This document shows positions 1 through 64,000 of a DNA stretch of 64,000 nucleotides, piece after piece. The translations under genes and the position numbers were made by a program. The stretch spans positions 89,946 through 153,945 of the forward strand of contig WION01000112.1 in assembly GCA_015039365.1 (NCBI GenBank). Reading direction: 5' to 3'. Within the stretch, counting starts at the first letter, position 1, and every line of letters starts with the position of its first letter. The stretch is from Amanita rubescens. Lineage: Eukaryota; Basidiomycota; Agaricomycetes; Agaricales; Amanitaceae. The notes under the pieces were generated by a model. The model was not told the origin of the DNA and ran no database searches. It worked only from the letters and a program-made list of their open reading frames with translations.

Positions 1-918
1 TAGAAAGATCACCACCTTACCAGCCAGACCGATGACATCCAAGGTCATCCTGGTAATCCAAGTGAGGATATCGATGTGAACAATAGGTCCGGCAGGTCCC
101 TTCTGCTTCATTATTTCAGTTTCCAGGGCATCTCGCAGCTGACATGTACTGTGAGCAGACGAAGATACTTATGAATGATAGAGTTACCTCGATAGCTTTA
201 TCGACAAAAATCGTAGTTAATTCTCGTATTTGAGCAGTTCCAAATGCAGGATTCTTTGTATAATTAAAGTAAGTGATACTCATTTGATGCCATAATGACT
301 TACCATAATTCTTCTCTAAAAAGAATAGGTAGTCGTCAGAGAAACTTGTATCTGTTACACGAATCAATACCTGTTGCCTGTGTTTATCACCTTCAGCAAC
401 TAACAGACCTATAGTCCATTAAAAAGTGAGATTACTCAGTCTATCTTAGACTCTTACCATCGCCGAGTAATTGAATGGTGGCATGACGTATAAAATCCGG
501 CTTTTCATACAAATTACTATTCATCAAGATATGTGATACGGCTTTTATATCCATTGTCGCAAGACTAGTCAGCTGCGGATCAGAGTAACAACAAAGTCAG
601 ATAAATTAAAATACATAGCAAACTTATAACTCACGCCAAAAATCCTTTTATATTTGAACGTAGGGCCATAAATAGATGCCCATTTCTCGTATACCAAAGT
701 ATCCTAAGAATTGTGTTATGGTTGAACTGAGGGCAGTAATAATGGAAGCACCGTACACTCTCCAGTATCTCGTTCAAATTCCCGTAAATCCAACTTGTGC
801 TCTTCGGACCCGGCAGCCGTTTCAAGGGTGAAGTGTGTTCCCAGTAGATAAACTGTGCTAGCTTTATAAGAAGGTATACCGTCGCCGAAGCGAGGAAACC
901 AAGCACAATTGTGTGCAT
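1..918 (-). CDS. cytochrome P450, N-terminal part (runs off the left edge)
   Basis: Microsomal P450 monooxygenase, probably ER-anchored. Translation from the ATG at 918 gives a hydrophobic anchor (about residues 3-24), then the proline hinge RLPGP and GNLNEILES. In-frame splicing continues with EKWASIYGPTFKYKRIFG, MDIKAVSHIL, EGDKHRQQ, RRIM, NPAFGTAQIREL and MTLDVIGLAG, the usual order of basidiomycete P450s from helix A to the start of helix F/G. A 12-nt exon (304-315) supplies RRIM between two introns. The haem Cys, ExxR and I-helix lie outside the window, so activity cannot be judged. All seen splice sites are GT...AG and no frame break was found. The substrate is unknown. The P450 assignment is firm; the subfamily is not attempted. 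Confidence 0.9.
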
Positions 919-1160
919 GAGGACTGAAAGTACTGAACCGAAGAACGTCCGCTCACGAAATTGGACAAGCCATAGTACTCGGACTTTCCCGAATCTCCGC
1001 CTGACATATAAATGGAAGGAAATGGCGTGGCTGCGAAGCGCTGCCGAAGTTTATCAATCTTTTCGTCACTTACTGACCATCATGCATTATGTGTAGATCT
1101 CTACTACGATTATCCACTTCATGTTTATCCTACACGTAGTCTTTCGAGTGTCGTCCGCGA

Positions 1161-1643
1161 CTAGCGGGGCAGGCTCGTTCCCACTGCCAGACGTAATAAG
1201 TAGTCCTCTGTGTCTCTCCCCGACGGCCCCGCGACCTTTTCCCCGCGCGCCCTGGTACCTTCGTTATTCTTCCTCCTCTCCACGAGCTCCCGGAGCAATC
1301 TTTCCACGACCGCATGGTGTCGCCTGTTTTCTTCTGCGATTCCATCCAGGCGACCCATGATCTTCACGATAGCTGTATTCAACACCGACAGCGCCTCCGT
1401 CTCCGCCCTCTGCTTCCGCCTCCCTTGACTGCCGACCCTGCATGGTGTTTTCTCAATGGCCTCCTCCCAGCGCTCCACGACGAACAAGGCCGCGACTGCC
1501 CTCCTGTCGCGCTCGTGCTGCTTCTCTTCCGCTACAAGCCACTCCAGCACCTCATACTCCTTCCGTTCCAGCACTTCTCGTTCAAGGCGCTCCTTCTCGT
1601 GCTGCTCCTTGAGTAGCCGCAGTTTTTCTAAGGCAGATAGCAT
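1161..1643 (-). CDS. hypothetical coiled-coil protein (160 aa)
   Basis: A single-exon ORF starting at ATG 1643. The first 60 residues are dense in Leu, Glu, Lys and Arg in heptad-like spacing (LEKLRLLKEQHEKERLEREV) and predict a long helix. A second helical stretch covers about residues 85-125 (VLNTAIVKIMGRLDG onward), followed by a basic low-complexity tail. I recognise no enzyme domain. Base composition is GC-richer than the neighbourhood, as expected for coding DNA. It stands alone between the P450 promoter and a gene-poor stretch, near transposon-related DNA, so it could be part of an old mobile element rather than a host gene. Confidence 0.5.
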   Translation of the reverse strand: MLSALEKLRLLKEQHEKERLEREVLERKEYEVLEWLVAEEKQHERDRRAVAALFVVERWEEAIEKTPCRVGSQGRRKQRAETEALSVLNTAIVKIMGRLDGIAEENRRHHAVVERLLRELVERRKNNEGTRARGEKVAGPSGRDTEDYLLRLAVGTSLPR

Positions 1644-2759
1644 AATAGAAGCATGACGTCACACGTGCAGTCACGCACCCTTACGGACGACAAAGTACCC
1701 TTCTGGATTGTAAGTGCATCAAATCAAACAAAAAGTGATCAGAGGTTTTTGTGAGTACACTATACTTAAGGTGGTCGTCACAATAATAAAATTTTCTGCA
1801 TCAGATGCTACTATGATGTGCAAGTCGTATTTCACTCTCCCCAGATGGCTACGCACTTAATTGTCCCTCTGGGATACGTAGAACAAACAGTTTACTTATT
1901 AATAACAACTTGAACGCGTGGCACCGTGACGAACGATAGCCCAATTCGCATAAACGCTGGCATCATCCCGCTCAAGCATCTTTGGGAATTCAGTTCTAAA
2001 TAATTCAATCAACCTGGGCTCTATTTGCTGTCATATCCTCAGTAGGAAAGTTGCGAAGTGAAATGCATCAAGAGGAATTTGGAGGTCAAGGTGCCACACG
2101 TTTTCGGCAATCACATATACTTGGTAATGTGGACCGCTGCTGCGCACGGTAGATCCGAGGCCAATATTTTAGAATTAAAATTATTGTTTATGTTAGTGAC
2201 ATAGTAATATTTCGCTTTTGGTGACTCGCAATAAACAGCGAGCAGGATGTTGACTTAGATTGTGAAGGCATTTTATTGTATCATAAGGTGAGGTGAACTA
2301 CCCAAGCTACACTTCAACGTAATCGCAATCGAAGATCAACTCAACAATAGTCCATAAACCACCACCACAGGGGGAAAGTTAGATGCCATCAACTAATTCC
2401 CGAACATGCGCATCCCGATAGATTCTTTCAGCCCGTCACTCAATTCAAACAGGATCGCATTATCTTTCGCATGTTCCTCCTCTACTTGTTTTGATTTGGA
2501 GTTTGCGATTGCGATTGCAGGTCTGGGTAGTGAGTCTGCGGTGGTAGCAATAGTAGTCAAGTGGGATTTGGAGCGGCGGCAGTACCAGGAGCAGGAGACG
2601 ACGAAGCTGGTGAGATTTGCATGTGCCGCCTGTCTACTTCCCAAAGGAACCTAATCATCGCTTCGAGAATCTTGGGTATCCCTTTGCATGTCGCCATACC
2701 GACCTTCGTCAACAACGCTCGGACGTAATGGCTTAACACCCAAACCGTCATAGCGATGC
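1644..2759. other. gene-poor stretch
   Basis: No convincing gene. The only open stretch of note is on the minus strand at 2557-2751 (Leu/Val/Lys-rich, ending next to the GAAC repeat), too short and unflanked to call. The rest is AT-rich with scattered stops in all frames. Confidence 0.5.
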
Positions 2760-2932
2760 CGAAGTTCAGTTCATGAACCGCAGTTCGAACCTGAACTGAT
2801 TGAACTGAACCGATAGTTCAGTTCAGTTCAGGTTCTGGTTCGGCATATCGGCCTCCTGTTCAGTTCTTGGTCCGGCATTTTGGCTGGAATCCCGAACCGA
2901 CGCAGAACCGGTTCGAACCGTGAACCGCATGG
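2760..2932. repeat. GAAC-rich degenerate repeat, copy 1
   Basis: About 170 bp built from variants of GTTCAGTTC, GAACCG and their complements. The left edge reads GATGCCGAAGTTCAG, an edge shared in one orientation or the other with the copies at 12003-12175, 46381-46550 and 51851-52024. It does not look like a simple microsatellite because unit order and length vary. Confidence 0.75.
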
Positions 2933-3626
2933 TGCATGAAGTTGGAGAGTACTCTCCACCATTGTACTTAATAATTGAAAGAAGGAAATGTGGCAGACAC
3001 CGGGGAATCGGGATTAGCGGATATTGCAGTGCGTGTGTACACACAAGTACAAACATCGCCAATCCTCGCCACCGACGCTGGCATGCTGCGCAATGCAAGA
3101 TTGTGGGTGGCAGCTTGAAGGTAAGTACATAACATATGAAGACTGACCGTCTACCTGACTTCTCAAAGCAGAATTATGGGGACCAGCACGAGCGCGACAA
3201 GAACAAGAAGGCTGGCTCGGCACTTATCCGAAATTCGATGTGTGATGATCTTTTCCGAAACTCCGAAGAAGATGAGCCAGGAGAAGTGGGCCAAGATTTT
3301 TGAAGAGGCGCGGATATATCTTCCAGAGAAGAAGAGGGAGCGGGCGGCCTCCAGCGCACCCTTGTCGACCTATTGAAGAACCCGTATATCTCACCCCCAG
3401 TCCTTTACTACATTCTGATCATCTTTTACTAAGACTCCCTTTGCTCGCCTATTGCTCGCTTCTCAACGTTATCAGTAAGCGTTCCCTCTCTTCGATTTAG
3501 CCGTCGCCAACACTCGCGTTGCCAGGATTTTGCTCTTTTCCGCTCGTTACTCAGGCTGTTACTCAATGCTTGGATCCCTGGATTTCGCTCCCTGTCACTT
3601 GTCCATTACTTTTCGTTAGCAAGCTT
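2933..3626. other. unannotated stretch left of the retrotransposon
   Basis: Several 60-90 aa open frames occur on both strands. The plus strand at about 3170-3420 has a hydrophilic, Glu/Lys-rich stretch ending in DLLKNPYISPPVLYYIL that could be an exon remnant, but I cannot join it to a gene. It is the sequence into which the LTR element inserted. Confidence 0.35.
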
Positions 3627-3631
3627 CGATT
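3627..3631. repeat. target-site duplication CGATT (left)
   Basis: CGATT immediately precedes the 5' LTR and recurs immediately after the 3' LTR at 11458-11462. This is the 5-bp duplication expected from integrase-mediated insertion. Confidence 0.95.
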
Positions 3632-4117
3632 TGTTAAAGTTATCTTATCTAATCATATAAGATAACGTATATCTTATCTTATCTCATATAAGATAATACA
3701 TCATATCTTATCCTATAGATTAGGATATACAGATTAGATGTACATACATGCGTATATGTATTTACATACATATATACACGTACATATACATACATAGGAT
3801 ACTGGAATATCCTATAGTCGCTTGCGTCATCCCATTACTGTGGTAGACGCGTCATAGCTGTGCTAGACGTCATATCATACGTCATGCACAGCTCTTCCTC
3901 TATTTACTATACATTGTACTTATTAGGATACTAGTAGTATATAAGACTACCTGTACGTAGGTACAAATAAGAACCTTCCTTCTCCTCTTATCACCACATC
4001 CTATATCCATAGGATAGTGAGTTATCGTTCGAGGTCGTCACCGCCACTCTACACTCCACTCTAAGTAAGTATTCACTTTAATACTTAGACGCTGCGCTGC
4101 TGGGCGTATCTTCGTCA
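3632..4117 (+). repeat. 5' long terminal repeat (486 bp)
   Basis: Begins TGTTAAAGTT and ends CGTATCTTCGTCA. By eye it is identical to 10972-11457. It contains strong hairpins: arms 3639-3648/3657-3666 (10 bp), 3674-3682/3688-3696 (9 bp), 3794-3800/3809-3815 (7 bp) and 3998-4004/4009-4015 (7 bp). Confidence 0.97.
3938..3945 (+). promoter_or_regulatory. TATA box of the LTR promoter
   Basis: TATATAAG lies two thirds of the way through the LTR, the normal place for the U3 promoter. The 3' LTR copy is at 11278-11285. Transcription would start about 30 bp downstream, making the rest of the LTR R/U5. Confidence 0.6.
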
Positions 4118-4137
4118 GGTTATGGGCCCCGACATGG
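4118..4137 (+). other. primer-binding site, half-tRNA type (initiator tRNA-Met)
   Basis: GGTTATGGGCCC starts at the first base after the LTR. It is complementary to the anticodon stem-loop of eukaryotic initiator tRNA-Met (GGGCCCATAACC) and not to the 3' CCA end. Drosophila copia and relatives prime this way with a cleaved 5' half of the tRNA. The following bases CGACATGG would extend pairing toward the 5' side of the anticodon stem, but need the host tRNA sequence to confirm. Confidence 0.75.
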
Positions 4138-5144
4138 TATTGCTTGCATCACCATCGCCTCCAGGCATGTTACCATGCAAGATGTGTGAACAGGTATAGT
4201 ATTGTGCGGGTCGGAGACCTGAGTGGCATCCGTCAATTTAACTGAGTTCTTGTACCTGACATACGAGCTTATGACATGCGCCCGGACCCTAGGGCTTTAG
4301 GGGGATCTCCTTGCACCCAGGGATAAGGGTACCACCTATGTTTCTCAAGGCTGGCATGGCAACCTTGACCCCCACGGAGTTATACTTGCCCTCCGTGATG
4401 TGACTGGGGTATTCATGCACGATATTCCATTATAAGGCCCTTAGTGCCTTTAGTTACCGTATGTAGATCATATGGCCCGTAGTAACTTTCACAAAGTATA
4501 AAGGTCGTGCTGGGGTCCCATTGTGGACCATACACGCAGACTATTAGGCGTCCACTCCTAGAGAGCGCCTTAGATTAGCCGTTGGCTCTGCTCAAAAGGC
4601 ATCCACGTATACTTTCATATTGTTACTGGGAGTGCTTATAAAGGTGGTCACGGACGGTTTATGGACCGGACACCTTTCATTTTCCAAAGACAACTGGTAC
4701 CTTTTGGGACCAGGCAGTTGCCGCAGGCGCACTGCAGTCCGCGGACCTTATGCATGTCATACTCGTTTACAGGTCAGGCACACAAGTCTGGTACATGTTC
4801 CTCGGATCGATCCTGGTGCTAGGCATTATCATGCTTGGCTGTAGCTCATAACGCTGCACGCAAGGTCGTTGTCGTATTCGTTATGACACCCTCGCCTATG
4901 AAGTTGTTGTCGTTTATGTAATGACACCTTCATTAATAAAATCCTTAAAATAGATATAAATCATTGAATTTATAAATAATCCATCAAACGATCAATTGAT
5001 TTCATCTCAATCAATCGTTCCATCATCAAGAAGCAAGAAATAACATTTCTCGCTCACCCATTCCAATACAAGATCTACGCATCTTGTTCACCAACATTTC
5101 CATAAGGTTTTATATAAATAGAAACCTTTATCGACATTCTTGTC
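4138..5144 (+). other. retrotransposon leader between PBS and gag
   Basis: About 1 kb without a convincing ORF. The first part is mixed in composition; after about 4950 it is AT-rich. Hairpins just before gag include arms 5068-5074/5081-5087 (7 bp) and 5104-5110/5122-5128 (7 bp). A packaging signal is expected somewhere here by analogy with other LTR elements, but none can be pinpointed. Confidence 0.6.
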
Positions 5145-6293
5145 ATGTCTTCTTTTACCAAAGAAGAAGACAGCGCTTTATGTTCCCTTGTCACCGAATT
5201 ACAAGGAAACAATTATCGTGCCTGGGCACGACAAATAACGGCATACTTTCAGATCTCAAATCTGATGGTATTCATGTGTCCCGTTATCCCCAATGCAATC
5301 CCTGCTCACTTCAAAGCAGTAATTGCGCCGATCACTGCCACCAATAAGGCAGCAATCATCATACAAGCTGATGAGCTTGTACAAAACGAGAAGGCGTTAC
5401 ACGCCATTAAGCTCAGATTGTCCTTTACAATCTTTGAGCTTTATCAACACGTTTACAATGCAAGACTCCTATGGATGTTCTTGCAAGAACGTTACAAAGA
5501 TGATTCACCAGCAATCCTTGACGGATCACTGGACAAAATAGATCATGATCGATCTATAAATAAAATCATCACTCGTTATAGACACATAGCAGCACAGGGA
5601 CATCAATTCCCGGCTGCTCATCTAAATAAAGCACTTACGACCATCAGGGCTGTTCCATTAAAATGGATCAACCAAACAGCGGCTACATCATCCGTTACCG
5701 CTATCAATACGAATTACTCTAGCCCTAAGGCAGTTCGTTCAGGAAACACTGCCACACAAGTTGGACCGATCAGAGTCCAGCAACTTGCTAGTGAAATTCG
5801 TTCGGCATGGTCGTCACGGCATAAAGCTATAAACCAATTATCTCCGTCGACGCAAGACCCTAACTTGCATACGGAAAATTGTTTAGCTAATGCCTCCTTA
5901 ACAAACAAAGGCAAAGGCCGCTGCAGATGCTCGCCGCATCCACAGCCTACACATTTGCGCTGGGAAGACTTTAAAAATAGTAGCAAGCCTGATTATATCA
6001 GGGGAGGATCTCCACTATTAGTCAAACAGCCCGAATCTGATCCGGAATCAGATTCCACACATGATTCATTTAAATCATGTAAATCAAATGTTTCTACGCT
6101 TTCACCTTTGTCACACGAGCCTTTGACAGACTCGTTCAACACAAGAATAACAAATTCCCAGGAGGAATTTTATGATGCTCATGAAGATTTCGAGCGTCAT
6201 TATGGAAATTTCATGGCTATGAATAGCTATGATCAATGGGTAGAAGAACAATATAGCATAGACTTAGATTATTTCTGGAAGAAATATATGTAA
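5145..6293 (+). CDS. Copia-type Gag-like protein (382 aa)
   Basis: Structural capsid-like protein of the LTR element. The N-terminal third fits the Copia gag family (UBN2/Retrotran_gag_2): LQGNNYRAWARQITAYF near residues 19-35, then a helical core with LLWMFLQERYKDD and LDGSLDKID. Where a CCHC zinc knuckle is expected, about residues 254-266, it has CRCSPHPQPTH without the closing Cys, so the knuckle looks lost. The C-terminal third is Ser/Asp/Glu-rich and ends at a TAA, with no pol frame beyond it. The coding sequence also holds perfect hairpins (5362-5381, 5415-5433, 5477-5490, 6033-6055, 6059-6080). The start ATG 5145 is the first in the frame. Confidence 0.85.
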   Translation: MSSFTKEEDSALCSLVTELQGNNYRAWARQITAYFQISNLMVFMCPVIPNAIPAHFKAVIAPITATNKAAIIIQADELVQNEKALHAIKLRLSFTIFELYQHVYNARLLWMFLQERYKDDSPAILDGSLDKIDHDRSINKIITRYRHIAAQGHQFPAAHLNKALTTIRAVPLKWINQTAATSSVTAINTNYSSPKAVRSGNTATQVGPIRVQQLASEIRSAWSSRHKAINQLSPSTQDPNLHTENCLANASLTNKGKGRCRCSPHPQPTHLRWEDFKNSSKPDYIRGGSPLLVKQPESDPESDSTHDSFKSCKSNVSTLSPLSHEPLTDSFNTRITNSQEEFYDAHEDFERHYGNFMAMNSYDQWVEEQYSIDLDYFWKKYM

Positions 6294-6442
6294 TATATAA
6301 ATTGTCATCAAAACAAGAGTATCGTGAAGGATCACTCCTTATAAATCCGATTACTTGTCATACAATTTATATTCAAAATAAGGAAATCGTGTAGGCGTAT
6401 GCCTTGCAATCCCGATTACTTATAAATAAAGGTCTTTCTGGT

Positions 6443-8455
6443 GGTATTAGCAAGGATCATTATCATTGCCAAAATATACCGCGTTCAAGGGAATTTCGAT
6501 CACTTGAAGAAAGATCATCACGCTTGTCATCATATACAAGCATCAACACATATTATCTTCGTCAATTCAGAAATATCTATAATGTCTACACTATAAAAAC
6601 AATATCTTTAAAAGCTCTCCACATATGCAAACCGATGTCTATAGCCTATAGACGGCTATAATCTATTTGCAGATAACAGTAATGTGTTACCTTTGAGAAA
6701 GGTTCCTTGCCGTTGAAATAGCACGGTTTTGAAAACGTCTCATAATATGGTTTCCTACACTTGAGAAGGCTCCTTGCTGTTGAAATAGCACAGTCTTGAA
6801 AGTATCTCATAACACTGTAGTCGCAAAAGCAGTTTCAAACTGCTGAACATTATCTGTTGGAGATAACAAATTTCTTGGTATAAACACCGTCATTCTTTAA
6901 CGACGTTAGCAAGGATTTATCATCATTGCCAGAATACTGTCGCATACAAGGGAATTTCGATCACTTGTATAAGAATAGACTCCTATGCTTGTCCTTACAA
7001 GCATCTATAAACGTCCAGAGTATTTTTGTACTCAACCTATAAATTGAATTGTACGGCGGCGCCATGCGCTCATCCCCTTTTCATATTTAAAATAGGTTTT
7101 CCAATAACAGGACAGACGTAATTAAAATACCTCGAAATAATTCTTATAGCTTTAAGAATTGTGGATTATAATTCTAAATGATTATCTATAGGAACCAGAT
7201 CATCCTTGAGTGAAATACATGTACCATGACCAAATACGTTGACCAACGTTATTATGTTGGATAATGTATTGTGTGAAACACAAGAACGGTTACATCTTTT
7301 TATAAAGATGATAAATTGACGAAATCATTGATTTCTTTAAATACATGAAGATGATTTTTATAAATCATCACATGTTAAAATAAGAATACTGTTCATATCA
7401 CATCAATCTATATGTGATAATAGATCATGTCAAAAATATACATGATGCTATCAGGCTAAAACAAGCAATTACAATCCCTGTCTTGATTGAGGGGGAATCA
7501 TTGCAAAAAACAAGTACATTATGACTTGTAAATATGACCAATCAAAACAAGTATTCGATATAACTTGTATACAGATACAATCATGGATGCGTATTAGATA
7601 TAGGCCCATATTGTATATATTATGGTTGCGTATTAAACATAGGCCCATAATCATGGTCATCAACTGTATTAGAGGAGGAAGCTCCCTCGATAATATACAG
7701 ATGCCTGAACACGAACAAATATATGTATTGGAGTTTTATCCCCGTCTATTGTATAGAGAAGGCTCCTTGCCGTTGAAACTTATACGGTCTTGAAAGCGTC
7801 TCGTCTTTACAATATGACATTACACTCCTGACAAATATCCTAGTCAGGAACGTGTATTATATGGAATGCCAGGTTAATGCATATCTCAAATAAGCCTGTC
7901 TTATGGCTTATCGCAAATAACCTCACATATCCTCTCCATACATATAACAGTATTTCTTTATAAGAATCAATGGTAGCTTAAATCAAAAAGAAATAGTTAT
8001 GTTAAATCTTGCGCCAGTTCCTTTAAAAATACAGATTCCCAAATATCGTTCATATGATATTACGGTTGAATTGTTGGAATACATTTAGTTCCTTGCACAG
8101 ATCTTGGCCCTCAAAAGCTGAAGATAGGAACACCTTGCATACAAATTCAACACCCTCTTTAATTAACTCTAGTTCTTGGTCTCATCCGAACAATGGAGAA
8201 TTTCCTTACACAAGTTTTGACGGTTTTCAGGTTGGTTAGCAATATTTATATATTGTGGATCGCTTGGGGATACAGCAGACCCAATACTGCTACGAAAATA
8301 AACTTGTACAGGTCAATCTTTGGATAGGTAGCAATATTTATATATTGTGGGTTATTCAGGGACACAGCAGACACAATACTGCTATGACTTCGAAATATCG
8401 TTATGATCTTCCTGGCGGTATTAGCAAGGACATATTGTCATTGCCAAAATATACC
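6443..8455 (+). repeat. stem-loop module II, three dispersed copies
   Basis: Copies at 6443-6480, 6901-6942 and 8417-8455. The inner stem GCAA/TTGC is constant. The outer stem is GGTAT/ATACC in copies 1 and 3 but CGAC/GTCG in copy 2, so the pairing is kept while the sequence changes. Copies 1 and 2 are followed by the same 18 bases GGGAATTTCGATCACTTG. Confidence 0.75.
6695..7802 (+). repeat. stem-loop module I, three dispersed copies
   Basis: Copies at 6695-6741, 6763-6808 and 7756-7802, each framed by GAGA...TCTC. Between them lie AAGG..CCTT and a second stem: CCGT/ACGG in copies 1 and 3, CTGT/ACAG in copy 2. The C-G to T-A exchange on both sides keeps the pair. The rest of the module is well conserved. 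Confidence 0.75.
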
Positions 8456-9322
8456 GTATATGAATGAGCTTCGGCCAACTCATAAGGAGGATCTTTATAA
8501 ATAACGAATTTCGGTTTAATGTTGTCATTATACATTGAACATCAAAAAGGATATTCAAAATCATTCAACGAGACCTCCCTGATTATGTTCTATACTCTTA
8601 TTGCATCTGGATAATGCATAAAGATAAAATAGAACTAAGGAAGAACAAGAATTAACAGAGTTAAGAGGACATTACTTGCCAACGGACTACACGTAACAGA
8701 GGAATAATCCTTGTTTAAGGATTAATATAGGCTGTACTGAAAAGGAAACCTATATCGGATAACGTCGCAGTTATACCTTCCCAGTAGACGTGTTCATGTT
8801 GAATATATCGTCCAAAAAAGATAGTCATTGACACTTAAATGACTTAGAGGTCAAAATCTCGTTCATACGAGATATTATATAAGTGTTTGTTCTTCTATAC
8901 AAACACTTATAATTATGCTTGTCGTCAATACAAGTAAATCCTCTTCGTCGTAAGAATCTATATCAAAAATAGATTCAATATGCTATAATGGGGTGGCGCC
9001 TGCCTTGCGCAAATCCCCAAATATACAAGTATGAGTGAATGCAGAACGTCGATCGTTCTTGGATCCTCAATTAAAACTTGTCATGACAACGGTCGTATCC
9101 CTGTGGGTGTAGACCTTTAAAGTCATATTCGTATCTTGTATCCATACACAAGGTACAATAAATATAGCATATATATAAAACAAGAATAAACTTCTTGTAC
9201 ACAGTGTCTAACAAAGGATTACATCATTAATGATCGTCGGGTACGGCAGACACAATACTGCCAGCAAATTATCTTTATATTAAGATAAAATGCGCCGGGC
9301 ACTTATAGCAGTTCTTACTGCT
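6828..9322 (+). repeat. stem-loop module III, five dispersed copies
   Basis: Stem AGCAG/CTGCT at 6828-6844, 8274-8291, 8366-8383 and 9307-9322. At 9245-9262 it is GGCAG/CTGCC, a compensated outer pair. Loops of the middle copies read ACCCAATA or ACACAATA. The copies near 8240-8386 also share the preceding AGCAATATTTATATATTGTG. Confidence 0.7.
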
Positions 9323-10959
9323 GATCATCTATGGTAAAACCCTTTTATAATGATTACCAAGATATATTGCAAATGTGGATGACCACCACGTATAAGTCAA
9401 GTAGGGAATCATATCTGTATGAGCATCCAGTAAAATGTATCTGGATTCACTTACACGATTAAAACAAGAAAACTTATCACATATAAGCTCAAGTTTAATA
9501 ATCGTCACACATGCTCAGGAATTGGATAATGATGAAGTTCATTTCGTTATTACGAAATCAGGAGATTCGTCTCCCCGCTGGTGTTGTGCGTTCCTACCAA
9601 AATAGGGATATATGGAATCACAACCAAATAACAATCCTTTACAAAAGTGATTATAAAGGATTTAATGATATGCAAATCATCATACCAGACGGATTATCAT
9701 CATTTACAAAAGACAAGATATACACACATATCTATAGAAGGGAACAGTTGTTATTCAATAGCAGACGGGTCAATATGCTTATACAAGCATAAGTCCTTTA
9801 AAGACCCAAGGACTTCGATCTGCTGGATAACGAAGATATTCTTTAAGACACATGGTTGAACTCTTTATCGAAATTTAAAAAGGAGTTTTTATCGATATAA
9901 CAGAGATGTAAACCATGATGTATAAGAATTATCTGGGCAACCGTCTATAACATAATTCGCTTGTCGTTATACTTGTTTTTACAAGGACAAGCAATTATAT
10001 TAGACCACAATACGATTATACTTGTCATCACAAGTAAAATCGTCAAGCGTGCGACTTGTCGATCAAGTGAACACGCCACATCATATTCTCGTATTGCTGT
10101 GCAAAGAGAATATATACTCCTTTACCATTAAGGTGCTAGTCACCTTTACACCATATAAGGCGTTGGACGCCTTTAAACATAATAGGAGAACACACGAGTC
10201 AGCGTACATAATCAGGACTTGTAAAGAAACAAGGAATGATTATTGCACTCGTCACGCATACGAGCAGAGAGTATTTGCAAGGGAGGAAGCTCCCCTTGTA
10301 GAGATACTATACTCGTCTAAATAGTTCATTTAGGAAGACATGTCAAGTTTTTACTTGACAATGCGACATATACACACTCGCATATCCATCAGAGGATTCT
10401 TTTCACACAAAGAATCATCGTCATATATCTCGCTATTTACATAGCTTGATATTTATGCAAGTTGTTAAACGTTATCGTTTACCTGCCAAAAATATTCATT
10501 TAGCACTTAAGGATATATTCTTATCCTTTATTAAACAAAGTAATAAATCATATCAGAGACAGCGAAGGCAGTAGACCAAGCCCCTTCTCGATTAAATATG
10601 ATTTCACACACTTTGTAAGGCTTGAAGCCTGGGGGTGCTTTTATAATGGATATTATTAATATGACAGGAAACTCGATTTTTGATAAATCGATTCAAACAA
10701 TATACGTCATTGTATTGGCTTTTCGACAAAGTCATATCCTATACCTTTAGGATCAAACAATGATAAATATTGTATAACGTATACAACAAGCATTATAGGA
10801 ATATCAAAGAAATATATAATACAAGGGATTAAGGTGAAAGCAGCATATAGTCTGGATCCCCGTACTTGTACACGAAACGAGAGATCTTCCGTGAAGACTT
10901 TCAAGTCTTGCAATTCCGGTGACTCGTATAAAGATATTTCATATATTCCTGGATAACTT

Positions 10960-10971
10960 AGCGAGGGGGTG
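10960..10971 (+). other. polypurine tract
   Basis: AGCGAGGGGGTG directly abuts the 3' LTR, in the position where plus-strand DNA synthesis is primed. The G-run is the only such tract near the LTR edge. Confidence 0.7.
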
Positions 10972-11457
10972 TGTTAAAGTTATCTTATCTAATCATATAA
11001 GATAACGTATATCTTATCTTATCTCATATAAGATAATACATCATATCTTATCCTATAGATTAGGATATACAGATTAGATGTACATACATGCGTATATGTA
11101 TTTACATACATATATACACGTACATATACATACATAGGATACTGGAATATCCTATAGTCGCTTGCGTCATCCCATTACTGTGGTAGACGCGTCATAGCTG
11201 TGCTAGACGTCATATCATACGTCATGCACAGCTCTTCCTCTATTTACTATACATTGTACTTATTAGGATACTAGTAGTATATAAGACTACCTGTACGTAG
11301 GTACAAATAAGAACCTTCCTTCTCCTCTTATCACCACATCCTATATCCATAGGATAGTGAGTTATCGTTCGAGGTCGTCACCGCCACTCTACACTCCACT
11401 CTAAGTAAGTATTCACTTTAATACTTAGACGCTGCGCTGCTGGGCGTATCTTCGTCA
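10972..11457 (+). repeat. 3' long terminal repeat (486 bp)
   Basis: Same sequence as 3632-4117, offset by 7340 bp. No difference was seen on line-by-line comparison, so the insertion is recent. Confidence 0.97.
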
Positions 11458-11462
11458 CGATT
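11458..11462. repeat. target-site duplication CGATT (right)
   Basis: Matches 3627-3631 exactly and directly follows the TCA end of the 3' LTR. Confidence 0.95.
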
Positions 11463-12002
11463 AATTCCCGGTAAGCCCCAACCTCTGCTGCCTCAAACCA
11501 TTTGTCACTCAACAGTCGTCCACTAGCCGTCCATCTCTATCACCTCGCATTGTTTTCCGCCACTCAATGATCGCCCTCATTGCTTATATCACGTTTTAAT
11601 TGTTGACATCATGCGCCGGTTGGAATTGAATGTCTTGAGGTGGCAAGACTTCTTCTTTGTCCTCTATGGCCATACAATCCCGAGTGTTATTCCTTCTTTG
11701 CTCAGCCCAGTCAACACCATCAAACCAGACCCCTTCATCCTCTCGTAGTATCCTCAAAACTTCTTCGAGGCTTATCTTCGAGGCCCTCATCGCCGGATCG
11801 TCTGAGGTCCCTCCCCACGTACAATCACCCTTGGACCAAAAAGCATCCGAAATGTCAATGAATTAAAATGCCCTGTCGAACTCCGCCGGCGCCATTGCTT
11901 TTCACCGGTCCTTGGCACGTTCTACTCAGTCATTCCTGCTGCATCGACTCATGGTCGCATCACCATATCCATTACTTGGCACATCGCCCGACACAGCAGT
12001 CA
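11463..12002. other. unannotated stretch right of the retrotransposon
   Basis: No supportable gene. Short overlapping frames at 11596-11866 exist on both strands without splice-compatible neighbours. A host gene interrupted by the element cannot be recognised by joining this side to 2933-3626. Confidence 0.4.
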
Positions 12003-12175
12003 GTTCATCAGTTCGGACTGGAACCGAACTGGAACCGAACCACTAGAACTGGTTCTGGCAGTTCTGTTCTGGTTCCAGTTCTGTTCGGCGGCACAACCTA
12101 TCGGTTCCGGTTTCAGTTCTCCCCAAGCAGTCAGAGAACTGGACCGAACTGAACTTCGGCAACGCTAAACCGTCA
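12003..12175. repeat. GAAC-rich degenerate repeat, copy 2
   Basis: Same kind of sequence as copy 1, in the opposite orientation: its right edge reads CTGAACTTCGGCAACGCTA, the complement of the copy 1 left edge. It lies at the 3' end of the decayed minus-strand gene at 12259-13251. Confidence 0.75.
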
Positions 12176-12258
12176 GCTACCAGACCACAACACGGGTTGG
12201 GAAAACGAACTTACTATAAAGATGACCACTGTTCTTGATGAGTTGCCAATGCACCATT

Positions 12259-13251
12259 TCACAAGTCCACCATCCGAAGAACCGACAACTGACTGGAACA
12301 CATTATCCCGTATTCAGCCATCCGCTCAGGGATATCCATCTCCTTGTACTGCATCAACGGCACGCACAGTTTCCCGCACCTCTCAGCTAGTTGCTTAGCA
12401 GTGTTCCTGTGGACGAGTACAAAAACACTCAAGTGATGACCGAGTTGGGCGTAGAGTGCATAGCCAGTTGAAGAGGCGGGGAGCGACAGGGGCATGAGCA
12501 GGAGTCATGAGGGTGCTGGCGATTCATCTGGTGGAGGTGCAGGAAGGTGACTGAGCTTGTGGGGAAGATGCGCTGACAATTTGACGACTTTCTGTTGGCA
12601 TTGAAGGTGAATGTGGCGGCAGCAGAATGGCTGGAGGAGAACCTGACGGGGGCTGAGTAGATGGCGGTATTCGTGTTCATGGCAGAAAATGTGGTAGGAG
12701 AGTTGATGCGGGTGGCCCGTGCGCAGATCTGAGCACTGGAGGTACTCCGTTGCTCGCTCTTCAGGTTTGGATATACCGGTGAGCTCAGCAGGGAGCATGT
12801 CTAACACGCTTTGTGCTAGCTTGAGCTGACCAGAGGCTGTCATGAGTTAGAGATGTTACAATCAAGGTACGGACACTCTTACCGAGGAATAAGCATAAAA
12901 CGAAACAAGCCTGTTCCAGTGCCGTGGCATATGTTGCCTCGCTAAACGGTCCACTGCTTCAATGGAACGTACGAGGAATGTCTCAAAATACGAAGGCGGT
13001 CGCTGGAGCGGGTTGTCCAATTCTGGACCAACAACTGGCAACAAGAGATGGAAGGGGGTCTTTATTGATGTTGGCGGTAAAAGCTGGGAAGAATGAGACA
13101 TTGAAAGGAGACAGGAAAAGCAACGAACCTCAAAAGCCTTATCCACAGACCGTTCCGCAGCAACGACCGCAACGCAGCCCATGTTCGCGCGCTCAAACGC
13201 CCGTCTCCGTTCTTCAATCGAGTCTCCTCCATCCACTCCATCGGTTCTCAT
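12259..13251 (-). pseudogene. decayed gene, possibly helical adaptor (MLKL-NTD-like) protein
   Basis: Gene-like pieces on the minus strand. A 5' exon from ATG 13251 ends in a GT donor; a middle piece at about 12505-12843 is open; a last piece at 12259-12400 begins after a CCACAG acceptor and reads NTAKQLAERCGKLCVPLM. That last piece resembles the four-helix adaptor domain that opens many mushroom NLR-like and kinase proteins. I could not join all pieces in one frame, and the 3' end runs into a GAAC repeat. It is probably a remnant; the function call is tentative. Confidence 0.35.
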
Positions 13252-13259
13252 CCCTTCAT

Positions 13260-14543
13260 CTACGTAAATGTCAATATATTACTTAAAATGAATGAACACA
13301 ACTCACCCATACCCAACCTAAACAAGACAAGGAACAGCACATACCGCTCGACGGCGTTCTCGCCCAATGTGCCAGGTATAACGCAATCAAATGCCGTTCA
13401 CCTGCATCTTGCACCACTACTTTCAGATCGCCATCCCATACTCGACACAAAACCACATACCTAGGCTAGCACTCTCATGCCTCCAACACGGTCGCGTCTA
13501 CTACCTCCGCAGCCAGTGTTGTGGACATCCTTTGACTCTGTACCAATGCTTGGTAATCCCGTTGTTGCTTCTTAATCCCGTCGTTGACTCTGTACCAACG
13601 TATGCTTGGTAATCCCGTCGTTGCTTCTGGAATAGATGGTTGAGCGCAGTATCGTGTAATCGGAATTACTAATAGGTTCGAACTCCGACGTACCAAGACA
13701 GCATTTCGTCACAGTACGTTTGCTGAAAATGACAAATTGAGAGGGAGATATCACCGTGCATAGACTAATAAAAAACATTACATGTTAAAAAATCAGTGAA
13801 TGAGTTGAAGTTGGTTAAAAAACCGGACAGCTAGTATTTCGGGACTTACCGGCGTTTAAACCTTATCCAAAAAAGGCAAAAAACGCGTTTTGGGCCATCA
13901 CAAAATCGGTATAAGACCGAGTCCTTCACTTCGTTCGGCCTCGGAACAATTTTAAATCAGAAGTCTTCGGATTTTGCAGAACGTAGAACCCTTACGTTAT
14001 CAGTATCAGGTGATTGGTACGCCACAATCACTCGCGCTTGCTTGCCTGTCCATGCACCGGGAAACTCTTAGAGTCTTAATGCCAAGGGATGCGACATGCA
14101 GCACATGATGGCTTCGTCTCGTGTCTGTTTTTCTGTTATCTTCCAATCCTTGTACTGGAAAACCATCAATGGTAGCAGTGCATCGTAAGGTGCTGTTTTT
14201 TATGACGTCTGTGGAGGCGACAAGCACGTTGGTTCACTGTTTCGAAAATGATCAGCGCGCCTTCACAAACGGCTGTATGTATGGGTAAACGTACGAGGAC
14301 GCCATCGCGATCGGCAGTCGAAGAAGTTGGCTGTTGTCGATAGAACGAACACGAGGAATCCTGCAGGTGGCACGGCCATGTTGGACCCTGTGCGCCTGCA
14401 GCAGGCAGCAAGTTGCGTTAAGTAGTGAACGTTTGAACGTTGAACGCACGCTGAGAAAGATTACACTCCGAAGCTCTTTCGAGAGGGACCGCTGTGCTTG
14501 TGCCAGAAATGAATTGTTTTTTTGTACAATGTACAATGCAAAC
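13260..14543. other. intergenic, with a short tandem duplication
   Basis: No gene supported. A unit of about 45 bp containing TGACTCTGTACCAA and GGTAATCCCGT is duplicated in tandem at about 13529-13629. A G/C-rich inverted repeat (CCGAG/CTCGG) sits near 13915-13945. The rest shows only short frames. Confidence 0.5.
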
Positions 14544-16301
14544 TCAGGCGGGTACTATAGGAAACCACTTGTTGAACACGTTTTCCGGGTCATATCTCCC
14601 CTTTACCCTCTGCAGTCTGGGATAATTGGGACCAAACGCCGACAAAGCACTGTCCTTCATATCATCTGGTCCTTCTCCGTCTAAAAAAGGCTTGAATTCA
14701 GACTGGCCACTGCTTTTGACCTGGACGCTCACCATAATTAACACCATAACCAAACCATAACGGATCATGCAAAAGAGACTTGTCGCCGAGTATACTAATG
14801 GCAATTTCATACGCTACTTCTCGTGCTCTCTGCGAATGATCTCCGATGGTATTGTCCCATTGGAGCATGATCACCGCTGTTGCCCTGCAGGTTCGATTGA
14901 AGGCCATAGTACCGTTGGGTATAGCTTTGATTGTACTTGGCGGGAAATATTCGAACACTATGGTGCAGTTGATGTCTTTTAGCTTCATTTCGGCCAACTT
15001 TGCAAGGACCCCGTTGGAAATTGCGAAATCGGGGGCTTCATGGCCCGCCGATTTTGTGTAGTAGCCCTTGCCGTAGCCTACGAACTCGTTCTAGAAAATA
15101 CATCAAAACAAGATTGAGCCACTAGCATGGACCATTCGTACTTGTAATCCATTAACTCGCTCATAAGGAATTTCCCCTGTCGTGTCGCTTACGGGTCCTG
15201 AAGTACGAAGCCATCATGAAAAAATGGGTTTATATGATAAGCAAATACGAACGAAGGTCGAGAAGAGCTTTGAAATTTCTCCTGCCCTCTTCTGCCGAAC
15301 CATTATAGAAGACGAAGCACACCAGCATAGGCTACGAAGCGAGATCAGCAACTGAGAACATTGATCTAAGCGGTCCCTTACTTGTCCATTTGGACCGTTG
15401 GTATGGATTGCTGTAAGTCCTTCTTTCTCATTTGTCTTAGTAGGCCACCAATCCTTGAGAACATTAAACACCGACTCGAAAAGTGGTGGAGGATATTTAA
15501 GGGAACCCGCATAGACGAGACGACGTTGAGGGTGTAATCTGATCGCAAAACGAGTGACGACTCCAAAGTTGCTGCCTCCCCCCCGGATACCAAAGAACAG
15601 TTCAGGGTTTTCAGTCTCGCTGGCGGTAACGACAGAACTGTCGGCAATAACCACAGTTGCCTAAAGACAAGTTTATCGCATTTGTACATCACGGTCAATG
15701 TCGGCGGCTTACTTCAACAAGATTATCAATAACCAAGCCATGGGAGCCGGTTAGCCAACCGAACCCCCCTCCCAAGGTGAGCCTGAAATCAGGTAGTCAG
15801 AATTGTTCTCCATAGAATTATGGCAACGCAAATACCCTCCGACACCAGTCTAGAAATAACATGTCAGTAAATTGGACGACGACACAACTTATGAATTGAA
15901 CCAACATGATTGACTGTTCCCCCTACAGATGCAAGGCCGTGTTCTATCGCGGCTTTATCAACGGTTTCCCAAATAGCACCTCCACCAACATGAGCAAGCT
16001 GCTTCTCGGCATCAATGGTGACACCATTAAGGTAACGAGATAGATCAACAACAAGGCCATTTTCGATTGAAGACCCGCCAGCAGCACTGTGTCCTCCACC
16101 ACGAATTGCGATGGGTAAACCGCTGTCTCTTGCATACTTGATCGCTAAAGCCACGTCTTCCTCATCTTTGACAAAGGCAACGACAGAAGCCTTGCGGGAG
16201 GCATTTGCTGCCCATCGCTTGAGTGCATCGTCATAGCCTGGATCGCCTGGCCTGACGAGATCGCCCTTGAACCCCAGGATGAGATTGGAGGCAAAAGACA
16301 T
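14544..16301 (-). CDS. FAD-linked oxidoreductase, BBE-like (466 aa)
   Basis: Flavoenzyme of the berberine-bridge/6-hydroxynicotine oxidase type that oxidises a small organic substrate with O2. Spliced exons: 15906-16301, 15836-15849, 15713-15782, 15382-15660, 15253-15331, 15142-15197, 14743-15090 and 14544-14702. Residues about 45-165 form the FAD_binding_4 domain: [14 protein letters not shown] with the His used for covalent flavin attachment, then [20 protein letters not shown] and [17 protein letters not shown]. The C-terminus [20 protein letters not shown] and FNKWFPI is the BBE domain signature. Length and order suit the family. No signal peptide is obvious. The last intron (14703-14742) is my least certain choice. 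It stands alone; no biosynthetic cluster is visible. Confidence 0.9.
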
Positions 16302-17992
16302 TGTACGTGCGCCGTAACCCCACTCGTAGTTCCCTGAACGTGTACATATATGTTGAAATTTGGAATTTCAAAGATCTTCCCCTTTAGGCCTTCAGTCTAG
16401 TCCGGGCAGTACCCCATTTGTTACGTGAGCGGAGGAATACCAGTCACCTTGATGACAGCTGGCAGATGCCTCCGTGACAATTCGTTTTTGGAATGGTGCC
16501 GCGCGCCACAGTGACACCGATCCAGAAAAAATATAACCAAATACCCTTTCAATCATACACCACCGCCATTCTTGGGCCTGGGCTGGACCACTTGTACTCT
16601 ACCGGGTGCGCATGCATATGCTAGCAAACAATTACCTATCGTTCGCACCGCGCGTTAAAGTTGTTATTAATAAAGCAAACTGTTTGTTCTACGTGAAGAC
16701 AAGTTGAAATACAGTACTAGATTGGGAGGTATAGCAGGTAAGCACCGAGATAAATGAGTATAAATCGTGATGCAATGACTTTTGACCGTCGACTGGCATT
16801 TACAAGGTCTACGTCCGGCCCGGGTGCGTGTCATATTCGCGCTACCACCTCAACTCGGGCGCTATTTGAACCAGTGATGATGCTTGCAATGCAACCAGTC
16901 TTTTCTAGCGTAATACCAATTGCCGGTTCAAACGCAGCGTTGATAGAGAACGCTTGCCAGGAGAAAATCGATATCGCAACGCAGATGACTGAAAAAATGG
17001 CACAGAGTTGAGGACCGTGTCCACGCAGCATATTTGCGCAAAGAGGTATATCCAAACATGGCAGCAACGTTTCTTGGGTATGTTTGACATATGAGAATGT
17101 CGAATACGCTTCCTCCGAGTCGTCTCAATCGCGCTCATCGTTTGCTTTTATGCAGTAAGATATCAAAATGCTCGCGATACTCTCAAACCTCTCTTGTTCG
17201 GCTAGTGCCCCGAAACGAGGCAGTACGCACGGCACATCGTCCATACTGCACGCGCCAATCATAAGAAATCATTGACAGTAAAGACACGAACATTATCAAA
17301 GCATCCCGGGAGCAGGCATTTGCGAGTCCTCTTAGCATTAAGGACGAGGAAGAGGCAGTAGGTATCGCAGAACCAGAATGATTCAAGCGCTTCATCGCTC
17401 TGAGCGTGTGCACGGTTGAGAGGACAAGGTTGAGAACTGATGAGAGTTTCAATCCAGAGCGATCGCCTTTTTCATCGAAATCAGGTGTTCGTTCAAGTTG
17501 CCCTTAGCTCGAAGTCGTCCAGATGGGATTCCGCCGTGACAAAGGCAGGAAGAGGCTGATGAAGGAGTCCCGCGAAGAAAACAACCGGAGTTGGCCACTC
17601 ACAAGACTGACCAACTTTGTGGATGATCGGAAGTCCGAAGTACATGATGATACACGAGGCAGCATTATGTAACGAGGTGCGTGGAAGCTGATGAAATACA
17701 AGGGGAAAGGTCGTGCATTGGATTGAAGGTATACAAGGTAAGTATGAACGGTGGCCGATGATTCGTAAAGTAACATAGGAGAGCCGTTTATCTTGGGCAA
17801 TGTAGAGAAACTTGGGCTCTTTCCGCCACAGAGGTGCTATGTTTATGCTCAGAGGGTATACTATTATTGGATCCAACTCCCAAACTTGACAATTAGAGTG
17901 GGCATATCGCTACGAAAACCAAAAACAGTGCGCGGGAAAGGCTGGGGTAACATGATAATGCATCGTACGGTATCAAACTGTTCATATTGGCA
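16302..17992. other. stretch with remnants of a minus-strand membrane-protein gene
   Basis: Between the oxidase promoter and the kinase-like gene are minus-strand pieces with hydrophobic segments (for example SVICVAISIFSW near 16990) and one (about 17640-17850) faintly like the DUF6533 start. Stops interrupt every joined frame. I cannot build a gene. Confidence 0.3.
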
Positions 17993-18787
17993 TTAGTACG
18001 ATACATCCAGCCACGCGATATGAAATAACATACCCAAGTCCCAAATTTTCATCGAATGGCGACATAGTTCCCACAAATGCGGACAGCCAAACTCCTGCGC
18101 ATCCGGCATCTTTTCTCCCGGTCGAAAATTCATATCGCACTGACACCTATGCTCTGTTGTCTCGTCAAAGTCGATGATGCGAATGTCTCCATTCCGCTCA
18201 AGGACATTGCGTTCAGCAAAATCACCGTGATGCAAACCACACCGGTGAAGTTCACCAAGCTGATGGAGAATTTTCATCCTAAAAAAAATATATAGCGAGA
18301 GGTACACGACACGTAAAGACATAGTCCAATGCAAATTAGAGCGTATTAACCCACCTGAGATTGAGTGGTAGCCTTCGGAAGGGCTGTCGCAAACACTGAC
18401 CCCAATGCTCAAGCACGAGACACGCGATCATCTGACCATCCTGTCTTGTACCAGCGTACAAGCCATAACACACCGGAACCGTCTTCCCTTGCAGTGGTTT
18501 CAGCGCGCCAACATAGGCGCACGCTTCCTCTGCAAGGCTCGGTATCAGGTCCTCACGAAAGGCAAACTTGAGGACAACGTTGACTTTCCGGGAAGGCTCA
18601 ACGAGGGTAGCCCGGAATACCGGAGAGTCAGAGTAATAATCAGAGAGAGCTTCTTTGTCGACGTTGGCGGTGACCAGCTTCCGAGCAGGGTCTGGCGTGT
18701 TTGGCAATTGGACACAGGTGAGTGAACACTCGGGTAGGTCCCAGCCTGGCCATTCATTGTAAGGAAATCGAACACGGAGGGTGGTCA
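17993..18787 (-). CDS. fungal protein-kinase-like protein (about 240-264 aa)
   Basis: Two exons, 18355-18787 (or from ATG 18860) and 17993-18278, joined by a 76-bp intron that gives ...LNLR-MKILHQL in frame. The second exon carries the catalytic core: LHRCGLHHGDFAERNVL (HxDxxxxN type) and IRIIDFDE in place of DFG. The first has VNVVLKFAF with the candidate ATP-binding Lys and LVLEHWG at the hinge. It is short and lacks most of the C-lobe, as do many Agaricomycete FunK1/aminoglycoside-kinase-like proteins. Start 18787 is preferred because MTTLRVRFPYNEWPGWDLPE looks like the family N-terminus. Confidence 0.75.
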
Positions 18788-18860
18788 TGTCGGAGAAAGA
18801 ATAAGAGCAGGAACGCCGGTTTGTAGGCAGTGCCAGCATTTCGCGCGGGCTTTTATGCAT

Positions 18861-19854
18861 ATCAGACGTTGGGGCGCCTGTATTTCGCTTTTAGTCATTC
18901 CCGAGATGGAGGAAGATGCGTATGTGCACGTGACTAGAGACGACAACCGAGTTTGTCGACCGGTATTGATTTTTGTGAGCTTTGAGTCGGATATGGAAAG
19001 TGATGGGCGCGTGGACTTGACGTCACCGCGCTATATCCGAGCAGACGGAAGGACAGAAACCCTGGTAAGTAATATACATCCGCTCCACAAGTTGCTAAGC
19101 ATCCGACAGAACGGCGGAATTGTACTCCATGGCGCGGCCATAACCCTGAGGGTCACGAGAAGCCAGCTTGACTCTTGAGGCATGTCTCGTGGTTTTTAAC
19201 TATTGTCTTATCATCCATATTCGTGAACTTGTTATGATGTTGTACCTCCTCCAACCCTAGAGGGATAAATGCCCACATTCTAAATCAGAAGCTAACACAC
19301 GTCAGTGGAGTAACTTGAAATCAAACCTAGAATCTTTATCGACAGAGAATGGACTCCTACAAGGGAGATGCCAGCATGGGAGCCGTAAACCGGATTTTTG
19401 GGGTGCAAACTACGTTGTCAGTGGAGACGTGGCAAATAGCTCCGAGAAGGCTAAGCGGTACGTCGGAGCGTGGCAACCAGCGTCGTGGATGTAGAACTGA
19501 ATGTCAATGCTGAGAAGATAAGAGCTAAGGGGTAACCGGATACCGCTTACTTCCTGAAATATCCATTAGACCTAAAGGGTTCATGTTCACCGGTCTCGCT
19601 GTTTGCTTCCTGAAATATCCATCATGCGAAGTTTATTCTTATCTTTCACCGACGGGAAGAGAACGTCCTCTCGTCCCTCGCTCCACATCGAACAAGTTTT
19701 ACCAGACTTAGATGTCCGGACCCCGCAGGGCTCACCCCCGGCAAAGTTTAGCATCAGGTGCTTTTTTGCATTGGCAAAAGAAAGCGGAATATCGTTACAT
19801 GCCGTTTAAACAACAGAAAGACTGGCTTGGTGGGAGTCCACGAGCGCCGCCAAC
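18861..19854. other. intergenic
   Basis: A plus-strand 107-codon frame at 18855-19178 has no recognisable domain and overlaps the kinase-like 5' end. The remainder (19180-19854) shows nothing supportable. Confidence 0.4.
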
Positions 19855-20363
19855 TCAAATTCCTCTTCCACCTCTGCCACGTCCCCTTCCCCTTGGCCTT
19901 CCCATTCCCCGGTCGCCGCCTCCTCCTCTTCCCCCTCTTCCTCCTCTTCCACCACGGGTTTCCTCCTTCTTTTTAGATTTTGGCTTGGGCGCATCGTCTA
20001 CCAACAGGGTATCGAGCGGGAGGGCATCTGGCAATATGAAGTAACGGATATTGTTGCCCCGTATAGAGAGGGTGTCAAGAGTTGTCGGGTCCCGATTGCG
20101 CGCCGTCATCTTGACTGTTTTGAGGTGCGTGTTCATCTGCATATCGACACCTGCGGATGTAAGCGCCCTGTCCACTGAGTAAATGTGACAGACCAAATAC
20201 CAATGATTGTCCCGTGTACGATTGAACCGTTTTTGAGCTCGATCGTCACCGTTTCATTGTTCAATTTCATCAAAAATCTGTGAAAGTGATTGTCAGTGAT
20301 TGTCGTCGTCCAGCCCAGGTCTTGGACCGTAGAACTAACTAGAACGAACCTTACGAGCTTCAT
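19855..20363 (-). CDS. SMD1: small nuclear ribonucleoprotein Sm D1 (128 aa)
   Basis: Core spliceosomal Sm protein; in the nucleus it forms the heptameric ring on U1, U2, U4 and U5 snRNA. Exons 20350-20363, 20201-20277 and 19855-20150. The start [19 protein letters not shown] and the Sm1/Sm2 motifs ([20 protein letters not shown] and [15 protein letters not shown]) are almost textbook, and the tail is a Gly-Arg repeat as in animal SmD1. The first exon codes for only about five residues. Its ATG is 268 bp from that of the Pop8-like gene in the opposite direction, so the two probably share a promoter region. No break is seen; the assignment is firm. Confidence 0.97.
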
Positions 20364-20631
20364 CTTTTCCCGATTTTCTTTCTTTATCCAGTGAAGAGCG
20401 TAAAAGCACAAGACTCTGAACGCAGTTCCAAAAATTTGTTTGTCGTCGTTGAATCCAGACACGCGCGAAAAAGAGACTTTGATCGCAAGTCTCAAATAGA
20501 ATATCGGGGTTTGGAGTACTCGACTACGTTCATCCACAAAGGAGACGGCTGAGTTGATACTTTGAGGTTGCGTGCGAGCGATTGTATCACGTATAATTCA
20601 GTCGGAGATTGAAAACAGTCATATACATTCT

Positions 20632-20987
20632 ATGCAAGTTCCACTGCGGTCATCGTACCGATACGTCCATCTATCTATCGTTCCACCTACTCGAGATGCT
20701 CTGTCCCTTAACAAATCTCTCCAAGACACGATGGGCCAACTTTTTGGTGCTACATCAGCTTCCACTTATATTGACATTCTATGGATAGACGACGAGGGTA
20801 GTCAAGTCGTCTTACGAGCCAACGAAGAGTGAACATATATATATTTTGAGTCTATACGCTTAGGTTGACATACGACTTTAGAGACGTGACTCGACTACTT
20901 ACTGCGGTTGCTATGATGACGGGACGTCTTCGACTCTCTGTCATAAAGCAATCTGCTTTTTTACCGGCCATTCTGGCATCGTTGTAA
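20632..20987 (+). CDS. RNase P/MRP subunit, Pop8/Rpp14-like (106 aa)
   Basis: Probable protein subunit of RNase P and RNase MRP, nuclear enzymes that mature tRNA and rRNA. Exons 20632-20828 and 20864-20987. The beta-alpha pattern YRYVHLSIVPP, QDTMGQLFGATSASTYIDIL and LRANEELTYDFRDV, ending RLRLSVIKQSAFLPAILASL, follows the Rpp14/Pop5/Pop8 fold, including the terminal S-x-FLP. The intron is only 35 bp, short even for fungi, but both sites are GT/AG and the joined frame is open. ATG 20632 is preferred because upstream sequence lacks family similarity. Whether it is Pop8 or Rpp14 cannot be settled by eye. Confidence 0.7.
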
Positions 20988-21042
20988 AGGATGTAGGGTT
21001 AGGATATGGAAGGGCGAAGCGTAGATATCACTTAGCGCACAT

Positions 21043-21050
21043 TATATATA
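21043..21050 (+). promoter_or_regulatory. candidate TATA box of the double-propeller gene
   Basis: TATATATA about 140 bp upstream of ATG 21185, in a 197-bp spacer after the Pop8-like stop codon. It is the only TATA-like element there. Confidence 0.4.
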
Positions 21051-21184
21051 ATTCCCGCGCTTGACAGCAATGCGCTAATCAGCGTCTAATCTGCGAAGCT
21101 TGCACAGCTAAGCGCCTTGCATCGTGGCGCATCGTGGGCAAATATTAGTTTAGGAGTCCTACAGCATAACTGAATAGCCTTCTC

Positions 21185-23953
21185 ATGGGCGAATTCCCCG
21201 ACAAACTTGACATCAATGCCGTCCCACCCGAGTATCGGAAAAAAGGCGCCGACTGGTATGCTATTTCCAATCCAGACGCCGGGGGATCCTTCGATGTTCG
21301 GTTGGTACACATTCTGGCGCATGACAGGTTCGTGCTCGTCCTTGTCCAAAAACTTGCATTATCGATGGTCTCGCAGCGTTGTGTGTTGCGTCAGGTTCTC
21401 CGCCGACGGACGCTTCCTCGCTACCGGAAGTAACAGGTTCGCTCAGATATACGACGTTGAGACGGGAGGAAAGATCTGGTGAGTCATAAATTGTTCATAA
21501 TTGCCCTCGAACAAATTACTTGAATAATACTGGCAGCGTCTTGGCCCACGAAAGTGTCAAAAAGGACTTGTACATTCGTAGTTTGTGCTTCAGTCCAGGC
21601 GGTAAATTTTTGGCGACGGGCGCCGAGGATGGGCGGATCAGGGTACGAATATGGTCTAGATCCCTCGTATGCTTGCGCTAAGCCAAATGTAATGCTACAG
21701 ATATGGGATATTGCTGAAAAAAAGCTTTTGCACGTGTACGAAGGACATCGACAAGATGTTTACTCGCTCGACCTTTCGCTCGATGGACGACTCATCGCGT
21801 CCGGTTCAGGCGATAAGACGGTGAGAATATGGAACATGGCGAACGCAAATGCACCGCCCCAGGTACGTGTACTGCGCATGTCAACTTAGGGTTGCACAGC
21901 CCATCGCACGTATGTTTAGATCTTACCCACCAACAAAAATATCACGTCTGTAGCCATTTCCCCAAACGGTCGGTTCGTTGCTGCTGGTTCTCTGGGCACT
22001 GTCATCCGCATATGGGATACGGAAACGGGCCATCTGATAGAAACCCTTGGCGACCACACAGATACCGTTTATAGCATATCGTTTACACCGGACGGGAGAG
22101 GTCTCATTAGCGGGAGCTTGGATAAGACATTAAAATTGTGGGACTTGTCTGGCTTGGGACAAGAAGGTCACACAAGTCGTTGCAAGATGAGCTTGACGGG
22201 ACACAAGGTGCGTTGCTCTCGTTTCTATTCATCAGGGCTCTTATATATGCGGGTTGGCAGGACTACGTGCTTTCTGTAGCCTCCTCGCATGATGGAAAGT
22301 GGGCTGTGTCTAGTTCCAAGGACTGCGGAGTCATGTTCTGGAACTCCAAGACTGGAATCCCCCATTGCATGATACAGGGACATAAAAGTTCTGTGCTTTC
22401 GATTGGTCTAAGTCCAACAAGCGGATGCCTCGCGACGGGAGGTGGGGATTGGCAGACGAGGATATGTAAGTTCCCCTTGTTCGTCATGTATTGCTAATGG
22501 CAACGCGCGCTTGCAGGGAGTTACGAGTATGTACCACCAACACCGAAACGTAAGTCCTCCGATTTCTTCAAGTTTGGTCTAAACTTTCGTAGCCCTAGAA
22601 AATACCATGGCAGCGGAGTTGGATATCCATACTGCACCGCCCGAGTACAGAAGAGAAGGTAATGGTTGGTATGCCGTTTTCAACACCTCAATCAAGCGGG
22701 TGTTAGACGTCGAGCTGGTGCACAATTTCATGCACGAGAGGTGCGCGCACTGGTTCTAGCCAAAGACAACTGCTGAAAGAATGACATCGCAGCGTCGTGT
22801 GCTGTGTTAGATTCTCCCCGTCAGGAAAATATCTCGCGACAGGATGCAACCAGGGGGTGAACATATATGACGTCAAGACAGGAACTAAGATTTGGTGAGA
22901 GCCGGTGCTGTATCTCTGTCTCGTCTGAACGGTCGAAATAGCTCGTTGAGTCACGAAACAGCGGGAAGTTCGAAGGATTTGTACGTTCGAAGCGTGTGTT
23001 TCACTCCGGATGGCAAGTTGTTGATTACCGGTGCTGAGGATGGTCGGATCAGGGTAAGCATCCATTTTTACACTTAAAAATACGGGGACTAAACCACGTG
23101 CGTATAGGTGTGGGATATTGCAAAGAAGCGTCTTATACGTACACACGACGGACACCAAAAAGAGATTTATTCGCTCGACATTTCGCTCAATGGCAGGCTG
23201 GCCGTGTCTGGATCAGGAGATGGGACTGCCAAAGTCTGGGACTTGGTTGTTCATCGTTTGCTCATGGTAGGCATGCATAAACGACCTGATAATCATCTGA
23301 TCGTATCCAGGCTCTGACCGTTAATGATCCCGACTCGTCCGGTAATGATCCTGGAATCGCCGCCGTCGCCTTCTCTCCCAATGGCCAGTTCATCGCCACT
23401 GGCTGCCTAGACTCGACGGTCCGTATCTGGGAAGTGGCAACAGGACATATGGTCGAGAAACTCAGAGGACATAAAGATAGCGTGTATAGCGTGGCGTTTA
23501 CGCCTGATGGAAAAGAGCTCGTCAGCGGTAGTTTGGACAAGACGTTGAAACTGTGGGATGTGAGTTGGCTGAGCGTCGCGGGACAGACGCAATGCAAGAT
23601 GAGTTTGGCAGGTCACAAGGTGCGTATTTTTTCAAGTTATCATACGCTTCGGGCAGCCTGAAGTTGGTGTATCGCTAGGACTTTGTTCTTTCTGTCCTCG
23701 TATCATCCGATGGGCAGTGGCTTGTGTCTGGATCAAAAGACCTTGGAGTGATATTTTGGGATCGAACGGGAACTGCACAGTGTTTGCTCAGAGGGCATCT
23801 TAATTCAGTTATTTCGATTGCTCTGAGTCCGGGAGGAGGTTTGCTTGCGACGGGAAGCGGAGATTGGCAGGCAAAGATATGTGAGTGTATATTTTTGCTC
23901 GCGGTCCGGACCGTACTTAGTCATACCTATTAGGGAGATATGGGCCTTTTTGA
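21185..23953 (+). CDS. double WD40-propeller paralog of Tup1 without N-terminal domain (696 aa model)
   Basis: Two consecutive copies of the Tup1 C-terminal seven-bladed propeller. Copy A exons: 21185-21327, 21377-21478, 21537-21642, 21701-21862, 21920-22207, 22261-22465, 22517-22549. Copy B exons: 22593-22740, 22793-22894, 22942-23053, 23108-23266, 23311-23619, 23679-23880, 23934-23953. Every exon border matches the TUP1 gene downstream, so the copies arose through DNA. Both begin at LDI...PPEYR and keep the blade motifs ([30 protein letters not shown]). A 44-bp intron (GTAAGT donor, CTAAAC, TAG) joins A to B in frame. The tetramerisation helix and the RE/RD-rich region are absent. ATG 22607 inside B has a good context, so B could also be a separate gene. 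Role inferred: Tup1-like protein interactions without tetramer assembly. Confidence 0.75.
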
Positions 23954-24172
23954 TGAGCTGGCATTCTATATATATATACCCATGCATGTATGACTATGAC
24001 ATTGTACAATATGCACATGACGCGATTTAGGCACAGATTGGCGCGTGAGAGGGGCATGGGAAAGAACTTCCATAAAGGGTACCGGCGGCAAGAATGATGA
24101 AGGTGACACGTGTGGGAGGACATCGCCTGCACTGATCAACTTCTTCTTCCTTCTCTACCACCACCATCCGCC

Positions 24173-27081
24173 ATGTCCTCGGGCGGAATTTACAACGTAC
24201 GTCGTCCCTTCCCCGCCAGACCCCCCCTAATCTTCATTTTGAACAGCACAGAAACCTCCAGCCGACAGGTCCTCCAGCTCAGGGTGGCCCTCCGCCCCAA
24301 GCACAAAGTCGGCTGAGTGAGGCTTTCGACATGATCAGGCAGGAACACGACCTCCTTATCAGCGAAATGAACATTGTCCGTTCACAACGGGACGAGCTCG
24401 AAAACAAGGGTATGCCCCTTGCAAACTTTAAAAAAAATTAATTAAATTTAATGTATCACCTTTTCCCTAGTCGCCTCGCAAGTTAGCGAACTGAATCTCA
24501 TACGACAAGCTCTTTACGACCTCGAAAGCGCTCACAACAAAATCCGACAACAGTATGACGAAGAGATCGCCAGGCTCCGCGTTGACGTTGCTCAACAGGC
24601 GCAAGCCGCAGCCCACGCTTCTCAACAGGTCGCCTCTCAACAAGCAGCTGCAGGACAGCCTCCCGTATCGGCTGGACAATCGGGAGGAGGATCCCAGCCG
24701 CCTCCGCATCACGGTCATTCTTCACAGGGACCACCGGGACCACCTCCGCCACCTGGAGCTCCATCCGTCGGTCGTCAAGCGCCTGGTCCAGGCGTAGGCG
24801 TGGTGGGTCTCGGAGGTCCTCCTGGTTCCGGGGGATCCATTCCACCTCCGCCTGGCGCCCACCCTGGCGCCCAACCTGGCCCGGTCGGGCCCGGTTCAGC
24901 GCCATACCCAGATTCGTACTATGGCAGGGACAGATCGGAACGTGATCGCCCACCAGCGGATCAGAGAGAAGCCAAGAGACACAAGACCGACAGGATCAAA
25001 ACGGATAGGGGAGGTATGTCACCTACTGCGGGTTTTATGCCTTGTTGACGGGGGGTGCTTGTATATATAGGTTCTAGTGTACTGGGCGCTCCTGGAGGTG
25101 GACCGTTGAGCGCTGGTATACCTGTTTCAGGACCGGGCTTGGCGCCTGTTTCCGGTGCCCCCACGCCGTTTGTTCCGGAACGGGAGAGGGAGAGGGAGCG
25201 CGAGAGGGAAAGAGAACGTGAACGTGAGCGCGAACAAAGGGAGCGAGAGAGAGAACGCGAAATGGGCCTTGGCATTGGGCCACGTGACAGAGATAGGGAG
25301 CGCGAGCAGCGCGAACGTGATCGGGAGAGGGAGAGAGAAAGGGAACGAGAAAGAGTTGAGAGGGAGAGGGAGCGCGATAGGGAAAGAGAGCGTTCTGAAC
25401 GTGAACGCGAACGTGAAAGAGACAGAGAGCGAGAGAGGGACAGGGATGGTATGATGGTCGGTATCACCGGGCCTGGCGGGGTACATGTTCCTCCGTCGGG
25501 TTCCTCTGTTCCGCCTCCTGCTGGTATTTCTGGCCCTCCACCTTCACAAGGTACGGATGACAATGACTTCTATATCTCGTACTCAAAGAAGACACATAGC
25601 TGTTGTGGGCGCATTCCCTGAAGATTTGGACATCCATACGATACCACCCGAATACAAGAGGGAAGGTTCAGATTGGTATGCCGTTTTCAATCCAAAGGTC
25701 AAGAGAGTACTAGATGTCCAATTGGTGCACAACTTAATGCACGAGAGGTGCGTGTTCCGAACTTTCTTACGGGAAGTGGAAGTTTGATGGTATTGCAGCG
25801 TCGTGTGTTGCGTTAGGTTCTCGTCGGATGGCAAGTACCTCGCCACGGGATGTAACAGGACCGCGCAGATCTACGATACCAAGACGGGCGCCAAGACTTG
25901 GTAAGCCACATGTTCGCATTGTTCGATTTTTGCTGAATCATCTCGCAGCGTTCTGACAGACGAATCAGCGGGAAAGGCAGGAGACCTGTATATCCGGAGC
26001 GTATGTTTCAGTCCTGATGGCAAACTGCTTGCTACTGGTGCGGAGGATAAGCAAATCAGGGTAGGCATAGTTAATCTGTGCCACGAACAAGTACTCAACT
26101 TGGAATCGCGTAGATCTGGGACATCTCAAAGAAACGGATCGTCCGCGTGTTTGACGGACACCAACAGGAGATTTATTCGTTGGACTTTTCCCTCGATGGA
26201 CGTCTGATCGTATCTGGATCAGGCGATAAGACGGCGAGAATATGGGACATGATCAATACGGAGGCTTCACCCAAAGTAGGTTGCCTATTCCCGTCTTTTG
26301 CAGTATGGTAATCATCGATTATGTTAAGGTCCTAACCATCAATGATCCCGACTCGCTCAACAACGACGCTGGAGTTACCTCTGTCGCCATCTCCCCTAAT
26401 GGTCAATTTGTTGCTGCAGGCTCTCTGGACACTGTCGTCCGGATATGGGACGTGGCGACGGGTGTTCTCGTTGAGCGGCTGCGAGGACACAGAGACAGTG
26501 TGTACAGCGTCGCGTTCACCCCCGATGGGAAAGGACTCGTTAGTGGCAGCCTGGACAAAACGTTGAAGTTCTGGGATGTAAGTGGGTTAAACGTATCCAA
26601 TGCCAAAAGAAAGGATGGCCCCGGAGGTGGCAGCAGTGCAACTGGTCCTGGAACGCCGGGACAAGGTGCAGTCGTGAAGAGGGATGGTGAAAAGGGTAGC
26701 CCGTGCACGATGAACTTCACTGGACACAAGGTACGTTTCACCTTTTTGTTTTCTTCATTAGGCCAAGTGAGCTGATCCGATGATTTGCAGGATTATGTCC
26801 TCTCCGTTGCCGTTTCGCACGATGGACAATGGGTCGTCTCAGGGTCTAAAGACCGCGGAGTCCAATTCTGGGATGCTAGGTCTGCAGCGGTGCAGTGTAT
26901 GCTTCAGGGCCACAAAAACTCGGTCATTTCCATTGATCTGAGTCCGATGGGAGGACTGCTTGCTACGGGAAGCGGAGATTGGCAAGCAAGAATATGTACG
27001 TCATTCTCTCGTCGTCTATTGCCCACTAATGCTGAGCTTCATTTTCGCTACATAGGGAGTTACGGACCGTTGCAACTTTGA
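24173..27081 (+). CDS. TUP1: general transcriptional corepressor Tup1 (788 aa)
   Basis: Nuclear corepressor that, with Ssn6/Cyc8, is recruited by DNA-binding repressors and contacts histones. Exons: 24173-24196, 24247-24409, 24471-25013, 25071-25550, 25600-25747, 25799-25900, 25949-26060, 26114-26275, 26329-26730, 26791-26995, 27056-27081; total 789 codons, all phases consistent. The N-terminal helix [15 protein letters not shown] to [10 protein letters not shown] (about residues 26-110) is the tetramerisation domain. Then come a Gln/Pro/Gly-rich linker and a long RE/RD repeat encoded at about 25178-25446. The propeller starts at [17 protein letters not shown] and ends WSYGPLQL. ATG 24173 has the context CCGCCATGT. 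It is evidently the parent of the flanking partial copies. Confidence 0.95.
25178..25446 (+). repeat. TUP1: purine-rich (CGNGAR)n tract encoding Arg-Glu/Arg-Asp repeats in TUP1
   Basis: About 270 bp of CGNGAR/CGNGAY codons inside TUP1 exon 4 give about 90 residues of alternating Arg with Glu or Asp, broken once by a short [11 protein letters not shown] segment. It is coding, in frame, and lies between the linker and the propeller. The complement strand shows a misleading Ser/Leu-rich frame. Confidence 0.9.
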
Positions 27082-27395
27082 AAATGTGTAATGCTGAACT
27101 CGTTAATTGGACGTGTGTGTATGTGTTCATTGCTTTATATGTTGTTTCCCCTTGGTTTTTTTTCATCGTGTATCGTGTCTTTTTTTTTTGTCCTTATACT
27201 CGTGTATATACGTAGTTGATAGTTCTATATAGCATACCTACATATGTACCTGATGTACTTTTAGTGATTTGGGGTTTAGGGCCCTCCCTCCCTTCAAGTA
27301 TTCTCGGCCCGATGTGGGCGGTATTCGGAACGCGAAGATTCAGGTAGTCATTAGTCAATGTTGTCCTCAGCTGAGGCTACCTTGGATTTGGTACC
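25669..27395 (+). repeat. TUP1 3' block, source of a tandem segmental duplication
   Basis: This block (from DWYAV of exon 5 through the stop and about 310 bp of 3' flank ending GCTACCTTGGATTTGGT) recurs at 29196-30846. It includes introns and the downstream T-rich flank, so the duplication was DNA-mediated. The two are similar enough to align by eye over almost the full length. Confidence 0.85.
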
Positions 27396-27634
27396 AATCT
27401 TCAACCAACTGATCGTAAGGACAATAATTCGCCCTCTGAGCTGATCGATTGATCGATATTGATCAGTCATGGCAACCACCACCAACGGTATGATTGACAC
27501 TGCGCAAGTACGTATTCAGATATGCTATTTGGAACTATACACGACTTAAATACAGTAAAGAGAGAAACTAAACGTATCTCCAATGACGAAAATTTATCAT
27601 TATCACATCCACGAAGTTCCCACTGCTTCCCAGT
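27082..27634. other. TUP1 3' flank and kinase 5' flank
   Basis: T-rich 3' flank (TTTTTTTT at about 27180) that reappears in shortened form after the kinase-WD40 gene. A short frame from ATG 27469 (MATTTNGMIDTAQ) has a donor but no phase-compatible acceptor; I leave it out. Confidence 0.5.
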
Positions 27635-30593
27635 ATGGCAGTAAGAAGCATTCATAGCCTTTTTTCATTCGCACGGTTAAGCGCTGAAGGTCTGTCGAAT
27701 GCAGCACGATCCTGAAAGCAATACCCTCACATCGCTACTCTCTAGGCTCAGCGTTATACAGGTGCGCGGCATCATGCAGAATACACTCAGCCTAAGCCTA
27801 TTGTATAGCTCGGGTCTTCCGTGCACAACACAACGGATGTCGATCTTCTGTGCAAGCTCCTATCCAAGGAAGACTACGTTAGCATAGCTGCACAACTGAA
27901 GCATGCCTCAGACGCCAAGAATCTACTGGATTTCATACTTCATTTACTTCATGACCAATGCTTGTCAAGTTCAGATGCAACCATGGACTTGAACCGGCGA
28001 GCAAGACGATTGATGATTAAAATCATATCAAGGATGCCCGTCATGCCAAGTTTTTTATTCGCAACTGGGGTCACTATGCCAGCCAATCGGGAATACATCG
28101 GTGGTGGTGGTTTCGGGCACATTCTCAAGGGTGAACTAAGGGGGAAAGCCGTTGCGCTGAAAGTATTATACAAAACTGATAACGATGTTGTATGTTGCTC
28201 ATTTCGATGATACACCGCCGTCCATTGATCTCGGGTCCCGCAGGCTTTCTGCAGAGAGGCACTGATGTGGCGATCCCTCGATCACAACCTTGTCCTACCA
28301 TTCTTAGGAATCCATGAAGATGAATCAGCATCACAGTTCTTCCTCGTCTCACCGTACATGAAGAATGGCACTCTAGCACAGTGGCGGAAGAAAGAAAATC
28401 CATCAGTAGTTGACATAGAGGAACGCGTATGACCTTCCCTTCTTCGCCTATTTGTAGATACTCACACTTTGTGAAAGATGCTAGAACTTGCTCATGGCAT
28501 TGAATACATCCATTCAGAAGGCATAGTCCATGGCGACCTTTGCGGGGTATTTTCCCTCATCACATATGTCGTATTATTCAGCTTTTTTTTAGGCTAACAT
28601 CCTTCTGGATGACGAGCTTCATGTTCAAATCGCTGACTTCGGATTAACGCGACTCTCTGAAGCTACGAATACCCGATCAGGAGCACTACATCTCAACTTT
28701 GCCGCCCCAGAGTTATTTGGATTCTCAGAGAATGATGACTCCTCCAACGACACTCCGGTTAGAACACAAATGTCGGACGTCTATGCATTTGGATGTGTTT
28801 ACTATGAAGTGGGTAATAATAAATACGCTTATATGTTCTTGCTAAATTGCCTAGATCCATTTTGATAGTATACCTTTTGCTGGTAAACCAGACATACAAA
28901 TTTGGACTCTCATCTCTCGAGGCACACTCCCTCTCCGACAAAATGAACCGCCTTTGAGTGATGGAGCGTGGGATATGATTCAGCGCTGCTGGGTAAGGAA
29001 AGCGTCGGAACGACCCAGAATAAAAGATGTCGCGCAAACCATGATGGCTCTATACCAATCCACGTTTTCCCCAACCAATGCTCGAAATCCATTTTACTAC
29101 GAAATGCTACGAAGATTATCATTGCTACCGTTAACATCCAGCACCACGGTACGCAGACTAAGTTCTTCTGTAGACAATACTTTCCTAACCTAATTTGGTA
29201 TGCCATTTTAAATTCAAAGGTCAAGGGAGTACTGGATGTCCAATTGGTGCACAACTTAATGCACGAGAGGTGTGTGTTCCGAGCTTTCTTACGCGAAGTG
29301 GGAGCTTGATGGTATTGCAGTGTCGTGTGTTGCGTTAGATTCTCGTCGGATGGCAAGTACCTCGCCACAGGATGTAACAGGACCGCGCAGATCTACGATA
29401 CCAAGACGGGCGCCGGGATTTGGTAAGCCACATGTTCGCATTATTCGATTTTAGCTGAATTATCTCGCAGCGTTCTGACAGACGAATCAGCGGGAACAGG
29501 AGACCTGTATATCCGGAGCGTACGTTTCAGTCCCGACGACAAACTGCTTACTACTGGTGCGAGCGATGGGCAAATCAGGGTATGCGTAGTTAATTTGTGC
29601 CACAAACAAATACTCAACTTGGAATCGGGCAGATCTGGGACATCTCAAAGAAACGGATCCTGCACGTGTTCGACGGACACCAACAGGAGATTTATTCGTT
29701 GGACGTTTCCCTCGATGGACGTCTGATCGTATCTGGATCGAGCGATAAGACGGTCAAAATATGGGACATGGCCAATGCGGAGGCCCCACCCAAAGTAGGT
29801 TACCTATTCCCATATCTTGCAGTACGGTAACCGTCGATTATGTTAAGGTCCTAACCATTAATGACATTAGCTCGCTCAACAACAACGCTGCGGTTACGTC
29901 TGTCGCCATCTCCCCCAATGGTCAATTTGTTGTTGCTGGTTCTCTAGACAATGTTGTCCGGATATGGGATGCGGCGACGGGTGTTCTCCTTGATCGGCTG
30001 CGGAGTCACAGACACGGTGTATGCAGTGTCGCGTTCACCCCTGACGGGAAAGGACTCGTTAGTGGCAACTTGGATGGCACCTTGAAGTTCTGGGATGTCA
30101 GCGGTTTGAGCGTTCCGAACGCCAAAGGAAAGGATGGCCCTGGAGGCGGCAGCATTGCAACTGGTTTTGGAACGCCGGGGCAAGGCGCAGTCGTGAAGAG
30201 GGATGGTGAAATAGGTAGCCCGTGCACGATGAATTTCACCGGATACGAGGTACGCTTCACCTTTTGTTTTCTTCACTAGGTCAAGTGAGCTGATCCGATG
30301 ATTTGCAGGCTGCTGTCTTCTCCGTTGCCGTTTCGCACGACGGACAATGGGTTGTCTCTGGTTCCAAAGACTGCACAGTCCGGCTCTGGGGTGCTAGATC
30401 GGCAGCGGTGCAGTGCGTGCTCCAGGGCCACGGAAACTCGGTCATGTCCACTGATCTGAGTCCGATGGGAGGACTGCTCGCTACAGGAAGCGAAGATTGG
30501 CAAGCAAGAATATGTACGTCTCGTCGTCTAATGCTCACTAATGCTGAGCTTCATTTTCGCTACATAGGGAGTTACGGGCCGTTGCAACTTTGA
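27635..30593 (+). CDS. TKL protein kinase fused to a Tup1 WD40 propeller (753 aa model)
   Basis: Kinase exons: 27635-27640, 27705-27761, 27809-28189, 28244-28426, 28478-28546, 28593-28808, 28855-29148. They encode a helical N-terminus, a glycine loop [14 protein letters not shown], the catalytic loop [13 protein letters not shown] and IADFG, the usual mushroom TKL kinase with expected catalytic residues. WD40 exons: 29220-29269, 29321-29422, 29471-29579, 29633-29794, 29848-30249, 30309-30513, 30568-30593, ending WSYGPLQL like TUP1. The predicted joining intron 29149-29219 is phase 0, with a CTAAC branch site whose first downstream AG is the chosen acceptor. Without it the kinase stops at 29193 and the WD40 part lacks its start. 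The propeller has lost conserved GH pairs (RSHRHG, TGYE), a sign of relaxed constraint. Kinase: sure. Fusion: inferred. Confidence 0.65.
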
Positions 30594-30846
30594 AAATGTG
30601 TAATCCTGAACTCGTTAATTGGACGTGTATGTGTTCATTGCTTTATATGTTGTTTCCACTTGGTTTATCGTGTCTTTTTTGTCCTTATACTCGTGTATAT
30701 ACGTAGTTGATAGTTCTATATATATAGCATACCTGCTCCCCCCTTCAAGTATTTTCGGCCCGATGTGCTGTAGAACGCGCGTAGTCATTATTGACCATTC
30801 ACTAGTCGACGTTGTCTTAATAAACTGAGGCTACCTTGGATTTGGT
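29196..30846 (+). repeat. tandem copy of the TUP1 3' block
   Basis: Second copy of 25669-27395. Differences include CGTCGTG to TGTCGTG at the second exon start and shortened T-runs in the 3' flank. It starts abruptly within a former exon, next to the kinase gene. Confidence 0.85.
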
Positions 30847-30849
30847 CGT

Positions 30850-31780
30850 TGGAACTTACTTGTCGACTGTCGTAGTTCCGGTCGACCACAGTCGGATTGT
30901 CATAGCAGGGATTTCTGGGTCATCAATGTTGGATGCAGACGTCCTGACTTCAGGGTATGGACTCAATCGCGTCTAGGTCGAGTTCTACGATGGGAGAAAG
31001 AAAACGGGTTCAGCAGGGTTCAACAGGATATTCGGAGAAAAGCTGATTTCCAGCAAGAATCCCGTCATCAATTTTGAGGGACAGGATAGGTTGAACAGAG
31101 CTTGCGGACGAAAGAGGTGAGTGACGTGCTGACGGCGAGAGCTGACATAAAGACGGTTCATCGGCATCTTCTTATGAAAACGGCAGCGTGACGTATCCAC
31201 CGTGACACGGTCACTACCGCTCGCTTCGTTCAGCCAACCATATCGCCTCTCATGAGGCCCGCAGGAACTTCACACCGCCAGAAGCTATTGGCTTCGTAAA
31301 TCCAACTTCAACTTTCTCTGCGGATGAAAATATTATTACTGTGAATACCACTTTACCCACATCAGAAGCGGGCGCCAGCACTGCTACCCACTTAGATGCT
31401 GACCGCGACCGCGACGTTGTGATGAAGACCACCGACCATGGACATGAACAGTTTTAGCCCTTAGGCGCCGTATTACCCCAAGCAGATATAACCTCTCACG
31501 ATGAAATATATAACGGTGGATGGTTCGCCAGATAGCATATCTGAGCCGTCTGAGGTGGCTACGACTAGCGCAGAACAGCCAAATTGATACCAAAGCTCCA
31601 GATAATTGCCATTCCCTCCCAGTCAGAAACATCAAGTTCCGTACATGGCAGCCAAGTCGAGGTATGATCCGAGTCTATGAACCGTTGAACGCCACACCCC
31701 AAACCTAGACGGCAGGGACAGTTGTGGTTGATGACCACAGTTTGAAGGACGGCACCCCTCATTTAGTTTATTATTCTACT
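30850..31780. other. unannotated stretch
   Basis: Minus-strand frames at 30985-31200 and 31384-31635 are basic or mixed and share no recognisable domain. They could be the degraded 3' part of the DUF6534-like fragment at 31785-31967, but no exon joins are convincing. Confidence 0.35.
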
Positions 31781-31784
31781 GCTG

Positions 31785-31967
31785 TTATATGTCTGAGCGT
31801 TTGGTCCCACTAAGGCCTGTGGCAACATTTAGCGTGGTATGGTAGAATAGATATGCGTACATACTAGAGGCTCCAACGACACCCAGGTATATTGCACCTA
31901 TAGTTGACCTCAAGTTCAGCGGCGGGGTAGAGGGAGAGTATGTTGCCACCATGCCAGAAGGAATCAA
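31785..31967 (-). pseudogene. DUF6534-like membrane protein, 5' fragment
   Basis: LNLRSTIGAIYLGVVGAS matches the first transmembrane segment of the family and aligns with the starts of the copies at 34348 and 36147. The second exon (LYG...YFYV) is not found downstream, so only the N-terminus remains. Confidence 0.45.
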
Positions 31968-32439
31968 TGGGAGCTCGATATCGATCCCGACTTTTGAGGC
32001 AAAGGGAGAAGTTAACTAGGCACACTGGGCATAGCCCCCAAGTCAGGACGAGGATGAAGATCAGGATGTAATTAAGCCATCCTGAAATGACTCCCCGAGT
32101 CGGGAACACAACGATAACATCGTACCAAGTCCACGGGCCCGCCTCAAAGATGGTTGTCAGGACTCAAAAAGGCAATAGGGTTTGAACCCAGCAACTTCCG
32201 CAGTCAGACGATAATTATGCCGTCGCGCTTCAGTGCTCTCTTAACTACCCTTCGCAATTAATCTCCGAATCGGTAAGCGATTTACAGCGCTGGAGTTCTG
32301 GGTTAACAGCTAGTGTAGTAAAACAAGAATAAATGTACATAAGTCATACGGTAAGCCTATCGTGCGATTGTTGTATGTATGCGAAAAGCTGATGTTGAAG
32401 TGTGGTTCATTTGATCCCGATGGGCATCTGTTCTAGACT

Positions 32440-34348
32440 TTAAACATATCCATAGCCACGTTTGGAAAAATTAGAACAGGAGTGGGGAACAATGCTCACC
32501 TGGTCTCCCGAGGAAGTGTGTTCATGATTCTTTCTCCAGCGACTTCGCCGCCGTCGCGTGTACTCCGGTATGTTGAGACCCTGATCTCCAAGCTTGACAT
32601 TTCCATCGTTTTCTGTACCTTGTACGGGGTTAAGCTGCAGGACGTAGACCGAGGCCAGCAAACTTACAGCTGATGCACAATTGCGAATGCTCTTTCTCGC
32701 ATTCAGCCTTTATAATCCCATGAGTTTTGGTTAAAACAAAGCACGACTATCCACGAACATGGCGAGGTAACTATTGATATATACTAGAAAACATTGAGTA
32801 TTCTGGCACAGTTGGAAACTCCAAGCCTTACATTTCGTTGCTACGAACATAATTGCGAGGGCTATGGCATTTCCAGGCATAATACAAAACTACCCACGTC
32901 AATTTCTGCTAAAAGGAATAAAGCGGGACTTACACAGATTAAGCCAGCAAGTGTGCAAACACTCAAAGCCATCTCTGATAAGATAAGGAGCCAAATGCAA
33001 TAGATAGCTTACCTGGTCAACATTCCCGAGATGAGCACATAGCGTATCACGACCAACAACATAGATTTTGTTCTACGATGCATTCCGAGTGTCGGCGTAG
33101 AAAGGTAAATTAGATGACAGATTCCGGCAGCCAAAACCAAATCGTTGAATGTCGTTACCACAAACGCGGATATAATTATTGACTGTTAATTATGCCGTCA
33201 AGGGTATTAGCGCTCTCCGAAGTATACGAGGTGAATGCGTACGCGGATGTGGATCAGTTCAGTGAACAGTTGAAGCTGATACCTGTTAAAACATGTCATG
33301 GGTTAAACCAAGGCAGGCAAACCGCTTACTTACGTCTTCACTAGAAGGACTAATCCAGAGGTGATAATTTAGGAAGTATAAGCGTTCAATGTCACTGAAC
33401 GCACCAATTCCAGTAGCTAAATAAGAGATAAATCAAAGTAGACAAAAACACGCGTGAAAAGCTTACCGTATCCACACATGAGGATAACGCTCTTCATGTT
33501 GACTTTTAATAATACCGAGGCGGGAGTTAAATAAAGCCAGAACATACCACGACCCATGGCCAAACCCGGTTCCGCTGTGAGCTCACTGCGGATAGTGAAA
33601 GGATACATATTCAATGTGACGGATGACTAAGAGGACTGTAGGCGCTCACATTTCCAAACACGCCATGCGTATAAGCTGGACACCAATGAGATTATATGGA
33701 GTTCAGCCACAATTGTGGTCGTACCTTTGAACGGTAAGGATGATAATGACCTAAATGAATGATATAGAGACATTTTGGGGATACAACGACGTAGAACCTA
33801 CATTGGTCAATTGCTGTGCCTAGTAATCCCACGGCCCACGGGCCAGTTTGAAAATTATTCGTACGCGAGTTTTTGATAAGCGCACCTTGTGTGACCTAAA
33901 GCATCCGTAGCAGAGAAAGACTTGGTGTTAATCCGGAGAAGTGAACTGTTCAAGAATAATTACCAAGTTACGATTACGAGGGCGTAATAGTTTCCGAATG
34001 AGTCGATCAGATAATGCCATGGGCCAGCAATTATCACCGCCATGTGAGCCGTATCCATCAACCTGTCGGGGTTTCGAGTCTTATTTCACCACCCGCATTC
34101 TACGTACCAGAGAAAAGCAACAGCAGCCTTTAACAATTTCCGATCCTCGCCGTATTTCCTGACATAAAAGTAGATCTGAACGATTGTAGCACCGTAGAGT
34201 CTGTGGTGATGATCTAGCGGGCAAGGATAGAAAAAGAATTTCAGACATACATAGCTGCTCCGATTGCGCCTAGGTACAGTGCACCCTCGTCTGATCCCAG
34301 GGAGTTCACGTTGAGCGTCGGGATAAAGGGAGGGAATTTCGCTGCCAT
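32440..34348 (-). pseudogene. DUF6534-like membrane protein, probably frameshifted
   Basis: Starts at ATG 34348 (ending GALYLGAIGAAMYV), continues with LYGATIVQIYFYVRKYGEDR and LMDTAHMAVIIAGPWHYLI, and ends around 32440 with a tail like that of the next copy. In the exon near 32830-32960 the aligned sequence lacks one base after GACGTGGGTAG relative to the copy at 35455-35600; the frame then meets a stop. Introns resemble those of the sister gene. Family role is unknown; these are multi-span fungal membrane proteins. An alternative splice could rescue it, hence moderate confidence. Confidence 0.5.
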
Positions 34349-35021
34349 TTCGAAAGAACGAACAGGGGTCTACGTCGATCTAAGGTTTTGAAATAAAGAA
34401 AAACCCAGCCTTAATGTCCAAAAGAATGATGAATATCACCGTGGGGGACACGGAGCTATGTATCTGTAATTGTGAACTGAATGGCTGTTCCAAATATAAA
34501 ATAAACTATTACCCATGTTCAATCAACTACGTAGAATCACCCGGGGATCCGAATACCCCGATGGAATAAGGTTTCATGTATCTGGCTGAGTCGAATGACA
34601 GCGCGTCCCGAGCCAAATGGATGTCAATGATACCATCGATGGTTTTCCGACAAATGTGGACTTGAAGCAATACTATTTCGCTTCCTTTACAGAGTTTTCA
34701 ACATAGAATCACGAGATAAGGATGGAGCTACGTACTTTGCCCTTCTCCCCACGACGGTCACACGTTTGTCGAGGCTGGAAGATCACAATTGCAATGGAAT
34801 ATGACTCAGACATTGGCGTTGCGGAAGTTTCCAGGACCAAACAAACGTCAAATGACAACTTACTTATCTTATTTATGTAATCTGATTTCTCCAGTAACAC
34901 AAAGTTCTTTCAGTCCTGGACAAAGGTTAGCAACTCAGATGCACAGGAGTTGCAAATGTCTTTAGTAAACATACTGATCCATTCTTAAAATTACATCCTA
35001 GCGTTGTCCAAAACTCAACCT

Positions 35022-36147
35022 TCACCCAAAAGTTTCCCTAGTATACATCTTCACCAACCGTGCGACTGCAGGGTTTTCAGTTCTATCTGGTTTTGTATAC
35101 GACTCCGATGCAGTGGAAAAAACGAAATTCCACACCTCAACTCCTGAAGAACTTTGTCTATGGTTTTGAGGCCTTGTTTCTGTGGCGGGTATACCACTGT
35201 TTTGTGTATCTTGACTCGACAAGACCCTAAACTCCAAACTAGACATTTCCATCGTTTTGTTCGTCTGCTATGAAATTAAGATGCTGGATGTAGACAAAGA
35301 GCGGTGAGCTTACAATCGATCCATGACTTCGAATACTCCTTCTCGCGTTCAGCCTGTAAACTCCCATGAGTTTGGAGAGAACAAGAAGCGATTGCGATAC
35401 GAACTGTTGATGTACACTAGAAGATGTTGAGCATTCCGGTGCAATGGAAGAAATTCAAAGCCTTACATTTAGTTGTCACAAACATGATTGCGAGGCCAAT
35501 AAAATTGGCAGGCATAACACAAAACTGCTCCACATCAATATTCGCCAAAATGACTAAACTAGGACTTACAAAAATCAAGGAAGCAAGCGAGCCCAAACTA
35601 GAACCCGCATCGCAATTAGAAAATGAGTCAATTTCTGTAGATAGCTTACCTCGTCAGTGCCTGAGACGAGTACATAACGTATGATGATCCATACCATGGT
35701 CTTCGTCCTACCGTGCATTCCAAGTGATGGCGTCGAAATGAAAATCAAATGACACAAGTCCGACAGCAAAAACAACATCGCAGACTGTGGACACTGGAAC
35801 TGCGAGAATAATTTCCCACTATTGACCGTGTTATCCCGAAAGCCATATGAAGGGTGTCCATCGTCCTGTCGCACTTTTAATGACTGGCTCAAAGATCCAA
35901 GAACGCATATACCAAAGAAACGCAACAAGACACTTTAGGACTATCTTATCCTGTCGATAATTCCTGACATAAAAGTATACCTGGACATTCGTGACGCCGT
36001 ACAGCCTGTAATAATTATAACTAAGCCCCCCGTGATATAGATTGAAATCAAGACGTACATGGCTGCTCCTATTACACCTAGGAATATGGCACCCGTGGTG
36101 GATCTCAAATCCAGCGTCGAGGAAGAGGGTGGGATCATCGTCGCCAT
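35022..36147 (-). CDS. DUF6534-type multi-span membrane protein
   Basis: Lineage-expanded Agaricomycete membrane protein of unknown function. ATG 36147 opens MATMIPPSSSTLDL, then the first hydrophobic span TTGAIFLGVIGAAMYV. After an intron come LYGVTNVQVYFYVRNY and CLVAFLW; later exons give the spans SLASLIFVSPSLVILANIDV and LAIMFVTTK, then LNARRSIRSHG and a hydrophilic C-tail (35022-35252). The exon order fits the family. Two internal joins (about 35620-35700 and 35390-35440) are not fully resolved. It is the least damaged of three tandem relatives between 31.7 and 36.2 kb. Confidence 0.6.
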
Positions 36148-37291
36148 GTCGAAATCTTGAACCAGAAAGAGATGGGAATATGAAAGAATATCGAGGCGAG
36201 GATTTTGTAGCTCTTAATGGGCTGCCCTCCAAAAAGATCGAATCCGTTGGAAATGGGCATCCAGGGGACTACAGAGGGAACTCGGAGTCGGAGATAACGC
36301 GATTTGGGCAGCGCCCATCTAGAAAGCGGTTATTTGCATGCTCTGGTGGCGTCCATTTTAATAGCCTCCGCATGCTACCTTTTACGTCATTCCTACTCGG
36401 AGACTGCATCAATTATCGCGTTATAGATAGACGCAGGACGTGACCAACAGTTTATCGAGCCTTTCAGTGGGCAGCGGACGAAGCGTTGCTCCACTAAACG
36501 TGAGAGTAAACATATCACAACATACCACAACAGTTTCTCAAGCAACTTACCTTTGAGGAACCCAGGGAAGCGATGCCACGCGTCTTCGACTATTTCCTCA
36601 AGTGTAACAGCCCTCGATGCCAGCGATAGGCTGTCTTTGCACAAGGCCCGGGACATGTAATTCTGATATGTAAAATAGAAAGATGCTATGGGATATCTTC
36701 TTAATGGTATGCGCGTTGGCCAGATTGGAAGTTTGGAACGCAAATCAATTGCCGTCTCCTAATCTTAGACGCTCCGCTCGGATATTTAGGGTTGGAGTCA
36801 TTGTCTCATTCTTCCTGCATCGGGGTTGCTAGCGTTGAGCATTCTTCTTGAGAAGTTTTGTTGAGCGAGGGATCGCGGCGCTGGGAGCTGCCCCCTAGAG
36901 CGTATTGTACGCAGAATGCTTAATTGCTCGAGATTGGGGTTGAGGATACGTCGACGAGTATGTGTCGAGTTGAGGCTGCTTGGGATGCAAAACATCCTTT
37001 ACAAGAGGATAGTCTGAAAATAAGTGAGGTTGTAAGACAAAGTATACAAGGAGAGCGGCAGGACTCACGAGAGAGGGGTCCATCTAGTGGGAGAGAGAAG
37101 TCCTTACGCTTTCGCGTTGGCATGGTCCGAGGCCGGGGACGTCTCAGGGAGTTTACGGACGTCTCGCCAGTGATCGGCATTCGCCGAGCCCACCTCCGTG
37201 TCCGGCAAACGCCGTTACTCGGACCTTGTTTCGATGAATTCAGGGTCCCCGAGGCGTTCGCCCACCCCATCCTTGGTCTCCGACTGCCCCA
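36148..37291. other. unresolved 5' region of the next gene and intergenic DNA
   Basis: Minus-strand frame 36393-36743 and plus-strand frame 36924-37532 are open but show no domain. The latter overlaps the likely 5' exons of the gene at 37292-38721, whose true start I could not fix. Confidence 0.3.
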
Positions 37292-38721
37292 GTGGTGCGT
37301 CGTGAGTCGTTTCGTATCGCTCAGCGACTTCGATGGGCTTCATTGTTTTGCAAAAGGGTTGCAAGGTCACCCTCTCTGTTTCGTGACTGGATGGTTGGCG
37401 CGAAAATTCTCATCTCCGAGATCGAGCCCCCGGAAGACGTTACGAACCACTTTGATGAGCTGTATCACTTACAAGTACCCAAAACTCTGGCTCAGGTTAG
37501 TGTCCCCTAACCTGCATATCTATCACTCATAAATTCTAAGTAGGTTCCTTTACCAACACATTTACACAACCAAGCCGAATTCCAGCTCGCCGTACGTACA
37601 TGGGCCTCGACACTTTCCTCTGCAGAAGGAACGCCTCTGTAGAAGGAGACGATTATGGAATCCTAACCGCTCTTCCCTATCTCGCCCTCGCTTACAGTCG
37701 TGTTCGCAAAACATCAAATAATCACTCCAAAGAACATTCTCAGCGTCGTGGTATTGACGACGTTATCGACTTAGCCTTTAGTTCGATGGTTGATCGACAT
37801 TGTGACTTCATGTACGTTTTCTCCCCTCGGGCTTTCGCATTTATCTATAACCTTGCCATTAGAACTGAACAAAGCTATCGCCTTGTGGCGTCGGCTGGCA
37901 ACCCAGCTGTGCAGTCCGATGTCTTGGTGACAATTCCTTTAGGGACCGTTGGTCATAAAATACGAAAACCACTGCGTCACGGCGACCCAACGCTTTTACG
38001 ACAGCTGTATTGGTCCACTGATGCGGAGAGAGACGACTTCTCAATCATCGGGTTCGCTGGAGAATTCAAGAAGGATGATAACGAGTGCAATGAAAACCAG
38101 CTAATCATGGTGCTTGCCACTGCACAGGCGCAGCGGAAAGCTCTCTCACTCAAGCCATCTATCATCATGGGGGCTACTGCCTGTCGTGGCTACGTGCAAA
38201 TTTTCTCTTCGTACTTGGAAGATGACGACTCGGTATGTTCATAGTTATGTATCAGTTGCCAAAAACCCAGACTTTCTTAGTCCGTTTGCATCTATGCGCA
38301 CAAGCAACAGTTTGATCTCTCCGACCCTATTCAGATGATACGCCTATACGTTTTTTGTTCAAAGCTCGAGAAGCATCTCCAGAGTACCCTCGCCTCGGAG
38401 CTTAACACATGGAATCCTCCAACTGATATGGAAACACTCCGGCGTCGCATGTGGCGTAGTCCTGACCATACTAGAAAGCGCCGTCGGACAGAAGCCGGGG
38501 AAAGCGGTAATGGGACCAACGGAGGTAGAGGAGGCGGCAATAATGATCTCGTGGATGCGGATGGATTTGATGGTGACTGGTACATGAATGTTATGGAATG
38601 GCGCGATGAGGTTGTCAAGGACGGGATAGAAGGCAGGGTTGTTTCTGACGAGGACAACATTCTGGGCGCGGCCTCAGGCTGGTTACAATTCGAAGGGAGA
38701 GCTATCGCTCCTTTGTCATAA
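37292..38721 (+). CDS. hypothetical Agaricomycete protein, possible PD-(D/E)XK nuclease-like fold
   Basis: The 5' end is not resolved; the solid part is 37600-38232 plus 38281-38721, joined in frame by a 48-bp intron. The core reads DFSIIGFAGEFKKD, then NQLIMVLATAQAQRKAL and IIMGATACRGYVQIFSSYLED. An acidic residue, a hydrophobic strand and E-x-K followed by a helix is the layout of PD-(D/E)XK nuclease-like proteins, but this is inference from pattern only. The C-terminal part is basic then acidic (HTRKRRRTEAGE, DLVDADGFDGDW). I recall it as a mushroom-restricted family of unknown function. An upstream exon near 37390-37495 (LISEIEPPEDVTNHFDELY) probably belongs to it. Confidence 0.55.
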
Positions 38722-38994
38722 GCCGACCGTTTAGGAGTTCCTGGGAGTCGCTGTCAAGTCCTGGGAACGGTTCAAGGAGGAAACAATCTGGTCCATTGTT
38801 CCCGCGCGTAGCGTATCCCCAGTCTCAATCCCAGATCACATGCCACGTTAAGGGCCAAACTACGACTGGAACAAAGAGACGTTTGAATGGGTGCAGAGAT
38901 CACGTACGAGACAGGCAATGGTATGATTCCATCCTTATCCGCGAGTAAGATTTTACCGGAGAGCATTGTTACCTTGTGGCTCCCGGACACCAGT

Positions 38995-39450
38995 CAACAC
39001 TGGTAGCTTTAAGTATACATGAGAAATCTCATGTCAATAGATTGAGTCTATCAGAGAGAGAAAGACTCAGTGATTCTATTGTATGAAGTCTACATAAACC
39101 TAATGTAGACTGAAAGTCTATAGTACAGTGTAAATAAGTCTATAGCGACCTGATGAATATTGGCAATGGTAAAGTGGCCCTTGTAAAAAAAAATCTATTA
39201 AGATTGAATTTATACTCGCAAAGGATTAATGCTATCATAGACTTCAACCAAAATACTTAAATAGACTTGGTTCAATAAGCTCGTCTATCACAAATCTAGG
39301 GTTGTCTTGACTAAAGCACAGATTCAGCATAGACTCGGTAAACGGTGGTAGACTTACCGACCTGGTGATTTAGCGGACGCTAATGTAATTATTAGTGTAA
39401 CCGCTACTATGAAGTCTATTGATGGACTTAGAACAGAATAGTCATTAAAG
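38995..39450. repeat. AT-rich hairpin island
   Basis: About 450 bp with perfect inverted repeats: 39017-39023/39028-39034 (7 bp), 39043-39048/39064-39069 (6 bp) and 39087-39095/39103-39111 (9 bp, loop 7). The word AGTCTA recurs many times. No ORF. In style it resembles the interior of the LTR element, but no shared sequence was found. Confidence 0.6.
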
Positions 39451-39454
39451 TGTA

Positions 39455-40805
39455 TTACTTACCGCGCTGAACTGCAGTCACTGGCTCTTCTCCGGGAGAT
39501 GCAGCCTTGTGCTTCTTTGGCGGCAACTCTCGGGTCACTGGCTCTTCACCCGGCGACGTAGCCTTGCGCTTCTTCACACGAGCGCCCTGTCCCGTCGTGC
39601 CTGCTGTGGTAGTACCTTGGCGATGACCCTTGCGTTTCCACCCTTTGTTCGCGACAGGCATGGCAACCTGTGATGATGGTGGGGCAGCTTCATCGACCGC
39701 CGGTGAGAGGGACTGCGTGGCAATGTCGGACGAGGGGCCAGGCTCTGCTGCATGAGAACCCGCCTCAACCGCAATGGCGCCACTAGTGTTAAGGGCCTCG
39801 CTTGCCATGATCGTGGCAACTAATGGTGCTCGGTCATTACATTGCACGATCGAGTGACAGCTACCCCGAGAGGGCCTCCTGTAAACAAGTATATTGAGTA
39901 TCATTAATTGACCTCTAGGATATACACATACCAGGTAAATGAGTTGATGTGAAGTCAAAAAATGGTCGACATAGATGTTCATCATAATTCGGAAGCAAGT
40001 TTGAATTCCGTTTCGGTTTGATACCGTTATGCTGAAATTGTGAGCACATCGTTGAAGGGAAACAAACAGAACGTACTTAAATGTGATCAGCTGGCCCTTC
40101 AAATCACGGTAGTCCCCCATCGTAAAGTATACCATGTCCCCATGGCCACCCCAGTCCCAGCCTGTAAGATCATATAGTGCATCACCCGTGTTATACTTCA
40201 CGTTCGCCTGGGCACTGAAACAATCTGAGACTTATTTGTTCGCGTAGTGAATGCCACAATCACTTACCCGAAAATCTCGGCAGCAGGGGGCGGTTCGTTA
40301 CGAGCATCGTTTGAGACCTTTGCTCCTTCTTCACAGGTGGCTTTGATGTCAGGCTCAGCATCCTGGTACATATCCCGTAATACTCGCTTGTAAACGTCGG
40401 GACCCTTAATCTTTTCTTTTGCAAACTTTTCCATGACATTGCCCTTGTACCGCTGTTCGAACACGTCAACGCCGCCAATCGCGCGTGGCTTTTTGGGAGA
40501 ACGCGGGTGACCGACACGCTCCTTGGAATAAATATGGTTTTGAAACCTACCATTTTCCGCGAAATCTCAGCATATGAAGATTGCTGAAAGTGAAGTACTT
40601 ACATCTTTCAAGGACACAATGTTTGGCCCGTTAGGCCCTGCTGAGTTGAAATGTTTGGCGAAAGCCGGATACACATTATCAAGGACCCAGCTTCTTTTCT
40701 TGCCTTTGGTACCTTTAATCCCTCGTTGGCCAGTCCCTTTTTGGGCGAGCGACTGGTAGTAGTCATGGTAAGCGGTGAGAAACGTCTTCAGGAACCCTTG
40801 CTAGT
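39455..40805 (-). CDS. hypothetical basidiomycete protein with basic repeated tail
   Basis: Exons read on the minus strand: about 40603-40805 (GFLKTFLTAYHDYYQSLAQ ... WVLDNVYPAFAKHF), about 40267-40555 (VFEQRYKGNVMEKFAKEKIK), about 40080-40215 (VKYNTGDALYDLTGWDWGGH, GDMVYFTMGDYRDL) and a 3' exon from about 39807 to the stop at 39455. The tail is Ala/Pro/Ser-rich and carries KKRKATSPGEEPVT and a second KKHKAASPGEEPVT, nuclear-localisation-like repeats. The 5' exon upstream of 40805 is uncertain. I recognise the type from mushroom genomes but not its function. Its upstream end meets the left outer arm at 41219. Confidence 0.45.
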
Positions 40806-41218
40806 CGTCATTGAAGCAACCTTGCAGAGGCCGCTGCGGAGCGAGTTGAGTTTGGGTGGAAGGTGGAGTAGTTGAAACGGTGGGAGTAGATGTTCGAGTG
40901 GAAGATAGGGACAATGGAATAAGCCACAGGCCAAGGCTAAGCGCAGCGACTCTCGGGAGCGACTAGCGTCTGCCATGAAAGGGCAATTTCTGTCAGGCCA
41001 CGAGGAACATTCATGAAAAGAAGAATGACGTACCTTCGAGTGAGCTAGTTTACCGGGATGGAGGAACAAAGACATGAGCTTCTGGCAGCAATGCCTAACG
41101 GCCCGGGAGAGCGACGTCTTGCATCGTCGGGACTCGGGAAGAAGGCACATGTTTGGATTACACGTGTATTTTCTGTTGTGCGACGCGCGTCGCTCTCACC
41201 ACCTCCTGCTCTTTTGCG

Positions 41219-41296
41219 AAAGAGGTTGAAGACGGTGCGTGTGGTGCGCGGCGAGGGCTCGAAGACGCGTTCAATTCCTGCAGTGTCTTGTTTCAT
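41219..41296 (-). pseudogene. 5' fragment of the short-chain dehydrogenase gene
   Basis: Encodes the first 26 residues of the SDR at 58438 (MKQDTAGIERVFEPSPR onward, one substitution), preceded by its upstream DNA. Similarity stops after AACCTCTTTC, which marks the left edge of the inverted duplication. Confidence 0.85.
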
Positions 41297-41740
41297 GTCT
41301 CGATTGGGGACGTTGGATCATGAGTAGCAGAGATTATATGCTTCCATGTGAGACATGAGTGGGTCGAGAATTGTGGCGGGCTCCACCCAGGGTACTCGCA
41401 CTTCTTTCCTTCGCAACTTCTTCACTGAGAAAAAGGATGCTATCTTCCTCGTTAGACTCCTGAGTCGGCTTCACTAGCTTCACTTTTGAAGACCTTTCCC
41501 GCGATCACAACGGTAGCGTAGATTGATTGACGAATAGACGGAGAGAGAAGTTTGTCACGGTAACACCTTACTCACGCATACCACTCTCATACGATCTACC
41601 ATAACTACAAACCTCTCGGAGGTGACTACTTATTTATATAACTTGACATGTAACATCTTACGATATCCTCAATCCTCATTATTATTCATAAAAAAAAAGG
41701 TGACTATTCACTACATAAATCGACTTCCCACGGGTCCCCC

Positions 41741-42907
41741 ATGGGCAAGAAGGACATCTCAAGCAACAAGAGCAAAACAAGCAGGGGAAAGGGAGGCAAA
41801 AACAAATCATTTGGACGATACAGAGAAAGAGTGATCACAGATGAGCGTCCGGAAAGCGCGGTGGACGAAATCCAAGGCGATGAGGCAGACTTGGACGCCA
41901 AGCCAAAGATACATATCGACGTTCCTGTCGCGATGTGGGTCTGTAGTCTACTGCTAGTTCCCTTTCTCGCTATCTAACCTTCAATTAAGGATTTCGATCA
42001 CTGCGATCCCAAACGTTGCTCCGGCAAAAAGCTCGCCCGTCTAAAGCTGATCAAAGAGCTGCGCGTCGGTACACATTTTAGAGGAATAGTTATCTCGTGA
42101 GTACAAGTTCCCCCCTTCGAGAGTTCCGACTTACTTTCTATGCTTTGTAGTCCCAAGGCAACCCAAGTCATAAGCCCCGTGGATCACCATCTTGTGTTGA
42201 AGGCAGGACTTGCCGTCGTCGAATGTTCTTGGGCTCGTCTGGATGATGTTCCATTCGCCAAGATAGTCAGCCCACACGAACGTCTTTGTTAGTTGGGCAC
42301 TTAGCTAGCAGTCCTAACTCTCATGAAATCTAAACAGTACCCTATCTCCTCGCCACCAACCCTACTAACTATGGTAAACCTTGGAGGCTAAACTGTGTAG
42401 AAGCGCTAGCCGCGGCTTTTTATATCACTGGTTTCGATGCATATGCAGAAAGGTTGCTAAGTGCTTTTGGTTGGGCCGAGTCATTTTATGAGGTTAACCG
42501 GTACGTATCTCCGAATCAGGCAGAGCCAATAGTCTAATATGTCAATAGCCCCTATTTTGAACAGTATAAGCAGTGCAAGAACTCCGCTGAAGTTGGCAGC
42601 TCTCAGGAGAGAATTCTCGACGAGCTGGACAGACGGTGGGCAGAGTCCAGAAAGGAAAAAGGTGGATTTTCATGACTTGCATATCCTTCCTAAACTGAAA
42701 ATATTGGTCTACACAGATAAAACCGGATCAGTGGAGGATCTGCTTGTAGCAAACCCAAATCACGCTCTCAGACTTGCCTCCGATTCGGAAGGACTGATCA
42801 GCTCAGGGGACGAAGATGATGATAACCCTCCTGAGTCGGCGAGCGAAGGTGATGAGAAACTAGAACTCGTATCTTCAGGCGACGATAATAACGCATTTGT
42901 AACGTAG
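41741..42907 (+). CDS. TSR3: 18S rRNA aminocarboxypropyltransferase Tsr3, left copy (302 aa)
   Basis: Transfers the acp group from SAM to the hypermodified pseudouridine of 18S rRNA late in 40S maturation, in the cytoplasm. Exons 41741-41938, 41990-42096, 42151-42287, 42338-42500, 42549-42661, 42717-42907. A basic N-tail is followed by DFDHCDPKRCSGKKLARL, FRGIVISPKATQVISP, VVECSWARLDDVPF, LLATNPTNYGKPWRLNCVEA and AAFYITGFDAYAERLLSAFG, the full Tsr3 signature. The last exon is an acidic tail (ISSGDEDDDNPPESASEGDE). All frames are open. The mirrored copy is at 56836-58014. Confidence 0.95.
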
Positions 42908-42920
42908 TAGCTTTGAAATC

Positions 42921-43135
42921 ATGTTGCTAATCTGTCGGATACGCTCAACCCACTTACATCCCAGAACTTCAACGTTTTGTCCAAGCTCGGAACACACCTC
43001 TCGTGCATTAAGTTATGTACCAATTGGACAATCAGACCTTTGGATTGAAACGGCATATCAATCTGAACCCTCGAGCGGTATCGTACGGATATCCAAATCT
43101 TCAGGGAATGCGATATTCAAGTCCATAAGGTATAT
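42921..43135 (-). pseudogene. chimeric TUP1 fragment (left arm)
   Basis: On the minus strand [17 protein letters not shown] runs with stops into remains of LVHNLMHER, then jumps to [16 protein letters not shown], so two non-adjacent TUP1 exon pieces are fused. It has no continuous frame. It sits between the 3' ends of TSR3 and the F-box gene. Confidence 0.8.
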
Positions 43136-43171
43136 ACCACTGCTAATACATAACTGAAGGCTTCCCCCTAT

Positions 43172-44566
43172 CTAATAATCTCGTGGTGGCAGTTCCCTGT
43201 CAACACTGCAACCCTCTACAATAGAACGACATGCAACATGCTCGTTCAAATCTACTACCACGAGTTTCACGATGCCATTTTCTTCCAATACTCTTAAATC
43301 ATTCAACCGACGTAATGCTTCCAAAAATGGATCAGGTTCTTCTGGTTCATAAACGCCCAATATAATCTTGATCATCTTCAAATTCGGAAACATGCGCCGA
43401 ACTTGATGAAGGAGATTCGGAGATTCGAGAAATCCCAATAAGGATAATTGCTGCTCTAACAAATTCTTATAGAGTCTGAACTTGAACCGAAATTCCTGTA
43501 GAGCATTCGGCGAGGGCAGAGCGGACAACAGCTTCCACATGGCCGATACGAGTAAGGGTATCTTTGGTGTTGTGAAGGCATATCCGGTAAATCCAATGTA
43601 TACCATCCGAACGTTGGTACATTGGGTAACTTGAGTTGCTTCTAAATATCTTAGTGATTCATCTGTTGAAATTTACGCACTAAGATGTTAGATACTCGAC
43701 ACAAAAGTATGCTTACCGAGCGAGGTAAAGGTACCCGGCTTATCAAAGGTGATCAAAAGCTGCTCGATGGAATGGCCAATGTGATGTAAAAATCTCCAGG
43801 TCAAGGGATTGCAGGCCTCGGCAGCCGGGAGAACGGGGGGTCGAATATGGAAGGTCTGCACGGAAACGTCGAGGGATGGGTTAACCAAGGGATCCAATAC
43901 ATCTCTGAAAAGCGCGAGGGAGACGTTATCGAACATTCTGAACTGGAAAGGGCGACGAAATATAGATAAATGGCGCGAGAGGTCGGGCATTTTGTGGGAT
44001 CGCAATTTCCGGAGGGCAAGAGTTTTCACAGAAGGTGGAAGCCGGCTGAATAGCATCACGATGTCTTCCGTCTTCCACATACCGATGCCATCCAGCTGCA
44101 GATCGTGAATGTTCAATTGGAAGATAACATCCAGAACAGGGAGCGGTACGAGACGCCATCCAATTTTCCAGGTCGAATGTATCAATATGCTTAATGACTT
44201 GACGTTACGGAGGTTTGATGCCACCTGTGTCGGGTCTATATCATCGCGGTAGGGATAACGATAATGGAATAAGTCCAGGAGGTGAATCTCTTCGACGGCG
44301 GACGTAAAGCTGGTCCACGGCGCACCGGCAAGGTGCAAAAACTGGTCGAAACTCTTGTTCTTGGTGAACTCAAGGGTGGAGAATAGACAACAACGGCTTT
44401 TGACAAGGGTTCGTCTGCAAACGAGGCCAAAGGAGAGTAATGTCGATGTCTCGTCAAGGAGATCGATTATTTCGTCAAGAATTTCTGGAGGAAACAAGAC
44501 GGGCACGCGAGATGCAAGCATGTTGACTGGAAATTGAGCGTATGTGGGATTGTTTTGAGTGATCAT
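43172..44566 (-). CDS. F-box protein, left copy (446 aa)
   Basis: Probable substrate receptor of an SCF ubiquitin ligase. Exons 43717-44566 and 43172-43662. Residues about 23-60 form the F-box (LFPPEILDEIIDLLDE, LSFGLVCRRTLVKSR), followed by a leucine-rich region typical of mushroom F-box/LRR proteins (VKSLSIL, LDVIFQLNIHDLQLDGIG, VKTLALRKLRSH). The intron (43663-43716) is identical in place to that of the right copy. The frame is open throughout. Target unknown. Confidence 0.85.
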
Positions 44567-45057
44567 CCAGTGGGGGACATGCTCACCGTCGAGGTCAAAG
44601 TGCTCTCAGCTACGCCAGGCTTTGAGTGTCCGTTACACAGCGTAAAAGACTGAAGCGGTCAAAGCTCTAACTTATAATCACGCCCGCCCTCTTGTTCAGT
44701 TGAAGACGTACCAGGACGGAGAAAGGGAATAATTAGTGCAGATAGACAGCGTTTCTGTGAGCAGGTCTTTGAGGGCCTACATAGTGTCTGGGGTCATTGG
44801 CACTCTTGTCACATCACGCCTATACTTAGCCTTGATATAGTAATACTACCCATGCAGATTCGATGCGATCCCGAATAGACGACGTGACGAACTGCCATTA
44901 GCGTGCCATAGAACAACGAATTGCGGACGGCGGCGGTCAAGCGACATTGGGCATATGTTCGCCTGAAGCAGTGAACAGCAGAAAATATAGTTCTATAATT
45001 AGTCGTATAATAGTATCATTACGTTGCAGTAAACTAGATGCATCTTCACATCTGACA

Positions 45058-46090
45058 TTAACTTGAATGATGCGACCCTTCGGATGTCCCGGACCCATCA
45101 GCCACATACCCTTCTGACCCGGACGAGTGCTCCGAGTCCGACGAGACAGCCCACGGATTAAAAACACAATCGTCGGCCCCAATAGGGATTGGGTGCCCAG
45201 GATCTTCAAAGTGGGTTTGACCGTTGATTGCCCATAACCAGTCGACCAGGTGGCATACATATGTCTCACCAACTTTCTTAAACAGAGCATTTGCAAGATG
45301 GAGATCGCTATGAACAACCGTAAGCGACTTGCTCCAACCGAAAGCCAAAAGAATTACTCATGAGTCATCCCAAATTCCGTCTTGTAGTTCTCACTCGCTT
45401 TCGTCATCAACTCGTTGGCCTCGGTCGGCGACAACTTTGCTTCCTTATATGACATACCCATGTCGGGCATTACGATGAAATCCATCGCATCTATGCCATC
45501 TGCAGCCTCCTTGTGTCCCCAGGCGAGGAACTGCTTGACGTGCTTAAGATTCGTCACCTCTTGTTTGATGGTCTCCTCCCCCTGTTCTTTCGTCTTGACG
45601 ACCTTAACAACAGCAGCTTGATTTTCAAATTTTTGTGTTAGGCGATAAGTTTTGCCAAATTTTCCAGCGCCGATCTCTGGCCCGTCGACCGAGCGAAGGG
45701 CCTTTACAAGCTCGCTTGGGGTAACCCGCTTGCATTGCTGGTGCTTGGGGGAATTGGTTTTGGTCTTGGCCGTCTTGGCCGTCTTACCGCTTCTCTAGAA
45801 GAAAGTTCAGCTCGTCGGGTAGCATACCAAGGCAGCAAGACTTACAGGTCCGCTTGCAGAGACCTGTCCAGAGCTCCTCCGGGCAGTGGAGGGAGTCTTT
45901 TGGGTGGAGCCTGCAGAGGAGGTGTGTTTGTTACGTTTCTAATAATGCCATCAGTTTAGAACAATCGGCAAAGATTTGGTCGATAACTTACTGCAAGTGA
46001 AGCGGTAGTATCACCGCGTGTGAGGTAGATGGGTGTCGCGAGCACGGTGCTGAAGAAAATGAAGGCAAGAGTAACACTGGTAACGCGCAT
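45058..46090 (-). CDS. secreted protein-kinase-like protein (292 aa)
   Basis: Exons 45992-46090, 45846-45938, 45358-45794 and 45058-45307, all phase-consistent. The N-terminus MRVTSVTLAFIFFSTVLATP is a signal peptide, soon followed by AKRNK, a possible Kex2 site, and a Ser/Lys-rich linker. The kinase part has GAGKFGKTY, a Lys in AAVVKVVK, MTHDDLHLANALF (HxDxxxxN) and LVDW in place of DFG. Reading through the fourth intron gives an early stop; the 50-bp intron (45308-45357) restores the catalytic loop exactly. A kinase fold entering the secretory pathway suggests a Golgi or extracellular role. Substrate unknown. Confidence 0.7.
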
Positions 46091-46380
46091 TGTAGATGGG
46101 ATGAGGAATGTTCAACGTCAATGAGATATAGAGGGCCAGCCTGAGGATTCTCCAACGATACTCTGCACCATTTTATACTTCCAAGGGAGAGCTTATTCAG
46201 AAAACAGTCAGACTTCTTGCCCGGTTACCAGTGTGCCGGTAGCGTGAGCTTGAATTGGCACTGATGGTGGCGGAATGGATTGCAAAGCTTCATAGGCAGT
46301 GCGCCATGAATACCAGAATATCGGAGCAATGTATTGTCGATGAATAAGGGACTTGTTGTATTCTAGTTGAACTTCTAGGC

Positions 46381-46550
46381 TGGCCGAAGTTCAGTCCAGT
46401 TCTGTTTCAGAGAACCGGGACCGACAGAACTGAACCGTAGTTGTGGTTCAGTCCAGTTGCAGTTCTACCAGTTCTGTGACCGGTTCCGGTTCCGTTCTGG
46501 CTCCCAAGGTTTAACCAGAACTGGTTAAAACCGCAGTTCGAACTGAACTT
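46381..46550. repeat. GAAC-rich degenerate repeat, copy 3 (inner left arm)
   Basis: Starts GGCCGAAGTTCAG, the same edge as copies 1, 2 and 4. It interrupts the helicase fragment directly after the motif corresponding to VTPLN. Confidence 0.8.
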
Positions 46551-46554
46551 GTTG

Positions 46555-46915
46555 AGGAGGGACCAGTGGCCTGGGTAGGCGATATCACGAGTACGGGTAC
46601 CTCTGTATTGAGGGGTGTTATAATGAGGAGAATGCCTTGAGGGCAGGCATCCAAAAAGTAATTTTCTTCCCCATTCCAGTACAGACTATTGAGATGACAT
46701 CTTGATCCCCTGTGAACAGATGAAAGCCTCAAATGTTCGTGAGCGGATTTCGTCGATAGAGACGGTGTATCCACGGCTGACGGTATAAGACCGCTGAAAA
46801 GGTCTATCAACAATGTCAGAAGATGTAAATGTACGATATCATGAGTTTGCGACTCACTTCGAATCAAGTCGGTCAGCGATGGGGGAGGCGGCTGAGTGCG
46901 GCCATTGCTGTCGAC
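46555..46915 (-). pseudogene. RecQ-like helicase fragment, left inner arm
   Basis: Minus-strand pieces read DVISI, TGMGKKITFWMPALKAF and ITPLNTEVPVLVISP, the Walker A/Ia part of the RecQ-type helicases found in mushroom mobile elements (normally TGMGKTLTFWMP). Stops and indels break it. Confidence 0.6.
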
Positions 46916-47235
46916 TCGTGCGGCGCACCCAAAGCTCCGGTGCTAGTACCCGTCACGCGTCACAACTTGTAACACAACCGATCAGTCTGTAAGACTCTTA
47001 CGACATCGTAGCTCTGGCCTGTGCACAGACATGCATTCTTAAGAAGTATGTTTAGATTCATATCGTGCAATGTTTATCTTCCGTACAGACAGCTGAGCGC
47101 TGATCAAGAGCCAAACCTTCGGAAAGCGAGGTTGTTGACAGATCCTGCACACAGCCTGCTAATAGTAAAAATGCAAACGCTCGGCCTGGCGTACGATCTT
47201 CCCTGCTTGATGCTCGAGACGCTCCCACCATTACG

Positions 47236-48852
47236 CTAGGACCGAGCTAGCTTTTTGAGAAATTTGCTTTTCCGCTTCGCTGATCTCGTGGCGCCCGTGT
47301 TGAGGAACGACATGACGCTGTTGGCGTCGCTCTCGTTTCCAGCTTCGCTTGTTCTATCCTTAGTCTCTTCCCGCGAAGCATTTCGTTCTCCAAGTCGCCC
47401 GCCATGGTCTCGAGATTCTTCCCCGGACAGTCCATTTCTTTTCCCTTCTTTGACCTCTTTTTCGAATGCGCGTACAGCGTGCAAGCCGCTTCAACATCCG
47501 CTCCGTAACGAATAGGGGAATTTGGCGGATGCTGGGACGCGTTTTCGATACATATAGGGAAGAATTAGATTTTAAAAGCGCCCTGCGGGCGTTGAATGAG
47601 TTTGTCCGACGTTCGAGATCGGAGGGAGGAATCGTGGCTGCCGAAGGACTACTGGAGAGAATGACTACACAGGTATCAGAATCGTAGATAAAATAAAGGC
47701 TAAACACACCTTCCCGTAAAAGGTACATTTTCCGCTTGTCGGCCTTTTCGCGCGCCCTCTCGCCCAATTCTTTCAACCTTCCAGCTTCATCTCGCATCAC
47801 AGCGCGTATAACGTCGAGCGCCCGGCCATGAAGCACTAGATTCTGGGCGAGAGACGATGATGGGTCAGGGGTCAGGATGGAGTGTGAATGGATTTTTCTT
47901 CTTTAAGGCAATAGAGAAATCAGACATGACGAGATTAAAGGATAATGGGCCAAAAATACCGCGTCAGTTCCGGTAGTTTCAGCTTTCAGTAGTTGACTCT
48001 GTTGAATGATTTTGTCTGCGTCTTCTTTGTTCCAGAAACATGCAAACCCTGTTCCACGGGTTCGCCCGGTTGCGGGGTCCATCGTAACCCGCACGTATCG
48101 AAGGGGACCGAAGGTATGGAATCTATATGCTTTTGAGCTGAATTAGAAACCGTAGGAAAAGGCGCTTACAGAACCCGCAATTCATTCTCAGTGGCATCAT
48201 ATGGTATATTCCTGATGAAGAGTGTCGTTCCGACATCGGTCTGTGGAAGTTGAGGTTTAAGTTTCTCTGCGCCTTTGTGTTTACGAATCTTCTTCCATTG
48301 TGATTTGGGGGTCAATAGAAGAAGGGAGACCGGGGACGATGACGGTACAAATGGCCAGAGGATCTTGGGGATTGTTGGCTCGCGATTGTTGTCGCTGTTT
48401 CTTCTGCGGAGGCTCTTTCTGGTCAGGATCCATTTCTCTTTTTTCGTTTTCGCCTATCATCAAAATTCAATAGAATACCGTGTGGAGATCAATCTCATGC
48501 ATCTTCTGCTCAGCCCACTGTATCCGCAGTTTCCGTCCAACAAGTGTTAACCCTTCCTTTGCGATCTGGTCGAACGCAGCCTGTGCATCTTTACGAATGG
48601 CGAAAGAGACGTATCCTACACCCTTGGACATGCCAGTTCCCGACTCACAAACCACGAAAGCGTTGCGCACGGGTGCAATTTCTGAGAAGAGAGTTTGTAG
48701 GTCTGTCGAAGTCGCATTGTATGGCAGATTAGATACAAAGAATGTTGATCTAAATGCTTTATTCTTTTCTGCCACGTCAAGTAGATAACTGAGAAATACC
48801 CATGGTACTCTGAGGCAACTTCCCCGTCGTCGTTGCGCTCTTTGCGTTTCAT
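47236..48852 (-). pseudogene. NOP4/RBM28-type RNA-binding protein, truncated and frameshifted
   Basis: NOP4 is a nucleolar protein with several RRMs needed for 60S ribosome assembly. Here RRM1 is present (FVSNLPYNATSTDLQTLF, GVGYVSFAIRKDAQAAF), then PLAICTVIVPGLPSSIDPQ, after which one extra base breaks the frame before WKKIRKHKGAEK. The next RRMs are missing: the sequence jumps to LPQTDVGTTLFIRNIPYDAT and MDPATGRTRGTGFACFWNKE. The conserved end follows (NLVLHGRALDVIRAV, DKRKMYLLREG, NARRALLKSNSSLYVSKTR), with another frame break before HAVRAFEKEVKEGKRN. Length is about half that expected. A functional NOP4 should exist elsewhere. Confidence 0.75.
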
Positions 48853-48917
48853 GGTTTTGTTATTTTGGTTTATTTGTATTTTAGCGCAGGGTTAGCATGG
48901 GACGAACTTGACTCAAT

Positions 48918-49965
48918 ATGTCCTCCGCCGCCGAGCAAGTTCTCCTTTCCAGGAAGCTGAAACTGGGCCGCGTGCGCGCGTTTTTTTCGCTCTGGCTTAC
49001 GGTAAATCTCACGATGAATTTAAGGGAAAAAAGGAATTAAATCTGAGCGAATATGATCCTCATATCCCAGACTTCGTAACGCCGTTACCACGCGTACCAC
49101 AGACCCTCCCCGTCAACCCCGAAGTCCTCAAGGCTCTGAGCAGCATCGAAACTACGCCTTTTGAACATTCTTTCTTGTCCCGTATTCATGGAGTCATACC
49201 TGCCGACATTCCAGGCTTGATCGCGTCCGACTGGCAGACTAGGACACCTTGGATGAATCTTATGAGCGATATTAGGGAGCACTATAGTTATGCGCAGTAA
49301 GAATATGTTTTTCAATACATGAACTTGATTTATTCACAATTTTAGCCCTGATCGCGAACAACCAACTGAGGCCTGCGGTGAAATCCGGTACACCATTCTC
49401 CAGGAAGAGCATTTGGATCAAGTTCATGACCTCTTGGAAAGCACTTTTTGGTTTGGAATTAACGGTAAGAAACAACTAGTTCATCCACAACCAGCGTCGT
49501 TGATGCCTGGACAGTCCGTGACTCGTTTGACTCGTTCCCGGATCGGTGTACTATCGTGGCCACATATAAGAAGATGGTTATAGGAGTTGCCATTTTGAGC
49601 TCTCCGCAAGAGACCTACATCACATATCTCGCAGTAAAGGTAGGTTGGGATAATTCCCGTATCGCTAGGTGGGTGTCGACTTGCAAGGATGACTATTACT
49701 CTACTTATTTGCAATACTAGAGCAATGCTTTACCACCTTATCGCAATGAACCCTGGAAAAGACATAACCTTGCATGTTTCGCCCAACAATACGGCTATGG
49801 TAGGTTACGATGTTGACTATGGATTTAACTTACAATCTGGTTCAGTTACTGTATAATCTTTTTGGATTCAAGGCAGAGGAATTTGTTGCAGGATTTTATG
49901 AGGATTATCTGAATGAACAGAGTCGCGCATCAAAAAACGCGTTCAAACTTCGTCTGCGACAATAG
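48918..49965 (+). pseudogene. KAT14/CSRP2BP-like GNAT acetyltransferase, probably disrupted
   Basis: The C-terminal half shows a GNAT domain of the KAT14 type: VVDAWTVRDSFDSFPDRCTI, VIGVAILSSPQETYITYLAV, WDNSRIARAMLYHLI, DITLHVSPNNTAM, LLYNLFGFKAEEFV, ending SRASKNAFKLRLRQ. Introns at about 49671-49721 and 49801-49846 splice cleanly. Two problems: a T7 run near 48990 separates the frame of ATG 48918 from that of ALAYGKSHDEFKG, and the 30-bp intron-like gap near 49465 leaves the frame wrong before VVDAW. The start is 66 bp from the divergent NOP4 relic. Confidence 0.6.
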
Positions 49966-50439
49966 CAGGATACTGAAAAGAAATTGACGGCAATCGTAAT
50001 CTCGTCCAACAGCTTCAGACATACGTCAAGACGTGTAGAAAGTACTACATGACCCATCTGTTCGATATATACAGCTTCACGTCCTCAAACTTGAAACGAG
50101 GCATGCTGCTTTTTTAGGTTCGTCAGGAAATGTTTGTCTTTTTCGCCAGGGTGACAGCTGGGATCTGAGAGCTCAAAGAAGTGCTTTTCCAGGAAGCTTA
50201 AAGTTCTATGAATCTTTCGCCACATTGCACGGCATTTGCCAATAGTTCGGAAAGATACGCCGAATGGCCATATCCAACGTTTTGCTTATCGTTCTGATTA
50301 AAGAGGTTCCTGCTGCCAAGTGAATTTGAGTCATCGCGTTATTCTCGCTCGCTTCGAGCGGTACATAACACGTTTCGAGCTTTGAAGAACTGCGTCACCG
50401 CAATCACCACCATGTTTCCATCCCAGCCTTGTGACTGCG
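49966..50439. other. unannotated stretch
   Basis: 3' flank of the KAT14-like relic. No ORF, repeat or RNA gene is supported. The minus-strand frame 50331-50561 is an off-frame shadow of the TUP1 fragment. Confidence 0.4.
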
Positions 50440-50870
50440 TTGATGCACGAGTCCCTTCCCGTCAGGGGTGAACGCGACACCGTACACATTGTCTCTGTGC
50501 CCCCGCAGCCGCTTAACGAGAACACCCATCGCCACGTCGTTGTTGAGTGAGTCGAGGTCATTAACGGTTAGGATCTCAACTTAATCGACGGTTACCATAC
50601 TGCCAAAGACGGGAACAAGAAACCTACTTTGCCACGGTGGAGCCTCCGCATTGGCCATGTCCCATATTCTGACCGTCCTATCCAGATGCGAGCGGACGTC
50701 CATCGAGGGGAAAGTCCAACGAATAAATCATCCTGTTGGTATCGTCGAACACGCGCAGGATCCTTTTCTTGGCGATGTTCCAGATCTGCGCGATTCCAAG
50801 TTGAGTATTTGTTCGTGGCACAGACTCTTAACGATGCGTATGTACCCTTGCTCGCTTATCCTCCGCACCG
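50440..50870 (-). pseudogene. TUP1 fragment in the centre of the inverted duplication
   Basis: Minus strand shows [33 protein letters not shown] and, further on, [20 protein letters not shown] with deletions between them. It corresponds to TUP1 exons 8-9 with indels and a stop (VD* before VEILTVND). Confidence 0.8.
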
Positions 50871-51115
50871 GTAGACAACGGCAGCTTTTGACAACGGCTT
50901 GTCTACAAACGAGGCCGAAGGAGAGTAATGTCGATGTCCCGTCAAGGACATCGATTATCTCTGGCTGAGGAAACAAGACGGGCTCGCAAGATGCGAGCAT
51001 ATTGACTGGAAATTGATCGTACGTGGGATTGTGACCATCCGGCGGGGGACATCCTCACCGCCGAGGTCAAAGAGCTTCTCAACTACGCCAGGCCCTGAGC
51101 ATTCGTCACCAAAGC
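50871..51115 (-). pseudogene. F-box gene 5' fragment (third copy)
   Basis: Reads LVLFPQPEIIDVLDGTSTLL-like and LSFGLVCRQAVVKS, matching the start and upstream DNA of the two intact F-box genes. It is fused directly to the TUP1 fragment. Confidence 0.8.
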
Positions 51116-51499
51116 GCAGCCACTTATACTATTGGTGAAGATCGTCATCATCTGATTCTACCTGTATAACTTCTCCTTTTTCAACAGACGGATTTCCTGC
51201 TCTGTTCAGGGGGGGTCATCAACACCCTTGTCTTAGGGCCTGTTTTGCATTCTTAGCAGGCTGGCAGGATCTGTCAACAACCTCGCTTTCCGATAGACAT
51301 TGCAATATGAATCTAAATATACTGCTTAGAGTTAGGAATGCATGGCTGTGCACAGGCACCATTAAGTAACATATACAAACAAATGATCGTGTTACAAGTT
51401 GTGACGCATGTGACGGGTTAGTACTAGCACCGGAGCTTTGGGTGTGCCGCGCGAGTCGACAGCAACGGCCGCACTCAGCCGCCTCCCCCATCGCTGACT

Positions 51500-51845
51500 G
51501 ACTTGATTCGAAGTGAGTCGCAAATTCATGGAATCGTACATTTACATCTTCTGACGTTGTTGATAGACCTTTTCAGCGGTCTTATGCCGTCAGACGCGGA
51601 TACGCCGTCTCTATCGACGAAATCCGCTCACAAACATTAGAGGCTTTCGGAAAACGGCGTTTATGGCAGGCTCGCATCTGTTCACAGGGAGATCCAGATG
51701 TCATCTCAATAGCCGGTACTGGAATGGGGAAGAAAATTACTTTTTGGATGCCTGCCCTCAAGGCATTCTCCTCATTATAACACCCCTCAATACAGAGGTA
51801 CCCGTGCTCGTGATATCGCCTGCCTAGGCCGCTGGTCCCTCCTCA
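51500..51845 (+). pseudogene. RecQ-like helicase fragment, right inner arm
   Basis: QTLEAFGKRRLWQARICSQG, DVISIAGTGMGKKITFWMP and ALKAFSSL followed by stops. The Walker A Thr is replaced by Lys. It ends at the GAAC repeat. Confidence 0.65.
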
Positions 51846-51850
51846 ACAAG

Positions 51851-52024
51851 TTCAGTTCGAACTACGGTTTTAACCAGTTCTAACTTCTGGTTAAACCCTG
51901 GGAGCCAGAACGGAACCGGAACCGGTCCCAGAACTGGTAGAGCTGCAACTGGACTGAACCACAACTACGGTTCAGCTCTGTCGGTCCCGGTTCTCTGACA
52001 CAGAACTGGACTGAACTTCGGCCA
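51851..52024. repeat. GAAC-rich degenerate repeat, copy 4 (inner right arm)
   Basis: Mirror of copy 3; ends CTGAACTTCGGCCAGCC. Confidence 0.8.
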
Positions 52025-52231
52025 GCCTAGAAGTCCAACTAGAATACAACAAGTCCCTTATTCATCGACAATACACCGCTCTGGTATTCTGGTATTCATG
52101 GCGCACTGCCTATGAAGTTTTGCAATCCATTCCGCCACCATCAGCGCCCATTCAAGCTCTCGCTACCCTACCGACACATTGGTAACCGGGCAAAACGTCT
52201 GACTGTCGTCTGAATAAGCTCTCCCTTGATG

Positions 52232-53702
52232 GTAAGTACGTGAGGCAGCCACCGCTTCTCAACACTAATCTGATAAAACGTATACAGTATCTCACCCTTG
52301 CACCGCTCTTCCTTCGGAATTTCTGAAGAAGTCAAAGGAATACGTAAAAGACACGATTCATTCTCGCTACGGAGGCGACAAGTTACTATACGTCGCAGGA
52401 AACATAGAGGTTAAATGCCTCTCTTACGCGTACCTAGTAAAACGGAAAAAGGGCCTGAAAATATCAATCAAGCGCATCATGACATCCTCCCTTCATCTAT
52501 CCATCTTTTCTAGTTAAAAAAATCGGTGCTGTCGTCAGCGAACATCAGAGGCTTGACATTTTGGAAAAGTGGCGCAACCATCCCTGAAAAAGGAGATGGG
52601 AAGGGGAAAAAGGCCGGCTTTTCATTTCGGAATATGGAAGGCAAAGGAAAGTAGAACGCTAGCAAAACATCTGCTCCTACGAAAGTCAAGGGAAAAGGCA
52701 AGCCGAAGGCCAAGGATAGGAAAGACGGGGTTGGTGGGGCGGTGGGTTGGTCGTCTAGTCATGTACCGCAATGTTGACGTATGGCGATTCTAGTGGGAAC
52801 GAGAACGAGCTACGCGTGTCGCGTATTTCAAGAAGCTAGACTCTGAATCGTACGAATTGGAAAGCCTAGGACATGAAGAGGTGTTAGGAGGGTGAAGACG
52901 GAGAAGGGGAAGGGGGATGTACACGACGCAGACGGTCGTGACGAAGAGTCGTATGTTGGGCGGTCGGTTCTGGGCGCAGTGGCATCAGTGGTGTAGAAAA
53001 AAACGAATTCGAAAAGAGCGGCAGTGGATACGCGTAGTAGTATCCTCCCCACATTTCAATCGCGGATACTATCGGGGCGCGTTCGTTAGGTGCATAAAAA
53101 CTCCTCGCATTGTACAGAGTTCTAGGCTTCATCCTCAGCAGCGTTTGTACGAAAACGTTGAGCTTGTAAGGTTCATCATCACCCCAGAGCTTCCTTGTTT
53201 GACGTCCTGGAAAGCGGCCAGAGCGGCCAGAGCGGAAACGGCTGAAAACCTGATGTGGGCGCTACCTCAAAAGGCGAAGTCCCCTCGCCCCATCGCTTCG
53301 TCGTGCATCTCTATCGTGAACGTGTGGTCATTTGGCTTGGTATGCACATGGGCCCCTGAGTTCAGCGCGGTTCGCAATCAGTAACCACTGTATGAGGTGG
53401 CATGAGTGCAGAGAAGATCTTCCGGTCTTGTGACAGCGGGGGCGGGCTGCTGCGCTACCTGTACAGTTTTCGTGCTGATTGAGCATGAATTCGCGTCGTG
53501 ATGACCCACAGTTCATCCACATCAGTTCAAAGAGCATGGCGGATTCCCGTCAAGGTGAACGGTCCAAAAAAGCCAGGTGACATACGGTACTACTAATGAT
53601 TCGCCCATCTTTGTCGAACTTTCGCACCGAATTTGAGTTTGAACGCTCAACAAGTCTATCAGAATCAACATTCCTTTTCCAAAGCTAACCAATGACGATA
53701 CG
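52232..53702. other. unannotated stretch with possible exon remnants
   Basis: Plus strand 52285-52510 is open and hydrophilic (LPSEFLKKSKEYVKDTIHSR, GGDKLLYVAGNIEVKCLSY) and 52520-52780 is Lys/Gly-rich (KGKGKPKAKDRKDG). Both could be exons of a decayed gene. A 155-codon plus frame at 52917-53384 has a complementary open frame and no domain. Nothing is firm. Confidence 0.3.
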
Positions 53703-54899
53703 CTATGACCAATATTCGCAAAACCTACATGCCGCGGAGTGACCATTTTCAATCTTTTTAGAATTAGGTCAGAATCATGTGTTTTCAACATAATGAAAAC
53801 GAACCCATTCGCGAAGCAAGCCGAGAATTAACGCCAAGTTTCCAAGATCCTCGCCCAATCGGAGAGAAGGCAAACGAGAAACAGTGCCACCACGACCATT
53901 CTTATGCCTGTTGTATATGAAGAAGAGCCACTCGTGACCCGTTGTAATGCAGCCTCTGAAAGTTTGATGCCTGGAACAGTCATAAGCGGGTATAGGTTGA
54001 GGAAAAGGTCTGCTTACCCTAATTCTTGTGCTCTAACAGCAACTGCTATGGCAGCTTGAGGCAAAGCGGTGAGAAGAACGGTGCCGTCAGACTTTGCTTC
54101 GTAGATGTTACAGGACACAGTTTCGCAAATGTCTTTGTTTAGAAAAGCTAGTGGGGCCGACTCAACAACCATATCTAAGGAGGTTTAGACATGAGGCCAC
54201 CTCTGCAACTGAAACAACACACCTCTAACTTTCGGTGGAGCAACAACCACCAGATAATCAACGATCCCCCCATAAGAGCGCATATTTGACTCCAAAACCG
54301 TATTTCCAACGCGAAATTCAGGTGCGATTGCAATGCCAGATTCTTCTGTGTCAAGATTCCAGGCAATATGAAATAGTAATTCGTTAACGATCAGCCGACA
54401 GCCTGCTTCATTCTAGTGCCGGTTGAGAATGATGCAACGAAACAACGAGTGCACTGAAAGATTACACAGACCTCGGTCGATACAAAGCGTAGAACATTTC
54501 CGAGTCTTTTCTTCGTATCTGCTAAAGTTACCGCGCCAGGGGTCGTCTGTTCGCCACATGCCCGAGCATCGTCTTGACCAGTGGGGGTCCATTTCATTGG
54601 AAGTACATTTATGTGCGCGTTGGCTAAAGAGGTCACAGAGACTTCGGAGAACGGGAGATGCTTTCTCTGGTTATAATATCAAGGCAGCGAGTGGGATAGG
54701 AACACACCTCCGTTTTCTCCAACTTGCGGATAACATTTTTGACCGACTCGATGACTGACAGCCCATCTTCATCATCTTCGTCAATGTCACCTAGGAGACT
54801 CTTTAAGAGTGATACGATATCGTTCGTTTCTTCGGAAGTCAGGTCGGACAATTTGCGCTTTGCCCGCGTCGTGTAGTAGTGCTGGCGAATCGGTAGCAT
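53703..54899 (-). CDS. hypothetical protein with PD-(D/E)XK nuclease-like signature (311 aa)
   Basis: Exons 54708-54899, 54472-54666, 54223-54412, 54018-54174, 53805-53955 and 53703-53753; the total is 312 codons with all phases right, so it looks intact. Core: GGIVDYLVVVAPPKV, a gap, then CNIYEAKSDGTVLLTALPQA, that is D...(n)...E-x-K followed by a helix with Gln, the PD-(D/E)XK layout. The end GGCITTGHEWLFFIYNRHKN and LGLLREW matches, in my memory, a large mushroom-specific family of unknown function. Its ATG lies at the edge of the right outer arm (54893), absent on the left side. Enzyme activity is inference. Confidence 0.6.
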
Positions 54900-55198
54900 T
54901 ACTATATTAAGGCTAGTATAGTATTAGGCGTGACGTGACAGGAGTGCCAATGACCCCAGACACTATGTAGGCCCTCAAAGACCTGCTCTGTACAGAAACG
55001 CCGTCTATCTGCACTAATTATTCCCTTTCTCCGTCCTGGTACGTCTTCAATGGCTTCAACTGAACAAGAGGGCGGGCGTGATTATAAGTTAGAGCTTTGA
55101 CCGCTTTAGTGTGGCCATTTACGCTTTGGTAACGGACACTCAAAGCCTGGCGTAACTGAGAGCACTTTGACCTCGACGGTAAGCATGTCCCCCACTGG

Positions 55199-56593
55199 AT
55201 GATCACTCAAAACAATCCCACATACGCTCAATTTCCAGTCCACATGCTCGTATCTCGCGCGCCCATCTTGTTCCCTCCAGAGATTCTCGACGAAATAATT
55301 GATCTCCTTGACGAGACATCGACATTACTCTCCTTCGGCCTCGTTTGCAGACGAACCCTTGTCAAAAGCCGTTGTTGTCTATTCTCCACCCTTGAGTTCA
55401 CCAAGAACAAGAGTTTCGACCAGTTTTTGCACCTTGCCGGTGCGCCGTGGACCAGCTTTACGTCCGCCGTCGAAGAGATTCACCTCCTGGACTTATTCCA
55501 TTATCGTTATCCCTACCGCGATGATATAGACCCGACACAGGTGGCATCAAACCTCCGTAACGTCAAGTCACTAAGCATATTGTTACATTCGAACTGGAAA
55601 ATTGGATGGCGTCTCGTACCGCTCCCTGTTCTGGATGTTATCTTCCAATTGGACATTCACGATCTGCAGCTGGATGGCATCGGTTTGTGGAAGACGGAAG
55701 ACATCGTGATGCTGTTCAGCCGGCTTCCACCTTCTGTGAAAACCCTTGCCCTCCGGAAAATGCGATCCCACGAAATGCCCGACCTCTCGCGCCATTTATC
55801 TATATTTCGTCGCCCTTTACAGTTCAGAATGTTCGACAACGTCTCCCTCGCGCTTTTCAAAAATGTATTGGATCCCTTGGTTAACCCGTCCCTCGACGTT
55901 TCCGTGCAGGCCTTCCATATTCGACCCCCCGCTCTCCCGGCTGCCGAGGCCTGCAATCCCTTGACCTGGAGATTTTTACATCACGTTGGCCATTGCATCG
56001 AGCAGCTTTTGATCACCTTTGATAAGCCGAGTACCTTTGCCTCGCTCGGTAAGCATACTTTTGTGTCGAGTATCTAACATCTTAGTGCGTAAATTTCAAC
56101 AGATGAATCACTAGGATATTTAGAAGCAACTCAAGTTACCCAATGTACCAACGTTCGGATGGTATACATTGGATTTACCGGATATGCCTTCACGACACCA
56201 AAGTTACCATTACTCGTATCGGCCATGTGGAAGATGCTGTCCGCTCTGCCCTCGCCGGGAGCTCTACAGGAATTTCGGTTCAAGCTCAGACCCTTTAAGA
56301 ATTTGTTAGAGCAGCAATTATCCTCATTGGGATTTCTCGAATCTCCGAATCTCCTTCATCAAGTTCGGCGCATGTTTCCGAATTTGAAGATGATCAAGAT
56401 TATATTGGGCGTTTATGAACCAGAAGAATCTGAACCATTTTTGGAAGCATTACGTCGGTTGAATGATTTGAGAGTATTGGAAGAAAATGGCATCCTGAAA
56501 CTCGTGGTAGTAGATTTGAATGAGCATGTTGCATGTCGTTCTATTGTAGAGGGTTGCAGTGTTGACAGGGAACTGCCAGCACGAGATTATTAG
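55199..56593 (+). CDS. F-box protein, right copy (446 aa)
   Basis: Mirror copy of 43172-44566 with exons 55199-56048 and 56103-56593. It has the same length and intron, and scattered substitutions (MLVSRAPILF for MLASRVPVLF, IGLWKTED for IGMWKTED, RKMRSHE for RKLRSHK). The F-box and leucine-rich region are intact. Two intact copies imply a recent duplication; divergence of function is not evident. Confidence 0.85.
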
Positions 56594-56647
56594 ATAGGGG
56601 GAAACCTTCAGTTATGTATTAGCAGTGGTATATACCTTATGGACTTG

Positions 56648-56822
56648 AATATCGCATTCCTTGAAGATTTGGACATCCGTACGATACCGCTCGAGGGTTC
56701 AGATTGATATACCGTTTCAATCCAAAGGTCTGGATGTCCCGAGAGGTGTGTTCCGAGCTTGGACAAAACGTTGAAGTTCTGGGATGTAAGTGGGTTGAGC
56801 GTATCCGACAGATTAGCAACAT
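56648..56822 (+). pseudogene. chimeric TUP1 fragment (right arm)
   Basis: Counterpart of 42921-43135, about 30 bp shorter in the LVHNLMHER part. It shows the same fusion to [16 protein letters not shown], so it existed before the inverted duplication. Confidence 0.8.
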
Positions 56823-56835
56823 GATTTCAAAGCTA

Positions 56836-58014
56836 CTACGTTACAAACGCGTTATTATCGTCGTCTGAAGATACGAGTTCTAGTTTCTCATCACCTTCGC
56901 TCGCTGACTCAGGAGGGTTATCATCATCTTCGTCCTCTGAGCTGATCAGTCCTTCCGAATCGGAGGCAAGTCTGAGAGCGTGATTTGGATTCGCTACAAG
57001 TAGATCCTCCACTGATCCGGTTTTATCTGTGTAGACCAATATTTTCAGTTTAGGAAGGATTATGCAAGTCATGAAAATCCACCTTTTTCCTTTCTGGACT
57101 CTGCCCACCGTCTGTCCAGCTCGTCGAGAATTCTATCCTGAGAGCTGCTAGCTTCAGCGGAGCTCTTGCACTGCTTATACTGTTCAAAATAGGGGCTATT
57201 GACATATTAGAGTATTGGCTCTGCCTGACTCGGAGATACGTACCGGTTAACCTCATAAAATGACTCGGCCCAACCAAAAGCACTTAGCAACCTTTCTGCA
57301 TATGCATCGAAACCAGTGATATAAAAAGCCGCGGCTAGCGCTTCTACACAGTTTAGCCTCCAAGGTTTACCATAGTTAGTAGGGTTGGTGGCGAGGAGGT
57401 AGGGTACTGTTTAGATTTCAATGAGCGTTAGGACTGCTAGCCAACTGCCCAACTCACAAAGACGTTCGTGTGGGCTGGCTATCTTGGCGAATGGAACATC
57501 ATCCAGACGAGCCCAAGAACATTCGACGACGGCAAGTCCTGCCTTCAGCACAAGATGGTGATCCGCGGGGCTTATGACTTGGGTTGCCTTGGGACTACAA
57601 AGCATAGAAAGTAAGTCGGAACTCTCGAAGGGGGGGCAACTTGTACTCACGAGATAACTATTCCTCTAAAATGTGTACCGACGCGCAGCTCTTTGATCAG
57701 CTTTAGACGGGCGAGCTTTTTGCCGGAGCAACGTTTGGGATCGCAGTGATCGAAATCCTTAATTGAAGGTTAGATAGCGAGAAAGGGAACTAGCATAACA
57801 GTGGACTACAGACCCACATCGCGACAGGAACGTCGATATGTATCCTTGGCTTGGCGTCCAAGTCTGCGTCATCATCGCCTTGGATTTCGTCCACCGCGCT
57901 TTCCGGACGCTCATCTGTGATTACTCTTTCTCTGTATCGTCCAAATGATTTGTTTTTGCCTCCCTTTCCCCTGCTTGTTTTGCTCTTGTTGCTTGAAATG
58001 TCCTTCTTGCCCAT
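56836..58014 (-). CDS. TSR3: 18S rRNA aminocarboxypropyltransferase Tsr3, right copy
   Basis: Mirror copy of 41741-42907 with the same exon pattern and signatures, from ATG 58014 to the stop at 56836. Differences are mild: GDDDADLDAKPRIH for GDEADLDAKPKIH, SPADHH for SPVDHH, AKIASPHE for AKIVSPHE, and SSAEASSSQDR for NSAEVGSSQER. No stop or frameshift was seen. ASPHE and SPAD fit the wider family better than the left copy, so the right arm, which also has the whole SDR, may be the original. Confidence 0.93.
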
Positions 58015-58437
58015 AGAAGACCCGTGTGAAGTCGATTTAGTCACTTTTTTTTTATGAATAATAATGAGGATTGAGGATATCGTAAGATGTTACATGTTAA
58101 GTTAAATAAGTAGTCACCTCCGAGAGGTTTGTAGGTATGGTAGATCGTATGAGAGTGGTATGCGTGAGTGAAGTGTTACCGTGACAAACTTCTCTCTCCC
58201 GTACGCTACCGTTGTGATCGCGGGAAAGGTCTTCACTAGTGAAGCCGACTCAGGAGTCTAACGAGGAAGTTAGCATCCTTTTTCTCAGAGAAGAAGTTGC
58301 GAAGGAAAGAAGTGCGAGTACTACCCTTGGGTAACGGTGGAGCCCGCCACAATTCTCGACCCACTCATGTCTCACATGGAAGCATATATATCATTTATAA
58401 TCTCTGCTACTCATGATCCAACGTCCCCAATCGAGAC

Positions 58438-59525
58438 ATGAAACAAGACACTGCAGGAATTGAACGCGTCTTCGAGCCCTCGCCGCGCATCACACGCACC
58501 GTCTTCAACCTCTTTCAGCTCCCAAAACGCATTGCTATCGTCACAGGAGGACATCGTGGAATCGGTCAAGAAATCGCATTTGCCTATGCAGAAGCCGGCG
58601 CGATCGTTTATTGCATCGACCTGCCGCAGAAACCAGACGAAGATTGGATCAAGGCTAAAAAATACATTGATTCATTGCCCGAGTTTCAACTGGATGGCGG
58701 CGGGGGCTGCAAGGGACGACTAGAATACGTCCATGCGAACGTGACAGACCAGAAACAGATGGTCGCCGTTGCTGAGGATATCGCGCGGAGGGAAGGGCGC
58801 ATTGATATCTGCGTTGCTTGTGCGGGGATCCTGAGAAGCGGCGATTGCCTCACGTACTCTGCTGAAGAGTTCCAGAAAGTTTGTTTCCTATTGACCTTCG
58901 TTACGTTGTTTTCTTATCTATTCTTACTAGCTCATGGACGTGAACGTAAACGGAGTACTTTTCACTGCCCAGGCCGCCGGCCAAATTATGGAACGCACAG
59001 GAACCCCTGGAAGCATTATTCTCATAGGAAGTATAAGCGGTAGCGTGGCTAACAAAGTCAGTGTTTACATCAGAGATTTTTGTGCCCTGTTCACTGACGG
59101 CGTCTTCCAGGGATTAAAGTGGTCTGCGTACAATTGTAGCAAAGGTGCCGTCCTTCAGATGGTCAAGGGTATGGCCAGCGAGCTTGGCGCGAAAGGAATA
59201 CGTGTTAATAGCATCAGTCCCGGTTACATTGAAACACAGTGCGTTTCTTTTTCTATTGCCACCAGACTTAGTTACTCATGGAATTCACAGAATGACCAAG
59301 GACTTTATGGACAAGAACCCTCATTTAAGGGAGGAGTGGTCATCTATGAGTCCCTTCGGTCGTATTGGCAGACCAGATGAACTCCGTGGCATCGCTTTGT
59401 GGCTGGCAGGAGATGGGTCGACGTTCTGCACTGGCAGCAAGTAAGGATGTCTGATCGCTTGTATAACTTTTCAATTGACACTGTCTTTTAGTATCGTAGT
59501 CGATGGCGGCTATATGACTTGGTAA
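58438..59525 (+). CDS. short-chain dehydrogenase/reductase (292 aa)
   Basis: NAD(P)-dependent classical SDR. Exons 58438-58878, 58931-59056, 59111-59238, 59291-59440 and 59492-59525. Cofactor loop VTGGHRGIG (about residues 38-46), CAGIL for the NAG motif, catalytic Ser in IILIGSISGSVAN, YNCSK (YxxxK), SPGYIET, and the C-terminal WLAGDGSTFCTGSNIVVDGG. Length is normal for the family; related fungal enzymes act on sugars or polyols, but the substrate cannot be told. Its first exon start and promoter were copied to 41219-41400 by the inverted duplication. Confidence 0.92.
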
Positions 59526-60217
59526 AGAATAGTAGGAATTGGGCACGTTTACTTAACAACTTTTGTTGTATTGCTGACTATTGTATAAATACGCGTGCAA
59601 GTATGTATATAAGCAATGTGGTTGCGCCATGCGAATCCGATCTCGGGATAGGATCCTGCATAAAGGTAACCGGAGGTCCTGGGCGTAGCTGGAAACCGCG
59701 CGTGGCACTTTATTAATTATTGCTCACAACTTTGACCTATTTCTCGTTCTTCCAGTTCGTAATGAAGGTAGGATTAGCGATGTCCCCAGTAGTGCCTATC
59801 CGCCAGGTTACCTACGTGCTGCAATGTGGCGTAGTACAAAGTATAGGTGAGGGCAAGGCCAAGTAGGCTGGTGTCGTTGAAATCTTCTCGTTAGTCGGTA
59901 GGATTATCAGTGCGCATGTTAGTTGAGTGTGTTTCTTACCTCCACTCTTGCTAGTTACCCGGAAACTACTCGCTTTTGCAAGACACATGCGGCCTACATG
60001 CTGACATTCAAGACCCTCATACATCCCATCTGACGAGCGGGATTATGACATTCTTCGTTGCCACGATACGATGTTGAGACTCGTGCTCCGCTCTCAGTGT
60101 AGAATCGATAAAGTCGATCCGCATTGATAAATACAAGTCACTTTCATGCATACGACATATTCACGCAATAGAAACAAAACTCGCTACACAACCATCCACC
60201 GAAGCTCAACCACTCAC
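59526..60217. other. intergenic
   Basis: 3' flanks of two converging genes. No ORF with support. A word shared with 61830-61890 (CACCGATACGATGTTGAGA-like and TCGATGAAGTCG-like) suggests a small partial duplication of the membrane-protein gene near 60062-60115. Confidence 0.4.
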
Positions 60218-62296
60218 TCACCCCATATTCTGGGGATCTTCGGGCTGTAGCGTGCTACTCTCGCCTTCCAACAAGGATACGTCGTCAGACGTATCGCGTA
60301 GCGACCGAGGTGCATGATCAGACTGCCTTGACTCCGCATCATGCCATTGATCGTCATTGCCACCGCTGGTGTTGCCGACGTCCTGGGGTATGTCCATGAC
60401 CGGTTCCACTAGCGTCTGTGGTCTCGGCGGAACTTGTACAGTCGGGGGAGGGTGAGGAAGACGTGATGGGACATAAAGTGTTGGGGACCGTTCAACCGGG
60501 GGCTCAGGGGACGGACGACGAGGTGCTTCTTCAGAAGTTCTAGGGGACCATCTAACCGGGGTGGAACTCCGGGAGGGAGGACGACGAGGGGGCTCTTCAT
60601 AAATTATTGGGGACAATTCAACCGCGGGCTCGGGGGAAGGACGACGAGGTTCTACCACAATTATAGGGGAACGTCTAACCGGGGCGGATCTCCTGGAGGG
60701 ATAACGACGAGGTGCCTCTTCATAAATTGTTGGGGGCCTCGATTCAATATATTCGCGGAAGTCCACAGAGTGATGTCGAGCTTTTGTTGGTTCGTCCTTG
60801 TGACGTGAAGATGAGGGCATTGGTTCGCTTTCTTCGCTGGAATCCTCCGAATAGCGATCCCGGTGTCGTCCTCGCCGGCCACGTCGGCCACGTCGTGCAT
60901 GCCTGTGACGCGCCGTGGAGGGACGAGTTTCTGAATCCATGGATTTTTCCTGTGTAACGGCCGTTCGAGCTTCGTAGGGCGAGATGTACCGATTATGGAG
61001 GCCAGACGGTAGCATTGAGGATGGGATATACACACCGGGGGGATAACTGGCTGACGGACGATGAGGGCCTGCGAATGGGGAAATCGGTATTGATGGCAGA
61101 GCTCGATGTTGCTCACTGGTGGGAGGACCTGAGACGCCTGGTACATGTCCATTTACCAGCGCTGCCGCCTGGATCATTTGCGTGATTCTGTCACTCCAGG
61201 CTTCGTCAATGTCACTATACTGCGAAAAAGTGGTTAGGATGAGGTAAAAATGGAGGAAACCGATGAAGAGAAAAGCGGATGTGATGATTTTGACATCGAT
61301 TTCGAAATCGAGGGAGCGAGGGATCTGAAGGCAGTTGCAATTGGCAGCCTGAGTATTGGTGGGTTGACCTGATGTTTTCCAGATGACAGACATGAGACAT
61401 ATGATAAAGAGGATGATGGACCTGGAGGGCGTTGTTAGATAAAGTGCAAAAAAAGGAAAAGCGGGGATACCATGCGAGCCAGACGAAGGGAAGGGAAAGT
61501 AGAACAAAAAGGTTCCACCAGGTGTTACTGGAAGGATGAAGCGCGCTCTAAGGATAAGGTTAGAAGAAAAGGTCATTATGACGTTAATGGGGACCGCCTT
61601 TGACCTGGGCCAACTGCATTGCTTTGTGGGGTCTGCGCATCGTTTCAAATCTGTTGACGTACAAGGAGCCGAAGAAAAGGCTCGCGAGGGCGCTGATCAA
61701 TGACATGAGCGCTGTGCATTGCACGAGACGGCTCCCTGATCCGTCCAACTGGAGGAGGTTATAGATGGCCCTTCAGGTCCGTCAGTTCTTCGGAGATTTT
61801 CACAAAGTCCTCGCTAGACTCACGAAAGGAGCAACACCGATACGATGTTGAGAGTGCTCCACTCTTTCAGTGTGGAATCGATGAAGTCGCTCCAGGAGCG
61901 CTCCACTTCTTCCCAGCGTTTGGGTCTCCAAGAACCAGCTGGAGGGCCGCCTAGGTAATGAGAGGCCATTTCATTCTGCGTCAAGTGTACACCATTGAAT
62001 ATTTGATGAACGCGTTTGCGGTAGACGAAAGGTAGAAACAGGAGCACCGAGAAGTATAGGAAGTTAGGCAGAGCGGTAAATGCGCCGACGAGGCCCTTGA
62101 TGTCATTGGCAGTGGCTGCCGCGGAAGGATCGAAGTAGTATCCTGGGAATGCGTGCCAGCCGTCGTAAATGGGGACTTGATTTTGCTGGGGCTGCTCATC
62201 TGCGCCGTCACGATACGAGGCTGGACGATGTTGTTGCTTCTCTCGCTCCCTGCGAGGACTCCTGGGCCTGGAATCTACTTTAGCCATGGAAGCCAT
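60218..62296 (-). CDS. multi-span membrane protein with Arg/Pro-rich tail (639 aa)
   Basis: Exons 61824-62296, 61605-61770, 61471-61547 and 60218-61421, phases consistent. A hydrophilic N-tail is followed by a first span (FLYFSVLLFLPFVYRKRV), EWSTLNIVSVLLLSAIYNLL, ISALASLFFGSLYV, WWNLFVLLSLPFVWLAWSII and LFIICLMSVIW, then a further span near IITSAFLFIGFLHFYLILT. The long C-terminal part is cytosolic-looking: an Arg-rich stretch (RHARRGRRGRRGRHRDRY) and three to four repeats of the type PRRPSPEPxVExSP and IYEEPPRRPPSRS. Mushroom-specific family, function unknown. The repeats come from DNA repeats at about 60490-60720. Confidence 0.75.
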
Positions 62297-63058
62297 GACA
62301 AACCGAAAATCAACGTTCGATGCCCTTCACAATCATATCTACCACCAATCGCCGTGGCAAGTCCGTGACTGTGTGACGTTCCACCTTGTCAGGTTGGTAT
62401 CGAAGTTCTCGATAGTCGCGGTCTATGCTGAGATGTGTCACCACCAGGACTGCTGTCTCGTTGGCATCAACTTCTTGAACTCGCTGACAAAAATTTTGAT
62501 GTATAAGCTCTACCGATCACAAAAACTTCCGCACTACAAGATAGCGGCGAGCTTACTCGCACCACAACGAGTCGAAGACAAAGCAGGATATATGGGACCA
62601 GGCGTGGCGTTGAATGTGCGAGCAAAAGGGTGCGTGTAACTTTATCTTTTTTTCCCATTTGTTACTGACGTATATCGCTGTTCTCAGTTCAGACAATTGA
62701 TGAGGGGGACTCAGAGGGAAGTCTTGAAGATATTTCTCGCACAACAAGCGACGTACGAGAGGGGATAGACTATTGGGTTGCCTATCACTCAGCCAATGTG
62801 TCCAGAGATCGTATTATGGGAGGGTATTGGAAGGAGCCGTATTTACGTGGGCAGCACTCACTGTAGGTACGCTGCCTCGTGGAGTTTATACTAAACGTGG
62901 AATAACTCTTTTTTTCAGTTCGGCACGACAGCGACTATCGTAAAACCCTGAACACTAGCGCCATCACTTGCACTTGTTCGGTTCCAAGCATGCCACCTGA
63001 CATTCATCCTTTCAATCTCAACCCTGACTTCGTGGATCAATTTACGTCACGGCCATAG
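62286..63058 (+). CDS. uncertain three-exon ORF
   Basis: Frame 62286-62631, then about 62691-62867 and 62920-63058, joined by GT/AG introns with matching phases, ends at TAG 63058. Pieces include VQTIDEGDSEGSLEDIS, YWKEPYLRGQHSL and PPDIHPFNLNPDFVDQF. No domain is known to me and the start overlaps the 5' end of the divergent membrane-protein gene, so the 5' end is suspect. The three joined open exons are the only support. Confidence 0.3.
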
Positions 63059-63059
63059 G

Positions 63060-63066
63060 TATAAAG
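63060..63066 (+). promoter_or_regulatory. TATA box of the secreted beta-trefoil gene
   Basis: TATAAAG, 52 bp upstream of ATG 63118, which leaves a short 5' UTR. Confidence 0.55.
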
Positions 63067-63117
63067 TCGTTGGGCACTCGCCTCCCTTCAACCACGACCA
63101 AAGTCATTTTTATCATC

Positions 63118-63823
63118 ATGGTCAAGTTCACTTTTTCATCCGTATCCTTAACCCTTGCCTCTGTATTCGCTCTCGTCTCTGCCGTTCCTACTGTGGCTTC
63201 GCCATTTCGCATCTCCAATGTCGGAACCGGCATGTTCATCTCCAGCAATGGCGCTGAACAACCGGGCGACAGTATCACCACCATCCCCTTCACCCCCGGT
63301 GATATGGTAGGAGATCCTATCACTCTAATTCTGCAAACTGGCTGAATATCTGGGGCGGCAGCACCTTGCTATTGATCCCTCGCCTAGAGTCGCCCCAGTC
63401 ACCTTGTCCACGGTGCGAGGCAAGTCCGGACTTTACATCGCATCCGTCGGTGTGAGCATTACTAATCCTATTTCCACTTTCCTTTGCCGATATTGACGTG
63501 ACCTGCGTAGGACCAAAGCAGTCCAGAGCTCATCTGGGACAGGACGCCATACACGTGGAGATTCATATTGCAACAATCTGGGGGTTATTTGTTAGTCTTC
63601 GCGCATTCAGTTCCAGCTAAACACCTAACGCATTTGGTGATACAGTGTTACTTATGCCGATGGTCGAGATGCCTACTGGGCGGATGTTCCCTACCAAACC
63701 GATGATGTATGCTCTCTTTTAAAAGAAAGAAAGAAAGGTTCTCACAAGTTCTCACAGATTATCGTAGTATCTGGCAGTGATGCCAAGCAAAATGAAATTC
63801 TTTTTAAAGTAATCCCAGTTTAA
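63118..63823 (+). CDS. small secreted protein, probably beta-trefoil (161 aa)
   Basis: Exons 63118-63306, 63362-63451, 63511-63590, 63646-63706 and 63758-63823; 162 codons, all in phase. A signal peptide covers about residues 1-22 (SSVSLTLASVFALVSAVP). The mature part has about 140 residues with three repeats of beta-rich type: FRISNVGTGMFISS, then VTLSTVRGKSGLYIAS and WRFILQQSGGYFVTYADG, compatible with a beta-trefoil such as ricin-B-like lectins or mushroom beta-trefoil protease inhibitors. I cannot choose between them: no QxW motif is seen. Read without the first intron it would stop early. Confidence 0.65.
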
Positions 63824-64000
63824 CAGTGACCTGTAGTAGGGCCTCCACAATATCGAAATATGTCATCGGATTCGTCTATTACTGCTGGTTACTCGTTGTT
63901 TGCTTTAAATGTCAATTTTAATGTCGCGTACAAGTGATCTTATTTCCCTAGTGCCAGTTTTAAAACAAACAGAGGCGTGAGTAGGATAGAGCTATATAAA
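63824..64000. other. 3' flank, right edge of the window
   Basis: AT-rich flank after the secreted-protein stop. Nothing recognised. Confidence 0.5.

Follow-up and report, generated by a model that had tools for sequence, protein, structure and literature searches.

An element at positions 3632-11457 of a 64,000-nucleotide stretch of Amanita rubescens DNA (the window) is rich in perfect short hairpins, and the question it raises is what produces and keeps them. The element is a recent non-autonomous Copia-type LTR retrotransposon (Table 1); its identical 486-bp LTRs run from TG to CA and are flanked on both sides by the short duplication CGATT. The primer site is a 14-nt complement to the anticodon arm in all four tRNA-Met genes found, which we take to be of the initiator type; half-tRNA initiator-Met primer sites are common in Copia/Ty5 elements. 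The gag ORF shares about 45% identity over residues 7-182 with the start of 2033-codon Copia frames, which carry RVT_2, and gave two Pfam matches to Copia gag (E 0.036 and 0.04), both below the cut-off. Among the listed matches spanning residues 1-381/382, gag was free of stops in 25 of 27; some further copies match only piecewise.

Table 1. Features of the retrotransposon and its borders, in window coordinates.
Feature	Position	Strand	Basis
Target-site duplication CGATT, left copy, 5 bp	3627..3631	.	sequence
5' LTR, TG...CA, 486 bp, same sequence as 3' LTR; 12 perfect stems with arms of at least 7 bp, some overlapping	3632..4117	+	
Primer binding site, 14 nt, exact complement of tRNA-Met anticodon stem-loop (half-tRNA primer)	4118..4131	+	
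Leader; folding excess chiefly from ~4830 onward	4118..5144	+	
gag-like ORF, 382 aa; 10 stems with arms of at least 7 bp	5145..6293	+	
Non-coding interior, 4.7 kb; 32 stems with arms of at least 7 bp; compensatory changes between copies	6294..10971	+	
Folded module A, repeated; chosen by eye	6428..6512, others 6875-6976 and 8408-8492	+	
Folded module B, repeated; chosen by eye	6692..6740, others 6763-6811 and 7757-7806	+	
Longest hairpin, 13-bp arms, loop 8	8878..8911	+	
Purine-rich tract region preceding 3' LTR	10943..10971	+	
3' LTR	10972..11457	+	
Target-site duplication CGATT, right copy	11458..11462	.	

A decayed pol was rejected as the source of the interior, since six Copia frames gave no tblastn match in 6294-10971 at E<=0.1; with no protease, integrase or reverse transcriptase of its own found by that search, the element is classed as a non-autonomous derivative. 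TR-GAG elements are LTR elements that retain only gag, and the A. rubescens element likewise keeps gag and lacks pol, but it differs from them in its long structured interior and fungal host. The first 428 bases of the leader are 77% identical to the leader of a relative, L029, and the purine-rich tract region is 90% identical to that of L029 over 29 bases.

Perfect stems were counted with arms of at least 7 bp and loops of 3-15 nt, overlapping stems included, and dinucleotide shuffles served as the null. The whole element holds 71 stems against 7.26 in shuffles, none of 100 shuffles reaching 71; the LTR accounts for 12 (0.84 in shuffles), the leader for 5 (0.82, reached by 1 of 100 shuffles), gag for 10 (0.67) and the non-coding interior for 32 (5.4). 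Shuffled sequence thus falls short, as an earlier note on this DNA had expected, and its judgement that the surroundings show nothing similar was also borne out: the right flank (52.5 kb) has 35 stems against 34.75 shuffled, reached in 10 of 20 shuffles, and the left flank 4 against 2.2, reached in 18 of 100. All eleven hairpins that it had singled out are present where it placed them, with arms of the length it gave. Its estimate of about 30 perfect inverted repeats was right as to the excess and too low as to the number, which is 57 when only non-overlapping stems are counted.

That these stems are a by-product of chance or composition, arising from AT-rich sequence, microsatellites or repeats, is very improbable, even though the element is AT-rich (GC 0.375) and its LTR contains ATACAT-like simple repeats. 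Trinucleotide shuffles gave 6.9 stems (maximum 15 in 100) against 47 observed in the internal region, and 1.06 (maximum 5) against 12 in the LTR; at a spacing of 3-8 nt the element had 33 inverted 7-mers against 2.3 expected and, as a built-in control, 2 direct 7-mers against 3.0 expected. The RVT_1 frames L035-L037, whose GC of 0.41 is the same as that of the L029 and L030 frames, hold only 0-1 stems. On these grounds and on the dinucleotide shuffles composition and simple repeats were rejected. In gag, synonymous-codon shuffles gave 1.0 stems against the 10 observed, a number that 0 of 60 reached; amino acids or codon use are no explanation of the gag stems.

Most of the stem excess falls where the two arms lie between 3 and ~20 nt apart. 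Gaps of 0-2 are less enriched (4 vs 1.7 in the element, 6 vs 1.5 in L029), as single-strand hairpins would require, and palindromic protein-binding sites were rejected on this small enrichment in the element. Packaging signals formed by loop motifs were also rejected, the loops being dissimilar to each other and fast-changing by eye. Known RNA families were rejected too, Rfam giving 15 weak matches, 14 of them on LTRs and none at gathering score.

The hairpin trait is wider than this element: it is shared within a Copia lineage, some of whose loci have frames of ~2000 codons. Stems were in excess inside these frames at four sampled Copia loci when compared with synonymous-codon shuffles (L029, 24 vs 5.8; L030, 20 vs 5.3; L042, 21 vs 8.1; L043, 28 vs 6.2; 0 of 60 shuffles reaching the observed number in each). 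The trait was not clear in two more distant Copia frames or in six RVT_1 frames, the latter scored on their sense frames. Between lineages the hairpin positions mostly turn over: among structured clades their coincidence was near chance in four of six pairs, and above chance in L029/L030 (11 vs 3.2) and L042/L043 (7 vs 3.2). Searches for relatives among viral contigs returned none with the L042 protein and none with the RT alignment; when a portion of L042 was searched as protein, one match was returned, at 43%.

The element also folded more stably than its shuffles. In 150-nt windows it had a mean z of -2.39, and 59 of its 103 overlapping windows had a z under -2, against a mean of 0.03 and 10 of 187 in the rest of the window; the folding check proposed in the earlier note therefore came out as it anticipated. 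Its description of a saturation end to end held for the excess and not for the extent, as z was near zero (-1.0 to 0.3) in windows starting at 4082-4532, 6482-6782 and 7907-8132. At 350 nt the folding excess was 30.8% in the element (20 fragments) and 20.6-26.3% in the L029, L030, L042 and L043 frames, against -0.4 and 2.2% in the two other Copia frames, -0.3% in the window at 12-24 kb, and 0.3-9.3% on the sense strand of the six RVT_1 frames, three of which showed a mild excess of 6.5-9.3%. Phage MS2 resembles the element in its folding excess (30.2%) and in holding more perfect stems than its shuffles (8 vs 2.4), but it is an RNA virus, and its stem excess is about threefold against about tenfold in the element.

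Among the sampled loci the trait tracks the RT lineage, which would also be expected of mutational snap-back, in which the strand being made by the RT of the Copia lineage snaps back or switches to the opposite arm, copies it and so perfects imperfect inverted repeats without selection. Stem codons are, moreover, somewhat less conserved in amino acid in most comparisons (for example L042 against L044, 0.21 vs 0.31), as snap-back would allow. The earlier note had left the choice between selected folding and such a process, and 22 aligned copies, in which private changes and stem variants were scored over stems, loops and other sequence, bear on it. In the non-coding part there were 10 types of compensated pair against a matched-control mean of 1.68 (maximum 6 in 200), about six times as many, and 30 one-sided non-wobble breaks against 57 in the control. 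Covariation of the arms, which the earlier note had proposed to test, therefore holds for the non-coding part; it does not extend to gag stems, with 0 compensated pairs against 0.72 in the control, nor clearly to the 5' LTR (11 vs 7.4, counts that include L021-L023, three copies poorly aligned there) or the leader (3 vs 1.9 types). In module A, three inner-stem pairs were compensated between the repeats and mismatches lay in the outer helix; module B showed compensation in two pairs, plus one one-sided change.

Per site, the non-coding part had private changes at rates of 0.057 in stems, 0.168 in loops and 0.099 elsewhere, and the faster change of loops than of the remaining sequence would suit snap-back; the hairpin at 8878..8911 has identical arms in 22 of 22 copies and a loop in five versions. 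For several compensated pairs, however, other copies carry a mismatched intermediate one step away, as at 6639/6651 (C-G in 8, C-A in 7, T-A in 5, T-G in 1), and such stepwise change speaks against snap-back. So does the sharing of stem variants over 4118-10971, counted with the two sides of a compensated pair once each and with L023 left out before position 5500: Watson-Crick pairing was preserved by 22 of 27 variants present in at least 4 of the 22 copies, 3 of 13 in two or three copies and 3 of 36 private ones. Breaking variants are thus common when private (33/36) and in two or three copies (10/13) and rare when widely shared (5/27), as filtering would give; among the 13 copies whose two LTRs are identical, Watson-Crick preservation was 23 of 31 for shared and 1 of 21 for private variants. 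Taken with a small folding bias toward the sense strand, these patterns make snap-back an unlikely source of the stems. Stems were no freer of indels than loops, with 48 per 650 nt and 23 per 282 nt respectively when alignment slips are counted in.

Stems with one mismatch had 25 G-T (9.0 expected) and 27 A-C (12.5 expected), and non-coding stems among the copies had A-C breaks of 19 types against 9 for G-T, L021-L023 being left out for LTR and leader in this analysis. Such strict Watson-Crick pairing with no G-U preference would fit snap-back. The mismatches would also fit selection on another molecule, an antisense transcript or single-stranded minus cDNA in the particle, as they are strand-symmetric or slightly rich in A-C, which would be G-U in the antisense. 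The mismatch test is weak and cannot separate these hypotheses, as MS2 itself showed no clear difference between G-T and A-C (7 vs 5). Against another molecule, the sense strand folds slightly better than the antisense (pooled -0.26 +- 0.07 z, 254 windows). The four long Copia frames show this bias, as do the leader and the non-coding part; gag and LTR show none, and five RVT_1 control frames ranged from +0.06 to -0.36. We regard selection on another molecule as improbable, more so than snap-back.

Of the earlier note's two alternatives, the better fit is selection acting on the folded RNA, given the compensatory maintenance of pairs and freely changing loops in the non-coding part and the MS2-like folding excess. 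We therefore think it likely that the element's genomic RNA is under selection to remain a string of short local hairpins, a genome-scale ordered RNA structure (GORS), and that over much of its length the RNA of the family is held in a folded state, like that of some RNA viruses. What counts would be pairing itself and not one particular hairpin. The folded RNA would be packed into particles of an L029-type partner, with which the element has LTR ends, primer site, leader and purine tract in common, and the benefit would be compaction for packaging together with shielding from RNA silencing. Points that run counter to selection on RNA folding are the lack of G-U preference, the small size of the sense bias, compensation that is absent from gag and not clear in LTR and leader, indels as frequent in stems, and the mild excess in three RVT_1 frames.

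In the literature searched, most subscription papers lying outside its coverage, no earlier description of such hairpin saturation in an LTR retrotransposon surfaced. A near likeness is to GORS in RNA viruses as one account describes it (PMC7642675): most of the genome shows a folding excess, coding sequence holds many short-range stem-loops, paired sites vary less, and positions are poorly conserved between relatives; in coronaviruses, as in the lineage here, hairpin positions are reported to turn over. The element too exceeds shuffles along most of its length, some near-zero stretches notwithstanding. It differs in belonging to a fungal LTR retrotransposon lineage, in arms that covary in place between close copies (non-coding part), and in an excess of 21-31% against values in that account of 7.5-10.7% for HCV, ~15% for SARS-CoV-2 and 23.4% at the highest, the shuffle routines being different. 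LARD elements such as Sukkula of the Triticeae (PMC7215508) likewise have a long non-coding interior between LTRs, depend on a partner and show 'well-conserved RNA secondary structures'; here compensation and the arm and loop rates among copies indicate a conserved interior structure as well, but the A. rubescens element retains a gag ORF, so that its interior is not ORF-free, and its long-frame relatives are structured too. Yeast Ty1 and Ty3 RNAs, with low-SHAPE, low-entropy regions making up to 30% of them, are also LTR retrotransposon RNAs with dispersed structured regions (PMC11381356).

RNA viruses are known to have genome-scale RNA structure, but what it is for is unsettled there and coding constrains its study. 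Here largely unstructured RVT_1 elements share one genome with a structured retrotransposon family and serve as its controls, and a non-coding interior with kept pairing would, if selection on folding is right, make the role of folding in packaging, escape from RNA silencing or copying testable. It is possible, and we put it forward tentatively, that the whole Copia lineage folds its genomic RNA as strongly as an RNA phage, that the 4.7 kb of the non-autonomous member function only as folded RNA of the right size, and that packing or silencing escape reads the fold and not the sequence; were this so, the element would offer a natural experiment on how RNA structure by itself serves a retrotransposon.

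Counting perfect inverted repeats with arms of at least 7 bp and loops of 3-15 nt as stems, 71 were found in the element at 3632-11457, a non-autonomous Copia-type LTR retrotransposon, versus 7.26 in dinucleotide shuffles; none of 100 shuffles reached 71, and trinucleotide shuffles gave a concordant outcome. The earlier note had described the element as full of perfect short hairpins; all 11 of its examples were recovered, and the contrast it drew with the surroundings was borne out in the window's right flank, where the stem count was at expectation. Stems exceeded shuffle levels in each part (LTR, leader, gag and interior). At gaps of 3-8 nt, inverted 7-mers numbered 33 versus 2.3 expected, and direct 7-mers 2 versus 3.0; beyond about 20 nt there was a slight inverted excess (for example, 8 versus 5.0 at 21-30 nt and 308 versus 255 at 401-1000 nt), direct repeats being likewise somewhat raised (23 versus 10.3 at 41-60 nt). 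Folding excess at 350 nt was 30.8% for the element, 30.2% for MS2 and -0.3% for window 12-24 kb.

Features of the element, and two ORFs elsewhere in the window
Feature	Position	Description
LTRs	ends of 3632-11457	486 bp each, pair identical
Target duplication	flanking the element	CGATT
Primer site		14 nt, complementary to tRNA-Met gene anticodon arm
Gag-like ORF	5145-6293	382 aa
Interior	6294-10971	4.7 kb
ORF	43688-44566 (-)	292 aa
ORF	55199-56077 (+)	292 aa

By eye, the two 292-aa ORFs are almost the same, which suggests a gene duplicated in inverted orientation. Within the 75.7-Mb genome (786 contigs), the first 2.4 kb of the element had at least 41 matches and the interior at least 32, pieces counted. 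Gag was free of stops in 25 of 27 rows covering residues 1 to 381 or 382; beyond these rows, some copies matched gag in pieces only. Its protein matches were hypothetical proteins of Amanita rubescens (best 96%), and a metagenome protein (P0004, on a 1775-bp contig), 58% identical over 61% of gag, indicates that relatives of the family exist elsewhere. One 98% match confined to the LTR (G000:C55:84306-84791) is possibly a solo LTR. When six Copia frames were compared with the 4.7-kb interior by tblastn, no similarity was detected. The interior resembles those of LARDs as characterized in an excerpt of PMC7215508; because the element keeps gag, it was rejected as a LARD by definition.

The window copy was aligned with 21 others, which carried 49-73 stems each, the minimum belonging to an incomplete copy (L023). 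Independent mutation of the arms, the outcome the earlier note had set against its claim, was not seen in the interior, where a compensated pair type was present at 10 of 221 stem pairs, against a mean of 1.68 and a maximum of 6 in 200 draws of matched isolated pairs; none occurred among the 69 pairs of the gag stems, and in the LTR and the leader the number of types was not clearly above control. One-sided changes at interior stem pairs were fewer than in the control (non-wobble, 30 versus 57; wobble, 9 versus 20). Pair 6991/6998 was G-C in 11 copies and A-T in 10, leader pair 4375/4395 was C-G in 9 of 21 and T-A in 11 of 21, and stem 9541-9558 held two compensated pairs. Compensated pairs also occurred between copies of two kinds of repeated interior module, picked by eye; module A had some mismatches in its outer helix. 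The main rival holds that arm-to-arm copying during reverse transcription makes the hairpins, and the mismatch types are compatible with it; however, several compensated pairs show stepwise intermediates and widely shared pairing-breaking variants are rare, both of which favour selection. Across 4118-10971, Watson-Crick pairing was preserved by 22 of 27 stem variants found in at least four copies, by 3 of 13 found in two or three copies, and by 3 of 36 private ones. Since the interior lacks recognisable coding and yet keeps its pairing, the likeliest target of selection there is the fold itself.

LTR pairs were fully identical (at least 474 bases) in 13 of 22 copies examined, the window element and 12 of loci L009-L027, although their median internal difference was 3.5%; we infer that these differences largely arose before insertion, in cycles of transcription and copying. 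The same figures point to many source lineages that are very recently active. Per-site variation in these copies was 0.124 private and 0.110 shared in loops, 0.032 and 0.048 in stems, and 0.061 and 0.065 at remaining sites.

Four Copia clades were sampled by one locus each with a frame of about 2000 codons (RT-domain identity to the first, 70-78%); their open frames with RVT_2 suggest that they are autonomous. Inside these frames, stems numbered 24 in L029 (4.2 in dinucleotide and 5.8 in synonymous-codon shuffles), 20 in L030 (4.6 and 5.3), 21 in L042 (6.8 and 8.1) and 28 in L043 (6.1 and 6.2), with 0 of 60 shuffles reaching the count in each case and folding excesses at 350 nt of 20.6-26.3%. 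Another four RT loci with frames of this length concurred (21-25 stems versus about 3). Hairpin positions coincided near chance in four of six clade pairs, and above it in L029/L030 (11 versus 3.2) and L042/L043 (7 versus 3.2). ACAAG/CTTGT, which recurs in the element's hairpin arms and is strongly over-represented across 4118-10971 (29 and 24 copies versus 13.2 expected together), did not feature among the top-ranking pentamers in the frames of L029 and L030. Two more distant Copia frames (RT identity 41-46%) gave no clear excess: 5 stems versus 2.4 in L044 (5 of 60 shuffles reached this) and 4 versus 3.2 in L045 (22 of 60), with folding excesses at 350 nt of -0.4% and 2.2%; the whole L045 stretch held 9 versus 3.8 (0 of 60). 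Six RVT_1 frames had 0-3 stems versus 1.0-2.0 in shuffles and folding excesses of 0.3-9.3%, and the whole stretch of one, L037, held 5 versus 2.2 (3 of 60). Frames L035, L036 and L037, with 0-1 perfect stems yet a mild folding excess of 6.5-9.3%, may have weak structure without perfect hairpins.

Portions of the LTR ends, along with the primer site and the region of the purine tract, are common to the element and L029, and the two leaders are 77% identical over their first 428 bases, but no pol is shared; such a layout is typical of elements that rely on enzymes supplied by a partner. Within the text portions retrieved by our literature search, no description of such hairpin-rich folding in LTR elements was found. 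The element appears to work like the genome-scale ordered RNA structure of RNA viruses, as outlined in part of PMC7642675. Among vertebrate-virus transcripts in fibroblasts, structured RNA was less recognised by innate sensors, according to an excerpt of PMC3950689. For the element, the fold would be of benefit by compacting the RNA for packaging, or by shielding it from silencing.
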